A stretch of 51,302 nucleotides of DNA. Origin: a bacterium. GTDB taxonomy: Bacteria > SZUA-79 > Acidulodesulfobacterales > Acidulodesulfobacteraceae. The DNA lies in the NCBI GenBank assembly GCA_027318865.1, contig DAHVOJ010000008.1, positions 1-51,302 of the forward strand, written 5' to 3'. This document shows positions 1 to 51,302 of the stretch, one piece after another. Each line of letters opens with the position of its first letter. Positions within the stretch are counted from its first letter, which is position 1. The translations under genes were made by a program, and so were the position numbers. The notes under the pieces were generated by a model that was given only the letters and a program-made list of their open reading frames with translations, made no database searches and was not told the DNA's origin.

Positions 1-14
1 TCAATCCCCGCATA

Positions 15-41
15 GTCATTCCCGCGTAGGCGGGAATCCAG
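15..41. repeat. dispersed palindromic repeat, copy 1
   Basis: A 27-bp palindromic element with arms ATTCCCGC and GCGGGAAT around a GTAG loop, preceded by GTC and followed by CCAG. Related copies lie at 38138-38164, 38236-38260 and 51255-51281, always between genes. This is a REP-like family common in many bacterial genomes; no function is inferred. Confidence 0.8.
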
Positions 42-107
42 ATAAAAAATCTCTAACGGTGAGTTAAGAACTTATTATTATAGCAGGTATAACCGGCATG
101 CCGACCT

Positions 108-842
108 TTAAGATTCCTGCTCCTGTATATCGAAATTTGCGTAAACGTTCTGAATCCCTTCTATTTCTTCGAGCGCGTCCATAAGCCTTACCATCTGGTC
201 GGCTTCCTTTCCTTTAAGCTCGATATTGGTCTGCGGAATATATGAAATTTCCGAGAATTTTTCTTTAATTCCCTTGGCATCGAAAGCGGATTTTACATTC
301 TCGAAATCTTTTACGTCGCTGTAAACGAAAATTTCGTCTTCTTCCGTTTTTACGTCCTCGGCGCCGGCTTCCAGAGCTATTTCCATAATAGCGTCTTCCG
401 TATTGCCCGACGCATCGAATCCTATTACGCCTTTTTTATTGAACATCCACATAACGCAGCCGGATTCGCCGAGACTTCCTCCGTGTCTCGAAAGAGCGTG
501 CCTTACTTCCGAAACCGTCCTGTTTCTGTTGTCGGTCAAGGTTTCGATAAGAAGGGCTACGCCCGCCGGTCCGTATCCTTCGTAAATTATCTCTTCGTAA
601 GTTTCGCCTTCGAGTTCGCCGGCGCCTTTTTTAATTGCCCTTTCTATGTTTTCTTTGGGCATATTGGCGGCTTTTGCTTCATCGACGGCAAGCCTCAAAC
701 GCGGATTCGACGATATGTCTTTTCCGCCTATTCTGGTGCTGGTAATGATTTCACGGATGATATTCGTGAATATCCTGCCCCTCTTTGCATCTAAAGCTCC
801 TTTTTTTCTTTTAATAGTGCTCCATTTGCTGTGACCGGACAT
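108..842 (-). CDS. yebC: YebC/PmpR family regulatory protein
   Basis: The 244-residue product begins MSGHSKWSTIKRKKGALDAK, the signature N-terminus of the YebC/TACO1 family, and its length matches the family norm of about 240-250 residues. Family members act in the cytoplasm as transcription regulators or as translation factors that relieve stalling at proline stretches. The start at 842 was chosen because a strong GGGAGGTT ribosome site lies just upstream (848-855). A longer in-frame extension would run through a tRNA-derived stretch, which argues against it. The gene stands alone next to a partial tRNA-Leu, with no obvious operon partner. Identity is secure; the exact role (DNA binding or ribosome factor) cannot be read from sequence. 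Confidence 0.95.
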   Translation of the reverse strand: MSGHSKWSTIKRKKGALDAKRGRIFTNIIREIITSTRIGGKDISSNPRLRLAVDEAKAANMPKENIERAIKKGAGELEGETYEEIIYEGYGPAGVALLIETLTDNRNRTVSEVRHALSRHGGSLGESGCVMWMFNKKGVIGFDASGNTEDAIMEIALEAGAEDVKTEEDEIFVYSDVKDFENVKSAFDAKGIKEKFSEISYIPQTNIELKGKEADQMVRLMDALEEIEGIQNVYANFDIQEQES

Positions 843-899
843 ATAACTAACCTCCCAAAATAAAATAAAATTATTAACGCAATTAAAATAACAGATATG

Positions 900-957
900 T
901 GGTGCGAAAGGGGGGATTCGAACCCCCATGGGTTACCCCGCTGGATTCTAAGTCCAG
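900..957 (-). repeat. truncated tRNA-Leu 3' half (probable att site)
   Basis: This 58-bp stretch matches the 3' part of the intact tRNA-Leu at 1625-1682 at 56 of 58 positions, from the CCA end up to the anticodon stem. Past 957 the similarity stops, and the 5' half of a tRNA is absent. A lone 3' half is the usual scar left when a tyrosine recombinase inserts an element into a tRNA gene. Two tandem copies of CATATTGTAACT follow at 964-987. It is unlikely to make a working tRNA. Confidence 0.85.
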
Positions 958-1098
958 CATTCGCATATTGTAACTCATATTGTAACTTATTTATATTGTT
1001 AAATAATTAGCTTTATAAAAAATACCGTTTGACCGATTTTTGACAAAATAGATATCGGAACGCGTGAATAACCTTTTGATTCCTTAATTAAAAAAACA

Positions 1099-1320
1099 TT
1101 AGAATAATTTTATGAATTCATCTAAGCTTAAACCGGATTGCCTGATAATTGACCGTAAAGTCCCCCTGTCCAATTCCTTATGCTCAGGCACGACCACTTG
1201 GGCAAACGGGTTATCTTTTCTTAAAACTATATGACTGCCTTCCTGCCTTTTAAAATAAAATCCGGCTTTTTCTAAAACTTTAATGCATTCTCGTCCTGAA
1301 ATTACAGGTAATTTGCTCAT
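1099..1320 (-). CDS. hicA: HicA-type mRNA interferase toxin
   Basis: The 73-residue protein has the compact double-stranded-RNA-binding-like fold pattern of HicA, with the catalytic histidine in GSHIVLRK (H30). HicA toxins cleave mRNA independently of translation and are neutralised by HicB. The start codon overlaps the hicB stop in an ATGA arrangement, so translation is probably coupled. The antitoxin gene comes first, the reverse of the more common hicAB order. The pair lies between the two tRNA-Leu copies and appears to be the only cargo there. Length and motifs match the family well. Confidence 0.92.
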   Translation of the reverse strand: MSKLPVISGRECIKVLEKAGFYFKRQEGSHIVLRKDNPFAQVVVPEHKELDRGTLRSIIRQSGLSLDEFIKLF

Positions 1321-1523
1321 ACGGCTACCAATAAAGTTTCAAAACGTTCCTCGGGAACCGGAATTTTATCTTCTTCTAAAGCGTTGATATATCCTTCGAT
1401 TGCCTCTTTGATATTGAAAATAGCTTCTTCTTTTGTTTTTCCTTGACTAATGCACCCAGGAAGGCTTGGGCATTCGGCAACCCAATAACCGTCCTCGCCT
1501 GAATAAATAACCACCTGTCTCAT
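1317..1523 (-). CDS. hicB: HicB-type antitoxin (short form)
   Basis: The 68-residue product MRQVVIYSGEDGYWVAECPS is the HicB RNase-H-like fold, with the signature CPSLPGCISQGKTKEEA. It is the short version: no C-terminal ribbon-helix-helix or helix-turn-helix is present, so autoregulation may depend on another factor or on the complex. The start at 1523 was chosen because GAGGG lies at the right distance upstream. An upstream ATG at 1565 in the same frame would add 14 atypical residues. It is coupled to hicA through an ATGA overlap. Confidence 0.9.
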   Translation of the reverse strand: MRQVVIYSGEDGYWVAECPSLPGCISQGKTKEEAIFNIKEAIEGYINALEEDKIPVPEERFETLLVAV

Positions 1524-1624
1524 CTTTTTACCCTCTCTATAAATAATTAGTTCATTATATAGCAAAAAAACTTAATAGTAAACTTGAAGGACTTTTTAAT
1601 GGCTGGAAAGGCTTATTTACTGTG

Positions 1625-1709
1625 TGGTGCGAAAGGGGGGAGTCGAACCCCCATGGGTTGCCCCGCTGGATTCTAAGTCCAGTGCGTATACCAGTTTCGC
1701 CACTCTCGC
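1625..1709 (-). tRNA. tRNA-Leu (anticodon TAG)
   Basis: An 85-nt class II tRNA with acceptor GCGAGAG paired to CTTTCGC, then A73 and an encoded CCA. The anticodon arm is CTGGA-CTTAGAA-TCCAG, giving anticodon TAG, and the variable arm is long as expected for leucine. Its 3' 58 bases are repeated at 900-957, which marks it as an integration target. Confidence 0.96.
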
Positions 1710-1806
1710 AAAGTTCGAAAAAATTATGAATTAATTCCTTTCAAATTTTATAATTATACCAAAAATTAATTAAAAGTGGAAATTTTTAAATAGGGATTTT
1801 AAAAAG

Positions 1807-1883
1807 TGGCGGGGCCGACGGGGATCGAACCCGCGACCTCCGGCGTGACAGGCCGGCGTTCTAACCGTCTGAACTACAGCCCC
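1807..1883 (-). tRNA. tRNA-Asp (anticodon GTC)
   Basis: A 77-nt tRNA with acceptor GGGGCTG/CGGCCCC, anticodon arm CCGGC-CTGTCAC-GCCGG (anticodon GTC), T-arm GCGGG-TTCGATC-CCCGT and encoded CCA. All stems pair. It sits between the tRNA-Leu mini-island and the tRNA-Val island. Confidence 0.97.
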
Positions 1884-1937
1884 GTATTATGTAAGTAAGA
1901 TATGAGATAAAACGATACGATAATTAAAGCTTATATT

Positions 1938-2225
1938 TTAATGCAAAAATTTAATTACGGTTAAAACAATGCCGACCGTAACGCCAATCTGAACAATGAA
2001 TAATCCGGCAAACCATTTAATAAGCCTGATTTCCAGTTGATTCATCTTAATATCTATTCTTGCTTCCAGTTCTTTTAAATCCGCTTTTGTAGCTACGGAA
2101 TCCAATAAACTTTTCGACAGAATATCAGCCTGAGCTTCAGCCATAACTCTTGCCTGTTTTTCAGGCATACCGGCATTGGTCAATTTTTCGGCATATGACA
2201 AAGTATCAAAAATAAAAGTTTCCAT
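1938..2225 (-). CDS. DUF1640-like coiled-coil membrane protein
   Basis: The 95-residue protein has an N-terminal part rich in Lys/Ala with the pattern AEKLTNAGMPEKQARVMAEA. A short coiled coil with alternating Lys/Glu/Leu follows, then one C-terminal membrane segment (about residues 70-92). This layout is typical of the DUF1640/CCDC90-like family, small proteins often found near mobile or toxin genes, whose function is not established. No good ribosome site precedes the ATG. It lies just outside the island's left boundary. Function is unknown. Confidence 0.65.
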   Translation of the reverse strand: METFIFDTLSYAEKLTNAGMPEKQARVMAEAQADILSKSLLDSVATKADLKELEARIDIKMNQLEIRLIKWFAGLFIVQIGVTVGIVLTVIKFLH

Positions 2226-2302
2226 GATTGTTTAATAATAACCAAATAATAGGAAAAAGTCAAGGAAATTCCAAATTTGACCGCATGCTTAAATTGAGGC
2301 AG

Positions 2303-2351
2303 TGGTAGGCGGAGCAGGGTTCGAACCTGCGACCCCCGGCTTGTAAAGCCG
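2303..2351 (-). repeat. truncated tRNA-Val 3' half (distal att site of island)
   Basis: These 49 bp are identical to 15899-15947, the 3' half of the intact tRNA-Val, from the CCA end to the anticodon stem. Similarity ends abruptly after 2351. Together with the integrase beside the intact tRNA, this marks the far boundary of a 13.6-kb integrated element. Confidence 0.93.
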
Positions 2352-2447
2352 AACACCATAAACCATAACTTATTAATATTATTTAACTTTTAACATTATT
2401 AAAAATTTAATGTGACGGATTTGTGCCAAAAAACTTATTTTTAGTAA

Positions 2448-2777
2448 TTAATTTTTATCACTGACATTACATTCTTTTTCTTCCACAGGCTTTGGTTTTT
2501 CAGGTTCGATAACTTTGCCAAGATGAATACCGTAAATAACCACGACAATTATTGTAATTACCGAATCTGTCGAGGGAATAACCGACTGAATATTAAAATA
2601 TTTCGGAAGAATTATCGTAAAAATAAGCAATTTAAAAATAGATGCAGAACCTATTGCCATTAAAAGACTGTCTTTTAAGTTTTTCTTCGAAAGCAATCTT
2701 GGCGACCTATAAAAATAAATTGTTGATAGTATAAAAAGAACGATATAACTTATAGTAGCAATATTTCTTATATTCAT
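2448..2777 (-). CDS. small hypothetical membrane protein
   Basis: The 109-residue protein has about three predicted membrane segments (roughly residues 8-24, 42-58 and 72-88) and a charged, proline-rich C-terminal tail with EPEKPKPVEEKE. I do not recognise a family. It begins one base after the stop of the upstream 110-residue gene, so the two are very likely co-transcribed. It lies inside the tRNA-Val island next to the left attachment site. It could be cargo with an envelope role, but nothing in the sequence specifies it. Confidence 0.55.
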   Translation of the reverse strand: MNIRNIATISYIVLFILSTIYFYRSPRLLSKKNLKDSLLMAIGSASIFKLLIFTIILPKYFNIQSVIPSTDSVITIIVVVIYGIHLGKVIEPEKPKPVEEKECNVSDKN

Positions 2778-2778
2778 C

Positions 2779-3111
2779 TTACGAATATACTTGCTTTCTG
2801 TCGGAACTATTGAATTTTCTTACTCTATCCTGTTCTTTTTTTGTCATTCCGATTAGCCCGGCAACTCCTCCTATAAGTCCTAAAACCGGGTCTATAAGAA
2901 ATAAAAGACCGCCTACTAAAGCCCCGCCTAAAGCAATTCCGGCTTCGGCTTGAACTTCGTTAGCATTATAAACATATCTATGATTAGTCGTAGGACACGA
3001 AAGCGTAAAACAAGGATACGGAACATCATCTTTTACCGATATTTCTACATTATTAAAATCAATATATATTTTTTCTTGGGGATGTTCTTTGCAAAATACA
3101 TAATATTTCAT
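2779..3111 (-). CDS. hypothetical protein with glycine-rich membrane hairpin
   Basis: The 110-residue protein has a hydrophilic N-terminal half with a few Cys and His (CKEHP, FTLSCPTTNH). A glycine-rich hydrophobic stretch follows (about residues 58-88, GIALGGALVGGLLFLIDPVL) and resembles a glycine-zipper membrane hairpin. The C-terminus is basic. A GAGGCG ribosome site precedes the ATG. It forms a two-gene unit with the downstream membrane protein. No function is recognised. Confidence 0.55.
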   Translation of the reverse strand: MKYYVFCKEHPQEKIYIDFNNVEISVKDDVPYPCFTLSCPTTNHRYVYNANEVQAEAGIALGGALVGGLLFLIDPVLGLIGGVAGLIGMTKKEQDRVRKFNSSDRKQVYS

Positions 3112-3414
3112 AATTAGCGCCTCATTTAATAAATTAAATGAATAAGATTCGTATTTATATATATACCTTAATATAAAAAATATGTCAAGCGGCGGGCAAC
3201 CTTGGAGGTGTCGTTCCCTTTTTTATCCAACACGCCGGCACAGTTTTTTCTTGAAATAATTTAATTATACCGAAAAAGAATATAATAGTAAACTATCGAC
3301 AAATTCCCAAAATTGCTGTTTTTGTATAAACTTGAATACAATTATGGCTAATTTTTTAAAAAGTTTGCCTTTAGGAAGAGTTAAAATTATTTTTTTCAAA
3401 AATTAATTTTAACT

Positions 3415-3439
3415 TAAAAAAAATCTCTTAAAAAGAGAT
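3415..3439 (-). terminator. rho-independent terminator (weak, AT-rich)
   Basis: Read on the minus strand, the stem ATCTCTT/AAGAGAT with a three-base loop is followed by a run of eight T. It would end transcripts from the Vsr operon and the pseudogene upstream. The stem is AT-rich, so its strength is uncertain. Confidence 0.5.
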
Positions 3440-3483
3440 AAGATAAGAATAGAAGTAAGAAATTTCTATCGGCAATTTTGATA

Positions 3484-3655
3484 CTGTCAAGTTTTTTAGA
3501 GTTTTTAATGCCTACGGCATTACCGTCGTTATCCACGCCGATTACAAGCCGCCCCCACCTTCGATATTTGCAAAAGCGCACAATGACTTCAGGTTTTCGT
3601 CCCGCCAGCTTTCTTTGAATTCGACTAATTGTGATTCGGCTTTATTCGGACACAT
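3484..3655 (-). pseudogene. AlbA_2 domain gene remnant, frameshifted and truncated
   Basis: Reading the minus strand from the ATG at 3655 gives MCPNKAESQLVEFKESWRDE and then LKSLCAFANIEG, the hallmark start of the AlbA_2 (Schlafen-type) domain. The frame breaks in a G-rich run near 3550. In another frame it continues as LVIGVDNDGNAVGIKNSKKL, again classic for this domain. The similarity then stops near 3484, where a motif shared with 51228-51245 begins. Such domains are common in defence-related regulators and helicases. Only about 55 of several hundred expected residues remain, so the gene is dead. Confidence 0.75.
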
Positions 3656-3737
3656 TCTTGTTTTCCTTGATTAATTTTAATTTATTTGTTTTTTTAATGC
3701 TTTACAATCTTAGATTACCATATTTTGTTTTATAAAA

Positions 3738-4196
3738 TTAACCAGCTATTATCGATTTCTTTAAATTTAAAATATTCTTCACTTTATCTACGCAACTATT
3801 CAAATTTTCCTTTATTTGAAAATCCCAGAATCTCAAAACCGCCCAACCTTGTCTTTCTAATTCCGCATTGACTTTTTCATCCCTTCCGATATTGCTTTCT
3901 ATTTTATTGCGCCAGAATTCTTCATTGGTTTTAAAAGAATGGATTTTAGTTTTCATGTTTTTATATCCGTGCCAGAAAGAACTGTCACAGAAAATGGCTA
4001 TCTTATATTTAGGTATCGCAAAATCTGGTGTCCCGTCTATCTCAAAGTGCTTCCTGTATCTTATGCCGGCCGACCACAATGCTTTACCTAAAGATTTTTC
4101 TATTGAAGTATTTTTTGCCCTGATACGAGACATGCAGAAACTGCGTTGCTCCGGGGTAAGTTTATCACGTTTAACCCCAACTTTATTATTTTTCAT
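3738..4196 (-). CDS. Vsr-type (very short patch repair-like) endonuclease
   Basis: The 152-residue protein matches the Vsr fold: a conserved start RSFCMSRIRAKNTSIEKSLG, the core GTPDFAIPKYKIAIF with the catalytic aspartate, FWHG, EFWRNKIESN and GWAVLRFWD. In E. coli, Vsr nicks T:G mismatches arising from deaminated Dcm sites. Here the zinc ligands of the classical enzyme appear replaced: the residue before FWH is Ser, downstream positions are Tyr/Met, and Asp stands in WEC. The D and H of the active site remain. The start at 4196 was chosen because it overlaps the helicase stop by 11 bp, implying translational coupling. An upstream extension to 4340 lies inside the helicase gene. It is the last gene of the methyltransferase-helicase-Vsr operon. 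Confidence 0.88.
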   Translation of the reverse strand: MKNNKVGVKRDKLTPEQRSFCMSRIRAKNTSIEKSLGKALWSAGIRYRKHFEIDGTPDFAIPKYKIAIFCDSSFWHGYKNMKTKIHSFKTNEEFWRNKIESNIGRDEKVNAELERQGWAVLRFWDFQIKENLNSCVDKVKNILNLKKSIIAG

Positions 4197-7100
4197 ATAA
4201 ATCTCGATATGCACCCACCTTCTTAATGCCGCAAAATCCTGTGAAATCGCATTTTTCACAGCGAATTTCGGCTCCCGCGGCCCCGGCCAGTGACATCGGC
4301 CCCGATTTAAACTTTCTATCGCGTATATCTTTAGCGACATTCGAAACCGTTTCTTTTGCCTTTATAATAGACTCGTCGTCCAGGAGTATCGAAAGCTCGG
4401 ATTCAGGAAGATTCTCGGCACCGAGATACCTGACTATCCCTTTCTCCGGCTGGTATTCCAACTCCCTTTTCGCGGCCGCGGCGTATAACGCCACCTGTAG
4501 CTGCATCTCCCGCTCATCCAATTTCTGATGAGTATCGGATTCCGGATCGCCGGATTTAAAATCGATAATGGTAACTTGGGGCGGGTCGTCGCGCCTTATT
4601 ATATCTATCGCTCCGGAGACAAGAGCGCCCCCTTTCCCGTCCTCGTATTCTATCAGCGTTTCGAACGCTTTCTCGGGCTCGAAAGTAAGGGTGGATAATT
4701 CAGAGGCATAACGTTCTACATAATCCGCTACGACTTTGACTCCTTTAGCACGCATATTATCGGCAGGTTCGCCCGTCGTGTAGCGAAGGTAAAAAAGACC
4801 CCTATCGATAAGTTTTTGGAGTTCTTTTCTTAAAGAGTCCTTGTCTTTTGCCAAATCTGACCACTTCTTCGGTTCCAGATGTATTGCTCTCATAAGATTA
4901 TGAATTCCGCGGCCGTAACCGAAAGCCTGGTCTATCGCAGGTGAAAATCCCAATACCTTCCTTAGATAAAAATCGTGAGGGCACTCCAGATAATAGCGCA
5001 TATCCGAAAAGGATGTGGCAAGGCGAATGTCCCGGAGGTGCTCTTTATCGGAATACTTCAGTTCGTTTAAAACATTTTCGGAATCCGATGTTACTATTCC
5101 TCCGCTCTCCCTTATCAACGGTTCTAAATCTTTAACGAAGCCGGAAACCCTGTTTCCCGAATGACTTAAAAAAAGAAACCTCTCGGACCTTGTAAGAGCG
5201 ACATACATGAGACGACGTTCCCCGTCGTAGTTGGCGTTATCGGCTAAGTTATCTATATCCATTTCCTGGCTGATAGGTTCGGAAAGAGGCAATTTAGGCT
5301 TTCTTTTGGAATAAATACTTGGAAATCGTTTGTCATTGATATCCGCGAGAAACACAGCGGCAAATTCCAGTCCTTTCGCCGCATGGATAGTGCAGATACT
5401 TACCGCGTCCGGTTTCACCATAAGAGGTTCTTCTTCGACACGGCCCTTTTCCGCACCGTATTGACATAGACCTATGATTTGCCAGTGATAATCCTTTGAG
5501 CTCGTCCAACCCGGCGTTTCGATACCGGTAATCAGTCCGCTCAACGCTCCGAGATGAAAAAGAGCGGATTGACCGCGTCCCTCGCAAGTATCCCACGCAT
5601 CGGCTTCGGCTTCCGACAGAAGCATGTGATAAAGCCGTTGCGGAAACACCCTTCTAAGCTCGTTTCGGGAAATAAGAAAATTGCGAAGTGCGGGGGTTCG
5701 GAATACGGAAGCCCTATCGGCGGTAAGATAGCTGTTTTTGGCTATCCTGTCCCGTATAGCCCGAGCCGCCGAAAGCACCCTGTCCTCGGCTTCCCTTCGA
5801 AAAGAAAGACCGGTTCGGCGGACAGCCACGGCAGACTCGCGAAAAATATCTTCCGGTTCAGTAAAATCTCCCAAAACAGATTTGATGCGCTCAGGCAAAC
5901 TTTTCGGGTTATGAGTAGAACCCACAAATTCGGATATTCCGGCGGTAACGGCGAGCGCGGAGAGAAGAAGAAGAACTTCTGGCTGAGAGAATAAATCCGG
6001 ACCAGCCTGAACGATGCAGGGAATACCAGAGGATTCGAGAGTTTCCATATACGTTCTTGCATCGGTCGAGGAACGCAAAAGTATCGCGACGTCTGACAGC
6101 GTCAGCCCCCGATGCGAACCGTCCCTCTTATCGTGGAGAGCACCCTCGAAGTCGGAAGGCACAAGAATACGGACGGCTTTGGAAATCCATTTAGCTTCTT
6201 GTTTCCGGTCGTCGAAACTTATCATAGCTATATGAGATTTATGATGATCTAATCTTTTTTCATTGCCGTGCTTCATGAGAGCGGTCGTCATGGACTTTAT
6301 TCCGCCTATGGTATCTGCCCACCGATTGGCGATGTCGATTATTTTAGGAGTTGACCTGAAATTTTCTTCCAAATCGATAACCTCCGAATCGGCCGCTTCA
6401 GTGAATTCCTCCCATAGTTCTCCGGTTATTTCTACCTTTGCGCCACGGAAACCGTATATCGCCTGACGATGATCGCCCACAGCTGTCAATTTCCCTTTTT
6501 CCCCGACCAACAATTCTATAAGGCTTTTCTGAACCTGGTTTATATCCTGTATCTCGTCTACGACAAGATGGATTCCGCTTTCGGACAAAGACGACAGCCG
6601 TTTACCGTCGCTACGAAGTCGTCGCACGAGCTCGGTCTGCGACGTGCTGAAATCCAGAAATCTGCGGCAGCGGATGTAGGCGTAGTATCTTGATGCGGCA
6701 ACGGCAAAAGCCACGGCAGCTGGGGTATCGCCGACATCCGTAAGAAGGCGCGCCTTTTTACACCATTCCTTTTCGGAAGGTCCTAATTCCTGAGGAGCGT
6801 TGCCGGAATCGAGTTCGATATCGAAAAGGTCGTACTCGTGAAGCAGGTCGTAAGTCCGAACAAAGGTTTCCAACGTCGCATATTGGTTAGATGGAATCGC
6901 ATCAGAGAGGGATTTTAGTCCTAACAATCTATGAAACTCTCTGAGTATCAGCGCGGTCCTTGAACTTTCGTCGAGAATATCAAAGTTATGATAACTATCC
7001 GGCCAATACTCCCGAAGTTTCGCTATGCAGAATCCGTGAATTGTGCCGATGTACATTCCGCCGAGAGCCGTTTCTTCGCCCTCAGGCGTGATTAGACCAA

Positions 7101-7338
7101 GCCAACGGCGGATTCTGAATTTCATTTCCTCGGCCGCCCGCTCCGTAAAAGTAAAAGCTATTATTTTCTCTTTAGGAATTTCTTCGATACCGACCCACCA
7201 AGCTATCCGGCGCGCCATAACCTCGGTTTTACCGGAACCGGCTCCGGCGATGACGAGAATCCGGCGCTTCAGGGACTTGACAGCTTGAGACTGTCTTTCT
7301 GTCAATCCTTCCAAAAGAATTTTTTCCGTATCTTCCAC
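4186..7338 (-). CDS. UvrD/PcrA-like SF1 helicase with C-terminal PD-(D/E)XK Fe-S nuclease
   Basis: A 1050-residue helicase-nuclease. Superfamily 1A motifs occur in order: Walker A AGAGSGKT (31-38), TFTERAAEEM (about 62-72), Walker B DEIQD (261-265), GDHRQAIYGFRGA (288-300), ENFRST, TIHAAKGLEF and ERRLMYVALTRS. The C-terminal part carries a Cas4/AddB-like nuclease: GAIDII, then IIDFKSG with D926 and K928, then QVALYAAAA. Cysteines C786, C1027, C1030 and C1036 are placed as for a [4Fe-4S] cluster. This architecture fits end-processing of DNA, as in AddB/RecB relatives, but no AddA/AddB partner is present. It sits between the cytosine methyltransferase (18-bp gap) and the Vsr gene (11-bp overlap), so a role in defence or modification-linked DNA processing is inferred. 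GC content looks higher than in the neighbouring DUF262 gene. Confidence 0.92.
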   Translation of the reverse strand: MEDTEKILLEGLTERQSQAVKSLKRRILVIAGAGSGKTEVMARRIAWWVGIEEIPKEKIIAFTFTERAAEEMKFRIRRWLGLITPEGEETALGGMYIGTIHGFCIAKLREYWPDSYHNFDILDESSRTALILREFHRLLGLKSLSDAIPSNQYATLETFVRTYDLLHEYDLFDIELDSGNAPQELGPSEKEWCKKARLLTDVGDTPAAVAFAVAASRYYAYIRCRRFLDFSTSQTELVRRLRSDGKRLSSLSESGIHLVVDEIQDINQVQKSLIELLVGEKGKLTAVGDHRQAIYGFRGAKVEITGELWEEFTEAADSEVIDLEENFRSTPKIIDIANRWADTIGGIKSMTTALMKHGNEKRLDHHKSHIAMISFDDRKQEAKWISKAVRILVPSDFEGALHDKRDGSHRGLTLSDVAILLRSSTDARTYMETLESSGIPCIVQAGPDLFSQPEVLLLLSALAVTAGISEFVGSTHNPKSLPERIKSVLGDFTEPEDIFRESAVAVRRTGLSFRREAEDRVLSAARAIRDRIAKNSYLTADRASVFRTPALRNFLISRNELRRVFPQRLYHMLLSEAEADAWDTCEGRGQSALFHLGALSGLITGIETPGWTSSKDYHWQIIGLCQYGAEKGRVEEEPLMVKPDAVSICTIHAAKGLEFAAVFLADINDKRFPSIYSKRKPKLPLSEPISQEMDIDNLADNANYDGERRLMYVALTRSERFLFLSHSGNRVSGFVKDLEPLIRESGGIVTSDSENVLNELKYSDKEHLRDIRLATSFSDMRYYLECPHDFYLRKVLGFSPAIDQAFGYGRGIHNLMRAIHLEPKKWSDLAKDKDSLRKELQKLIDRGLFYLRYTTGEPADNMRAKGVKVVADYVERYASELSTLTFEPEKAFETLIEYEDGKGGALVSGAIDIIRRDDPPQVTIIDFKSGDPESDTHQKLDEREMQLQVALYAAAAKRELEYQPEKGIVRYLGAENLPESELSILLDDESIIKAKETVSNVAKDIRDRKFKSGPMSLAGAAGAEIRCEKCDFTGFCGIKKVGAYRDLYEK

Positions 7339-7356
7339 TATATCCCCCTTCCCATA

Positions 7357-8412
7357 TTAACAAAACGCGAAAAGCTGCTTTTTTATTTCTAAAGCGTGTT
7401 TATAGATGAACTTAGGGGGCAAAGCGTTGCCTATCATAAGGGCTATTCTGTCCCGCGCAATATTTGTCGGAAATCTGTAGTCTTCTCGAAAAGTTTGCAA
7501 TAAAAGTGCCTCCCTAAGCGTTATAGCTCTGTCTTCCTCCGGGTGAAGAAAACGACCTTTCGACGGATTAATGCAACCTCCGGTAATCGTGGGCGAAACG
7601 TCGTCCCACTTCATGCGGCCGTAAACATCCCTAAATCCGCTCGGGTAACGGATATGGCACGGAAGCCTGTATTTTTTAGGCAGATCAGTTCGGCTTCCAC
7701 CGTTTTTAGGTATCAAACGAATCATTTTCTCGATTCTTTCGCTTCTTTTAACGGGATAATCGTGTAAGGGGTCGTTTCCATTTCCCTGCGCAGGAACTTT
7801 TTGTAAAACTTGACGAACGGTAACGCTGGTTTTATCAGGTTCGGCGAAATCTATCTTTTTATTAAACGCTGTTATCAGAACCATACGTTTCCTTCGTTGA
7901 GGAACTTCATATCTTGATATATCGAGAATTTGTAAAGATTCGCCGTCTATATGATAACCCAACGATCTTAGGTCGAAAAGAATCTTCTTCATCCGGTGGT
8001 CGCGGAAAAGCCCTGGAACGTTTTCCATCATCACGGCTCGGGGCATTAAATCTTTGATAAGTCTTAATAAATCGAAAACGAGGTCGTTACGCTCGTCATC
8101 TATAAAATAAGCGCCGTTTTTCGTTCTCATGCTGGAAAACCCCTGACATGGCGGGCACCCCGCCAGAAGACCGAGTTCGCCCTTCTTAATTCCTAACGCT
8201 TTCTTAATTTTATTACCGGTTATTTCTTTAATATCCTCGTTCCAGAGAAAAACTTCCGGATGATTGAGTCTGAATACGTCGGCGACTACGGGTTCTTTCT
8301 CGATAGCGCCGATTACTTTAAAACCAGCCAGTTTAAGACCTTCCGTCAGTCCTCCGATTCCGCAGAAAACATCTATAGCCGTGATATCCGCCATCGTTTT
8401 TACATTTTCCAT
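7357..8412 (-). CDS. DNA (cytosine-5-)-methyltransferase
   Basis: The 351-residue protein carries the C5-methyltransferase motifs in order: AdoMet site FCGIGGLTEG (motif I, about 16-25), catalytic PPCQGFSSM with C89 (motif IV), MMENVPG (motif VI), VPQRRKRMVLI (motif VIII) and MIGNALPP (motif X). The target-recognition region is short, about 80 residues. It would place 5-methylcytosine at an unknown sequence. It heads a tight operon with the helicase-nuclease and Vsr genes, and the Vsr partnership is typical for 5mC enzymes. No ordinary type II restriction enzyme is adjacent; if restriction occurs here, the helicase-nuclease, Vsr or the DUF262 protein would have to provide it. No clear ribosome site is seen; ATG at 8394 is an alternative start. 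Confidence 0.95.
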   Translation of the reverse strand: MENVKTMADITAIDVFCGIGGLTEGLKLAGFKVIGAIEKEPVVADVFRLNHPEVFLWNEDIKEITGNKIKKALGIKKGELGLLAGCPPCQGFSSMRTKNGAYFIDDERNDLVFDLLRLIKDLMPRAVMMENVPGLFRDHRMKKILFDLRSLGYHIDGESLQILDISRYEVPQRRKRMVLITAFNKKIDFAEPDKTSVTVRQVLQKVPAQGNGNDPLHDYPVKRSERIEKMIRLIPKNGGSRTDLPKKYRLPCHIRYPSGFRDVYGRMKWDDVSPTITGGCINPSKGRFLHPEEDRAITLREALLLQTFREDYRFPTNIARDRIALMIGNALPPKFIYKHALEIKKQLFAFC

Positions 8413-8555
8413 GTAATAATTTATTATTTAAAAAGTATCATTTTTGCTTTTCTCAGATTCCATTAATATTCTTATATAATTCATAACTTCGTTAGATTAA
8501 TCTTATTTATAAACAAAAAGATTACGTTATTAATCTACATAAGCAATACTAATAA

Positions 8556-10688
8556 TTATTTAGAATCAACTATCGTGTTGTTTATTTTTTGAATTTCTTT
8601 ACGTGCTCTAATCTCTTGATCTCTTAAGCCAACGCTAATATCAGATGAACTTAATTCTAATTTTTCCAACATTAAAATTATGTTATTCGTTATAGCACCT
8701 ACATTTAGATTACTTTCGACAAAAATATTATCTGAAATTTTTATAGACCTTCTCAAACTGCTCTCATTTTCTGATAATTTATTCCTAAAATCATTATCGA
8801 ATAGAAATGTCTTAAATTTTGTTGGTTCTAAATCAAACAATAACAAACACATTTTTTCGTAAAAATTTGCCCAAGAATTTGCATCATATCTCGTTCCCAT
8901 AAATTCAAAATATTTTATTTTTTGCCCGGAAAAATCATTTTCTTCATCTAATGAATACATGTTATCTATAGATTTAGGAGATATATATGTCGCTTTTGGA
9001 TAATCCCATATCTTAATAGCTTTATCCGTGAGAATATTTGATCTGTGCAATATACTATCCTCGCTCCAAACATCAATATCTTTTAAATATTCATTTAAAT
9101 ATAGCTTACTTTCATTAAATCCGTGTTCCATATTCTTTTTCTCAGAGAAAGATTTATTGCTGTATTTAGAATTATATGCCGTTAATGTAATATTACCTAT
9201 TGTATTTAAATATTTTGCATAAATTTCCTGATATCTACCCCCTAAAGTCTTTTTCCAAGATGCGTTTAAAGTTTGCGGCATTATATGTTCTATTGATAAT
9301 TCATTATTATCGAGTAGTTTTTGAATATCTATTTTTTCTTTATTGTTATAATTTTCCAAACGTTCAAGTAAATGTAATTTATTTTTTCGATTAATGTTAT
9401 AAACATCTTTTAAGGTCATTTTTTCTTTAAATTCCTGATCATTTGGAAATCTCTGACTCCCCCTTTTTTGAGTCAATATATATTTTAATATTTCGATATA
9501 ATTTGTTTTATAATCATTATTTTTTTTAATATCTCTAGCGAGGGACATGAAAATTTTGTTTAATGAATTTGCTGGCAAATCGCAAATAATACGTCTAAAA
9601 ATATACGATTCTATTATTTCAAGTAATTCTGCAATCTCATTTTCTTTTAGGCATTTTTCTTCATCAAAATCGTTAAAAACTTCTAATAAAAATGGGTAAG
9701 AAACTGATACTTCAAGCTTAGACAAGAAATATAAATATTTATTTACCTTATTATTTGATAAAGTATTATTATAATTAGCACTTAAAATATAATTGTAATA
9801 TTTTGCAAATTTCAAAAGCTCTATAAGTAAATCCTCCAATCTTTCTCTTTTAAAATTATTATTAAAAAATTCTTTAAACTCAAAATACACATTATCTTTA
9901 TTAGGCGCTTTTTTTTCTTTGCACGTTATATAATCGCGGATAAAATTACTAACGTTGAATTTTGTATATTTTTCTATCGCAATCCAATATTTATTGTAAA
10001 ATTCTTCTTGTTTTTGATATTCCAAATTCATTAATAAAAAATTCCTAACTTTATCTGCCTCTGTTAAATCAAGACCGGTTGAATTTAAACTTTCGAATAT
10101 TAATTGTGGGTCATCTTCATCTTTTTTCAACTTTATTTCAACAATATTAAGCTTTTTAATAGAAGTTAAAAAATCTGAAAAATTAACGCTTTCATTTAAT
10201 AAGCGTTTTTCAAAATATAAATAATTATGGGTAATATTGGAAGAAAGTATAAATTCTTTTTTCTCGTCAGTTTCAAATAATTTTATAAAAGCTTCATTAT
10301 CTTCCTTGACTGATTTCAATTTTATTTTTTCCTTTCCTGAATATCTGCCAAAAAGATATTCATTTTTAACCGCATTAATATCAATATCTTTTATATTTTT
10401 TGTCTTTATTGCATTTATAAATGCCAATAACAATAAAGAAACTGTCGTTATCCTTTGTTGTCCGTCTATTATAATAAATTCCTGACCATTACTGTCATCA
10501 TTATAAATATAAACAATTGAGCCAAAAAAATGGGATTTTCTCTGAAATCTTGATATATCTAATAAATCCTCATACAATTTTTTACAATGTTCTATTTTCC
10601 AGTCGTAATTTCTTTGATAAACCGGTATAATAAACCTTCTATCATGTCCTTCTAAAAACCGCGTCAATTTATTTTCATCAGCTTTCAT
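8556..10688 (-). CDS. GmrSD-type DUF262/DUF1524 restriction-like protein
   Basis: The 710-residue protein starts with a DUF262 domain: IPVYQRNYDW (21-30), HFFGSIVY and the hallmark DGQQR (75-79), a ParB/Srx-like NTP-hydrolysing module. Near residue 475, LSIEHIMPQTLNASW and GNITLTAYNSKYSN mark the DUF1524 HNH-type nuclease. A further C-terminal domain of about 120 residues (FMGTRYDANSWANFYEKMC, FVESNLNVGA) resembles small modules attached to other restriction proteins. The family includes GmrSD and BrxU, type IV enzymes that cut modified phage DNA. The gene is much more AT-rich than the methyltransferase and helicase genes and ends 143 bp before the methyltransferase start, on the same strand. 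It may be a separate cargo gene or part of the same cassette. Confidence 0.9.
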   Translation of the reverse strand: MKADENKLTRFLEGHDRRFIIPVYQRNYDWKIEHCKKLYEDLLDISRFQRKSHFFGSIVYIYNDDSNGQEFIIIDGQQRITTVSLLLLAFINAIKTKNIKDIDINAVKNEYLFGRYSGKEKIKLKSVKEDNEAFIKLFETDEKKEFILSSNITHNYLYFEKRLLNESVNFSDFLTSIKKLNIVEIKLKKDEDDPQLIFESLNSTGLDLTEADKVRNFLLMNLEYQKQEEFYNKYWIAIEKYTKFNVSNFIRDYITCKEKKAPNKDNVYFEFKEFFNNNFKRERLEDLLIELLKFAKYYNYILSANYNNTLSNNKVNKYLYFLSKLEVSVSYPFLLEVFNDFDEEKCLKENEIAELLEIIESYIFRRIICDLPANSLNKIFMSLARDIKKNNDYKTNYIEILKYILTQKRGSQRFPNDQEFKEKMTLKDVYNINRKNKLHLLERLENYNNKEKIDIQKLLDNNELSIEHIMPQTLNASWKKTLGGRYQEIYAKYLNTIGNITLTAYNSKYSNKSFSEKKNMEHGFNESKLYLNEYLKDIDVWSEDSILHRSNILTDKAIKIWDYPKATYISPKSIDNMYSLDEENDFSGQKIKYFEFMGTRYDANSWANFYEKMCLLLFDLEPTKFKTFLFDNDFRNKLSENESSLRRSIKISDNIFVESNLNVGAITNNIILMLEKLELSSSDISVGLRDQEIRARKEIQKINNTIVDSK

Positions 10689-10809
10689 TTAAACCTCAAA
10701 TTGAATTATTTCTTATATTTCTCTTTAGTTTGTGACTATATTTATTTATTTTTAAAAAAATTAAATTATGAATATTAAAAAATATCCGTCATTATTTTTT
10801 ATAATTATT

Positions 10810-11337
10810 TCAGAACCTCATTATCGCCTCTAACTTTATCCCGTTTAATACATAAACATAAACAATATTACCGTTATAAGCCTGCGCCTTGCCTATTACC
10901 CTGTATCCGTAATAATTAGCAGTCGCCTTGCCGTATTGTTTTGCCTCTGCGATAACATTATTTATAACAGGTTTAATGCCGTTTGGCAAGCTATTCCAGC
11001 CTGCCATATTGGTATTTTTAACTTCTGCTATATTGCCGCCGCATATCTTGTAATTTTCGATAGCCCAGTATGCAAGTTTCGGAAAACCCTGCGTGCGCCT
11101 TATGATACTTATGAGTTTACAGCCGGACATAGTCGTCGTTAAAGGCAAAGCGTTATAAGTATAAGCTCCGCTGGCAAAGGCAAACGGACTGCCGGAATTA
11201 TACACCCGCATCGCAAGTTTATTGAAGTTAGGGTCGGATTGGTTGTAGGGCGGGCTTAGGACGGAAAAGGCGTAAACAGAGTTTGCGGAAAATATGATAA
11301 GCGCAAGTATAAATATTTTTATTTGCTTTTTAATCAT
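10810..11337 (-). CDS. hypothetical exported protein
   Basis: The 175-residue protein opens with a clear Sec signal peptide: basic MIKKQIK, then a hydrophobic core to about residue 20 and a likely cleavage after VYA (about residue 23). The mature part is a small globular, Tyr/Asn-rich protein with two cysteines (SGCKL and KICGG) that could form a disulfide in the periplasm. I do not recognise a family. It lies inside the tRNA-Val island between the DUF262 gene and the replication region, on the minus strand, with no partner gene. No function can be assigned. Confidence 0.6.
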   Translation of the reverse strand: MIKKQIKIFILALIIFSANSVYAFSVLSPPYNQSDPNFNKLAMRVYNSGSPFAFASGAYTYNALPLTTTMSGCKLISIIRRTQGFPKLAYWAIENYKICGGNIAEVKNTNMAGWNSLPNGIKPVINNVIAEAKQYGKATANYYGYRVIGKAQAYNGNIVYVYVLNGIKLEAIMRF

Positions 11338-11862
11338 ATTTATCCTTTTTTTAATGTTAATATATCCGATTGCCGGACGGGTTGACTATTATTGTTTACC
11401 AATATTATAATATCAAATTTTTAATTAAAAAAATCAATAAAAAAACAAAAAATGTTTGCATTTCATAAAATTATGATATAATGGAAATATATTTATATTT
11501 CTCGATTTAAAATCGACTATCGGCAATGCCGTTTTCAGTTCGGAGTTATGGAAACGTTATCTTTATGATAATCAGCTTAAGCCGAAAACTTTTACTCCGA
11601 CTACAAAGATTTTAGAACTCAGAACCTAAAATTGATACAAGGGATATATTGCTAATGAAAAAATCCCAATACTTCTAAAGCTGTTAAGATAAATTAAATT
11701 TTAATTTATTAAGGACAGTATCTAAATTCTACGGACAAACTTGTCCGAAAAATCATTTTTAAAATCAATTTATATATTTTTGTATAATTTTAACTAAAAG
11801 GTCTTTAATTAACGGCTATTTTTGCGTTTATTTAAGACCTTTATTTATTTTAAGGAGGTAAT
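11338..11862. other. 525-bp regulatory gap upstream of the primase gene
   Basis: The gap contains a candidate plus-strand promoter (TTGCAT at 11456-11461, TATAAT at 11477-11482, 15-bp spacer) and a possible gene remnant. The remnant is an open frame at 11513-11629 ending SELWKRYLYDNQLKPKTFTP and a few more residues, with no start codon. A perfect palindrome CGGACAA-AC-TTGTCCG follows at 11732-11747. A hairpin AAAGGTCTT/AAGACCTTT at 11797-11842 sits just before the primase ribosome site. It may control expression of the replication gene; none of this is proven. Confidence 0.45.
11732..11747. promoter_or_regulatory. palindromic operator candidate
   Basis: CGGACAA and TTGTCCG are perfect inverted repeats separated by two bases, about 115 bp before the primase start. 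The symmetry suits a dimeric repressor. No cognate regulator gene is visible in the island. Confidence 0.4.
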
Positions 11863-12609
11863 ATGTTAGAAATTTATCAAATTTTAGGTTTGTATAAATC
11901 AATTCAATTAGCGTTGATCAATCAGAAGGGACGGATCCTTTTATGTTTGGCTAATCGCATTGATGACATTGATTTTGGCAAGCTGAAAAGAAGAAATGCA
12001 GACAATGGAATATATTTTATACCTATGGAAAAATCTAATATTTTATTTTTAGACGATTTGGCGGATAGAAATATAATTCCATATCAGTCGTTAATTATTG
12101 AAACGAGTCCCGAAAAATATCAAGCGCATATTTTTACAAATACAACGATGAGCCCTGAAGCAAGGACGAAGTTGCAACGTCAACTTGTCAAAGATTTTAA
12201 CGCCGATCCGGGCGCAACATCTGGCATGCAACCACGCCGGCTGCCTGGATTCGAAAATCAAAAATATCAGGAACGGCCAATCGTATTTATTGCAAAAAAT
12301 ACGATTGGCGACCATAACATTCCTATTCTTGATATTTTCAAAATCGAGTCAGTTTATCAAAAACAAGGATTTGCTATTAGGCATTACAATTCAAATCCTA
12401 AAAAGCTGAAAAAATCTTGGAATGATTTTTTTGCTGGCGATAAATCTTCCGCCGATTTCCGCTACGCTCTATATCTCTTCAGGATAGGTTATACCGACGG
12501 TGAAATACAAGGGCGGTTAAAAAGTGAAAGCCTTGAGCTTTTTAAAAGAAAGCACGGTCACTTGAAAGATTATCTTAACCGCACGATTCGCAAAGTTCAC
12601 CTCTATTAA
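11863..12609 (+). CDS. RepB-type primase domain protein of the mobile element
   Basis: The 248-residue protein resembles the RepB primase domain found in plasmids and integrative elements. Signs are the central YQSLIIETSPEKYQAHIFTN and the later FNADPGATSGMQPRRLPGFE, the typical DPGA...RLPGFxNxK signature. It would prime or start replication of the excised element. A consensus AAGGAGG lies at 11852-11858, four bases before the ATG. A hairpin in the leader (11797-11842) could modulate translation. It is the first plus-strand gene of the island, and its 3' end abuts the inverted repeat at 12616. The assignment rests on motif memory, so it is moderately sure. Confidence 0.65.
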   Translation: MLEIYQILGLYKSIQLALINQKGRILLCLANRIDDIDFGKLKRRNADNGIYFIPMEKSNILFLDDLADRNIIPYQSLIIETSPEKYQAHIFTNTTMSPEARTKLQRQLVKDFNADPGATSGMQPRRLPGFENQKYQERPIVFIAKNTIGDHNIPILDIFKIESVYQKQGFAIRHYNSNPKKLKKSWNDFFAGDKSSADFRYALYLFRIGYTDGEIQGRLKSESLELFKRKHGHLKDYLNRTIRKVHLY

Positions 12610-12616
12610 TATATAG

Positions 12617-12629
12617 GGGGGCTGTGTCT
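12617..12629. repeat. inverted repeat, left copy
   Basis: GGGGGCTGTGTCT here is the exact reverse complement of 14623-14635. The pair brackets the two-gene recombinase module and lies right at the 3' ends of the converging primase and integrase genes. Confidence 0.6.
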
Positions 12630-12692
12630 GTATGCATCCTTTAAGGCAAGGTAGATTTTTATAGCCTTAAATCCCTTATATTTCCTTACGTT

Positions 12693-12732
12693 GCTTTAAA
12701 CCTCTCTTTTTGGCAAAAGAGAGGTTTAAAGC
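12693..12732. repeat. perfect 18-bp hairpin with TGGC loop
   Basis: The arms (12693-12710 and 12715-12732, each beginning or ending in GCTTTAAACCTC) pair without mismatch around a four-base loop. No T-run follows on either strand, so it is not a standard terminator. A recombination or single-strand origin structure is possible. Confidence 0.7.
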
Positions 12733-13012
12733 CTGCAAGCGTAGTAATTACCTGCATTTAAAGCTAATTTTAATTTGTAATTATTTTAAAAAAATCTACC
12801 GGTTGAATTTACATTTTGCGTCAAATGACGATAGATGTAGTTGCCGATATTTATATTTTTATACCATTTTTATATATTATGGCCCTCTGCGGATGCAGTA
12901 AATTCGGCGCTTTGAAGCGCTTTGACATTTAAGCAAATTACCGGCCCCGCGTATATAAAAAATGATATGAAGATATTTGTTGAAAAAAATTATCGTAGGA
13001 GAGTCGCGTCTT

Positions 13013-13090
13013 AAAAGCGGCATTGAAGGATTTGTTGATATTATACCTTGACAGGTTTATTGACGTTTACCTTGCAATGCCGCTTTTTTT
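13013..13090 (+). terminator. stem-loop with T-run upstream of the recombinase pair
   Basis: AAAAGCGGCATTG (13013-13025) pairs with CAATGCCGCTTTT (13075-13087), with AGG/CCT able to extend the stem, and a run of T follows. The 49-base loop is long. It ends about 38 bp before the next start codon. It could be a terminator, an attenuator or a small structured RNA. Confidence 0.5.
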
Positions 13091-13127
13091 ATTTTGTTAA
13101 CCCATAAACATAAAGGAGGTGATTAAA

Positions 13128-13427
13128 ATGGGGAAACTGTTGACTTATTTTGAAAGGAATTCAGAAAAGTTTTTGCCTTTAAGACATCAAAACACTCTTA
13201 AAACCGAGGAACAGCATAAACAAATAATCCGTCAATTTATTAAATACGCCGAAAGTCTCGGAATTAATCATACAAAAAAACTTAACGAAAACGTGGTTGC
13301 AAAATACATTAAAGAAAGGCTTTCGAAAAAATCCCCGGAAACTAAAAGGAAACATAAAATTTGGTTATTCATAATGTATAAAAAATTAAATAAAAAGGAG
13401 GTTAGAGATTATGTCAAAAATCTATGA
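13128..13427 (+). CDS. small SAM-like core-binding protein of recombinase pair
   Basis: The 99-residue protein looks like a free-standing N-terminal core-binding (SAM-like) domain of a tyrosine recombinase: helical, basic, with EEQHKQIIRQFIKYAESLGI and SPETKRKHKIW. There is no catalytic domain. A strong AGGAGGT lies seven bases before the ATG at 13128, so this start is preferred to the GTG at 13119. Its 3' end overlaps the next gene by 17 bp, showing translational coupling. It may assist the recombinase in binding DNA, as an accessory or directionality factor. This is inference from fold and position. Confidence 0.6.
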   Translation: MGKLLTYFERNSEKFLPLRHQNTLKTEEQHKQIIRQFIKYAESLGINHTKKLNENVVAKYIKERLSKKSPETKRKHKIWLFIMYKKLNKKEVRDYVKNL

Positions 13428-14403
13428 TATCAGGAACGACTTTAAAATTTCTTTGGTTGCAAGACAAATATATCCCGATAAATCAGCATCCGCTAAAAAA
13501 ACAAAGACGGTCATTAGGGAGTTTAAAACCGTAACCGGTATCAATAATCTTCACAATATAGATTCCCAAACGGTTAAAAATTATTACGATTATCTGCAAA
13601 ATTGCGGAATGTCGAACTCGGACGCCGCAAATAAGGTCAGCTATTTTAATCAAGTTCTCAAATATGCCGGAAAATCGGAACTCAAACAAACCGCCAAAGA
13701 ATTAAATTTAAGCAGACTAAACGACAATACAAATTATAAGGGCAATTCTGCGGCTGATATTAAAACCGTTAATGATTACTTTAAGGGAATTCAAAAAATC
13801 GAGTTTCAAGGGTTGTATTATGCAAATAGACTTCAGGAGGTTGCGGGTTTAAGGATGAGCGAGAGCGGCGGAATTAAATTACTTAATAAAAGCATTGAGG
13901 ATATTAAAAACGGGATTTTAAAAATTGATGGTAAAAAAGACCTAGCGAAAAACGATAAAGATAGAATTATTATTCTAGATAAAGACGGTATAAAAGCCGT
14001 ATTGGAGGCAAGGCAGTGGCTTAAAGAAAACGGACTTAAAGATATTGCGGCTTCTAAAAGAGATTCTAAAATGACGGAATGGTCGGCATGGAGCTGGAGA
14101 CAACTGGATAATTTAAAAAAGACCGGAATTATCGCGGCCGGTTACCATAACCACGGCAACCGGCACGCTTGGGCGAACAATAAATACGAAAACGAGTGGA
14201 AAGAAAGAACCGGCGCGGTAATAGAGGGAACGGCAAAAAGCGGGCTATTCGGCAAGGATTGGCTGCGATATGTTGAAATGAAAACGGGATTGTCCGCAGA
14301 AGAAATTAGAAAAATCGATACCGAAATACGGCTTGACATATCTCAACAGTTGGGGCACGAAAGGCTCTCCATAACGTCAACGTATCTCGGCAGAAAAGCT
14401 TAA
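13411..14403 (+). CDS. tyrosine recombinase (integrase_1-like)
   Basis: The 330-residue protein has an N-terminal SAM-like domain and a C-terminal catalytic domain. Active-site signs are GLRMSESGGIK (Arg region), YHNHGNRHAWAN (HxxR box) and QQLGHERLSITSTYLG (second His and Tyr). It resembles the integrase family with separate SAM and catalytic Pfam parts. GGAGG precedes the ATG, and it overlaps the upstream 99-residue gene by 17 bp. A strong terminator follows at 14413. It is distinct from the tRNA-adjacent integrase on the other strand, so the island holds two recombinases. The inverted repeats at 12617 and 14623 suggest it mobilises its own 2-kb unit. Confidence 0.8.
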   Translation: MSKIYDIRNDFKISLVARQIYPDKSASAKKTKTVIREFKTVTGINNLHNIDSQTVKNYYDYLQNCGMSNSDAANKVSYFNQVLKYAGKSELKQTAKELNLSRLNDNTNYKGNSAADIKTVNDYFKGIQKIEFQGLYYANRLQEVAGLRMSESGGIKLLNKSIEDIKNGILKIDGKKDLAKNDKDRIIILDKDGIKAVLEARQWLKENGLKDIAASKRDSKMTEWSAWSWRQLDNLKKTGIIAAGYHNHGNRHAWANNKYENEWKERTGAVIEGTAKSGLFGKDWLRYVEMKTGLSAEEIRKIDTEIRLDISQQLGHERLSITSTYLGRKA

Positions 14404-14412
14404 CACAATTTT

Positions 14413-14438
14413 AGCCCGCCTCGAGCGGGCTTTTTTTT
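14413..14438 (+). terminator. rho-independent terminator
   Basis: AGCCCGC pairs with GCGGGCT around a CTCGA loop and is followed by eight T. It lies ten bases after the recombinase stop and ends the plus-strand module. Confidence 0.92.
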
Positions 14439-14622
14439 ATTGCCGAAATAACGATGATTAGTACAGGAGAAAGAAAAATTGTTTGCGAGAAGTAAAATAA
14501 GAATTAAAAAAATTTATAACAAGCATAAAACAAAACTACTAAACATTTTGCCCCGCTTTGTCTGCTTACGTCTTTTACCCGGCCAGTGAGGTAAGTCGAG
14601 ATACCTCGTGCAAAATAGAAAA

Positions 14623-14635
14623 AGACACAGCCCCC
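14623..14635. repeat. inverted repeat, right copy
   Basis: AGACACAGCCCCC is the exact reverse complement of 12617-12629. It ends three bases before the integrase stop codon. A stem GAGGTA/TACCTC and TTTTGC/GCAAAA pairs lie just inside it (14549-14616). Confidence 0.6.
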
Positions 14636-14638
14636 GTC

Positions 14639-15670
14639 CTATTTCTTCCCCCACACGTCGTCCACCGCCTTCCTTAGCGTATCCGGCACTAAATGCGAAT
14701 AACGTTTTGTCATCTGGGTCGTCCTATGCCCTAACAGTTCGCCCGTAATATAAAGGCTCGTCCCGCCCATAACCATTTTGCTTGCGAATACGTGTCTTAA
14801 ATCGTGAATCCTTAAATCCTTTAATCCGGCGTTGCGGCAGGCGGTTTTAAAAGACCGCTTAAAATTGCCTAATTTTGCCCCTTTATTATTAAATACATAC
14901 AAACAGTCCTGATTTTTCTCAATACTCTTTAACAATTCTTTTAAGGGCTTTGATACGGGCATATACCTATCGTATTTCGTTTTCGTTCCCTTAATTGCTA
15001 TGACGTTATTTTGCAGATCCACATCGTCCCATTTAAGATTCAAGGCTTCGCCTTTACGGCAGCCGGTATAAATCAGAAAAGTTATTAAGTCCTTAGTAAG
15101 TTTATTCGTAGCTCCGGCGATAATCTTCTCGATGTCGGAGTCTGACAAGGTTTTAAGGCGGGATAATTCGTTGAGTTTCTTAATACCTGCGGCGGGGTTC
15201 TTGTCTATAAGTCCTTTTTTAATGCAGTAATTAAATAAATTATATAGTGTCGCAATCTCGATATTAACCGTTCTAAACGATATTTCGCTTTCTCGTTTAT
15301 CTTTGTTTTTAGGTAAGTTAATTATCTCAAGCCGCCTTTTAAGCTGATATGTTTCAATCTTATTAGCAGTTACAGACTGAATATAATCACTTGCAAACAT
15401 AGACAGAAAATGCTTTGCGGCGGTTTTTCTTCTCTCGATAGTTTTTATGCTGACTGATTGATTTCTAATATATTCAGTAAAAACTTCCTTAAAAACATAT
15501 TCCGGTTTGTATTTTGCAGGTAAATCATATTTGCCCCTAACAATTTCACCCCTAATTGCGTTCTCGACTTCTTCGGCAATCTTTTTATCTTTTGTCTGAC
15601 AGGAATGACGGTATAGTTTACCATCAAGCATAAATTTGCACCAGTAAATTTTACCCCTTTTATAAAGCAT
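14639..15670 (-). CDS. tyrosine integrase of the tRNA-Val island
   Basis: The 343-residue phage-type integrase has an N-terminal arm-binding region (GKIYWCKFMLDGKLYRH), a SAM-like core-binding domain and a catalytic domain. The catalytic signs are TGCRKGEALNLKWDD (Arg), HDLRHVFAS (HxxR), LLGHRTTQMTKRYSHL (His and Tyr). All catalytic residues are present, so it should be active. Its start lies 229 bp from the intact tRNA-Val, the usual arrangement for an element that inserts into the 3' half of a tRNA gene. A GGAGAT ribosome site precedes the ATG. Tandem TGTGCCCA repeats upstream may be its arm-type sites. Confidence 0.95.
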   Translation of the reverse strand: MLYKRGKIYWCKFMLDGKLYRHSCQTKDKKIAEEVENAIRGEIVRGKYDLPAKYKPEYVFKEVFTEYIRNQSVSIKTIERRKTAAKHFLSMFASDYIQSVTANKIETYQLKRRLEIINLPKNKDKRESEISFRTVNIEIATLYNLFNYCIKKGLIDKNPAAGIKKLNELSRLKTLSDSDIEKIIAGATNKLTKDLITFLIYTGCRKGEALNLKWDDVDLQNNVIAIKGTKTKYDRYMPVSKPLKELLKSIEKNQDCLYVFNNKGAKLGNFKRSFKTACRNAGLKDLRIHDLRHVFASKMVMGGTSLYITGELLGHRTTQMTKRYSHLVPDTLRKAVDDVWGKK

Positions 15671-15684
15671 TTTTAATCTCCTGC

Positions 15685-15706
15685 GACTGTGCCCAGACTG
15701 TGCCCA
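15685..15706. repeat. tandem GACTGTGCCCA repeats (possible integrase arm sites)
   Basis: Two exact 11-bp copies lie back to back (15685-15695, 15696-15706). A partial copy CTGTGCCTA follows at 15785, and a degenerate TTGTGTCTA shortly after. They fall between the integrase start and the attachment site, where arm-type binding sites are expected. Confidence 0.5.
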
Positions 15707-15898
15707 TATAAAAAATAAAAAAATTCCAATTTAGGTAAATATCGGAAATATCAGGCATTAGGGAAAGAAAAATATGAGCCTATACTGTGCCTAAAATTGT
15801 GTCTAAAATTCGTTAAAATTGATTAAATTTTATCAAAATTAAGAAATTATGTCAAGGTAGGATATTTGCAAAAATGCCTTAAATACTGCGTCTTTGAA

Positions 15899-15975
15899 TG
15901 GTAGGCGGAGCAGGGTTCGAACCTGCGACCCCCGGCTTGTAAAGCCGGTGCTCTAACCGGCTGAGCTATCCGCCC
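15899..15975 (-). tRNA. tRNA-Val (anticodon TAC)
   Basis: A 77-nt tRNA: acceptor GGGCGGA/TCCGCCT with encoded CCA, D-arm GCTC/GAGC, anticodon arm CCGGC-TTTACAA-GCCGG (anticodon TAC), T-arm GCAGG/CCTGC. Its 3' 49 bases (15899-15947) are perfectly repeated at 2303-2351, so it is the integration target rebuilt by the island. Confidence 0.97.
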
Positions 15976-16040
15976 AAAAAACAACCCTCATTTCTAAAAA
16001 ATTAGCGAAACCGTATAACTATAAAATGAGGGTTTAGATG

Positions 16041-16101
16041 AAACATATATTTTTCTGCGTGCATTGAAAAAGTATATCTTTTTCAGCAGAAAAATATGTT
16101 T
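16041..16101. repeat. nested palindromic repeat, copy A
   Basis: The outer arms AAACATAT...TTCTGC and GCAGAAAAATATGTTT pair, and an inner hairpin TGAAAAAG/CTTTTTCA sits in the loop. The core 16044-16098 closely matches 36691-36743. It abuts the hup stop codon and might also end the hup transcript, though no T-run is present. Confidence 0.7.
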
Positions 16102-16381
16102 ACTTTCCGGTATTGACTGCTTCTTTAAAAGATTTGCCGGCTTTAAATTTTGGCGACTTGGAGGCTTTAATCTGGATTTCTTTTCCGGTCTGAGGATTTC
16201 TGCCTTTTCTTGCCGCTCTTTTCGTTACTTCAAAAGTACCGAAACCTACAAGCCTGACTGCATCGCCTTTTTTTAAAGCGCCGATTATCGCGCTAATTGC
16301 GGCTGAAAGAGCTTTTTCGCTGTCGGCTTTCGTGAGTTTGGACGATTTTGCGATTGCATCTACTAATTCTGCTTTTGTCAT
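16100..16381 (-). CDS. hup: HU family DNA-binding protein
   Basis: The 93-residue protein is a standard HU: MTKAELVDAIAKSSKLTKAD at the N-terminus, VRLVGFGTFEV, the DNA-binding arm RKGRNPQTGKEI and the basic C-terminus. It bends and compacts DNA in the nucleoid as a dimer. AAGGAGGAAG gives a strong ribosome site. It lies downstream of clpX with its own promoter, the usual place after lon, but no lon gene is present here. Its leader carries a small hairpin (16430-16463) that could affect translation. Confidence 0.97.
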   Translation of the reverse strand: MTKAELVDAIAKSSKLTKADSEKALSAAISAIIGALKKGDAVRLVGFGTFEVTKRAARKGRNPQTGKEIQIKASKSPKFKAGKSFKEAVNTGK

Positions 16382-16429
16382 ACTAACTTCCTCCTTACGT
16401 TTTAAGGGTTTAATGTTTTTATTTTAGCT

Positions 16430-16463
16430 AAGCGTCTCTAAAACTCTATGTTTGCAGACGCTT
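16430..16463 (-). promoter_or_regulatory. hairpin in hup leader
   Basis: AAGCGTCT and AGACGCTT form a perfect 8-bp stem around an 18-base loop in the 5' untranslated region of hup. It may affect mRNA stability or translation. Confidence 0.4.
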
Positions 16464-16480
16464 TATTCAAGTATATATAA

Positions 16481-16509
16481 TATATATATGTTTTTTGACG
16501 ATATGTCAA
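16481..16509 (-). promoter_or_regulatory. hup promoter
   Basis: On the minus strand TTGACA (16509-16504) and TATATA (16486-16481) are separated by 17 bp, an excellent sigma-70-type match. The -35 box is part of TTGAC-ATATC-GTCAA, a small inverted repeat that may bind a regulator. Confidence 0.6.
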
Positions 16510-16551
16510 TAAAAAAATTAATATTTTATTATATTTTTCATATACCTAAAT

Positions 16552-17937
16552 TTATTCAACCCCTGCATCGCCTGAATCGGCGGCATATTCCGTCTCGTAA
16601 AGAAGAATCGGCTGTCCGGTATTAATTATAACATCGTCGTTGATAACGCATTCTTTAATAGTGGGATCGGTCGGTATTTCATACATAACGTCAAGCATTA
16701 TGGATTCGAGGATTGTCCTTAATCCTCTTGCTCCAGAGCCGTGTTTTATTGCTTTTTTAGTAATTTCCTTTATCGCCGAATCGGTAAATCTTAAGTTTAC
16801 GTTTTCGAGCTCGAATAATTTTTGATACTGCTTAACTAATGCATTTTTAGGCTTCGTCAAAATATCTATCAGCGCTTTTTCGTCTAATTCTTCGAGGGTT
16901 GCAACCACGGGAAGCCTTCCGATAAATTCGGGAATCAGACCGTATTTTAATAAGTCTTTTGTTTCGGTCTGCTTCATTATTTCGTATGGGCTGACCGTTT
17001 TGCCGGAACCTGCGGCGGCGTTAAAACCTATCGGCTGCCGATGTATTCTTTTTTCGATAATTTTGTCTAACCCGTTAAAGGCGCCTCCGCATATAAAAAG
17101 AATATTGCTTGTATCTAATCTTATAAATTCCTGATGCGGATGCTTTCTGCCTCCTTTGGGAGGAACGTTTGCGACGGTTCCTTCTATAATTTTTAAAAGC
17201 GCCTGCTGAACGCCTTCTCCGGACACGTCCCTTGTTATAGAAACGTTATCGGTTTTCTTTGCAATCTTATCTATTTCGTCAATATATATTATGCCTTTTT
17301 GAGCTCTTTCTACGTCGTACTCGGCATTTTGCAAAAGCGAAAGCAAAATGCTTTCGACATCTTCACCGACGTAACCGGCTTCGGTAAGCGTCGTAGCGTC
17401 GGCAATGGCAAAGGGCAGGTCCAGCATTCTGGCAAGCGTCTGCGCAAGCAAAGTTTTTCCGCTTCCGGTAGGACCGATTATTAGAATATTGCTCTTTTGC
17501 ATTTCAACGTCCGCGGTACTGTTTCTTTCGTTCACGCCGTGAGAGGCTTCTCCGTTTCTTGCAATTTTTCCCGGTTTACCGGCATTTGATTTATCGTTCT
17601 TTTTAAACGAAAGATTATGCTCTATGCGCTTATAGTGATTATAAACGGCGACCGAAAGAACTTTTTTAGCTCTTTCCTGCCCTATTACGTACTGGTCCAA
17701 AAAAGCTTTAATCTCCACAGGCTTGTAAAGATAATTTTCTACTTTTACTTCTGCAGGAATAGACTTAACTTCGTCGGATATTATGTCGTTGCAGAGGCTG
17801 ATGCATTCGTCGCATATATAGACCGACGGTCCGGCTATAAGTTTTCTAACCTCATCCTGCGACTTTCCGCAGAAAGAACAGTAAAGTTCTCTTCCCCATC
17901 CTTCGTCGTTGTTGTTCCCGTTATTTTTTCTCGCCAT
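16552..17937 (-). CDS. clpX: ATP-dependent Clp protease ATP-binding subunit ClpX
   Basis: The 461-residue AAA+ unfoldase has the N-terminal zinc domain ([11 protein letters not shown]...CDEC, residues about 20-50), Walker A GPTGSGKT, Walker [11 protein letters not shown], pore loop GYVGEDVES, and the IGF-loop region that docks on ClpP. It unfolds tagged proteins and feeds them to ClpP. It is longer than the usual 410-430 residues because of an insertion of about 35 polar residues before the AAA+ core ([20 protein letters not shown]). It follows clpP with a 28-bp gap and is probably co-transcribed with clpP and tig. Confidence 0.98.
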
Positions 17938-17965
17938 TATATCTATCCTCTGTATTGTTTATATT

Positions 17966-18571
17966 TTATTTTATATCTTTAATCTCTTTTTTTTCAACAA
18001 CTTTATCAATGATCCCATATTCCACGGACTGCAAGCCGCTCATATAAAAATCTCTTTCGGTATCTTCCCTTATTTTATCGATATTTTGACCGGTATGTCC
18101 GGCAAGTATCTGATTAAGTTCTTCTCTCATCCTTAAAATTTCTCTTGCCTGAATATCTATATCGGTAGCCTGACCCTGAAAACCGCCTAACGGCTGATGT
18201 ATCATTATTCTGGAATGAGGAAGCGCAAATCTTTTTCCTTTTGCCCCTGCCGCCAGTAGAACCGCTCCCATACTTGCCGCCTGCCCCATACACAATGTAG
18301 AAACATCCGGTTTTATATACTGTACGGTGTCGTAAATCGCCAGTCCGGCGGTTATTACGCCTCCGGGCGAATTTATATATATATTTATATCTTTTTCCGG
18401 ATCCTCCGATTCGAGAAACAAAAGCTGGGCTATAACGAGATTGGCGAATGTATCGTCAATAGCCTCTCCTATAAATATAATTCTGTCTTTTAAAAGGCGC
18501 GAGTAAATATCGTAGGACCTTTCGCCCCTGTGCGTCTGTTCTACTACTATAGGTACAAGCGACATTTTCAT
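17966..18571 (-). CDS. clpP: ATP-dependent Clp protease proteolytic subunit ClpP
   Basis: The 201-residue serine protease has the full catalytic triad: S100 in [12 protein letters not shown]125 in [10 protein letters not shown] and D174 in TERDFYMS. The N-terminal [20 protein letters not shown] is classic. It forms the tetradecameric barrel that degrades proteins delivered by ClpX. It lies 53 bp after tig and 28 bp before clpX, the conserved protein-quality operon. Confidence 0.98.
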
Positions 18572-18624
18572 TATTCCCCGTGTTATGCTATAATTATACC
18601 GTTATTATTTATTATTTTGTTTTT

Positions 18625-19869
18625 TTATTCTTCTATATATACTACCTTATTTTGAATAAGAAAATCAAAGGTTTTATCTTCGAGCAGAGCGTGTTTAAGA
18701 TTTTCACGGGCTTCGGGCGCAGAATAAAAACCCCTGACTTCTTCTTCTTTCATATTTGATGCCATAGCGGTTTTTTTGTAAAATTCTTCGACGTCCTGCT
18801 CCGTTGCCGCTATGTTTTCGTTTTTTTCTATGGCGGAAAGCAAAAGATAAAGAGCTATATCGCGCTTTGCCATAATTCTTAGGATACCCATATATTCTTC
18901 CGACCGTCCGTCGCCGATATTTTTATATTTACCCTGCTTTTTCATTTCATCTAATCTGGATTTTGCATCTTCTTCGACTATACTATCGGGAAGTTCCACG
19001 GGGTTAAGTTTTACGAGCTCATCGGAAACGGAAGCCCTTAACGCGTCTCTGTACCTTTTTTCTTCATATTCGTTAAGACCTTTTTCGACGTATTGCTTAA
19101 ATTCTCCGACGTCTTTAAAATTTCCAAAGTTTTTAATGGTTTCTTCATTCAGTTCCGGCAAAATTTTTCTGTCTATTTCTCTTATAAAACCTTTAACCGT
19201 AACCTTTCTTTCTTTATCGTCGAATTCAAATGCATCCCCTTTCTTTTTACCTGTAAAAACCGATTCAAATGCTTTATCTATGATGCTCGAATTTAAACTT
19301 ATGGAATAATCCTTTGCACTGTCAATCTCCTTGCCGGCTTCGTCTATGGTAATATAATCTATTTTTACGAAATATTTTCCGTCGGCGTCTATAATTGCGG
19401 AATCGTCAAGTTTTTCCTGATCGGCAAGCCTCTCGAGAAGAAAATTTATCTCTTCTTCTATAACTTCGTCCGTAATCGCCCTTTTGTTTACTTTTTTAAC
19501 TTTTATGTCTAAGTTTACGTCTTTTATCTCCGGCATTACGTCAAAAGATATCGAGTACTCCGTATCGGTTTTTTTTTCTAAAACGGGAGTTCCTATAACG
19601 TATATACCTTTTTCGGAAATAATTTTATTGAAATCCTGATTTAAAATCTCTGCCGAAGCTTCTTCGAGAAGTTCGGGCTCATAATATTTCTTAATTATCG
19701 ACATAGGCGCCTTGCCCGGTCTGAAACCTTTTATATTTGCTTTTTTAGCGGCGGCGGACAGTTTTTCTTGTAAAAGTTCCCGAGTCCTATGTTCGTCTAA
19801 TTTCAAAGTAACGCTTTTTCTTACCGGCGTTTCGTCCTTTATAACAATTTCGTTTAACACGTTATCCAT
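18625..19869 (-). CDS. tig: trigger factor
   Basis: The 414-residue ribosome-associated chaperone and peptidyl-prolyl isomerase has the N-terminal ribosome-binding signature KGFRPGKAPMSIIKKYYEPE, a FKBP-like middle domain (about 150-240, with GDAFEFDDKERKVTVKGFI) and a helical C-terminal chaperone domain. It helps nascent chains fold at the exit tunnel. The length is slightly below the 430-residue norm. It stands just downstream of thrS (50-bp gap) and upstream of clpP. Confidence 0.95.
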   Translation of the reverse strand: MDNVLNEIVIKDETPVRKSVTLKLDEHRTRELLQEKLSAAAKKANIKGFRPGKAPMSIIKKYYEPELLEEASAEILNQDFNKIISEKGIYVIGTPVLEKKTDTEYSISFDVMPEIKDVNLDIKVKKVNKRAITDEVIEEEINFLLERLADQEKLDDSAIIDADGKYFVKIDYITIDEAGKEIDSAKDYSISLNSSIIDKAFESVFTGKKKGDAFEFDDKERKVTVKGFIREIDRKILPELNEETIKNFGNFKDVGEFKQYVEKGLNEYEEKRYRDALRASVSDELVKLNPVELPDSIVEEDAKSRLDEMKKQGKYKNIGDGRSEEYMGILRIMAKRDIALYLLLSAIEKNENIAATEQDVEEFYKKTAMASNMKEEEVRGFYSAPEARENLKHALLEDKTFDFLIQNKVVYIEE

Positions 19870-19919
19870 GACCCGGATGATCTCCTGTTTTAATATTTAT
19901 GTTTATATTTTTATTATAT

Positions 19920-21842
19920 TTATCCCACGAATATAGGTCTTTTTGAGAGCATATCCGGTAATATAAGTTTTCTGTAAGGCATCCCCTGCGTTTCGTCTTT
20001 TATTTCTTTTATAAAGTCCGCAACGGTAGGATTAAAGTTTTTTCTTTCTTTATACCTGTTCCTGACGGAAAGAACGCCGCTTTCCGCCTCTTTCCGACCG
20101 ACTACCGCAATATACGGAACCCATTCTTCTTCCGCAAACATAATCTTTTTGCCGAGGCTGAAATCGCGGTCGTCTATATCTGTCCTTATATCGGACTTAA
20201 ATATATCTTCCTTTAATTTGACGGCGAAATCCATAAACTTGTCTGATACGGGAATTATTCTGACCTGCGTAGGGCTTAGCCATAAGGGAAAAACGGGTAT
20301 ATCCTTTTTAAGCGCTTCCTCTATTATCAGGTACATCCATCTTTCGATAGCGCCGACGGATGAATGGCATATTATGCAGCCGGTTTTTTCTCCGGTTTCG
20401 GCAGTGAAATTCAAACCGTATCTTTTGGCGTCTTCGACGTCGAGCTGAACCGTCGAAAGCTGGCATGAACCGTTTACCGAATCAATACCCTGAAACTCGT
20501 GTTTAAGCGCCCAATAGTGCTTCATTTTAGAAAGGACTTCGATAAGCGCCGGTTTTTTGGAATATTTTAAAAGTTCTACGATTTTATCCTTATACTTATC
20601 GTAATACTCTTTAACGATTCTGAAAACCACCGCATATTCGATACCGGTGCCTTCCGCAAGGTCGGCATATGTTTTATAAAGCGTCTGATACTCGTTAAAA
20701 CCTTCTTCAAGATTAAGACAGAAACTGTGAATATCAGGCATAGTAAAGCCCCTGAGTCTTCTTAAACCGGACAATTCGCCGCTTTTTTCGTATCTGAAAC
20801 TCTTTGAAATTTCATAAAACCTGAGCGGAAGCTGTTTATAACTCATTTTTGAGTCTTTTAACATCGAAAAAAGCCCGAAATCTCCCGCGAACCTTAAAAC
20901 AAACTCTTTAGACGGCGCAAATCCTCCGGTTTCGGATTTTTCGTCAGGCACTAAAACGGAATAGTGCCTTTCGTGAAACGATTCGCCCTGCCCTTTGATT
21001 TCCGGCTTATTCCAGTTATAAATAAGGGGCGTTTCTATTTCCATGCAATTCAAACGGTTTAACGCAATATCCTCCGCCCAGTCGGATAGAAGTTTATACA
21101 ACAGCGTTCCTTTGGGATAAAATCTCAGGTGTCCGGAATCCGAATTTTCCTCATGGTCGGCTATCTCGAGCCGTCTCATGGCAGGAACGGACGGAGGAGT
21201 TTCCCCTTCTTTTATTTTAAATTCTTCGTACGCAATAACCTTTCTGAGGGATGGAAAATCCTTGAGCGCTTGAGCGTCCAGAACGCTTTCGTTTTTTAAA
21301 TCTACTTTTGTTTCCCGACCGTCGTAATTTAAAATTATGAATTCGCTTTCTACGTCCTTTACAACGTCCTCTCTCGTTTTTTTGGCAGAAACCGCCGCTG
21401 AACCTTCTGCCGAAGAACCGGTTATGTGTCTCGACGATTCGCTCAACGGATGACCTTTGCAAGAAATTTTAAAACTTTTATACCAGCCGAACGGGGCCCT
21501 GTAAACTTTAAAAAATGGATCTAGTTCCGTTTTTAGCGCGATAAGAGCGGAAACGGCAAGTTTCGGATCGGAAAGGCTGTTCGAAAGATGGGCGTATGGA
21601 TATAAAACTAATACGGCGGGCTTTAATTTGTCGGCGATACTTTTTATTTCGACAGAAGCCTGCTTAACGATGTCGGCGATATTTTTTGCATCGCTCTTTT
21701 CGACGGTAGCGAAGACCACTAACGGCTCTTTAAAATAATTATCGTCTTGTTTTACGAGATTTAGATCTATCTCTTCGGCTGCGGGAGTTTTTCCGGTTAA
21801 AGAATAGTTAAAATCATCGGCGTGGATTATTAATAGCTGCAT
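19920..21842 (-). CDS. thrS: threonyl-tRNA synthetase, archaeal type with D-Tyr deacylase-like editing domain
   Basis: The 640-residue enzyme charges tRNA-Thr. Residues 1 to about 150 are not the bacterial TGS plus editing domains. They match the archaeal tRNA-Thr editing domain (MQLLIIHADDFNYS, YPYAHLSNSL, then FKISCKGHPLSESSRHI), which removes mischarged serine. The class II core follows: RFYEISKSFRYE (motif 2), TMPDIHSFC and HSSVGAIERW, then an anticodon-binding domain. By ungapped alignment with the E. coli enzyme, the zinc-ligand cysteine (MNCPGH) falls on Asp in RFAGDFGLF, while the two His ligands are kept. It follows flxA after 15 bp. The ORF start fits the archaeal N-terminus exactly, although no ribosome site is obvious. 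Confidence 0.93.
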   Translation of the reverse strand: MQLLIIHADDFNYSLTGKTPAAEEIDLNLVKQDDNYFKEPLVVFATVEKSDAKNIADIVKQASVEIKSIADKLKPAVLVLYPYAHLSNSLSDPKLAVSALIALKTELDPFFKVYRAPFGWYKSFKISCKGHPLSESSRHITGSSAEGSAAVSAKKTREDVVKDVESEFIILNYDGRETKVDLKNESVLDAQALKDFPSLRKVIAYEEFKIKEGETPPSVPAMRRLEIADHEENSDSGHLRFYPKGTLLYKLLSDWAEDIALNRLNCMEIETPLIYNWNKPEIKGQGESFHERHYSVLVPDEKSETGGFAPSKEFVLRFAGDFGLFSMLKDSKMSYKQLPLRFYEISKSFRYEKSGELSGLRRLRGFTMPDIHSFCLNLEEGFNEYQTLYKTYADLAEGTGIEYAVVFRIVKEYYDKYKDKIVELLKYSKKPALIEVLSKMKHYWALKHEFQGIDSVNGSCQLSTVQLDVEDAKRYGLNFTAETGEKTGCIICHSSVGAIERWMYLIIEEALKKDIPVFPLWLSPTQVRIIPVSDKFMDFAVKLKEDIFKSDIRTDIDDRDFSLGKKIMFAEEEWVPYIAVVGRKEAESGVLSVRNRYKERKNFNPTVADFIKEIKDETQGMPYRKLILPDMLSKRPIFVG

Positions 21843-21857
21843 AATATAATATATATT

Positions 21858-22682
21858 TTAAAAGTCGTTTGGAAGACTTTCAAGCTCCTTTGCGGTAAAC
21901 ACCGGACCGTCTTTACATACGTAAACGCTTCCGACGTTGCATCTTCCGCATTTACCCAGCCCGCATTTCATTCTGTTTTCAAGAGTCGTAATAATATCGC
22001 CCTTGTCGAATCCCATTTTTTCTTCCAGCGATTTTAACGCAAACTTTATCATAATCGGTGGTCCGCATACTACGGCAATACTGTTTTCCCCTTTCAGGGG
22101 AAGCTGTTCGAGAATAGTCGGAACGAAACCTACTTTTCCGGCCCAGCCGGGAGTTTCTCCGCCCGGGTCCACGGTAATAACGACATCGGTGTTTTTATAT
22201 TTTTTCCATTCGTCGAATATATTTTTATATAAGAGGTCTCCTACCGACCTTGCTCCGTATAAAATAGTTATTTTACCGTAATCGTCCCGCTCGTCGAGGC
22301 AGTATTCCATAATCGACTTTACAGGCGCCATACCGATACCGCCGCCGACAAAAACGAGGTCTTTTCCTTTCATTTTAGAGGTATCGAAATAGTTTCCGTA
22401 AGGACCCCTGAATGCAATTTTGTCGCCCTGATTTAAACCGTTAATACCGGAGGTCGCCCTTCCCGAAGTCCTGAAACTGAATTCAAAATATTCTTTTCTT
22501 AAAGGGGACGACGAAAATCCGAAGGTTGATTCTCCTTCCCCTATAAACGAAAATTCGCCGAACTGGCCCGGCAGAAAATCTATACTGCCGCCGTCTATGG
22601 TAAGACGTATGGTTTTGGTATCCGCGGTTTCCTGAATAATTTCTTTTATTTCCGCCAGTTTAGGCAAATAAATATTTTCCAT
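21858..22682 (-). CDS. flxA: FlxA: FAD/NAD(P)H-binding oxidoreductase with [2Fe-2S] site
   Basis: The 274-residue protein is a ferredoxin-NADP reductase-like module: FAD-binding PGQFGEFSF and FRGPYGNYF, NAD-binding VGGGIGMAPVKSIM, and a C-terminal cysteine cluster CGLGKCGRCNVGSVYVC for [2Fe-2S]. It resembles HydG of sulfhydrogenases and dihydroorotate dehydrogenase PyrK-like subunits. In the Hdr-Flx complex this is the NAD(P)H-oxidising entry point. It is the last gene of the hdrCBA-flxDCBA run and ends 15 bp before thrS. Confidence 0.88.
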   Translation of the reverse strand: MENIYLPKLAEIKEIIQETADTKTIRLTIDGGSIDFLPGQFGEFSFIGEGESTFGFSSSPLRKEYFEFSFRTSGRATSGINGLNQGDKIAFRGPYGNYFDTSKMKGKDLVFVGGGIGMAPVKSIMEYCLDERDDYGKITILYGARSVGDLLYKNIFDEWKKYKNTDVVITVDPGGETPGWAGKVGFVPTILEQLPLKGENSIAVVCGPPIMIKFALKSLEEKMGFDKGDIITTLENRMKCGLGKCGRCNVGSVYVCKDGPVFTAKELESLPNDF

Positions 22683-22757
22683 TAACTATCTGCTCCCTGC
22701 TATTATATTATAAATTTTATTAATTTCTTATTGAAAGCCGCTTTTATTTTATGCGGT

Positions 22758-23780
22758 TTAAGCCATACCGGCTAAATCTTTAGCTATTTCTTTAATGTCT
22801 ATGTCTTCGGGACAGTTTCTGGAACATCTGCCGCACCCTACGCATAAATACTTATCGAATTTTTCGCTGTATATTTTAAACTTATGCATTAATCTCTGTC
22901 TGTATCTGTCGCCCTGCGTAACTCTCGGATTATGTCCGGAAGTATGAAGGGTAAATATTCCGAACTGGCAGGAATCCCAGTTTCTAATCCTTCTGCCTTC
23001 TTTTAAGTTGCCCTCGTCCTGAATATCGAAACAGTGGCATGTCGGGCAGGTATATGTGCAGACGCCGCACCCGATACACGACAAAAATCTGTCCTGAAAA
23101 TAATTATGCTCAAAATTTTTATCTAGAAAACTTTTAGCCTTTTCAATTTCAAAGAGCTTTTTCCAGTCCTTGTCCGCCGGAACCTGAGCTTTTGTAGTTT
23201 CTTTAAAGAGGTTTATATAGGGATTAATAAGATTTAAACCTTTTTCGCTCGTTACGACCGCAAAATATTGAGCTCCGGATTTTTTAAGAAGTATATCCGA
23301 ACCGTAGGAACTTTCGGGCGAAAGTTGCATTTCGGCGCAAAAACAATAATTGTCCGGTTTTTCGCAGGCGATAGAAACTATCGTCAAATTTTTAAATCTT
23401 TCGTTAAAAAATTCGTCTTTATAGTCCCAGTTAAAAACTTTTTCCATTATAGGTCCGGCGGCGGCATCACACGGTCTTCCGCCGAAAATAACCCTTTTTT
23501 GATTTTCTCCCGCAACAGCTTCTATACCATCCTTTATGGCGGTATCCATGCCGGAAAAAGAATATTCGAATAACGTTTCCGTCTTTGGAAGAAGATATTC
23601 TTTATACGACATTTTAGGCAGAAGAATATCTAAGTTTGCGTCGTCGAATTTTTCGATTTTTCCGTAAAAAACGTCTCCGTCTTTGTTCACTGGCGCAATA
23701 ACCTCAAAACCTCCGGATATAACCGAATCCACAAATCTTTTCAGGTTCTCCGCCGAAATTTCAAAATATTTTTCTTCCAT
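22758..23780 (-). CDS. flxB: FlxB: 4Fe-4S dicluster protein (HydB/AsrA-like)
   Basis: The 340-residue protein has an N-terminal iron-sulfur-dependent domain with GGRPCDAAAGPIM and SIACEKPDNYCFC. The C-terminus carries two ferredoxin sites, CIGCGVCTYTCPTCHC (about 240) and CVGCGRCSRNCPEDID (about 320). It matches the HydB/AsrA type subunit of sulfhydrogenase and sulfite reductase complexes. It would pass electrons between FlxA and the rest of the Hdr-Flx complex in the cytoplasm. It lies between flxC and flxA, with gaps of 43 and 75 bp. Confidence 0.86.
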   Translation of the reverse strand: MEEKYFEISAENLKRFVDSVISGGFEVIAPVNKDGDVFYGKIEKFDDANLDILLPKMSYKEYLLPKTETLFEYSFSGMDTAIKDGIEAVAGENQKRVIFGGRPCDAAAGPIMEKVFNWDYKDEFFNERFKNLTIVSIACEKPDNYCFCAEMQLSPESSYGSDILLKKSGAQYFAVVTSEKGLNLINPYINLFKETTKAQVPADKDWKKLFEIEKAKSFLDKNFEHNYFQDRFLSCIGCGVCTYTCPTCHCFDIQDEGNLKEGRRIRNWDSCQFGIFTLHTSGHNPRVTQGDRYRQRLMHKFKIYSEKFDKYLCVGCGRCSRNCPEDIDIKEIAKDLAGMA

Positions 23781-23823
23781 TATAAGCCTTCTCCAATATC
23801 TTATTCCTTATTTAATGATAATC

Positions 23824-24729
23824 TTATTTAATAAAGTCGTTGAAATCGCTTTCGCTGAACACTCCGAAAACCGGTTTGGCATTAATATCCAATCCGGATT
23901 TATATCCAAACAAATTATATACGTCTTTTGCCATTTTTTCGTTTATAAGCATTAACGGAATATTTACCGGGCATGCTCTTTCGCATTCTCCGCAACCTAT
24001 GCATCTGCCGGAAAGATGATATGCCCTTATAAGGTTCCACTGGGCATTGCCGGTCTCTTCCGAATTAGTATCTATCCACTGCGGCATATTTTTTTCCACT
24101 ATACATCTTGAACAGTAACAAAGCGGGCAAGCCTGCCTGCAGGCATAACATTTAATGCATTTATCGAATTCTTGCGCCCAAAAAGCATTTTTCTCTTCGG
24201 CGCTCATAGATTCGAGCTTTTCTATTTCGGCATAAGGTTTAACGTTTCCGGACAGACTTAACTCGGGTTCTTCAGTTTCGATAAGAAAATCGTAAAGTAC
24301 GGGCGTGTGTTCCCGACATATAAGACATTTATCGTAAACGGTATATTCCGAAACTTCAGTTTCGCCTTTGTCGGCAAGATTTTGCTTTATTACGCCGTTA
24401 CACTGCATACCGATAATTTTTATATCGTCTCTGGATATTTGATATTCCTGAATTAAGGTATTAACGGCTTTTTCGTCGCAACCTTTAACGGCTATCCCAA
24501 TTTTTCCAAATTTTTTGACTTCCTGCTTTTTTAAGAAAACCGCAAGGTCCTGAACGGCATGCCGACTAAAAGAAAGCTTTTCGGCTTCTTCCGGCTTTGT
24601 AATAAAAACAGGTCTCATTCTTTGCGGATTTGAACCTTTTGTATAACCTATGAACAGGTTCGCTTCTCCGCTTTCGAGAAGTTCTTTTGCTATTTTTTGC
24701 AGTTTTTCGTCGGTTTTTGTGTTTGCCAT
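23824..24729 (-). CDS. flxC: FlxC: 4Fe-4S protein (FrhB/HdrA-associated type)
   Basis: The 301-residue protein has an N-terminal domain like coenzyme F420 hydrogenase beta-type proteins (KFGKIGIAVKGCDEKAV) and cysteine sites CLIC, then CIKCYACRQACPLCYCSRC (about 190-210) and CIGCGECERACPVNI (about 243). It is the third electron-transfer subunit of the flx set and sits 11 bp after flxD. Its exact binding partners are inferred from gene order and from the known flxABCD-hdrABC clusters of sulfate reducers. Confidence 0.82.
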   Translation of the reverse strand: MANTKTDEKLQKIAKELLESGEANLFIGYTKGSNPQRMRPVFITKPEEAEKLSFSRHAVQDLAVFLKKQEVKKFGKIGIAVKGCDEKAVNTLIQEYQISRDDIKIIGMQCNGVIKQNLADKGETEVSEYTVYDKCLICREHTPVLYDFLIETEEPELSLSGNVKPYAEIEKLESMSAEEKNAFWAQEFDKCIKCYACRQACPLCYCSRCIVEKNMPQWIDTNSEETGNAQWNLIRAYHLSGRCIGCGECERACPVNIPLMLINEKMAKDVYNLFGYKSGLDINAKPVFGVFSESDFNDFIK

Positions 24730-24740
24730 AAATATATCCT

Positions 24741-25220
24741 TTATTTTTTTGTAAATATGTCCGTCGTTTGAGCCGGCAGAGATTTAATTTTATCCGTAAA
24801 TTCGTTAATTACGGCAACCCATTTATTTCCTTCCGATGCGCTTATCCACGAAAATTCCACTCTGTTTAAATCTACGCCGAGATAACCGAGCAAATCCCTG
24901 AATGTTGCATATTTTCTTCTTGAATGATAATTTCCGCTTGTATAATGACAGTCTCCGGGATGACATCCGGAAACTAAGACGCCTTTAGCGCCTTTTTTAA
25001 AGGCTTCTACGATAAAAAGAGGGTCTATTCTTCCGGTGCAGGGTAATTTAATAACCCTTACGTTATCGGAGTATTTCATTCTGCTTGTTCCGGCGAGGTC
25101 TGCCCCGTTATATGTGCACCAGTTGCAGACAAACGCTATTAATCTCGGCTCGCTTTGATTGCCCGCGCTAAGTTCCGACCCTTCTTCTTGTTTTTCCTTT
25201 TCTACGTCTTTACCTTCCAT
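24741..25220 (-). CDS. flxD: FlxD: MvhD-like hydrogenase delta subunit
   Basis: The 159-residue protein is an MvhD-type subunit with FVCNWCTYNGADLAGTSRMKY, LPCTGRIDP and VSGCHPGDCHY, the cysteines that hold a [2Fe-2S] cluster. MvhD bridges the electron donor module to HdrA. The first 25 residues (EGKDVEKEKQEEGSE) are a non-conserved acidic extension. A 133-bp gap with a dispersed repeat separates it from hdrA. Confidence 0.9.
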   Translation of the reverse strand: MEGKDVEKEKQEEGSELSAGNQSEPRLIAFVCNWCTYNGADLAGTSRMKYSDNVRVIKLPCTGRIDPLFIVEAFKKGAKGVLVSGCHPGDCHYTSGNYHSRRKYATFRDLLGYLGVDLNRVEFSWISASEGNKWVAVINEFTDKIKSLPAQTTDIFTKK

Positions 25221-25301
25221 ATCTGAAAGACTCCTTATTTTGTTTCAATATTGAATTCCGGCCTTTCCATTTTGTAATAAAGATTGGTGAGCCACGCTGG
25301 A

Positions 25302-25324
25302 GTTAGCCACGCTGGACTCCGTCC
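25302..25324. repeat. dispersed repeat between hdrA and flxD
   Basis: GTTAGCCACGCTGGACTCC plus GTCC recurs with two mismatches at 27396-27418. A partial tandem copy (GAGCCACGCTGGA) lies directly before it at 25289-25301. Confidence 0.6.
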
Positions 25325-25353
25325 GTCCGCGTTAACAGCGAAACAATCCGTCT

Positions 25354-27336
25354 TTATACCGCTAACGATTTAATTTCCGCATATATCTGGTCGTCCATAA
25401 ATCCTTTAACGTCGATAGACTTAGAGAAGCAGGCGTTTACGCATGCTCCGCAGCCCGTACAGAGTCCCGGATTCACGTTTGCTACTACCTTAATTAGTTT
25501 TCCGCTTCTATCTTTAATTTCTTTTCTGCTTATAGCGCTGTAGGCGCAGACTCTCTGACAGTAAAAACATGCGACGCACGTCGCTTCGTTTACATTAGCT
25601 ATAGTGCCTTCGACTTCATATTCGCTTTTGGAAAACAAGCCGAGTATTTTTGAAGCCGCCGCAGAACCTGAAACGACTGATTCCGGAATATCCCTCGGCC
25701 CCTGAGCCATACCGGCAAGAAATATACCGGCGGTAGAAGACTCGGCAGGTCTCAGTTTAGGATGCGATTCCGTAAGAAAACCGTATTTATCGTATGATAT
25801 TCCAAGCATCTGCGCAAGTTTATCGGAACCTTTTTTGGGTAATACGCCTGTAGCAAGAACGACCATATCCGCCGCAATTTCTACCTGATTTCCGGAAAGG
25901 GTATCGGCTCCTTTAACTATAAGTTTACCGTCGTCTTCATATATTTTAGACACCCTGCCTCTCAAATAGACCGCGCCGTCCTGCTCCATAGCGCCTCTAA
26001 CGAACTCTTCATATCCTTTGCTCGTCGATCTTATATCTATATAAAAAACATAACTCTGCGAACCGTGAACCTTGTGGGCGAACAGTTTTGCATGTTTGGC
26101 CGTGTACATACAGCACACTTTAGAACAATAAGGAACGCCTTTTTCCGGATCCCTCGAACCTACGCACTGAACAAAAACTATAGTCTGCGGCGTCTTTCCG
26201 TCCGAAGGTCTTTTAATGACGCCCTCGGTTGGACCGGAAGCCGATAATAACCTTTCAAACTGCAATCCCGAAACTACGTCCTTGAATTTTCCGTATCCGT
26301 ATTCGCCGTACATCGAAGTATCCATAAGGTCGTATCCCGTAGAAGCTACTATTGCGCCGACGGTTTCTTCTATTATTTCGTCCTGAAGGCTGAAGTCTAT
26401 ACACTTTGGTCCGCAGGCATCCAAGCATTTCTGGCATTTACCGCCTTTTTTATAGTGAAGGCAGACGGAGCGGTCAAGCACGGGAATAAGCGGCACCGCT
26501 TGCGGAAAAGGAACATATATTGCGGTTCTTTCGGATAGATTCAGATTAAATTCGCTTTTTACGTTTTTATGCATAGGGCAGGCATTCCAGCATTCGCCGC
26601 ATCCAGTGCAGTCTTTTTCGACGACGCTTTTTGTTTTTTTCCTTATTTTTATTTTAAAATTGCCTATGTAGCCGGACACGTCTTCTATCTCTGAATAAGT
26701 ATATAATTTTATGTTGGGGTGCTGGTTTGCCTCGACCATTTTTGGAGTCATTATACAACTTGAACAGTCGAGAGTGGGAAAGGTTTCGTCAAGCTGTATC
26801 ATTCTGCCGCCTATCGAGGGTTCTTTTTCCACAAGTATAACTTCTACTCCGCCGTTTGCTATATCGAGAGCCGCCTGTATTCCTGCTATTCCTCCGCCTA
26901 TAACTAATGCTTTTTTATTTAAAGGGACTCTGACGTCTTCGATAGGTCTGTCTCTTTTAACCTTCTCGACCATCATTTTCATTAAGTCGACGGCTTTTGC
27001 CGTAGCTCTTTCTTTATCTTCGTGCACCCAAGAAACCTGTTCTCTTATATTGGCTATTTCTACAAAATACGGATTTAGCCCCTCTTTTACCGCCGCCTTC
27101 CTGAAAGTATTTTCGTGCATATGAGGCGAACACGCCGCAAGGACGACGCCGGTTAAATTTTTTTCTTTTATTACGTTTCTTAAGCTATTCTGACCGGGGT
27201 CGGAGCACATATATTTGTAATCGACGGCGCTGACTACTCCGGGAATCTTAGCCGCTTCTTCTCTTACTTTTTCGACGTCCACCGTTCCGGCGATATTAGA
27301 ACCGCACCAGCAGACAAACACGCCTATTCTTGCCAT
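25354..27336 (-). CDS. hdrA: heterodisulfide reductase subunit A (HdrA)
   Basis: The 660-residue flavoprotein has an N-terminal region with IGVFVCWCGSNIAGTVDV, an FAD-binding ALVIGGGIAGIQAALDIA (about 143-160), the HdrA-specific LDCSSCIMTPKM, and several [4Fe-4S] sites: CTGCGECWNACP (about 243), YCSKVCCMYTAKH, CVACFYCQRVC and CTGCGACVNACF near the C-terminus. It is the bifurcating flavin hub that joins HdrBC and the MvhD/Flx module. It would work in the cytoplasm with ferredoxin and a disulfide-type acceptor such as DsrC or an unknown thiol. It is flanked by hdrB upstream and flxD downstream. Confidence 0.96.
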   Translation of the reverse strand: MARIGVFVCWCGSNIAGTVDVEKVREEAAKIPGVVSAVDYKYMCSDPGQNSLRNVIKEKNLTGVVLAACSPHMHENTFRKAAVKEGLNPYFVEIANIREQVSWVHEDKERATAKAVDLMKMMVEKVKRDRPIEDVRVPLNKKALVIGGGIAGIQAALDIANGGVEVILVEKEPSIGGRMIQLDETFPTLDCSSCIMTPKMVEANQHPNIKLYTYSEIEDVSGYIGNFKIKIRKKTKSVVEKDCTGCGECWNACPMHKNVKSEFNLNLSERTAIYVPFPQAVPLIPVLDRSVCLHYKKGGKCQKCLDACGPKCIDFSLQDEIIEETVGAIVASTGYDLMDTSMYGEYGYGKFKDVVSGLQFERLLSASGPTEGVIKRPSDGKTPQTIVFVQCVGSRDPEKGVPYCSKVCCMYTAKHAKLFAHKVHGSQSYVFYIDIRSTSKGYEEFVRGAMEQDGAVYLRGRVSKIYEDDGKLIVKGADTLSGNQVEIAADMVVLATGVLPKKGSDKLAQMLGISYDKYGFLTESHPKLRPAESSTAGIFLAGMAQGPRDIPESVVSGSAAASKILGLFSKSEYEVEGTIANVNEATCVACFYCQRVCAYSAISRKEIKDRSGKLIKVVANVNPGLCTGCGACVNACFSKSIDVKGFMDDQIYAEIKSLAV

Positions 27337-27395
27337 AATATATACCTCGTATATCGCTCTATTTTTATTTTAATTGCTCCGGTACAACAAAATTG

Positions 27396-27418
27396 GTTAG
27401 CTATGCTGGACTCCGTCC
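27396..27418. repeat. dispersed repeat between hdrB and hdrA
   Basis: A 23-bp copy of the element at 25302-25324. It precedes a large inverted structure: ATCTTTGACTGC/GCAGGCAAAGAT arms around the 18-bp perfect palindrome ATAAAACCATGGTTTTAT (27432-27449). Confidence 0.6.
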
Positions 27419-27501
27419 CATCTTTGACTGCATAAAACCATGGTTTTATAAACGCAGGCAAAGATATGCCCGCAATAACAAATTTTTAGTTATATTTTCA
27501 T

Positions 27502-28386
27502 CTATTGTTGATTAGTTAATCCTTCTATCTTTTTTAAAACCCTGTCTGCGGCAACCATATGTCCGTCGATTGCAAGGTTTTTAGGATCTATACCGAATGA
27601 AAGACCTAATAGCTCGGTTATAAAAAGAACCGGCAAGCCAATTTTCTCATCGTATTTTCTTTCTATTTCTTTCTGTCTGACGTCTAAATTTGAATGGCAG
27701 AGAGGACATGCGACGACGACAAGGTCTGCGCCGTGTTTTTTAATATCGTATAATATGTTTCCGGTTAAAGCCATGACCACGTCGGGTTTGGAAAGAGAAT
27801 TAATTGCGCCGCAACATTCCGTTTTAAAAGAATAATTCACCGGTTCCGCTCCGGTGAGAGCAACCAGTTCGTCCATAGTCACCGGATTTTCTGGGTCGTC
27901 GAACTGCATAACCTTGGGAGGCCTTACTAACAAACATCCGTAATATGAGGCGACTTTAAGTCCGGCTAAAGGCTTCGTTACCATAGATTTTATTTTATCT
28001 TTTCCAACGACGCCGATAAGAAATTCGAGCATATTGTTGATGCTCATTTCTGAATTATAAGGCATTTCCAGCGAATCGGTTATTTTCTCTTTGAGTATAT
28101 CGTCATTTTTTAATTCGTAAGCGGCGTTTTTAAGTCTGTTAGAACACGCCGCGCATGGGGCGAGGACGGATTCAAAGCCGTCTTTTTCGGCTATTGCAAG
28201 GTTTCTTGCCGGAAGAGCAACGGAAAGATTGTGATTAATGCTGTGAGCCGCGGAAGCGCCGCAACAGTTCCAATCCGGTATCTCCTTTACCTCGATGTTC
28301 ATAGCTTCAAGTATTTTTAATAAAGATACTTCATATTCAAACGATGTTCCCTTAAGCGAACATCCGGGGTAATATGCTAATTTCAT
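27502..28386 (-). CDS. hdrB: heterodisulfide reductase subunit B (HdrB)
   Basis: The 294-residue protein has two CCG domains: YYPGCSLKGTSFEYEVSLL, then NCCGASAAHS, CAACSNRL, and in the second half YYGCLLVRPPKVM, CCGAINSLSKPDV, CPLCHSNLD. These cysteine sets bind the unusual noncubane [4Fe-4S] clusters where disulfide reduction takes place. It pairs with HdrC and HdrA. It is encoded 37 bp after hdrC in the usual order. Confidence 0.95.
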   Translation of the reverse strand: MKLAYYPGCSLKGTSFEYEVSLLKILEAMNIEVKEIPDWNCCGASAAHSINHNLSVALPARNLAIAEKDGFESVLAPCAACSNRLKNAAYELKNDDILKEKITDSLEMPYNSEMSINNMLEFLIGVVGKDKIKSMVTKPLAGLKVASYYGCLLVRPPKVMQFDDPENPVTMDELVALTGAEPVNYSFKTECCGAINSLSKPDVVMALTGNILYDIKKHGADLVVVACPLCHSNLDVRQKEIERKYDEKIGLPVLFITELLGLSFGIDPKNLAIDGHMVAADRVLKKIEGLTNQQ

Positions 28387-28423
28387 ATATTATAATTTCT
28401 CCCGATAATTGAAAATTTAATTT

Positions 28424-28972
28424 TTACTCGAAATCTTTAAAAATTTTAGCAATCTGATTTAAATTTGAAATTTTTTCTCCATACATTTTGAGTTTTCCCT
28501 TCTCAAGCATTTTAGGGGCTAAAAACATATCTCTGAAAAGATGGCGGGTTTTTAATTTATATTTTCCTACTAATTCAAGTTCGAATATCCTACCGTTAGA
28601 CCTGACGTTATCGAGAAATACTTCGTGAAACATCTGGACTTCTCTTTCGGTTTTAGAGGCAATTCCTTTTTTCTCCGCTATCTCCCTGAGAACGTCCATA
28701 ATTCCCGTAACTTCGAACCCTTTAGGGCAACGCGTCGAGCATGTATTACAAGAAACGCAGAGCCATATCGTTTTGGAATTTAAAACTCTATCTTCCATTC
28801 CAAGCTCGGTCATTTTTATGATCTGATTCGGAGTATAATCCATCTCGAAATTGACGGGGCATCCGGCTGAACATTTGCCGCATTGGTAACACTTGGCTAA
28901 TTTATCGTGCAGCATCGATTCTACCTTAGATGCAAAATTGCGCCTGTTTTGTTCGTTTATGACCGTTTTCAT
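28424..28972 (-). CDS. hdrC: heterodisulfide reductase subunit C (HdrC)
   Basis: The 182-residue protein has two ferredoxin-type [4Fe-4S] sites: CYQCGKCSAGCPVNF (residues about 32-46) and CVSCNTCSTRCPKGF (about 73-87). It carries electrons between HdrA and HdrB. It heads the hdrCBA-flxDCBA run. Upstream lies an array of TTTCGCTAAA-type repeats that could hold an operator. Confidence 0.94.
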   Translation of the reverse strand: MKTVINEQNRRNFASKVESMLHDKLAKCYQCGKCSAGCPVNFEMDYTPNQIIKMTELGMEDRVLNSKTIWLCVSCNTCSTRCPKGFEVTGIMDVLREIAEKKGIASKTEREVQMFHEVFLDNVRSNGRIFELELVGKYKLKTRHLFRDMFLAPKMLEKGKLKMYGEKISNLNQIAKIFKDFE

Positions 28973-29081
28973 CGTTTTATCCCAAATTTAAAAATTGACT
29001 TAGGCTTTTTTATATTTTTTCCCGGATTTTTAAAAACCACATTATTTTATTATAATCCATATTTAATTTTTAGTCAAGAAA

Positions 29082-29176
29082 TTTTAGCTAAATTTTCGCT
29101 AAATTTGTCAAGGCAAAGTAGAAATTTTCGCTAAATTTTCGCTAAATTTAGCGAAATTTAGCGAAATTTAGCGAAA
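29082..29176. repeat. array of TTTTCGCTAAA / TTTAGCGAAA repeats
   Basis: Two direct copies (29125-29135, 29136-29146), one upstream copy (29093-29103) and a variant (29082-29092) face three inverted copies (29147-29176). The centre TTTCGCTAAATTTAGCGAAA (29137-29156) is a perfect 20-bp palindrome. It lies between rimO and hdrC on the same strand and could be an operator array or a transcript-end hairpin. Confidence 0.85.
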
Positions 29177-29178
29177 AA

Positions 29179-30525
29179 TTATGCGGCAGGGTCAACGCCC
29201 AGTAAATCGTAATCCTTTATTTTTGATATCGTAACGGAAGTAAAACCTCCGCCTTGCTTATAGTTAGAATTGTTTTTTAAGTCTCCGGCGTACATATAAA
29301 CTCTTCCGTCGATATCCGGAGCCTGAAAATAAGTCCTCATCTTAACGGTTTTATTGCTTATTTCGTCGATTATCGCTTCGTATGTCAGTCCCAAATGCTT
29401 GGATAATATGGACGGCATAAGGGATTTTTGGGTTTCCATCAGTATTTTATATCTTTCCGATTTTATCTTTGCGTTTACTTTTGAGGCTAATTTATAAGAA
29501 GCGGCAGATCTTTCGTCCGAATATTTAAAAACTCCAAGATTGTCAAATTTTACGTCTTTAACAAAATTTAAAAGCTCTCCGAAGTCTTTATCGGTTTCCC
29601 CGGGAAAACCCGCTATAAGGGATGTTCTTAATGCGGCTTCGGGTATTTCTTTTTTTATTTTTTCAATCAGGTTTATTATGTCTTTTTTGGTTTCTCCACG
29701 CTTCATAAGTTTCAGTATCCGGTTGCTTATATGTTGCAAAGGCATATCCATATATTTCTGGATTTTTTCTTCCCCTTTTATAAGACCGGTTAACTCATCG
29801 GTAAAAAGGCTCTTCATAGGATATATATACATAAGTCTTATCCACTTTATGCCTTTTATTTTTACAAGCTCTTTTAAAAGCAGATATAAGCCGTTTTTTA
29901 TGCTTAAATCGGCGCCGTAATAAGAAGTGTCCTGTGAAACTATTATAAGCTCTTTAACCCCCGCCGAAGCTAGATATGCGGCTTCATTTTTTATCTCTTC
30001 TATTGATTTAGACCGATATGCGCCTCTTATGGAGGGTATAGTGCAAAAAGAGCAAGTCCTGCCGCATCCTTCGGATATTTTGAGATATGCGGTTCTTTTT
30101 AAATTAAAATGCTCCCTTTCATATTTTCCTGACGTTTGCCGATTTAGATTTTCGCGCGTTATTTCTTTGCCGGCTATTGCGGCAAGTTCCTCGATTATTT
30201 TTTCTTCGTCGAAAGTATCAAGAAAAATATCTACTTCCGGAAGTTCCTTTTTAAGAGCTTCAATATTATTATTCGCCATACAGCCGGTTACCGCTATATA
30301 TTTTATGCCGCCCGACCGTTTTTTATTAACGGTTTCCATAATTACGCCTATGGATTCTTTTCTTGCCGCTTCTATGAACCCGCATGTATTGATAACGCAA
30401 ATATCGCAATTATCGACGTCGGAAGTAAATTTGATACCCGATTTTTCTATGCGGGTAAACATTGTCTCGGAATCCACCTGATTTTTTGGGCATCCTAAAC
30501 TGATAAGATTAAAACTTAAAGGCAT
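29179..30525 (-). CDS. rimO: ribosomal protein S12 methylthiotransferase RimO
   Basis: The 448-residue radical SAM enzyme adds a methylthio group to an aspartate of ribosomal protein S12. The N-terminal cluster ligands are C12, C48 (VINTCGF) and C82 (TGCM). The radical SAM cysteines are C154, C158 and C161 in SEGCGRTCSFCTIPSIRG, and a TRAM domain ends the protein. The phrase SLGCPKNQVDSE is diagnostic of RimO rather than MiaB. It is divergent from the tolC operon. Confidence 0.95.
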   Translation of the reverse strand: MPLSFNLISLGCPKNQVDSETMFTRIEKSGIKFTSDVDNCDICVINTCGFIEAARKESIGVIMETVNKKRSGGIKYIAVTGCMANNNIEALKKELPEVDIFLDTFDEEKIIEELAAIAGKEITRENLNRQTSGKYEREHFNLKRTAYLKISEGCGRTCSFCTIPSIRGAYRSKSIEEIKNEAAYLASAGVKELIIVSQDTSYYGADLSIKNGLYLLLKELVKIKGIKWIRLMYIYPMKSLFTDELTGLIKGEEKIQKYMDMPLQHISNRILKLMKRGETKKDIINLIEKIKKEIPEAALRTSLIAGFPGETDKDFGELLNFVKDVKFDNLGVFKYSDERSAASYKLASKVNAKIKSERYKILMETQKSLMPSILSKHLGLTYEAIIDEISNKTVKMRTYFQAPDIDGRVYMYAGDLKNNSNYKQGGGFTSVTISKIKDYDLLGVDPAA

Positions 30526-30547
30526 CTATGGTTTTTTATTTTTTATA

Positions 30548-30576
30548 TTGACAAATGACTTTAAAGTCATTATTAT
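30548..30576 (+). promoter_or_regulatory. tolC-mac operon promoter with operator in the spacer
   Basis: TTGACA (30548-30553) and TATTAT (30571-30576) are 17 bp apart, a near-ideal promoter. The spacer holds most of the perfect 16-bp palindrome ATGACTTTAAAGTCAT (30555-30570), placed to block RNA polymerase when bound. It lies between the divergent rimO and tolC genes. Confidence 0.75.
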
Positions 30577-30705
30577 TAATTTTATTAACGTTATTTAAAA
30601 TAAAACTGACATCTATTTATATTTTATTTATCGTTCATTTACAATAATATCTTATAATATAAATTAATATCATAATATAAAACGGCGCTTAAAGCCATAA
30701 AAAAA

Positions 30706-32148
30706 ATGAAAAAATACGGTAAGAAAAAAAATAAATCTACCGGCTCCTTTTTTCTTCTATTTTTTCTCTTGATCGTTTTCATATCTTTAATTGCGGAAAC
30801 GAGCAGCCGCTCCTTTGCCGAAACGGGAATAATAACTTTAAATATAGCGGGACAAAAAGCAGTCGATACGGCAAGTAAAACTCCCCATATTAAAGCTGCA
30901 AGTATAACCTTAAAAGACGCATTACGGCTTGCTTTAAAACTTTATCCCGGCATATTGACTTCCAAATATTCCTATATCTCATCGATTTATGCCAAAAACG
31001 AAACGCTTTCTCAATATTATCCGCAAATTTCCGCAACGGCGGGATTTTCAAAAAATTCCGTTATGGACGTAGGTAATAATACGGTAATTTCCGGAGGACG
31101 GGTAATTACCGAGCCGGGGATAAATTACTCCCTGAACAATTACTCGGCAACTTTAAACGCGGCATATACGCTTTATTCTTTCGGTTCGCGCTATTACAAC
31201 TATCTTAACGCAAAATACCGGATGAAAGGGGCAAACGCAGGTTATAATTATGCCGTTGACAGCGACCTTTATAACGTAATCCTCAATTTTGCCGAATATT
31301 TCGCCGATAAGGAACTAATGAAAGCAGATAAAGAAAATCTTAAAAACGACGAAGTCCAGTATAAAGCGGCGGAGGCGTTTTATAAAGTCGGAACCGGCGA
31401 CCTTTTAGACGCCGAAACTGCAAAGGCGGCTATGGAAACTGCAAAGGCGGCTTATATAAATTCTATATTCAACGTCCGCATAGCAAGGCTGGCTCTTTTA
31501 AATTCCATAGGGCTTCCGCCTTCGAAAAATTACGTTTTCATAAATACCTTGAAATTTAAACCTTTTAAAAGCAAACTGCAAAGGCTAATTAAATCGGCAG
31601 TTAAAAATAATCCTCAGCTAAAACAGGCTCTGTATGCGGTAAAGGCGGCAAGGGCTTCCGTAAAACAGTCGGACAGCGGTTATTATCCGGCTTTTAACGC
31701 CGATTTTTCATATACCGGACAAAATTCCTCGTTTCCTTTGAACAGGAATTATTCCGCCGGACTATCTGTTTCTATACCGATTTTTAACGGATTTTTGACC
31801 CAAAATCAGATAGATTATTCTAAAGCGGCGTTAAACGGCAGTATCTGGAATAAAAAACTGACGGAAAATAATATCGTCTATAGCGTATCGAGCGATTATT
31901 ACGCTTTAAACAACCAGTATTTAACGGTTAAGGCGCTGAAATCTTCCGAGACGGCGTCAAATCTTGCTTATACGCTGGCTCTAAAAAGTTACGAGGTAGG
32001 AGTCGGTTCTATGGTTCAGCTTGTAACGGCAGATACGCAGTATATTTCTGCGGTAACAAGCTATATAAACGGCAGATACACGTATTTTTATCTTAAAGCG
32101 AAGCTCTATTCGGACCTCGGTTTAATGGTAAAACATTATTTAAAATAA
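30706..32148 (+). CDS. TolC family outer membrane efflux protein
   Basis: The 480-residue protein has an N-terminal signal region (basic KKYGKKKNKS then a hydrophobic stretch, about residues 15-32). Two repeats of the outer membrane efflux fold follow, with helical coiled coils (KADKENLKNDEVQYKAAEAF, TAKAAMETAKAAY). SITLKDALRLALKLYPGI is the typical repeat start. It would form the outer membrane channel for the MacA/MacB-like pump encoded next. No good ribosome site precedes the ATG, but the reading frame fits. Confidence 0.9.
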   Translation: MKKYGKKKNKSTGSFFLLFFLLIVFISLIAETSSRSFAETGIITLNIAGQKAVDTASKTPHIKAASITLKDALRLALKLYPGILTSKYSYISSIYAKNETLSQYYPQISATAGFSKNSVMDVGNNTVISGGRVITEPGINYSLNNYSATLNAAYTLYSFGSRYYNYLNAKYRMKGANAGYNYAVDSDLYNVILNFAEYFADKELMKADKENLKNDEVQYKAAEAFYKVGTGDLLDAETAKAAMETAKAAYINSIFNVRIARLALLNSIGLPPSKNYVFINTLKFKPFKSKLQRLIKSAVKNNPQLKQALYAVKAARASVKQSDSGYYPAFNADFSYTGQNSSFPLNRNYSAGLSVSIPIFNGFLTQNQIDYSKAALNGSIWNKKLTENNIVYSVSSDYYALNNQYLTVKALKSSETASNLAYTLALKSYEVGVGSMVQLVTADTQYISAVTSYINGRYTYFYLKAKLYSDLGLMVKHYLK

Positions 32149-32191
32149 TTATGTAAAATAAACGGAATTAGGACAATATCATGGTGAAAAA

Positions 32192-33382
32192 ATGTGGAAA
32201 AATAAAAAAATAGTCATAATAACAATTGCCGTTTTGCTTTTTATATTCGCCGCATCGTATTTTATTATAAAATCGAAAGCGCAAAAAATTTCTTACGACC
32301 TTTATACGGTAAAGCCGATTACCATACAAAAATACATTACCACGACGGGAACGGCAAACCCCATCACCACTATAAACGTCGGCGCGCAGGTATCCGGAAT
32401 ATTTTCCAAACTCTACGTCTGGTATAATTCTATCGTAAAAAAGGGCCAGCTTCTTGCAGAAATAGACCCTGCCCCGTTTATTCAAAAGGTTGACCAGGAT
32501 AAAGCCAATCTTGCTTCGGCAAGAGCCAACGTTTTAAAACAAAAAGCGCTTTTAGCCTACGATAAACTCACATATATCAGGGATAAAAAATTATGGAAAG
32601 AAAACCTTATATCTCATCAGACCGAACAGAACGCTTACAGCGTTTATCTTCAGGATATTGCCCAGCTTAAATATTTAACGGCTGCCGTAAATGTGGTAAA
32701 AGCACAGTTGAATCAGGATGAAATAAATTTATCTTATACAAAAATATACTCGCCCGTTAACGGCATTATAATAAACGTGGGGGTGGTAGTGGGACAAACC
32801 GTCGCTTCAAGTTTTCAAACGCCGAACCTTTTCGTAATCGGCGAAGATATTAAAAAAATGGAAATCGATACGACGACGAACGAAGCAGACCTCGGCGGTA
32901 TAAAAAAAGGCGACAGGACCTCGTTTACGGTTTATGCTTATCCGGATAAAACTATCTGGGGTAAGGTTCATAATATAAGAATAAATCCAACTACCGTTTC
33001 AGGAGTCGTGAGCTATAACGTAACGATATTTTTCGACAATAAAAAAGAACTCATACTTCCGGGAATGACCGCTATAGTTAAAATTTACGTTTCTGAAAAA
33101 AAAGGCGTCTCAGGCATTCCTAATTCTGCTTTAAGATTTATCCCGACGGGAGAAAATAAACAAATTTTAGATAATATATCAAAAAAATTGAAAACCGGCG
33201 AGGGCGTCGTCTGGATATTAAAAAACGGATTTCCTAAACCTGTTATAGTAAAGCTCGGCGTAAACAACGACGAATATACCCAGATTATCTCGAAAGATAT
33301 TAAAAACGGCGCCGAAGTAATAACCGGGGTAAAATCTTCCTATCAAAGCGCGGCGGCACGCGGAAGAAGAATGTTCTTCTAA
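32192..33382 (+). CDS. macA: MacA-like periplasmic adaptor protein
   Basis: The 396-residue membrane fusion protein has one N-terminal membrane anchor (residues about 7-26). A lipoyl-like domain (ANPITTINVGAQVSGIFSKL, GQLLAEIDPAPF), a helical hairpin (about 95-170), a beta-barrel domain and a membrane-proximal domain follow. It links the inner membrane ABC transporter to the TolC channel. It lies 43 bp after the tolC-like gene and 15 bp before the ATPase. Confidence 0.9.
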   Translation: MWKNKKIVIITIAVLLFIFAASYFIIKSKAQKISYDLYTVKPITIQKYITTTGTANPITTINVGAQVSGIFSKLYVWYNSIVKKGQLLAEIDPAPFIQKVDQDKANLASARANVLKQKALLAYDKLTYIRDKKLWKENLISHQTEQNAYSVYLQDIAQLKYLTAAVNVVKAQLNQDEINLSYTKIYSPVNGIIINVGVVVGQTVASSFQTPNLFVIGEDIKKMEIDTTTNEADLGGIKKGDRTSFTVYAYPDKTIWGKVHNIRINPTTVSGVVSYNVTIFFDNKKELILPGMTAIVKIYVSEKKGVSGIPNSALRFIPTGENKQILDNISKKLKTGEGVVWILKNGFPKPVIVKLGVNNDEYTQIISKDIKNGAEVITGVKSSYQSAAARGRRMFF

Positions 33383-33397
33383 CGGTAATTATATAAT

Positions 33398-34117
33398 ATG
33401 ACGAACGGCTATGATATTCGGGGCAATGCTCCTCTGATAATGCTTGAAAATATAGGTATGATTTATAAAATAGGCGATATTTCCTATGAAGTGCTAAAAG
33501 GCATTAATCTTACAATTGAAAACGGAGAATTTGTTTCGATAATGGGCGCGTCGGGTTCCGGCAAATCTACCCTTATGAATATACTCGGATGTTTGGATAA
33601 ACCTACGTCCGGAAGCTATTTTCTTGAAGGAAGAGACGTCTCCGGTTTAACTTCGGACGAACTTGCCGAGATACGCAACAAAAAGATAGGCTTCGTATTT
33701 CAGGGGTTTAATCTTATACAGAGGCTGTCCGTTATAGAAAACGTTATGCTGCCGCTTTATTATTCCGGCCTCCATTCTAAGGATTCTGAGGAAATGGCAA
33801 TGGAAGCGTTAAAACTCGTTGACCTTTCCGAAAAAGGAAATAAATTTCCTAACCAGATATCCGGCGGAGAACAGCAGAGGGTTGCTATCGCAAGAGCCAT
33901 AGTAAACAATGCGCCGATAATAATGGCCGACGAACCTACTGGAAATCTCGATTCCGTGAGAGGCGCCGACGTTATGAATTTTTTCGAAAAAATAAATGCG
34001 GAGAGAGGAGCCACCATTATTCTCGTATCGCATGATAGGCATATAGCGGGTTACGGAAGAAGACTCGTTACCGTTAAAGACGGAATGATTATATCTTCGG
34101 AAACGATAACAGTATAA
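33398..34117 (+). CDS. MacB-type ABC transporter ATP-binding protein
   Basis: The 239-residue ATPase has Walker A GASGSGKS (50-57), Q-loop FVFQGFNLIQ, signature ISGGEQQRVAIARA, Walker B IIMADEPTGNLD and H-loop VSHD. It belongs to the MacB/LolD class. In E. coli MacB the ATPase and permease are one protein; here they are separate genes. It powers the pump with the permease encoded 10 bp downstream. Confidence 0.93.
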   Translation: MTNGYDIRGNAPLIMLENIGMIYKIGDISYEVLKGINLTIENGEFVSIMGASGSGKSTLMNILGCLDKPTSGSYFLEGRDVSGLTSDELAEIRNKKIGFVFQGFNLIQRLSVIENVMLPLYYSGLHSKDSEEMAMEALKLVDLSEKGNKFPNQISGGEQQRVAIARAIVNNAPIIMADEPTGNLDSVRGADVMNFFEKINAERGATIILVSHDRHIAGYGRRLVTVKDGMIISSETITV

Positions 34118-34127
34118 CAGTAAAGAT

Positions 34128-35363
34128 ATGAAACAAAAACATGTAAAATTCGCCTTTTTTCTGGACTTAGAATCTGCATATAAAACTCTTTTGCGAAATA
34201 AAATAAGGTCGTTTTTGACCATATTGGGCATAATTATAGGCGTGGGTTCGGTTATTGCAACAATCAGCATAGGGCAGGGAGCTTCGAGAGCCATACAGAA
34301 TTCCATTAATTCTATGGGTTCCAATATGCTTATCATACTTCCTGGTTCGTCGTCTCTCGGAGGCATTAGGAGCGGATTCGGAATCCTGCCTGATTTAACT
34401 TTAAACGATGTTTACGCTATAAGAAAACTTCCCGCGGTAAAAACCGATTCGGGAAACCTCGGTATGGGACAACAAGTCGTTTGGCACGGCAATAACTGGT
34501 CAACGCTCGTTATAGGCGCGAGCTCCACTTTTACGGAAATTAGGAATTGGCCGGTCGCAAAGGGAACTTTTTTTACGCATCAACAAGTCGCCTCGGCGGC
34601 AAACGTTGCCGTAATAGGCAATACCGCCGCTGCCGAACTTTTCGGACTTATAAATCCTATTGGACATATAGTAATTATACATAATGTTCCGTTTACGATA
34701 ATCGGACTTTTATCGGTTAAGGGTTTTAACGCGTTCGGTCAGGACCAGGACGATACGGTCGTAATTCCGATAACCACTATGCTGGAAAAAATTGCGGGAA
34801 CGACGTGGGTGCATGCAATAGCGGTATCGGCAAAAACATCTAAAGATACTTCTTTGGCGCAATCGGAAATAACGGCATTATTAAGGCAAAGGCATCATAT
34901 TCCGCCGCGCAAGCCGGACGACTTTTTCGTCCGGAATCTTACCGAACTCGCGGCAACCGCAAACTCGAGCGCAAATACTTTTACGATTCTTTTAGCAAGC
35001 ATAGCCGCCGTTTCACTGCTTGTGGGCGGCATAGGCATAATGAATATAATGCTTGTTTCCGTTACGGAAAGAACGAAAGAAATAGGAATCAGAATGGCGA
35101 TAGGGGCCAAAAAATCGGATATTCTAAAACAGTTTTTAATAGAATCTTCCGTTTTAAGCCTTTTCGGCGGAATACTCGGCATAGGTCTCGGCTTTGGCAT
35201 TTCAAGCGCAATTTCGGCTTTTTCCCCGCTTAAAACTATCGTTACTACCGAACCTATAATAATCTCCCTCGTCTTTTCCTTGTGCGTAGGAATATTTTTC
35301 GGCTTTTATCCCGCATTTAAAGCCTCAAGGATGAATCCGGTCGAAGCTCTTAGATACGAATAA
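34128..35363 (+). CDS. MacB-type ABC transporter permease (FtsX fold)
   Basis: The 411-residue permease has an N-terminal membrane segment (FLTILGIIIGVGSVIATISI, about 26-46), a large periplasmic MacB_PCD domain, and three C-terminal membrane helices with VGGIGIMNIMLVSVTERTKE and IGAKKSDILKQFLIESSVLS. This is the FtsX/MacB topology of four helices. It should form a tripartite exporter with the adaptor and TolC. The substrate is unknown: macrolides, siderophores or peptides are known for the family. Confidence 0.92.
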   Translation: MKQKHVKFAFFLDLESAYKTLLRNKIRSFLTILGIIIGVGSVIATISIGQGASRAIQNSINSMGSNMLIILPGSSSLGGIRSGFGILPDLTLNDVYAIRKLPAVKTDSGNLGMGQQVVWHGNNWSTLVIGASSTFTEIRNWPVAKGTFFTHQQVASAANVAVIGNTAAAELFGLINPIGHIVIIHNVPFTIIGLLSVKGFNAFGQDQDDTVVIPITTMLEKIAGTTWVHAIAVSAKTSKDTSLAQSEITALLRQRHHIPPRKPDDFFVRNLTELAATANSSANTFTILLASIAAVSLLVGGIGIMNIMLVSVTERTKEIGIRMAIGAKKSDILKQFLIESSVLSLFGGILGIGLGFGISSAISAFSPLKTIVTTEPIIISLVFSLCVGIFFGFYPAFKASRMNPVEALRYE

Positions 35364-35479
35364 TTCAACCGCCGGCTTTCATATTTTTTATATTTCTGTT
35401 ATATTAATAACATAAATAATATATAGAATATTAAAAATTTAGTATCAATCATATTATATATACGCAAAATACGCAAAAG

Positions 35480-36133
35480 ATGTTTAAGACTTTAAAAGAA
35501 AATATAAATTCTGTTTACGAAAGAGACCCGGCGGCAAGAAACGCCGTAGAAGTATTGTTGTGCTACCCGGGGCTTCATGCCGTATATTTTCATAAAATTT
35601 CGCATTTTTTATGGGAACATAAATGCAGGCTCCTCGCAAGGTTGGTTTCGCAGACCGGAAGATTTTTTACCGGAATCGAAATTCATCCCGGAGCAAAGAT
35701 CGGAAAAAGATTTTTTATAGACCACGGTATGGGAGTCGTGATAGGCGAGACGGCGGAAATAGGCGACGACGTCACGATTTATCACGGAGTTACGCTGGGC
35801 GGGACAAGCTGGAAAAAGGAAAAAAGGCATCCGACTATAGAGGACAGAGTAATAATAGGCACTGGAGCAAAAATATTAGGGCCTTTAACGATTGAACACG
35901 ACTCTAAGGTCGGAGCTAATTCGGTAGTCGTAAATGCCGTGCCGGCTCATTCAACCGTGGTCGGAATACCAGCGAAATCGGCAAAACGGGATGAATCGGA
36001 GGTTCACGACAATATCGACCTTGAACATAACAGGCTGTTCGATCCCGCTTTTTACGAAATTTCGCTTTTAAAATCGAAAATATCGGAACTTGAAAATAGA
36101 ATATCGGAACTTGAATCGGGCGGCAAAAAATAA
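35480..36133 (+). CDS. cysE: serine O-acetyltransferase
   Basis: The 217-residue enzyme transfers acetyl from acetyl-CoA to L-serine, the first step of cysteine synthesis. The left-handed beta-helix hexapeptide region carries [20 protein letters not shown], then the active-site part [20 protein letters not shown] and GAKILGPL. It is of the short CysE type. The C-terminus has a small coiled coil ([14 protein letters not shown]). It is followed after 4 bp by the Rrf2 regulator, suggesting sulfur-responsive control. Confidence 0.95.
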
Positions 36134-36137
36134 AAAA

Positions 36138-36596
36138 ATGAAACTTTCTTCAAAAGGACAGTATGCCGTAAGGGCGTTAATATATCTGACTTATAATTCA
36201 AAAGACAATTCCGTGCCGGTAGGCTTGAAAGAAATAGCCGCAGGAGAATCTATTTCCCTGCATTATCTCGAACAGATATTTTTTATACTAAAAAAAGCCG
36301 GAATAGTTAAAAGCCTGAGGGGTCCCAACGGCGGCTACCTGCTTAACAAAAAACCTTCGGAAATATTTATAGGAGATATAATAGCATCGGTAGAGCCTAT
36401 AGAAATAATAAGCTGCATCAGCAAGTCAAAAGCTAAGAAGGAATGCAGAAGAAAATCCGTCTGCCTTGCTTTCGATATGTGGAATTCCATATCTAACAAA
36501 ATAACGGAATTTCTTAATTCTATAACAATAAAAGACGTTATAGACGAATATAAACAAAAACAGGCTGTATTAAATAAAGATAAATATAGCCTGTGA
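36138..36596 (+). CDS. Rrf2 family transcriptional regulator (IscR/CymR-like)
   Basis: The 152-residue protein has the Rrf2 winged helix: MKLSSKGQYAVRALIYLTYN, LKEIAAGESISLHYLEQIFF and LRGPNGGYLLNKKPSEI. Three cysteines (ISCIS, KEC, SVC) spaced by 9 and 5 residues resemble the IscR [2Fe-2S] ligands. It could sense Fe-S or cysteine status and control cysE and the downstream desulfurase. The start at 36138 was chosen because it gives the family N-terminus; an upstream ATG at 36090 lies inside cysE. Confidence 0.9.
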   Translation: MKLSSKGQYAVRALIYLTYNSKDNSVPVGLKEIAAGESISLHYLEQIFFILKKAGIVKSLRGPNGGYLLNKKPSEIFIGDIIASVEPIEIISCISKSKAKKECRRKSVCLAFDMWNSISNKITEFLNSITIKDVIDEYKQKQAVLNKDKYSL

Positions 36597-36813
36597 ACCA
36601 CCCCGTCAGGCTGACGCCTGCCTCCCCTCCTTAAAAAGGAGGGGAGCTGTTGCCGGGCGGCTAATGTGTTTTAACTCCACTCCTTTTTAAGATATATTCT
36701 TCTGCGCGCTTTAAAAGGCACTGCTTTTTAGCAGAAGAATATGGGAGAGCCTGTAGCTATGGAGTTCAGCGTATATAAAGCCGAAGGCTTTATGCCGAAC
36801 GGAATGGGTGGTT
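36596..36813. repeat. 218-bp MITE-like element with nested hairpins
   Basis: Short terminal inverted repeats AACCACCC and GGGTGGTT bound the element. Inside are CCTCC-TTAAAA-AGGAGG, AACTCC/GGAGTT and the palindromic repeat B. It carries no gene and begins within the last base of the Rrf2 gene. The remaining gap to nifS (36814-36956) holds the duplicated start region. Confidence 0.55.
36691..36743. repeat. nested palindromic repeat, copy B
   Basis: Perfect 12-bp arms ATATTCTTCTGC and GCAGAAGAATAT (36694-36705, 36731-36742) enclose an inner hairpin. The sequence is clearly related to 16044-16098. Confidence 0.7.
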
Positions 36814-36866
36814 TTTAAATAGTTTCAGAATATGAGATTATGCCGACAGAATTCAATTCCGTCGCC

Positions 36867-36974
36867 ATCACAAATTTGACTATATGCCGAGAATTTACTT
36901 AATATATAAATAGCGAAGTTAAAACTTTAGAAACAATAAATCACAAATTTGACTATATGCCGAGAATTTACTTA
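36867..36974 (+). repeat. duplicated nifS start region (35-bp direct repeats)
   Basis: The 35-bp sequence ending ATGCCGAGAATTTACTTA occurs at 36867-36901 and 36940-36974. The second copy carries the nifS start. The first opens an 8-codon leader (MPRIYLIYK minus one or so, then TAG) that stops at once. It looks like a partial local duplication. Confidence 0.85.
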
Positions 36975-38126
36975 GACTATAATGCGACTACTCCTATTGA
37001 CCCTTCGGTTCTGGAAGAAGTCGTAAATACCCTTAAAAATTATCAGGGCAATCCTTCTTCGGTTTATGAAGAAGGGCGGTCGGCTAGAATTCTAATAGAA
37101 GACTCCAGGGACTTTATCAAATCTTTTTTAGACGCAGGAAATTCCGGAGAAATTATCTTTACGTCCTCCGGTTCGGAATCCGTTAATCTTGCTATAATCG
37201 GCTCGGTTTATGCATATATGAGGAATAATAAAAAAATCGTTCCCCATATAATAACTTCTACGGTCGAACACCATGCCGTCCTCAATACTTTCAAGTTTTT
37301 GGAATCTATCGGCGTAGAAACGACTTATATAGGAGTAAACGAATTTGGAGCGATTAATACCGAAGATATCGTAACCGCAATAAAAGAAAATACCGTGTTA
37401 GTTTCTATAATGGGCGCAAATAACGAAACAGGAACCATATTTCCTTTAAAACAAATTTTCGAAGAAGTTAAAAAAGTTAAAAACGACTTGCTTTTCCACA
37501 GCGATTTGGTTCAGGTTATCGGAAAGAGTTATTTCAGCCTCAAAGATATTCCGCTGGATTTATGCAGTTTTTCGGGACACAAGTTTTATGCGTTAAAAGG
37601 CTGCGGAGCTTTATACGTAAAAAAGGGGGTGGATATAGACCCCATAATACACGGCGGGCATCAGGAGCGCGGATTAAGAGCCGGAACGGAAAACATAGGC
37701 GGTATCGTTTCAATGGCAAAAAGCTTAAATATTTTCAAAAATGTTATGAATGAAGAAATAGGCAGAATCGGTACGCTCGGCGGCATTTTCTTAGATAAAC
37801 TTTTTTACGGCATTGAAGGCATAAAACTCAACGGACATCCGGTAAACAGGCTTAAAAACACTATAAACGTGTCTTTCGACGGGGTAAAATCCGAAACTCT
37901 GCTTTTTAATCTCGACCTTTACGGAATCAGCGCTTCCGCAGGTTCCGCCTGTAATGCCGGAGCCGTTTCCCTGTCCCATGTTTTAAAAGCTCACGGATAC
38001 GACGTTAAAAGAATAGAATCCGCTATAAGATTCAGCATAGGCAGATTTACCACGGAGGATGATATAGATTATGCGGTAAGCGCTATAAAAAAAGGCGTAT
38101 TAAAATTAAGAACTAATCCCGCGTAA
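36957..38126 (+). CDS. cysteine desulfurase (NifS/IscS family)
   Basis: The 389-residue PLP enzyme takes sulfur from cysteine for Fe-S clusters and tRNA thiolation. IYLDYNATTPIDPSVLEE is the usual N-terminus. The PLP lysine is K209 in SGHKFYALKGCG and the persulfide cysteine is C332 in SAGSACNAG, corresponding to K206 and C328 of IscS. It precedes mnmA, which needs such a sulfur donor, and follows the cysE-Rrf2 pair. No iscU gene is in the window. The start is repeated 73 bp upstream. Confidence 0.95.
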   Translation: MPRIYLDYNATTPIDPSVLEEVVNTLKNYQGNPSSVYEEGRSARILIEDSRDFIKSFLDAGNSGEIIFTSSGSESVNLAIIGSVYAYMRNNKKIVPHIITSTVEHHAVLNTFKFLESIGVETTYIGVNEFGAINTEDIVTAIKENTVLVSIMGANNETGTIFPLKQIFEEVKKVKNDLLFHSDLVQVIGKSYFSLKDIPLDLCSFSGHKFYALKGCGALYVKKGVDIDPIIHGGHQERGLRAGTENIGGIVSMAKSLNIFKNVMNEEIGRIGTLGGIFLDKLFYGIEGIKLNGHPVNRLKNTINVSFDGVKSETLLFNLDLYGISASAGSACNAGAVSLSHVLKAHGYDVKRIESAIRFSIGRFTTEDDIDYAVSAIKKGVLKLRTNPA

Positions 38127-38136
38127 AAAAATAAAT

Positions 38137-38261
38137 TGTCATTCCTGCGAAAGCAGGAATCCAGATATTAAAACTTTTGGGATAAATCCTGTATAAAAAA
38201 GCATTAAGTTTAATTGTAGTTTATTATATTATATAGATTCCTGCTTTCGCAGGAATGACAA
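38137..38261. repeat. inverted pair of palindromic repeats (MITE-like)
   Basis: Copies of the REP-like repeat at 38138-38164 and 38236-38260 face each other, with about 70 bp of AT-rich sequence between them. The right copy ends 10 bp before the mnmA start, where a ribosome site would normally be. Confidence 0.7.
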
Positions 38262-38270
38262 GCAAATAAA

Positions 38271-39380
38271 ATGCTTATAAAATCTAACAAAACCGTAGCC
38301 GTTGCAATGTCCGGCGGCGTGGACAGCTCGGTAAGCGCAATAATTCTAAAAAACAGAGGATATTCCGTAATAGGCGTTTCCATGCATCTGATTTCGGGCA
38401 ATGTTGCTTCAGGCGCTTTAAAAACCTGCTGTAGTATAGACGACATAATATCGGCAAAGAGGGTATGCGTAAAACTCGGCATACCTCATTTTGTTATAAA
38501 CCTCGAAAACGAATTTAAGACGGCGGTAATAGACCGCTTTGTTTTGGAATATCTCGGCGGAAAAACCCCCAACCCCTGTATTCTATGTAACTGCGTTATG
38601 AAGTTCGATCTGCTTCTTAAGAGGGCAAAAGAACTGGGCGCAAAATTTCTTGCAACGGGTCACTATGCAAGAATAACAAAAAATACGTCGGGACTATATT
38701 TTCTTTTGAAGTCCAAAGACTTAACGAAAGACCAGTCTTACGTTCTTTACGACCTTTCGCAGGAAAACCTTAAAAGCATTATATTTCCCGTCGGCAATAT
38801 GAATAAAAGACAGACAAGACAAATAGCTTCCGACGCAGGATTTGCGGAAATTTCCGGCAAAAAAGACAGCGTCGAGATATGTTTTATTCCAAATAAAGAT
38901 TATGCGGGATTTATAAAAAAGCAATCCTCTGAACTCCCGGATATTTCAAACGGCTGTTTAAAAAAAGGATTTATAAAAAATTTAAAAGGCGAAATAATCG
39001 GCGAGCATAACGGTATTTTTAACTATACCGTGGGGCAGAGGAAAAGGCTCGGCATTTCGTCTAAAAATCCTCTTTACGTCGTTAAAATTTCTGCGGAAAA
39101 CAATGAAATTTTTGCAGGTAATTTAGAAGATTGCCTGTCGGATGCTTTAACCGTTAAAAATTTTAATTTTATCAATCCCGGAGATAAAAACATACTGCAT
39201 GAAATGAAAACAACCGCAAAAATAAGATACTCCTCGCCTGATTACAAGTGCAGCGCATTCGTTTCCGAAGGCGGTTCGGTAAAAATTAAATTTGACGAAA
39301 AAGTAAAATTTATAACCCCGGGACAGTCCATCGTCGTATATTCGGGCATTAAAGTAATAGGCGGCGGAATTATTGAATAA
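38271..39380 (+). CDS. mnmA: tRNA-specific 2-thiouridylase MnmA
   Basis: The 369-residue enzyme makes 2-thiouridine at position 34 of tRNAs for Lys, Glu and Gln. It has the PP-loop AMSGGVDSSVS, the catalytic cysteine in NPCILCNCVMKF, TGHYARI, and the second cysteine in DSVEICFIPNKDY. NYTVGQRKRLGIS is a typical C-terminal motif. Sulfur would come from the desulfurase encoded upstream. The start lies just after the palindromic repeat and has no clear ribosome site. Confidence 0.96.
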   Translation: MLIKSNKTVAVAMSGGVDSSVSAIILKNRGYSVIGVSMHLISGNVASGALKTCCSIDDIISAKRVCVKLGIPHFVINLENEFKTAVIDRFVLEYLGGKTPNPCILCNCVMKFDLLLKRAKELGAKFLATGHYARITKNTSGLYFLLKSKDLTKDQSYVLYDLSQENLKSIIFPVGNMNKRQTRQIASDAGFAEISGKKDSVEICFIPNKDYAGFIKKQSSELPDISNGCLKKGFIKNLKGEIIGEHNGIFNYTVGQRKRLGISSKNPLYVVKISAENNEIFAGNLEDCLSDALTVKNFNFINPGDKNILHEMKTTAKIRYSSPDYKCSAFVSEGGSVKIKFDEKVKFITPGQSIVVYSGIKVIGGGIIE

Positions 39381-39433
39381 TAAATTAAAAATGAATAATT
39401 TTTAATTTAATTAATATAATAAACATATAATAT

Positions 39434-40762
39434 ATGGAAAACCTGAATATAACACGAAACATTATAGCCGAACTGTTCGGCGAAGAACGAATGCAGAGCG
39501 GAAATGAACCCGTTAAATGCGCCGTCGTTTCTTCAGGCTGCAAGCTTAATCAGTTTGAATCGTGCCAGCTTTCGGAAATATTTAAGAAATTTAATATTTC
39601 CACGGCAGAATACGGCGAACCGGAAATCGATATTTTTTTAATAAATACCTGCACGGTTACGGACAAAGCCGATATAGAAACAGAAAGGACTATAAGAAAA
39701 ATAAAAAAACTTTATCCGGAAAGCCGTTTGATTGTTGCGGGATGTTCAGCTCAGACAAATAAAAACAGATTTGCAGGCGACGCCGGCATTAAACTTATGG
39801 ATAACGTAAAAAAAGCCGAACTTATAAAAAATTCGGTAAAAGAATTCCCTGATTCTGTTTTTAACCAAAAAAGAACCAGACCCTATTTGAAAATTCAGGA
39901 AGGCTGCGGGCTTGGGTGTTCTTACTGCATAATACCTAAAGCAAGACCCGTCAAATGGTCGCTCGATATAAAAAATGTTTTGCATTACATCGAAGAATTT
40001 AATAAACTCGGCTTTCGAGAAATAATATTGACGGGGGTCAATATAGGCTCTTATAAAGACAAAAAATCCGGCGCAGGATTTAAAGAACTTCTTATAGCGG
40101 CGGAAGAACTAAAAAACGACGTAAAAATAAGGATAAGTTCCATAGACCCGATATACATAGACGACGAAATTATTAAAATTTTTGCGGCTTCTAAGAAAAT
40201 AAGAAATCATTTTCATATACCTCTTCAGAGCGCTTCCGACGGAATACTTAAATTAATGAAAAGAAATTATTCTTTTAAGGACTATTCGGTTATTGCCGAA
40301 AAAATTTGCAAATCGGTATCCGGCGCCGCAATAGGAACGGATATAATAAGCGGCTTCCCCGGCGAGACCGAAGACGATTTTCACGAAACAGAAGAAAACC
40401 TTAAAAAACTCCCTGTTTATTACATACATGCATTTTCTTATTCGGACAGAGCCGGAACGGAATCTTATTTTTTAAAACCGAAAATTAAGGAATCGGAAAT
40501 TAAACGAAGAACCGGCATAATAAGAGAAATTTCTCTGCAAAAAAAATTAAAATTTCATAATAAATTTCATAATAAAACTTTAGAATTTCTAAGCCTTACC
40601 GATAATAAAGCGCTAAGTTCCAATTATATTAAAGCAAAAATATCGGGAAATCCCAATTTAGCTCAAGGGACGGAATTTAAAGGTAAAATTATAAATACGG
40701 GGGGGCGCTTAAGGAAGGACGAAGTTTCGGAAGTTCTTGTAGAAATTCAAACTTTTATATAA
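39434..40762 (+). CDS. mtaB: tRNA t6A37 methylthiotransferase MtaB
   Basis: The 442-residue radical SAM enzyme adds a methylthio group to N6-threonylcarbamoyladenosine at tRNA position 37. NTCTVTDKADIETER (C73) is diagnostic of MtaB, with C36 in SSGCKLNQFE. The radical SAM cysteines are in QEGCGLGCSYCIIPKARP. About 26 residues precede the normal family start; the ATG at 39491 is an alternative. It ends 3 bp before rnc. Confidence 0.93.
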   Translation: MENLNITRNIIAELFGEERMQSGNEPVKCAVVSSGCKLNQFESCQLSEIFKKFNISTAEYGEPEIDIFLINTCTVTDKADIETERTIRKIKKLYPESRLIVAGCSAQTNKNRFAGDAGIKLMDNVKKAELIKNSVKEFPDSVFNQKRTRPYLKIQEGCGLGCSYCIIPKARPVKWSLDIKNVLHYIEEFNKLGFREIILTGVNIGSYKDKKSGAGFKELLIAAEELKNDVKIRISSIDPIYIDDEIIKIFAASKKIRNHFHIPLQSASDGILKLMKRNYSFKDYSVIAEKICKSVSGAAIGTDIISGFPGETEDDFHETEENLKKLPVYYIHAFSYSDRAGTESYFLKPKIKESEIKRRTGIIREISLQKKLKFHNKFHNKTLEFLSLTDNKALSSNYIKAKISGNPNLAQGTEFKGKIINTGGRLRKDEVSEVLVEIQTFI

Positions 40763-40765
40763 GAA

Positions 40766-41458
40766 ATGGATTATAATATTATTGAAAAAAGAATAGGATA
40801 TTCGTTTAAGGACAAATCGTTAATAGACCTTGCATTTACCCATAAATCTATAAGCGCCGAGAAAAACTACGAAAGATTGGAGTTTCTCGGCGATGCGGTT
40901 ATAGGCGCGGCAGTGGCGGAATATCTTTATAAAAACTTTAAGGATTTAAACGAAGGAGAGCTTTCAAAATACCGTGCGGCGCTTGTAAGGCTTGAGGCAC
41001 TTTATAATATTGCGCAAAATCTTCAAATTTCGGAGTTTATTTTGAAAGAGCGGGGTAACGGGGAATCCGGATTAAATCTTAAAAACAAAAGAATAATCGG
41101 CAACGTTTACGAAGCTGTTATAGGAGCAATTTTTTTAGATTCGTCGTATAAAACGACCAAAAAGATTTTGTTAAAACATATTTTAAAAATTAATCCCTAT
41201 ATTTATAAAGAAATTGCCGAAAATTTAGATTTTAAGACCGACTTGCAGGAAATAGTCCAGAAAGAAACCGGCAAGACGCCGAAATATTTTACGGTTAACA
41301 AGGAAGGACCCGATCACGATGCCGTTTTCACTATCTGTGTCAAAATAGATGATGAAATTTTTGCTTTCGGACGGGGCAATACTAAAAAAATAGCTGAGCA
41401 GAATGGAGCAAAAATTGCAATCGAAAGATTTCTGGAGAAAATAAATGATAAAAAATAA
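40766..41458 (+). CDS. rnc: ribonuclease III
   Basis: The 230-residue endonuclease cuts double-stranded RNA, processing rRNA and some mRNAs. The catalytic signature YERLEFLGDAVIGAAVAEY and EAVIGAIFLDS are present, and a double-stranded-RNA-binding domain fills the last 70 residues (TDLQEIVQKETGKTPKYFTV). It overlaps der by 14 bp. Confidence 0.96.
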   Translation: MDYNIIEKRIGYSFKDKSLIDLAFTHKSISAEKNYERLEFLGDAVIGAAVAEYLYKNFKDLNEGELSKYRAALVRLEALYNIAQNLQISEFILKERGNGESGLNLKNKRIIGNVYEAVIGAIFLDSSYKTTKKILLKHILKINPYIYKEIAENLDFKTDLQEIVQKETGKTPKYFTVNKEGPDHDAVFTICVKIDDEIFAFGRGNTKKIAEQNGAKIAIERFLEKINDKK

Positions 41459-42785
41459 GGATTTTTTTGTCTTGATAATAGGCAGACCGAATGTAGGCAA
41501 ATCGACTATATTTAATAAAATACTCGGCGGAACTTCAGCTTTGTCTTCAAAAATATCGGGAACTACATTAGATTTAAATATTAAAAAAGTATCTTATAAC
41601 GGGGTTGATTTTTTGATTTCCGACAGCGGGGGTTTTAATGTTTCTCCGGCAAACGAAATAGAAAAAAAAATAACGGATAAGGTTTTTGAATATTCAAAAA
41701 AAGCCGGCATTATATTATTTGTCGTCGATTTTAAAAGCGGATTTATACCGGAGGATAGGGAAATTTTTCTTCGTTTAATAAAAAACGGAGCAAATATTAT
41801 TCTCGTAATTAATAAAGTAGATTCGCCGAAAGATATATATACTGCAATTACCGAATTTATCGGTCTCGGTATAAAAACAGTTTTAACCGTAAGCGCCGAA
41901 AAAGGAACGGGCATAGGCGAAATACTAGAAAAAATTGTCGAAGAAATAAATTTAAAAAAACCTGTCAAACCAAAAATATTAATTGAAGAAAACGGTTTTA
42001 AAATTGCGATTATAGGAAGACCCAACAGCGGAAAATCCACTTATATAAACACAGTCTTGAACGAGGACCTGCTTTTTACCGACGACAAACCCGGTACGAC
42101 CCGCGATTCTATAGACACGTACATCAGATATAAAGGACGTCTGATAACTTTAGTCGATACAGCCGGAATCAGAAAGAAAAATAAATTGGACATAAACTCG
42201 GAAGCCTTTCAGAAGCAGAGCCTCAATCAGATAAAAAGAGCGGATATCGTTATTCTTTTTATGGACGTAAATTCGGACATCACCCATGAAGACCTTTCGC
42301 TTTTAAGAAGAATAGCGCTCGAAAAAAAACCGGTTATAATAGCTTTTACCAAGTGGGATTTAAAAGAAAAACTGCCGGAAAATGCGGCGCAGTTCAAAAA
42401 AGAAATTAAATATAAATTAAAAGAGTTTTCCGGAACGCCGTTTGTATATATCTCATCGAAAACAAATAAAAATTTAAATAAATTATTGGATTTATCGGTA
42501 GAAATATACGATTCTAAAAGCATTAAAATAAAAACGAAAGATTTTAATAAATTTATTGAAGCGGCAAAAACAGATGCAAAAAGCGGCAGAATTTATAAAT
42601 ATATAACTTACGGCGTGCAGAAGGAAAGAGGGGAAATTCCTACTTTTATATTTTTTACCGGCAATAAAGGAAAAATATTCACTATGGTAGATATAAAATT
42701 TTTAAGAAACAGCATAAAAGAAGCATTCGGAATAAAATCCAACGTAGAGGTAATAATGGAATATAAAAAATACGACGCCGATTAA
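41445..42785 (+). CDS. der: GTPase Der (EngA)
   Basis: The 446-residue protein has two tandem GTPase domains, the hallmark of Der: GRPNVGKST with DSGG in the first, and GRPNSGKST with DTAGIR in the second, plus a C-terminal KH-like domain. It helps assemble the 50S ribosomal subunit. The first G-domain is slightly unusual (SKISGTTLDLNIKK in place of the common GVTRD). It overlaps rnc and ends 9 bp from the convergent small gene. Confidence 0.95.
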   Translation: MIKNKDFFVLIIGRPNVGKSTIFNKILGGTSALSSKISGTTLDLNIKKVSYNGVDFLISDSGGFNVSPANEIEKKITDKVFEYSKKAGIILFVVDFKSGFIPEDREIFLRLIKNGANIILVINKVDSPKDIYTAITEFIGLGIKTVLTVSAEKGTGIGEILEKIVEEINLKKPVKPKILIEENGFKIAIIGRPNSGKSTYINTVLNEDLLFTDDKPGTTRDSIDTYIRYKGRLITLVDTAGIRKKNKLDINSEAFQKQSLNQIKRADIVILFMDVNSDITHEDLSLLRRIALEKKPVIIAFTKWDLKEKLPENAAQFKKEIKYKLKEFSGTPFVYISSKTNKNLNKLLDLSVEIYDSKSIKIKTKDFNKFIEAAKTDAKSGRIYKYITYGVQKERGEIPTFIFFTGNKGKIFTMVDIKFLRNSIKEAFGIKSNVEVIMEYKKYDAD

Positions 42786-42794
42786 AATTTATTG

Positions 42795-43088
42795 CTATTT
42801 TTTATTAGTAAGTTCTTCGAGCTTTGCTTCTAATTTTTGTATTTTTTTAGTCAGTTCTTCTACGTCGTAAGTCGAGGCAAAATTCATTTCGTCAAGCAAA
42901 ATATCCGCAACTTTTTCTTTTATCGACTTAAAAATAACGCCGGATTCATATTTTACGGTTTCTATAATCTGGTCTGCGGCTTCCCTGCTTTCCTCATCGG
43001 ATATATCGACGTAATCGTCCAATTTTTCCTGCGCGAGAATCGAAAGACCTTTGAGCGCTTTAAGAACTAAATTTATATTGTCCGACAT
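42795..43088 (-). CDS. small coiled-coil protein, unknown function
   Basis: The 97-residue protein is acidic and helical: NINLVLKALKGLSILAQEKL, EESREAADQIIETVKYESG, then a C-terminal coiled coil EELTKKIQKLEAKLEELTNK. The pattern resembles small phasin-like or PhaI-type proteins, but I cannot assign a family. It follows sdhE after 28 bp on the same strand, so it may be co-transcribed. A strong GGAAGG lies before the ATG. Confidence 0.65.
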   Translation of the reverse strand: MSDNINLVLKALKGLSILAQEKLDDYVDISDEESREAADQIIETVKYESGVIFKSIKEKVADILLDEMNFASTYDVEELTKKIQKLEAKLEELTNKK

Positions 43089-43116
43089 TTTAACCTTCCT
43101 CTTTTTATTTTTTTTA

Positions 43117-44004
43117 TTATATTTCGTTCTGCCTGATTTTTGCCATTATACCCCTGAGAGACACGTTATGTCTCGAAAAACCCATTTCGGCATAATCTGC
43201 GCCTAAAGCTACGCCTATAAGCTGCGGTAAATGCAGTATAGGCAGAGATAATTTTTTGTTTATGCTTTTTGCGGCAACGGTCTGATAGGTATCTAAACTT
43301 AAATGGCATAAAGGACACGGAGTAACCATCACGTCGGCGTTTTTCTCCTGCGCCTCGTAAATAGCGTTGCCGGCAAGGGAAGTCGAAGTAGCTTCGTTCA
43401 CGAGTATCGTCTGAAATCCGCAGCATTTTGTTCTCCTCGCATACGATACCGGTTCCCCGCCCAGCGCTTTAATTAATTCTTCAAATCCATGAGGATTTTC
43501 TACATCGTCGAACTTAACTGCGCTTGACGGCCTGAGTATATGGCAGCCGTAAAAAGGAGCAATTTTTATTCCTTTCAAACTTTTAACCGCTTTTTCTTTT
43601 ATTTTATCGAATCCTATATCGTCTCTTACCGCATACAAAATATGTTTTACCTTAACTTTTCCGGTATATTTAAGACCGATTTTGCCGAGATATTCGTTTG
43701 TTTTTTCTAATGATTCTGGATTATTTATAAGCTCCTCGTTTACCTCGCTAAGCGTTAGAGTGCAGGTATTACATATAGTCATTATATCTAATCCGTCTTT
43801 CTCGGCTAAAGCAAGGGTTCTTCCGTTTATGAAAAGTTTTAAATTTTTATCGAATCCGTCTATAACTCCGCCGCCGCAACAGGAAGCTTCGGGCATAGGA
43901 ATTAAATTCATACCTAATTTACCGGCAATAAATTTAGTTGCATTGTCCAGTTCTTTACCGCTTTCCTGAGCTACGCACCCCGGATAATAAGCATAGGTAA
44001 TCAT
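43117..44004 (-). CDS. SdhE: CCG-domain (HdrB-like) subunit of type-E succinate dehydrogenase/fumarate reductase
   Basis: The 295-residue protein has two CCG domains: YYPGCVAQESGKE, SCCGGGVIDG, ICNTCTL, then FYGCHILRPS, KCCGFQTI and PCPLCHLSLD. In type-E succinate:quinone oxidoreductases, as in Sulfolobus and Campylobacter MfrE, this subunit replaces the heme membrane anchor. It overlaps sdhB in an ATGA arrangement, so the three proteins are made together. It could also be misread as a second HdrB, but its sdhAB context argues otherwise. Confidence 0.88.
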   Translation of the reverse strand: MITYAYYPGCVAQESGKELDNATKFIAGKLGMNLIPMPEASCCGGGVIDGFDKNLKLFINGRTLALAEKDGLDIMTICNTCTLTLSEVNEELINNPESLEKTNEYLGKIGLKYTGKVKVKHILYAVRDDIGFDKIKEKAVKSLKGIKIAPFYGCHILRPSSAVKFDDVENPHGFEELIKALGGEPVSYARRTKCCGFQTILVNEATSTSLAGNAIYEAQEKNADVMVTPCPLCHLSLDTYQTVAAKSINKKLSLPILHLPQLIGVALGADYAEMGFSRHNVSLRGIMAKIRQNEI

Positions 44005-44999
44005 AATTTATCCTCCAAGTCCAGTTCTTTATATGCAAGCCGTATATCTTCCATATCTTTTATTAATTTATGCCTGAGAGGCGGAATTTTCCCTTTTAGT
44101 CCGGCTCCGAAAGCCATGGGCAAGTCGTTAATAAGTCCGGTAATTCCGCCTGATTCGAATGCCACTTTTACTTCATCGAGCCTTCCCGTTTCTCCGATGG
44201 ACCTTGCTATAGAAACTACATGCTTAGAGCCTGCGGAAAACGTGATAGAATTTTTAACCGATTTTTCATGAAGTTTTACTATAGCTTTTACCGGAGAAAT
44301 ACCTTTTGGGCAGAACTCTTCGCAAGACTGGCAGTGAACGCAATCCCATATTCCATCGGGCTTCGAACCGCCGACTAAACGAGAGCCGTTTTTATCGTTA
44401 TCTCTCGGGTCTTCGCTGTATCTGTATAGTTTAGCAAGAGCTGCAGGTCCTAAATAGTTTTTGTTTCCGACTACTCCTCCGCATTCGGAATAACAGCATT
44501 CGCACAAAATACAGTTGGGAGTATCTTCGTTCCCCGTTAAATTTTGAAACTCCGATTTATAATACACCGGCTGACTAATTTTTTCGCCTTCTTTTAATGC
44601 GTGAAAGCGGTTATGCGCCTCGTCTTCCCTCTGTCCGAGAAGATACGGCTTGATTTCTTTTATTTTATCGAAAAAGCTCTCCTGATCCACTACTAAATCG
44701 CGTATAACCGGCATATTGGCGAGGGGTTCCACGTTGATTATCCCAAATTTATCTATTTCGTGGCTTACCTGAGTTTTGCAGGCAAGTTTTGTAATGCCGT
44801 TTATTTTCATTGCGCACGAACCGCATATCGCGCTTCTGCATGACCTTCTAAAGCTGAGCGTTCCGTCAAGTTCCGACTTTATTTTAATTAAGGCGTTTAA
44901 AACCGTCATTCCCGGATAATCTTCTGCCGTATATTCTTTATAATACGGTTTTTCGTCTGTTTCCGGATTAAATCTGCATGCCCTGACCTTAAATTCCAT
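44001..44999 (-). CDS. sdhB: succinate dehydrogenase/fumarate reductase iron-sulfur subunit
   Basis: The 332-residue protein has an N-terminal [2Fe-2S] ferredoxin domain (RRSCRSAICGSCAMKING, about 52-69). The [4Fe-4S] and [3Fe-4S] region follows with CILCECCYSECGG and CVHCQSCEEFCPKGIS. It is about 90 residues longer than classical SdhB, with a C-terminal extension like those of type-E enzymes. It passes electrons from the flavin of SdhA to SdhE. Confidence 0.94.
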   Translation of the reverse strand: MEFKVRACRFNPETDEKPYYKEYTAEDYPGMTVLNALIKIKSELDGTLSFRRSCRSAICGSCAMKINGITKLACKTQVSHEIDKFGIINVEPLANMPVIRDLVVDQESFFDKIKEIKPYLLGQREDEAHNRFHALKEGEKISQPVYYKSEFQNLTGNEDTPNCILCECCYSECGGVVGNKNYLGPAALAKLYRYSEDPRDNDKNGSRLVGGSKPDGIWDCVHCQSCEEFCPKGISPVKAIVKLHEKSVKNSITFSAGSKHVVSIARSIGETGRLDEVKVAFESGGITGLINDLPMAFGAGLKGKIPPLRHKLIKDMEDIRLAYKELDLEDKL

Positions 45000-45017
45000 T
45001 ATATTTTTCCCTCACTA

Positions 45018-46691
45018 TTAATACGTCCTCGGCTGAGGTTTAAATTTTGTTATAGAAACTTCGGAAAAATCGAATTTTATATTGCCGCTTCCGTCTAAAG
45101 TCGCAAGAGTATGTTTGAGCCAGTTAGAATCGTCCCTTTCCGGAAAATCGGTTCTGTAATGGGCGCCTCTCGACTCTTTTCTCAATATTGCCCCTCTCGT
45201 TATAACTTCGGCTATAAGCAGTATATTATTAAACTCGAACGCCTCTACTATATCGGTATTAAACGTTTTCGATTTGTCGTCTATTCCTATATTTCTTGCG
45301 CGTTCTTTAAGCTCGCCGATTTTATCTAAAGCTTTTTTCATGGCGTTTTCTTCCCTGAATACCCCGACATCCGCTCTCATCTCTTCCTGAAGTTCCGATT
45401 TTAAAAGACCGTGTCTTTCTTTCCCGGAAGATTTTTTAAGTTTTTCGAAAGCCTCCTCATCTCTTTTGACCGCCTTTTCATCGAATTTTCTTTCATCAGC
45501 GGTTTTTAAATATTCCGCCATATCTATTCCGGCTCTTCTGCCGAATACTACGGTATCGAGAAGCGAATTGCCTCCAAGCCTGTTTGCCCCGTGAACGCTG
45601 ACGCAGGCGGATTCTCCCGCAGAATAATAACCTTCTATAACCGTTCTGCCGTTATAATCGGTTTTAATGCCGCCCATAGAATAATGCGCGCCGGGTCTAA
45701 TGGGTATTGGCTCATAAATTGGATTGACGCCTTCGAAATCGATGGACAACTGCATTATTTGGGGAAGCTTTTCCATTATTCTTTCTTTGCCGAGATGCCT
45801 TATGTCCAAAAGTATGGCTCCGCCTATGCCTCTGCCCTCGTTTATTTCGGTCTGTTCGGCTCTCGCTACAACGTCCCTTGGGGCAAGTTCCATTGCTTTA
45901 GGAGCATACTTAGACATAAATCTGACTCCGAGAGAATTAAGCAAATAAGCTCCTTCTCCTCTTGCTCCCTCCGTAACTAATATTCCGGTGCTTTTAAGGG
46001 TAGTCGGATGAAACTGGACGAATTCCATATCCATCAGGGGGACGCCCGCTTTAATAGAAACTGCCATACCGTCTCCGGTATTTATAAGCGCATTGGTATT
46101 AGACGAATAAACCTGTCCGTAACCTCCCGTAGCAAACAAAACCGCTTTTGCGGCGATACCCTCGAACTTTCCGTTTTTAATATCGTAAGCTACTACCCCG
46201 CTGACTTTTCCGTTGTCGGTAACCAAGCTGGTTACGAAATATTCGTAAAGAATTTTTGTTTTATATTTCAGGACATTGTCGAAAAGTCCGTGCAGCATCA
46301 TATGCCCGACCGCATCGGCATAATAGCAGGAACGCGGAAAACTCTGCCCGCCGAAAGGCCTCTGGGCTATACCGCCTTTATCGTTCCTGTTAAAAACGAC
46401 GCCCATGCTTTGAAGTTCCAGTATATTGCCGGGGGCTTCGCTCGCCAGTATTTCGATGGCATCCTGATCGCCGAGATAATCGCTGCCCTTTACGGTATCG
46501 AAAAAATGGGATTCCCAAGAATCGTTTTCGTCGAACGCCGCGTTGACTCCGCCCTGAGCGGCTCCCGAATGGGAGCGGGTAGGATAAACCTTGCTCACTA
46601 TTACCGCATCTATGCCTTTTTTTCTAAGTTCGACGGCGGCTCTTAATCCTGCAAGTCCGGCGCCGACTATAACAACGTCATGTTTTAACAT
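45018..46691 (-). CDS. sdhA: succinate dehydrogenase/fumarate reductase flavoprotein subunit
   Basis: The 557-residue flavoprotein has the FAD-binding VIVGAGLAGLRAAVELRKKG, the covalent-FAD histidine in TRSHSGAAQGGVNAAF, MDMEFVQFHPTTL, EGARGEGAYLLNS, GAHYSMGGIKTD and the substrate-site Arg region RLGGNSLLD. It interconverts succinate and fumarate. No twin-arginine signal precedes it, so it is cytoplasmic, unlike MfrA of Campylobacter. GAGGT precedes the ATG. It heads sdhA-sdhB-sdhE. Confidence 0.96.
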   Translation of the reverse strand: MLKHDVVIVGAGLAGLRAAVELRKKGIDAVIVSKVYPTRSHSGAAQGGVNAAFDENDSWESHFFDTVKGSDYLGDQDAIEILASEAPGNILELQSMGVVFNRNDKGGIAQRPFGGQSFPRSCYYADAVGHMMLHGLFDNVLKYKTKILYEYFVTSLVTDNGKVSGVVAYDIKNGKFEGIAAKAVLFATGGYGQVYSSNTNALINTGDGMAVSIKAGVPLMDMEFVQFHPTTLKSTGILVTEGARGEGAYLLNSLGVRFMSKYAPKAMELAPRDVVARAEQTEINEGRGIGGAILLDIRHLGKERIMEKLPQIMQLSIDFEGVNPIYEPIPIRPGAHYSMGGIKTDYNGRTVIEGYYSAGESACVSVHGANRLGGNSLLDTVVFGRRAGIDMAEYLKTADERKFDEKAVKRDEEAFEKLKKSSGKERHGLLKSELQEEMRADVGVFREENAMKKALDKIGELKERARNIGIDDKSKTFNTDIVEAFEFNNILLIAEVITRGAILRKESRGAHYRTDFPERDDSNWLKHTLATLDGSGNIKFDFSEVSITKFKPQPRTY

Positions 46692-46828
46692 TCATAACCT
46701 CTATTTGTTTATACTTTTCTTTATGGCGGCAGACATACATCCGCCCTTCAAAATAATTTGTTTTTATCTTAAAAATGCGGTTTTTGATATTATAGGATAA
46801 ACCTTTAAAATTTGCAATAAATTTTTTT

Positions 46829-47314
46829 TTACTTTCTTTTATATGTTCCGCTCTTTCCGCCCTCTTTGCTTATCAGATAAATTTCGGATATTTCGATAGA
46901 TTTATCTACTGCTTTTAACATATCGTAAACGGTTAACGCCGCTACCGACGCCGACGTCAAGCTTTCCATTTCCACTCCGGTCTTGCCGGATATTTTAACC
47001 GTAGAAATTATAGTTATGGAACTTTCATTTTCGTCGGGTTTGAAAGCGATATCGCAACTTTCAATATTTAAAGGATGGCATAAAGGGATTAATTCGGAAG
47101 TTTTTTTTGCCGCCATAATTCCCGCAATTTTTGCGGTTCCTAACGCGTCTCCTTTTTTGCCGCCCTTGCCGACGGCAAGTTGAAACGCTTCTGCGGACAT
47201 AGATACTTTTGCATGGGCGGAAGCGATTCTTACGGTATTATTTTTTGGGGAAACATCGACCATTTTTGGCATTCCTTTTTCGTCGAGATGAGTCAGCCTT
47301 GTTTCTTTTTTCAT
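46829..47314 (-). CDS. moaC: cyclic pyranopterin monophosphate synthase MoaC
   Basis: The 161-residue enzyme catalyses an early step of molybdenum cofactor synthesis together with MoaA. The signature MVDVSPKNNTVRIASAHAKV, AGIMAAKKTSELIPLCHPLN and EMESLTSASVAALTVYDML are all present. GGAGG precedes the start. Its neighbours are unrelated to molybdopterin; it is 45 bp after the solute-binding protein gene and 137 bp before sdhA. Confidence 0.96.
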   Translation of the reverse strand: MKKETRLTHLDEKGMPKMVDVSPKNNTVRIASAHAKVSMSAEAFQLAVGKGGKKGDALGTAKIAGIMAAKKTSELIPLCHPLNIESCDIAFKPDENESSITIISTVKISGKTGVEMESLTSASVAALTVYDMLKAVDKSIEISEIYLISKEGGKSGTYKRK

Positions 47315-47359
47315 AATGATTTCCTCCGGCTTTGTTAACCTTTGTCTTATTTTTTTAAA

Positions 47360-49009
47360 TTAATCCGTAAATTCGGCATAATACCATTTTCTTATATCGT
47401 ATCCTATTCCCGCCGGAGCCGGCTTTATGCCTTTTATGCTCTTTTTCACGACAGGCATCGCATAAGGAATATACAAAAAAGTATAAGGGGTTTCTTTTGC
47501 AATAATTCTTTGAATTTTAAAATAATATTTTTTCTGTTTTTTGAGATTAAACGTCGAGCGCGCTTTTCTGAATAAAAGGTCTATTTCGTCGTTATTAAAC
47601 GACGTAAAATTTAAACCCTTCGGAACGATATTAGACCCGGTAAATATGGCGGCGTTGTCGTAAGGGTCGGGAGTTATAGTGAATCCGAGCAAAACGGTCT
47701 GAAACTTTTTTTTCATAATAAATTCGGATATTAAAGACGTCCACTCCATAACCCTTATTTCTGCTTTTATACCTATTTTTTTTAAATTTTGTTGTATAAT
47801 TTCGGCGGCGGATAATCTTTCCTGATTACCCTGCGGAGTAAGGATGGTAAATCGAAAAGGCTTGCCGCTTTTTTCCAAAACTCCGTTTTTAAGGCTCCAA
47901 CCCGCCTCGTTAAAAAGTTTTAAAGCTTTTGACGGATTGTATCCGTATTTTTTAACGTTCTTATCGTAAAAATATGTTCCGGGCATAAAAGGACCGTAAC
48001 AGTGAACGCCTAATCCAAACAGCGCGCCTTGTATTATCTCTTTTTTATTTATAGCATAGCTTAAAGCCTGCCTGACTTTTATATTTTTAAAAAGAGGGTC
48101 GAGAAGATTATACCCCAAAAAAGTAAAACTTAAAGAGGGATGAATATATTTTTTAAATCTTGACTTAAATCCTTTTCCGTCAGATTCATATTTATACTGA
48201 ATAGGACTTAATCCCATATAGCTTATACCGTTGGACTTAAGCATCAGGAACATAGACGAAATATCCGGCACTATCTTATATACAAGGTGCTTTATTTTTG
48301 GAGCGCCCATAAAATAATGAGGATTGGCTTTCAGGACTATTTCGTATCCGTGGACCCATTTATCGAATTCGTATGGGCCTGTACCTATAGGACGGCTTCT
48401 TAATTTTGTGGTCAGCAGGTTTTTTCCTTTAAGGAGTTTTTCGGATAAAATACTTAACCCCCATGAAGATAACGCCGGAGCGTAAGGTTTTTTATAAGTA
48501 ACCCTGAAAATATATTTCCCTATAATTTTTGCCTTATATACCTTGAGGTATTCCGCGGCATAAGGCGTGGGAGTTTTTGGATTTACCATTAAACGGTACG
48601 TGAACATAACGTCTTTTGCGGTAAATTTTTGTCCGTTCTGCCAGTAAACATTGCGGCGGAGAAAAAAAGTTATGGTTTTGCCGCCGTTGCTTATTTTCCA
48701 TGACTTTGCAAGGTCCGGAACTATTTTAAAATTTCTGTCATAACGGACCAATCCGTCGTAAATTTGAGAGGCAACCTCGGCGGTAGGGGCATCCGCCGCC
48801 ATATTGCCGATAAGATTCGTCGCGTCTGCCGGAAGACCGATAATCAACGAGGAATTTTGAAGGTTTTTTAAAGGTTTTATTATTTTATTCCGGTTATTTT
48901 TAACGCCCGATTTTGAATAAAAAAATATAATCGATGCGGCGGATAGCGTTAAAACAGCAATAATAAGAAACAAATACGCAGTTCGTTTTTTATCGTCGAA
49001 ATATCTCAT
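47360..49009 (-). CDS. ABC transporter substrate-binding protein, family 5
   Basis: The 549-residue protein is of the oligopeptide/dipeptide-binding SBP_bac_5 family: EVASQIYDGLVRYDRNFKIV, DLAKSWKISNGGKTITFFLR, GQKFTAKDVMFTYRLM and RQALSYAINKKEI. An uncleaved hydrophobic segment at about residues 12-31 looks like a membrane anchor rather than a lipoprotein signal. No permease or ATPase gene lies nearby, so it is an orphan in this window. The substrate is unknown. Confidence 0.9.
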   Translation of the reverse strand: MRYFDDKKRTAYLFLIIAVLTLSAASIIFFYSKSGVKNNRNKIIKPLKNLQNSSLIIGLPADATNLIGNMAADAPTAEVASQIYDGLVRYDRNFKIVPDLAKSWKISNGGKTITFFLRRNVYWQNGQKFTAKDVMFTYRLMVNPKTPTPYAAEYLKVYKAKIIGKYIFRVTYKKPYAPALSSWGLSILSEKLLKGKNLLTTKLRSRPIGTGPYEFDKWVHGYEIVLKANPHYFMGAPKIKHLVYKIVPDISSMFLMLKSNGISYMGLSPIQYKYESDGKGFKSRFKKYIHPSLSFTFLGYNLLDPLFKNIKVRQALSYAINKKEIIQGALFGLGVHCYGPFMPGTYFYDKNVKKYGYNPSKALKLFNEAGWSLKNGVLEKSGKPFRFTILTPQGNQERLSAAEIIQQNLKKIGIKAEIRVMEWTSLISEFIMKKKFQTVLLGFTITPDPYDNAAIFTGSNIVPKGLNFTSFNNDEIDLLFRKARSTFNLKKQKKYYFKIQRIIAKETPYTFLYIPYAMPVVKKSIKGIKPAPAGIGYDIRKWYYAEFTD

Positions 49010-49153
49010 ATTTATTTATTATCTCAAATTAGACTATAATCTTTCAAGAAAAAACAAGATTAAGGAAGAAAACGCATCTTAAATATTTACGGTAAGGCGA
49101 AAGCATGAGAATAATCGGCTTGATTCGGCAAAATAAAAAATAAACGGGGTTGA

Positions 49154-50254
49154 TTACGGATACGGCGAATATTGCGGTATTCCGAAGTCCGGTTCTAAGC
49201 CGAACATAAGATTCATATTTTGAATTGCCTGAAGAGAAGCTCCTTTTCCAAGGTTGTCTATGGCGCTGACGATTTTAACCATTGAACCGCCGCCGTCTTC
49301 TTCGCGCATTTCAAATGCAATATGGCAGTTGTTGGAATAGACGACATTTTTTATATCGCAGTCTTCGATATTATCGAGTATCGATACGAACGGACTTCCG
49401 AAGTAAAAATTTTCATATATACCGGCTATATTTTTTCGGGATATACCTTCATTTAATTTTAAATACACGGTCGTCAGTATGCCTCTGGAAACCGGAATAA
49501 CATGAGGGGTAAATATAACGTCCGGCATAAATTTATCTTGTTTTGCCGGAGAATTTAAAAACGCTTTTTCTATTTTTTCTTTAATTTCGGGCAGATGTCT
49601 GTGCGACCAGACGTTATAAGCTTTTGCCGAATTTTCTATCTCGCAAAAAAGATTCTGCGTCTTTAAGCCTCTTCCGGCGCCTGAAATTCCGGACAGAGAG
49701 TCTATAATAACCGGGCTTGAAAAATCTATGCATCCTTTAAAAACAAGAGGCAATATCGGCAGTAAAGCGCCGGTTGGATAACATCCCGGATTAGCCGTGA
49801 ATTGAGAATTCTTAATTTTATTATAAAAAATATCGGAAAGACCGTAAACGAAATCGGTATTCATTTCGGGTGCGCCGTGTTTTCCGTAATATTTTTCATA
49901 TATAGATAAGTCGTCGAATCTAAAATCCGCGCCTATATCTATTATTTTAACGTCTTTGTTTTTCTTTAAAATATCCGGCATAAGTTTAGAACTTTCATTG
50001 TGAGGAAGACAAAAAAATACGGCATCGGAAGACCCGGCTATTAAGTCTGCATCAAAAAGCGAAAATACAATTTCTGATAATAAACTGTTTTCAGGATTTT
50101 TTTTTGCAAATAGGGGGGAAAAATCTGGAAGTTTTTTGCCGGCATTACTGTTTGAAGTAATTACGGATATAGAAACATCCGGTCTCGACGACAGCGCTTG
50201 TATCAGATATACGCCGCTGTAACCGGATGCCCCTACAATCGAAACTCTTATCAT
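49154..50254 (-). CDS. argC: N-acetyl-gamma-glutamyl-phosphate reductase
   Basis: The 366-residue enzyme performs the third step of arginine synthesis. NADP-binding VSIVGASGYSGVYLIQAL, the catalytic cysteine in TANPGCYPTGALLPILPL and the HRHLPEI site are present. It follows rpsI after 18 bp and so may be expressed with the ribosomal genes, an unusual but known coupling in some bacteria. Confidence 0.95.
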   Translation of the reverse strand: MIRVSIVGASGYSGVYLIQALSSRPDVSISVITSNSNAGKKLPDFSPLFAKKNPENSLLSEIVFSLFDADLIAGSSDAVFFCLPHNESSKLMPDILKKNKDVKIIDIGADFRFDDLSIYEKYYGKHGAPEMNTDFVYGLSDIFYNKIKNSQFTANPGCYPTGALLPILPLVFKGCIDFSSPVIIDSLSGISGAGRGLKTQNLFCEIENSAKAYNVWSHRHLPEIKEKIEKAFLNSPAKQDKFMPDVIFTPHVIPVSRGILTTVYLKLNEGISRKNIAGIYENFYFGSPFVSILDNIEDCDIKNVVYSNNCHIAFEMREEDGGGSMVKIVSAIDNLGKGASLQAIQNMNLMFGLEPDFGIPQYSPYP

Positions 50255-50272
50255 TTGAATATAACGATTATA

Positions 50273-50668
50273 TTATCTCTTAGAGAACTGGAACCTTGCT
50301 CTTGCCGCCTTCTGTCCATATTTCTTTCTTTCTTTAACTCTCGGGTCTCTGGTAAGCATAGAAGCTTTTGCAAGAGTTTCTTTCAGGTCGGGATTTATAA
50401 GAAGAATCGCTTTTGCAAGCGCAAGCCTTACGGCGCCTGCTTGACCGCTTAATCCACCGCCTGCCACGTTGACGTATATATCGTACTTATTTTCTATCGG
50501 ATAAAATGCTAAAGGTTTTACGGCTGAGACTCTGTAACTTTCAAGCGGAAAATACTGCTCGAAATCTCTTCCGTTAATAATTATTTTGCCGGCGCCTTCT
50601 TTAAAATAAGCCCTTGCAATACCTGTTTTTCTTTTACCGACCGCATGTATAATACTTTTTTTTGCCAT
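50273..50668 (-). CDS. rpsI: 30S ribosomal protein S9
   Basis: The 131-residue protein has the S9 signature: AVGKRKTGIARAYFKEGAG, GGGLSGQAGAVRLALAKA and the C-terminal KKYGQKAARARFQFSKR that reaches the P-site tRNA. It follows rplM after 41 bp in the usual order. Confidence 0.98.
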   Translation of the reverse strand: MAKKSIIHAVGKRKTGIARAYFKEGAGKIIINGRDFEQYFPLESYRVSAVKPLAFYPIENKYDIYVNVAGGGLSGQAGAVRLALAKAILLINPDLKETLAKASMLTRDPRVKERKKYGQKAARARFQFSKR

Positions 50669-50709
50669 TAGCTTTTTACCTTAATTTAATTTCTATTTTT
50701 TTTAATTGT

Positions 50710-51126
50710 TTACTTTACTTTATCGGCTATTTCTACTTTTACCGGCTTTTGCGCAGTATGAGGATGTTCTTCGCCTTCGTATATTTTAACTTTTTTAAGA
50801 ACGGCGTCAGAAAGTTTGTTTTTAGGCAGCATTCCTTTGATTGCCGCCAATAGGGGATACGAAGGGTCTTTTTTTACCATATCCTTATATTTAAACGTTT
50901 TAAGACCTCCCGGATAACCGCTGTGAAAATGATATTCTTTGTCTTCGGTTTTTTTCCCGGTTAACTTTGCTTTGGCACTGTTTATGATAACCACAAAATC
51001 TCCGTTATCGGTATAAGGCGTCCAGTCCGCTTTATCTTTGCCCATAAGCCTGTTAGCCGCAAAACTTGCGACCCTTCCTAAGCTTATGCCTTTTGCGTCA
51101 ACCAATATCCACTTGCTTTCAGTCAT
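50710..51126 (-). CDS. rplM: 50S ribosomal protein L13
   Basis: The 138-residue protein is standard L13: WILVDAKGISLGRVASFAAN, DFVVIINSAKAKLTGKK, YHFHSGYPGGLK and AIKGMLPKNKL. The start at 51126 was chosen because GGGAG lies upstream and the residues before it (from 51195) are low-complexity and not conserved. It heads rplM-rpsI-argC. Confidence 0.97.
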   Translation of the reverse strand: MTESKWILVDAKGISLGRVASFAANRLMGKDKADWTPYTDNGDFVVIINSAKAKLTGKKTEDKEYHFHSGYPGGLKTFKYKDMVKKDPSYPLLAAIKGMLPKNKLSDAVLKKVKIYEGEEHPHTAQKPVKVEIADKVK

Positions 51127-51254
51127 CCAAAATCTCCCGAAATAAAATATAAAATAATAAGTATAATTTAAGCGTAGTTTTATATTATTAAACAATTATG
51201 TTTTTTTGTCAAGAATTTTTTTTACCCCAAAATTGCCGATAGAAAATTATTTTT

Positions 51255-51281
51255 CTGGATTCCTGCTTACGCAGGAATGAC
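51255..51281. repeat. dispersed palindromic repeat, copy 4
   Basis: CTGGATTCCTGCTTACGCAG plus GAATGAC is an inverted copy of the element at 15-41. An 18-bp motif shared with 3463-3480 lies next to it at 51228-51245. Confidence 0.8.
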
Positions 51282-51302
51282 TTCGCAGGTTTTAAGGTCT
51301 TC

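Follow-up and report, generated by a model that had tools for sequence, protein, structure and literature searches.

A cytosine methyltransferase, a UvrD-Cas4 fusion and a Vsr endonuclease as a putative restriction-modification-like operon on an integrative element in tRNA-Val

Introduction

In a contig of a bacterium of the family Acidulodesulfobacteraceae (GCA_027318865.1, DAHVOJ010000008.1; its 51,302 nucleotides are referred to below as the window), the gene for a large helicase-nuclease lies between those for a C5-cytosine DNA methyltransferase (MTase) and a Vsr-family endonuclease, raising the question of what these three proteins might do together. Parts of such a set have been described before. 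Iyer et al. 2008 (PMC2292703) reported MORC-type GHKL ATPases encoded alongside Dcm and Vsr. Hudaiberdiev et al. 2017 (PMC5704561) described UvrD-Cas4 fusions as monophyletic, placed them either with type III Mod/Res or with Dcm, the latter sometimes accompanied by Vsr, and proposed that they serve in defence, perhaps in an ancillary capacity.

Results

The three genes are transcribed from the minus strand in the order MTase, helicase-nuclease, Vsr (Table 1), with a gap of 18 bp (7339–7356) between the first two and an overlap of 11 bp (4186–4196) between the last two. This layout is as described in an earlier note made from the letters alone, and a PDDEXK_1 match and an alignment bore out its further claim that the helicase carries a C-terminal PD-(D/E)XK domain and four cysteines. 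The GC contents of the three genes are 0.485, 0.437 and 0.351, and the source assembly has a single gene matching PF00145 and a single gene for Vsr. The GmrSD-type gene lies 143 bp upstream of the MTase on the same strand and is a possible fourth member of the operon.

Table 1. Features of the integrative element and its methyltransferase operon in the window
Feature	Position	Strand	Evidence
Left att repeat, duplicate of tRNA-Val 3' end	2303-2351		49/49 identical to 15899-15947
Vsr-family endonuclease	3738-4196	minus	152 aa; PF03852 1.2e-24; TIGR00632 above cut-off; alignment
UvrD-type SF1 helicase + Cas4/AddB-like PD-(D/E)XK nuclease fusion (UvrD-Cas4)	4186-7338	minus	1050 aa, GTG start
C5-cytosine DNA methyltransferase (MTase)	7357-8412	minus	351 aa; PF00145 E 1e-50; motifs; tree
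GmrSD-type (DUF262 + HNH-like) type IV restriction protein	8556-10688	minus	PF03235, PF07510; PADLOC Orf5 3e-146, HEC-06
RepB-type primase of element	11863-12609	plus	PF16793 1e-14, PF22448
Tyrosine integrase beside tRNA-Val	14639-15670	minus	PF00589 9.8e-28
Right att repeat in tRNA-Val (15899-15975, minus)	15899-15947		exact repeat; empty site in seven relatives

The helicase and nuclease domains are contained in a single ORF, with matches to UvrD-helicase (PF00580, 1.5e-49), UvrD_C (PF13361, 2.6e-35) and PDDEXK_1 (PF12705, 9.9e-23). Walker A, DEIQD, H813, D912, D926, K928, Q948 and Y952 are intact; in an alignment of 17 full-length fusions, cysteines C786 and C1030 are invariant and C1027 and C1036 nearly so. 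AlphaFold gave a medium-quality model (pLDDT 66, pTM 0.71) to which AddA and UvrD were the closest solved structures, and this confirms the AddA/UvrD type only. The earlier note had allowed that the protein might be a known AddB with its own partner. That identity, along with AddA and RecB, was rejected because the helicase motifs are complete, the scores fall far under the equivalog cut-offs (AddA 186 bits against 708; RecB 115 against 696) and no AddA-like or other partner subunit is adjacent, the neighbours being the MTase and Vsr. Gabija was likewise discarded: GajB was the top PADLOC match, but no GajA match was present among the six neighbouring proteins scanned. Family scans of the trio for a recognised type II restriction enzyme gave no match other than Vsr itself.

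The trio belongs to the cargo of an integrative element of 13.6 kb inserted at tRNA-Val, as indicated by a 49-bp exact repeat, an integrase gene beside the tRNA and an empty site in seven relatives. The tRNA at the right att repeat is tRNA-Val(tac), and in the seven congeners with the empty site (L273, L275, L277, L279, L280, L283 and L284) tRNA-Val, tRNA-Asp and tRNA-Leu lie close together in the region from clpX to yebC. What had been called a mobile island thus has defined ends. Within it, a second recombinase-like gene pair (13119–13427 and 13411–14403) has weak Phage_integrase scores, and a 175-aa ORF of unassigned family (10810–11337) has relatives at 75–78% in the vicinity of other restriction-modification (R-M) loci from this genus (L111, L114). 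Outside the element, small ORFs at 1938–2225 and 1317–1565 encode a CCDC90-like protein and a HicB-like antitoxin; the CCDC90-like ORF is kept between tRNA-Asp and tRNA-Val in two congeners. Relatives of the element integrase (59–63%; L108 2453–3457, L114 2514–3524, L105 13235–13999) are encoded no more than about 10 kb from MTase/Vsr or Mod/TnsA modules elsewhere in the phylum. This arrangement suggests one family of integrative elements with exchangeable R-M cargo.

Queries with the single helicase protein recovered no near relative in 30 genomes of the phylum. In viral contigs, and at a limit of 1e-40 in plasmids and phages, there was no match either, so alignment-based searches were needed. 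Within the host phylum, the fusion was present in 1 of 30 genomes, this one alone, and the idea that it is common to the host clade was dropped. Distant full-length plasmid matches (L019, L021–L024) all stood beside R-M genes; an alignment built from these drew mostly plain UvrD out of genome contigs, and the plain UvrD loci were used as a negative control. The alignment-based search identified fusions in 18 of 395 genomes (a hand count from the match table at the looser limit of 1e-120), 5 of 399, 19 of 394 and 19 of 346 in four phylum-scale draws, whose centres (a deltaproteobacterium, Ruminococcus, a methanogenic archaeon and Nitrospira) are the basis on which taxonomic breadth was judged.

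Neighbours were searched with home-made profiles, which unusual families can escape, and by this means MTase, UvrD-Cas4 and Vsr were found within a few kb of each other in five genomes (L205, L222, L226, L227, L246) and two viral contigs (L285, L287). The first two without Vsr were found in L221 and in two further viral contigs (L286, L290). The co-occurrence that the earlier note had proposed to look for is therefore real, and three of these loci (L205, L246, L287) have the gene order of the window. The order is Vsr-MTase-helicase in L222 and L227 and MTase-Vsr-helicase in L226, and the MTase of L285 is divergent. In the same scan, an MTase or Vsr neighbour was present at 8 of 13 fusion loci versus 0 of 67 plain UvrD loci (Fisher p 4e-8). 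Many other fusion loci hold N6/N4 MTase and Res-like genes and lack Vsr.

Defence genes are found nearby in several cases: BrxL and PglZ in L205, ZorA and an HmaC-like DUF499 protein in L222, PDC-S36 in L246 and GmrSD in the window. In L205 the trio (5162–9743) adjoins the BREX genes BrxL and PglZ, and in L221 a HerA-like ATPase is near the MTase and UvrD-Cas4 (11957–16118), besides an HhH-GPD DNA glycosylase. Some trios are accompanied by a further candidate nuclease or ATPase (HNH in L287; NOV_C in L246 and L205; GHKL in L226; AAA_15 in L227, L285 and L287), and the three genes may thus be insufficient by themselves.

In the helicase tree, the window protein falls in a starred clade of seven rows, of which the other six fusions all have Dcm and/or Vsr neighbours, and plain UvrD rows are separate from the fusion clade. 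Its nearest relatives are those of L285 (68% identical) and L222, with L286 at 58%. The nearest relative of the window MTase is that of L105 (69%), a member of the organism's own family. Because the two genes differ in their nearest relatives and GC is unequal across the operon, it is probably a mosaic, and the gene set may be a recent assembly. The unequal GC and the variable gene order could also be taken to mean that there is no system, only three genes of defence islands that became neighbours by accident. We consider this very improbable in view of the recurrence: the trio is found in bacteria, archaea and viral contigs, its genes overlap or nearly abut in several loci, and most trio helicases belong to the same starred clade, which L227 narrowly misses. 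The adjacency of the three genes is not a matter of chance, as the recurrence test speaks against it, and the joint recurrence in unrelated genomes and viral contigs supports the view that the three families form a module.

The catalytic motifs of the MTase are intact (FCGIGG, PPCQGFS, ENV, QRRKR, GNALP). The trio MTases form one clade with two GHKL-paired MTases (from a Pantoea prophage, L020, and L105), with a shared block in the region of target recognition, and this clade is separate from the MTases adjoining ordinary restriction enzymes (99/98 support). In viral contigs, prophage regions included, a GHKL, AAA_15 or UvrD-Cas4 ATPase lies within 4 kb of the MTase in 47 of 48 clade loci, several of which are nearly identical to one another or could derive from related hosts, so that they do not amount to 48 independent events; in the sole exception, L412, the contig stops just past the MTase. 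The AAA_15 ATPase, of about 600 aa and HEC-04-like by PADLOC, is a repeated partner of the clade (viral loci L365–L413, L285 and L287; L227). Vsr is present in a minority of the 48 loci and absent from most GHKL and AAA_15 loci. The pattern of ATPase partners may be new. Tentatively, this single MTase clade could be the self-marking unit for three swappable ATP-driven effectors (GHKL/paraMORC, AAA_15 and UvrD-Cas4), a unified restriction-like class that would dispense with a classical site-cutting enzyme and of which the window operon would be the helicase-nuclease branch; we would call this possible, with the balance tilted against it.

The Vsr protein scores 122.9 bits against TIGR00632 (cut-off 97.85); its mechanical ORF extends to 4340, and the ATG at 4196 suits the domain. 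Directly after it, at about 3460–3655 on the minus strand, is a frame-broken stretch, recognised by eye, whose sequence looks like the beginning of an AlbA_2/Schlafen-like ATPase (SQLVEFKESW..., LVIGVDNDGNAVGI). Aligned to its E. coli counterpart, the window Vsr retains the PD motif and the aromatic wedge, including the T:G wedge residues FWH and FW..KI; it has the form DSxFWHG and lacks the zinc cysteines. A similar DSxFWHG form occurs in Vsrs of the phylum that stand beside NgoFVII, HaeII and HNH enzymes, and this likeness to proteins accompanying ordinary restriction enzymes argues for a mismatch-repair companion and not a new restriction nuclease. The same likeness, wedge included, weakens a different proposal, namely that the Vsr-fold protein is itself the restriction nuclease, which would nick unmethylated targets so that UvrD-Cas4 could load at the nick and degrade the strand. 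Vsr and the fusion are the sole possible cutters within the trio, the helicase stop is overlapped by the Vsr start, and ARMADA helicases carry Vsr-type nucleases as effector domains (PMC12458937). Vsr as first cutter is kept under consideration because in Caulobacter a Vsr-like protein sets off the SOS response when the methyltransferase is absent (PMC12907096). We nevertheless think the proposal unlikely, as Vsr is lacking in L221, L286, L290 and most GHKL/AAA_15 loci of the MTase clade. The glycosylase gene of L221, which adjoins the MTase in a locus where Vsr is absent, was considered as a sign of a repair role for Vsr and is only suggestive, since the gene is convergent and stands in a different gene row.

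Discussion

We lean, by a modest degree, towards reading the operon as an R-M-like defence module on the 13.6-kb element, in which the MTase would mark self, UvrD-Cas4 would degrade unmarked DNA and Vsr would repair deaminated 5mC. This reading derives from the middle place of the helicase-nuclease, the intact motifs, the mobile location and the defence neighbours. In relatives of the same phylum, Vsr follows an MTase-HaeII or MTase-HNH pair, and NgoPII and NgoFVII enzymes adjoin other MTase-Vsr pairs; given this order of MTase, restriction enzyme and Vsr, the restriction enzyme's place appears to be held here by the helicase-nuclease. The MTase would methylate the DNA of host and element at its target. 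The fusion, with its AddA-like helicase and Cas4/AddB-type nuclease, would be the effector that unwinds and degrades incoming DNA, with the missing mark as the trigger. Vsr would correct the T:G mismatches that arise by 5mC deamination at the MTase target, an accessory role that fits with its being optional across loci. A helicase-nuclease such as UvrD-Cas4 would be expected to depend on DNA ends and does not select sites by itself. The motor might load on phage or plasmid ends, it might be directed by the MTase, or the first break might come from an additional, variable nuclease, perhaps GmrSD in the window. UvrD-Cas4 may also be ancillary and not the effector, because the fusion accompanies a full Mod/Res set in type III-like loci (PMC5704561).

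The retained T:G wedge residues would also suit a role outside defence, in which MTase and Vsr would pair methylation with repair and UvrD-Cas4 would replace MutL, UvrD and PolI in excising the strand once Vsr has nicked it; in mismatch repair, UvrD does act downstream of a nick (PMC2292703). Short-patch repair, however, does not need a long-range nuclease, the fusion family occurs with N6/N4 MTase and Res-like genes at many loci where Vsr is absent, and the trio is carried by mobile elements and has BREX, Zorya-like and GmrSD genes as neighbours. We therefore regard this explanation as quite improbable, and the restriction-like module as preferable to it.

Of the compact defence or processing system that the earlier note had envisaged, the recurrence of the module and its place among defence genes hold up. 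Its novelty does not, as UvrD-Cas4 with Dcm, and with Vsr in some cases, was published in 2017 (PMC5704561), nor does the position of a helicase-nuclease between MTase and Vsr amount to one, the order MTase-restriction enzyme-Vsr being common in the organism's family. The trio is a small, testable case of a predicted defence association, for which our literature search, thin in its coverage of subscription papers and thus weak evidence of absence, found no experiment on the UvrD-Cas4/Dcm/Vsr set. If the helicase-nuclease is the effector, restriction would be carried out by a recombination-type motor and not by a site-cutting enzyme. An MTase clade with three ATPase partners would also be a practical handle on how self-marking is coupled to differing effectors.

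When compared to known systems, the window locus is a fresh instance of the UvrD-Cas4/Dcm/Vsr kind predicted from genomes in 2017. It shares with the UvrD-Cas4-like (pfam12705) fusions of that study the domain fusion, the Dcm and Vsr neighbours and the predicted defence role; the portion of PMC5704561 covered here holds neither the MTase clade common to GHKL/AAA_15 partners, nor the tRNA-Val element, nor the recurrence counts. Like AddAB, AdnAB and RecBCD, the fusion combines a UvrD helicase with a PD-(D/E)XK nuclease, with AddA as the best fold match, and the four-cysteine cluster is likewise present in AddB and Cas4. Unlike those complexes, it is a single polypeptide encoded in an operon with an MTase. 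Gabija GajB also has a UvrD-like helicase; it carries no fused nuclease, and the window has no GajA. The paraMORC/MORC GHKL R-M operons (PMC2292703) resemble the window in their Dcm-type MTase and Vsr, and GHKL-linked MTases fall in the window MTase's clade, but their effector is the GHKL ATPase and not UvrD-Cas4. Type II R-M systems with a Vsr companion have the same gene order and, in the same phylum, a similar form of Vsr, whereas in the window UvrD-Cas4 stands in the place of the restriction enzyme.
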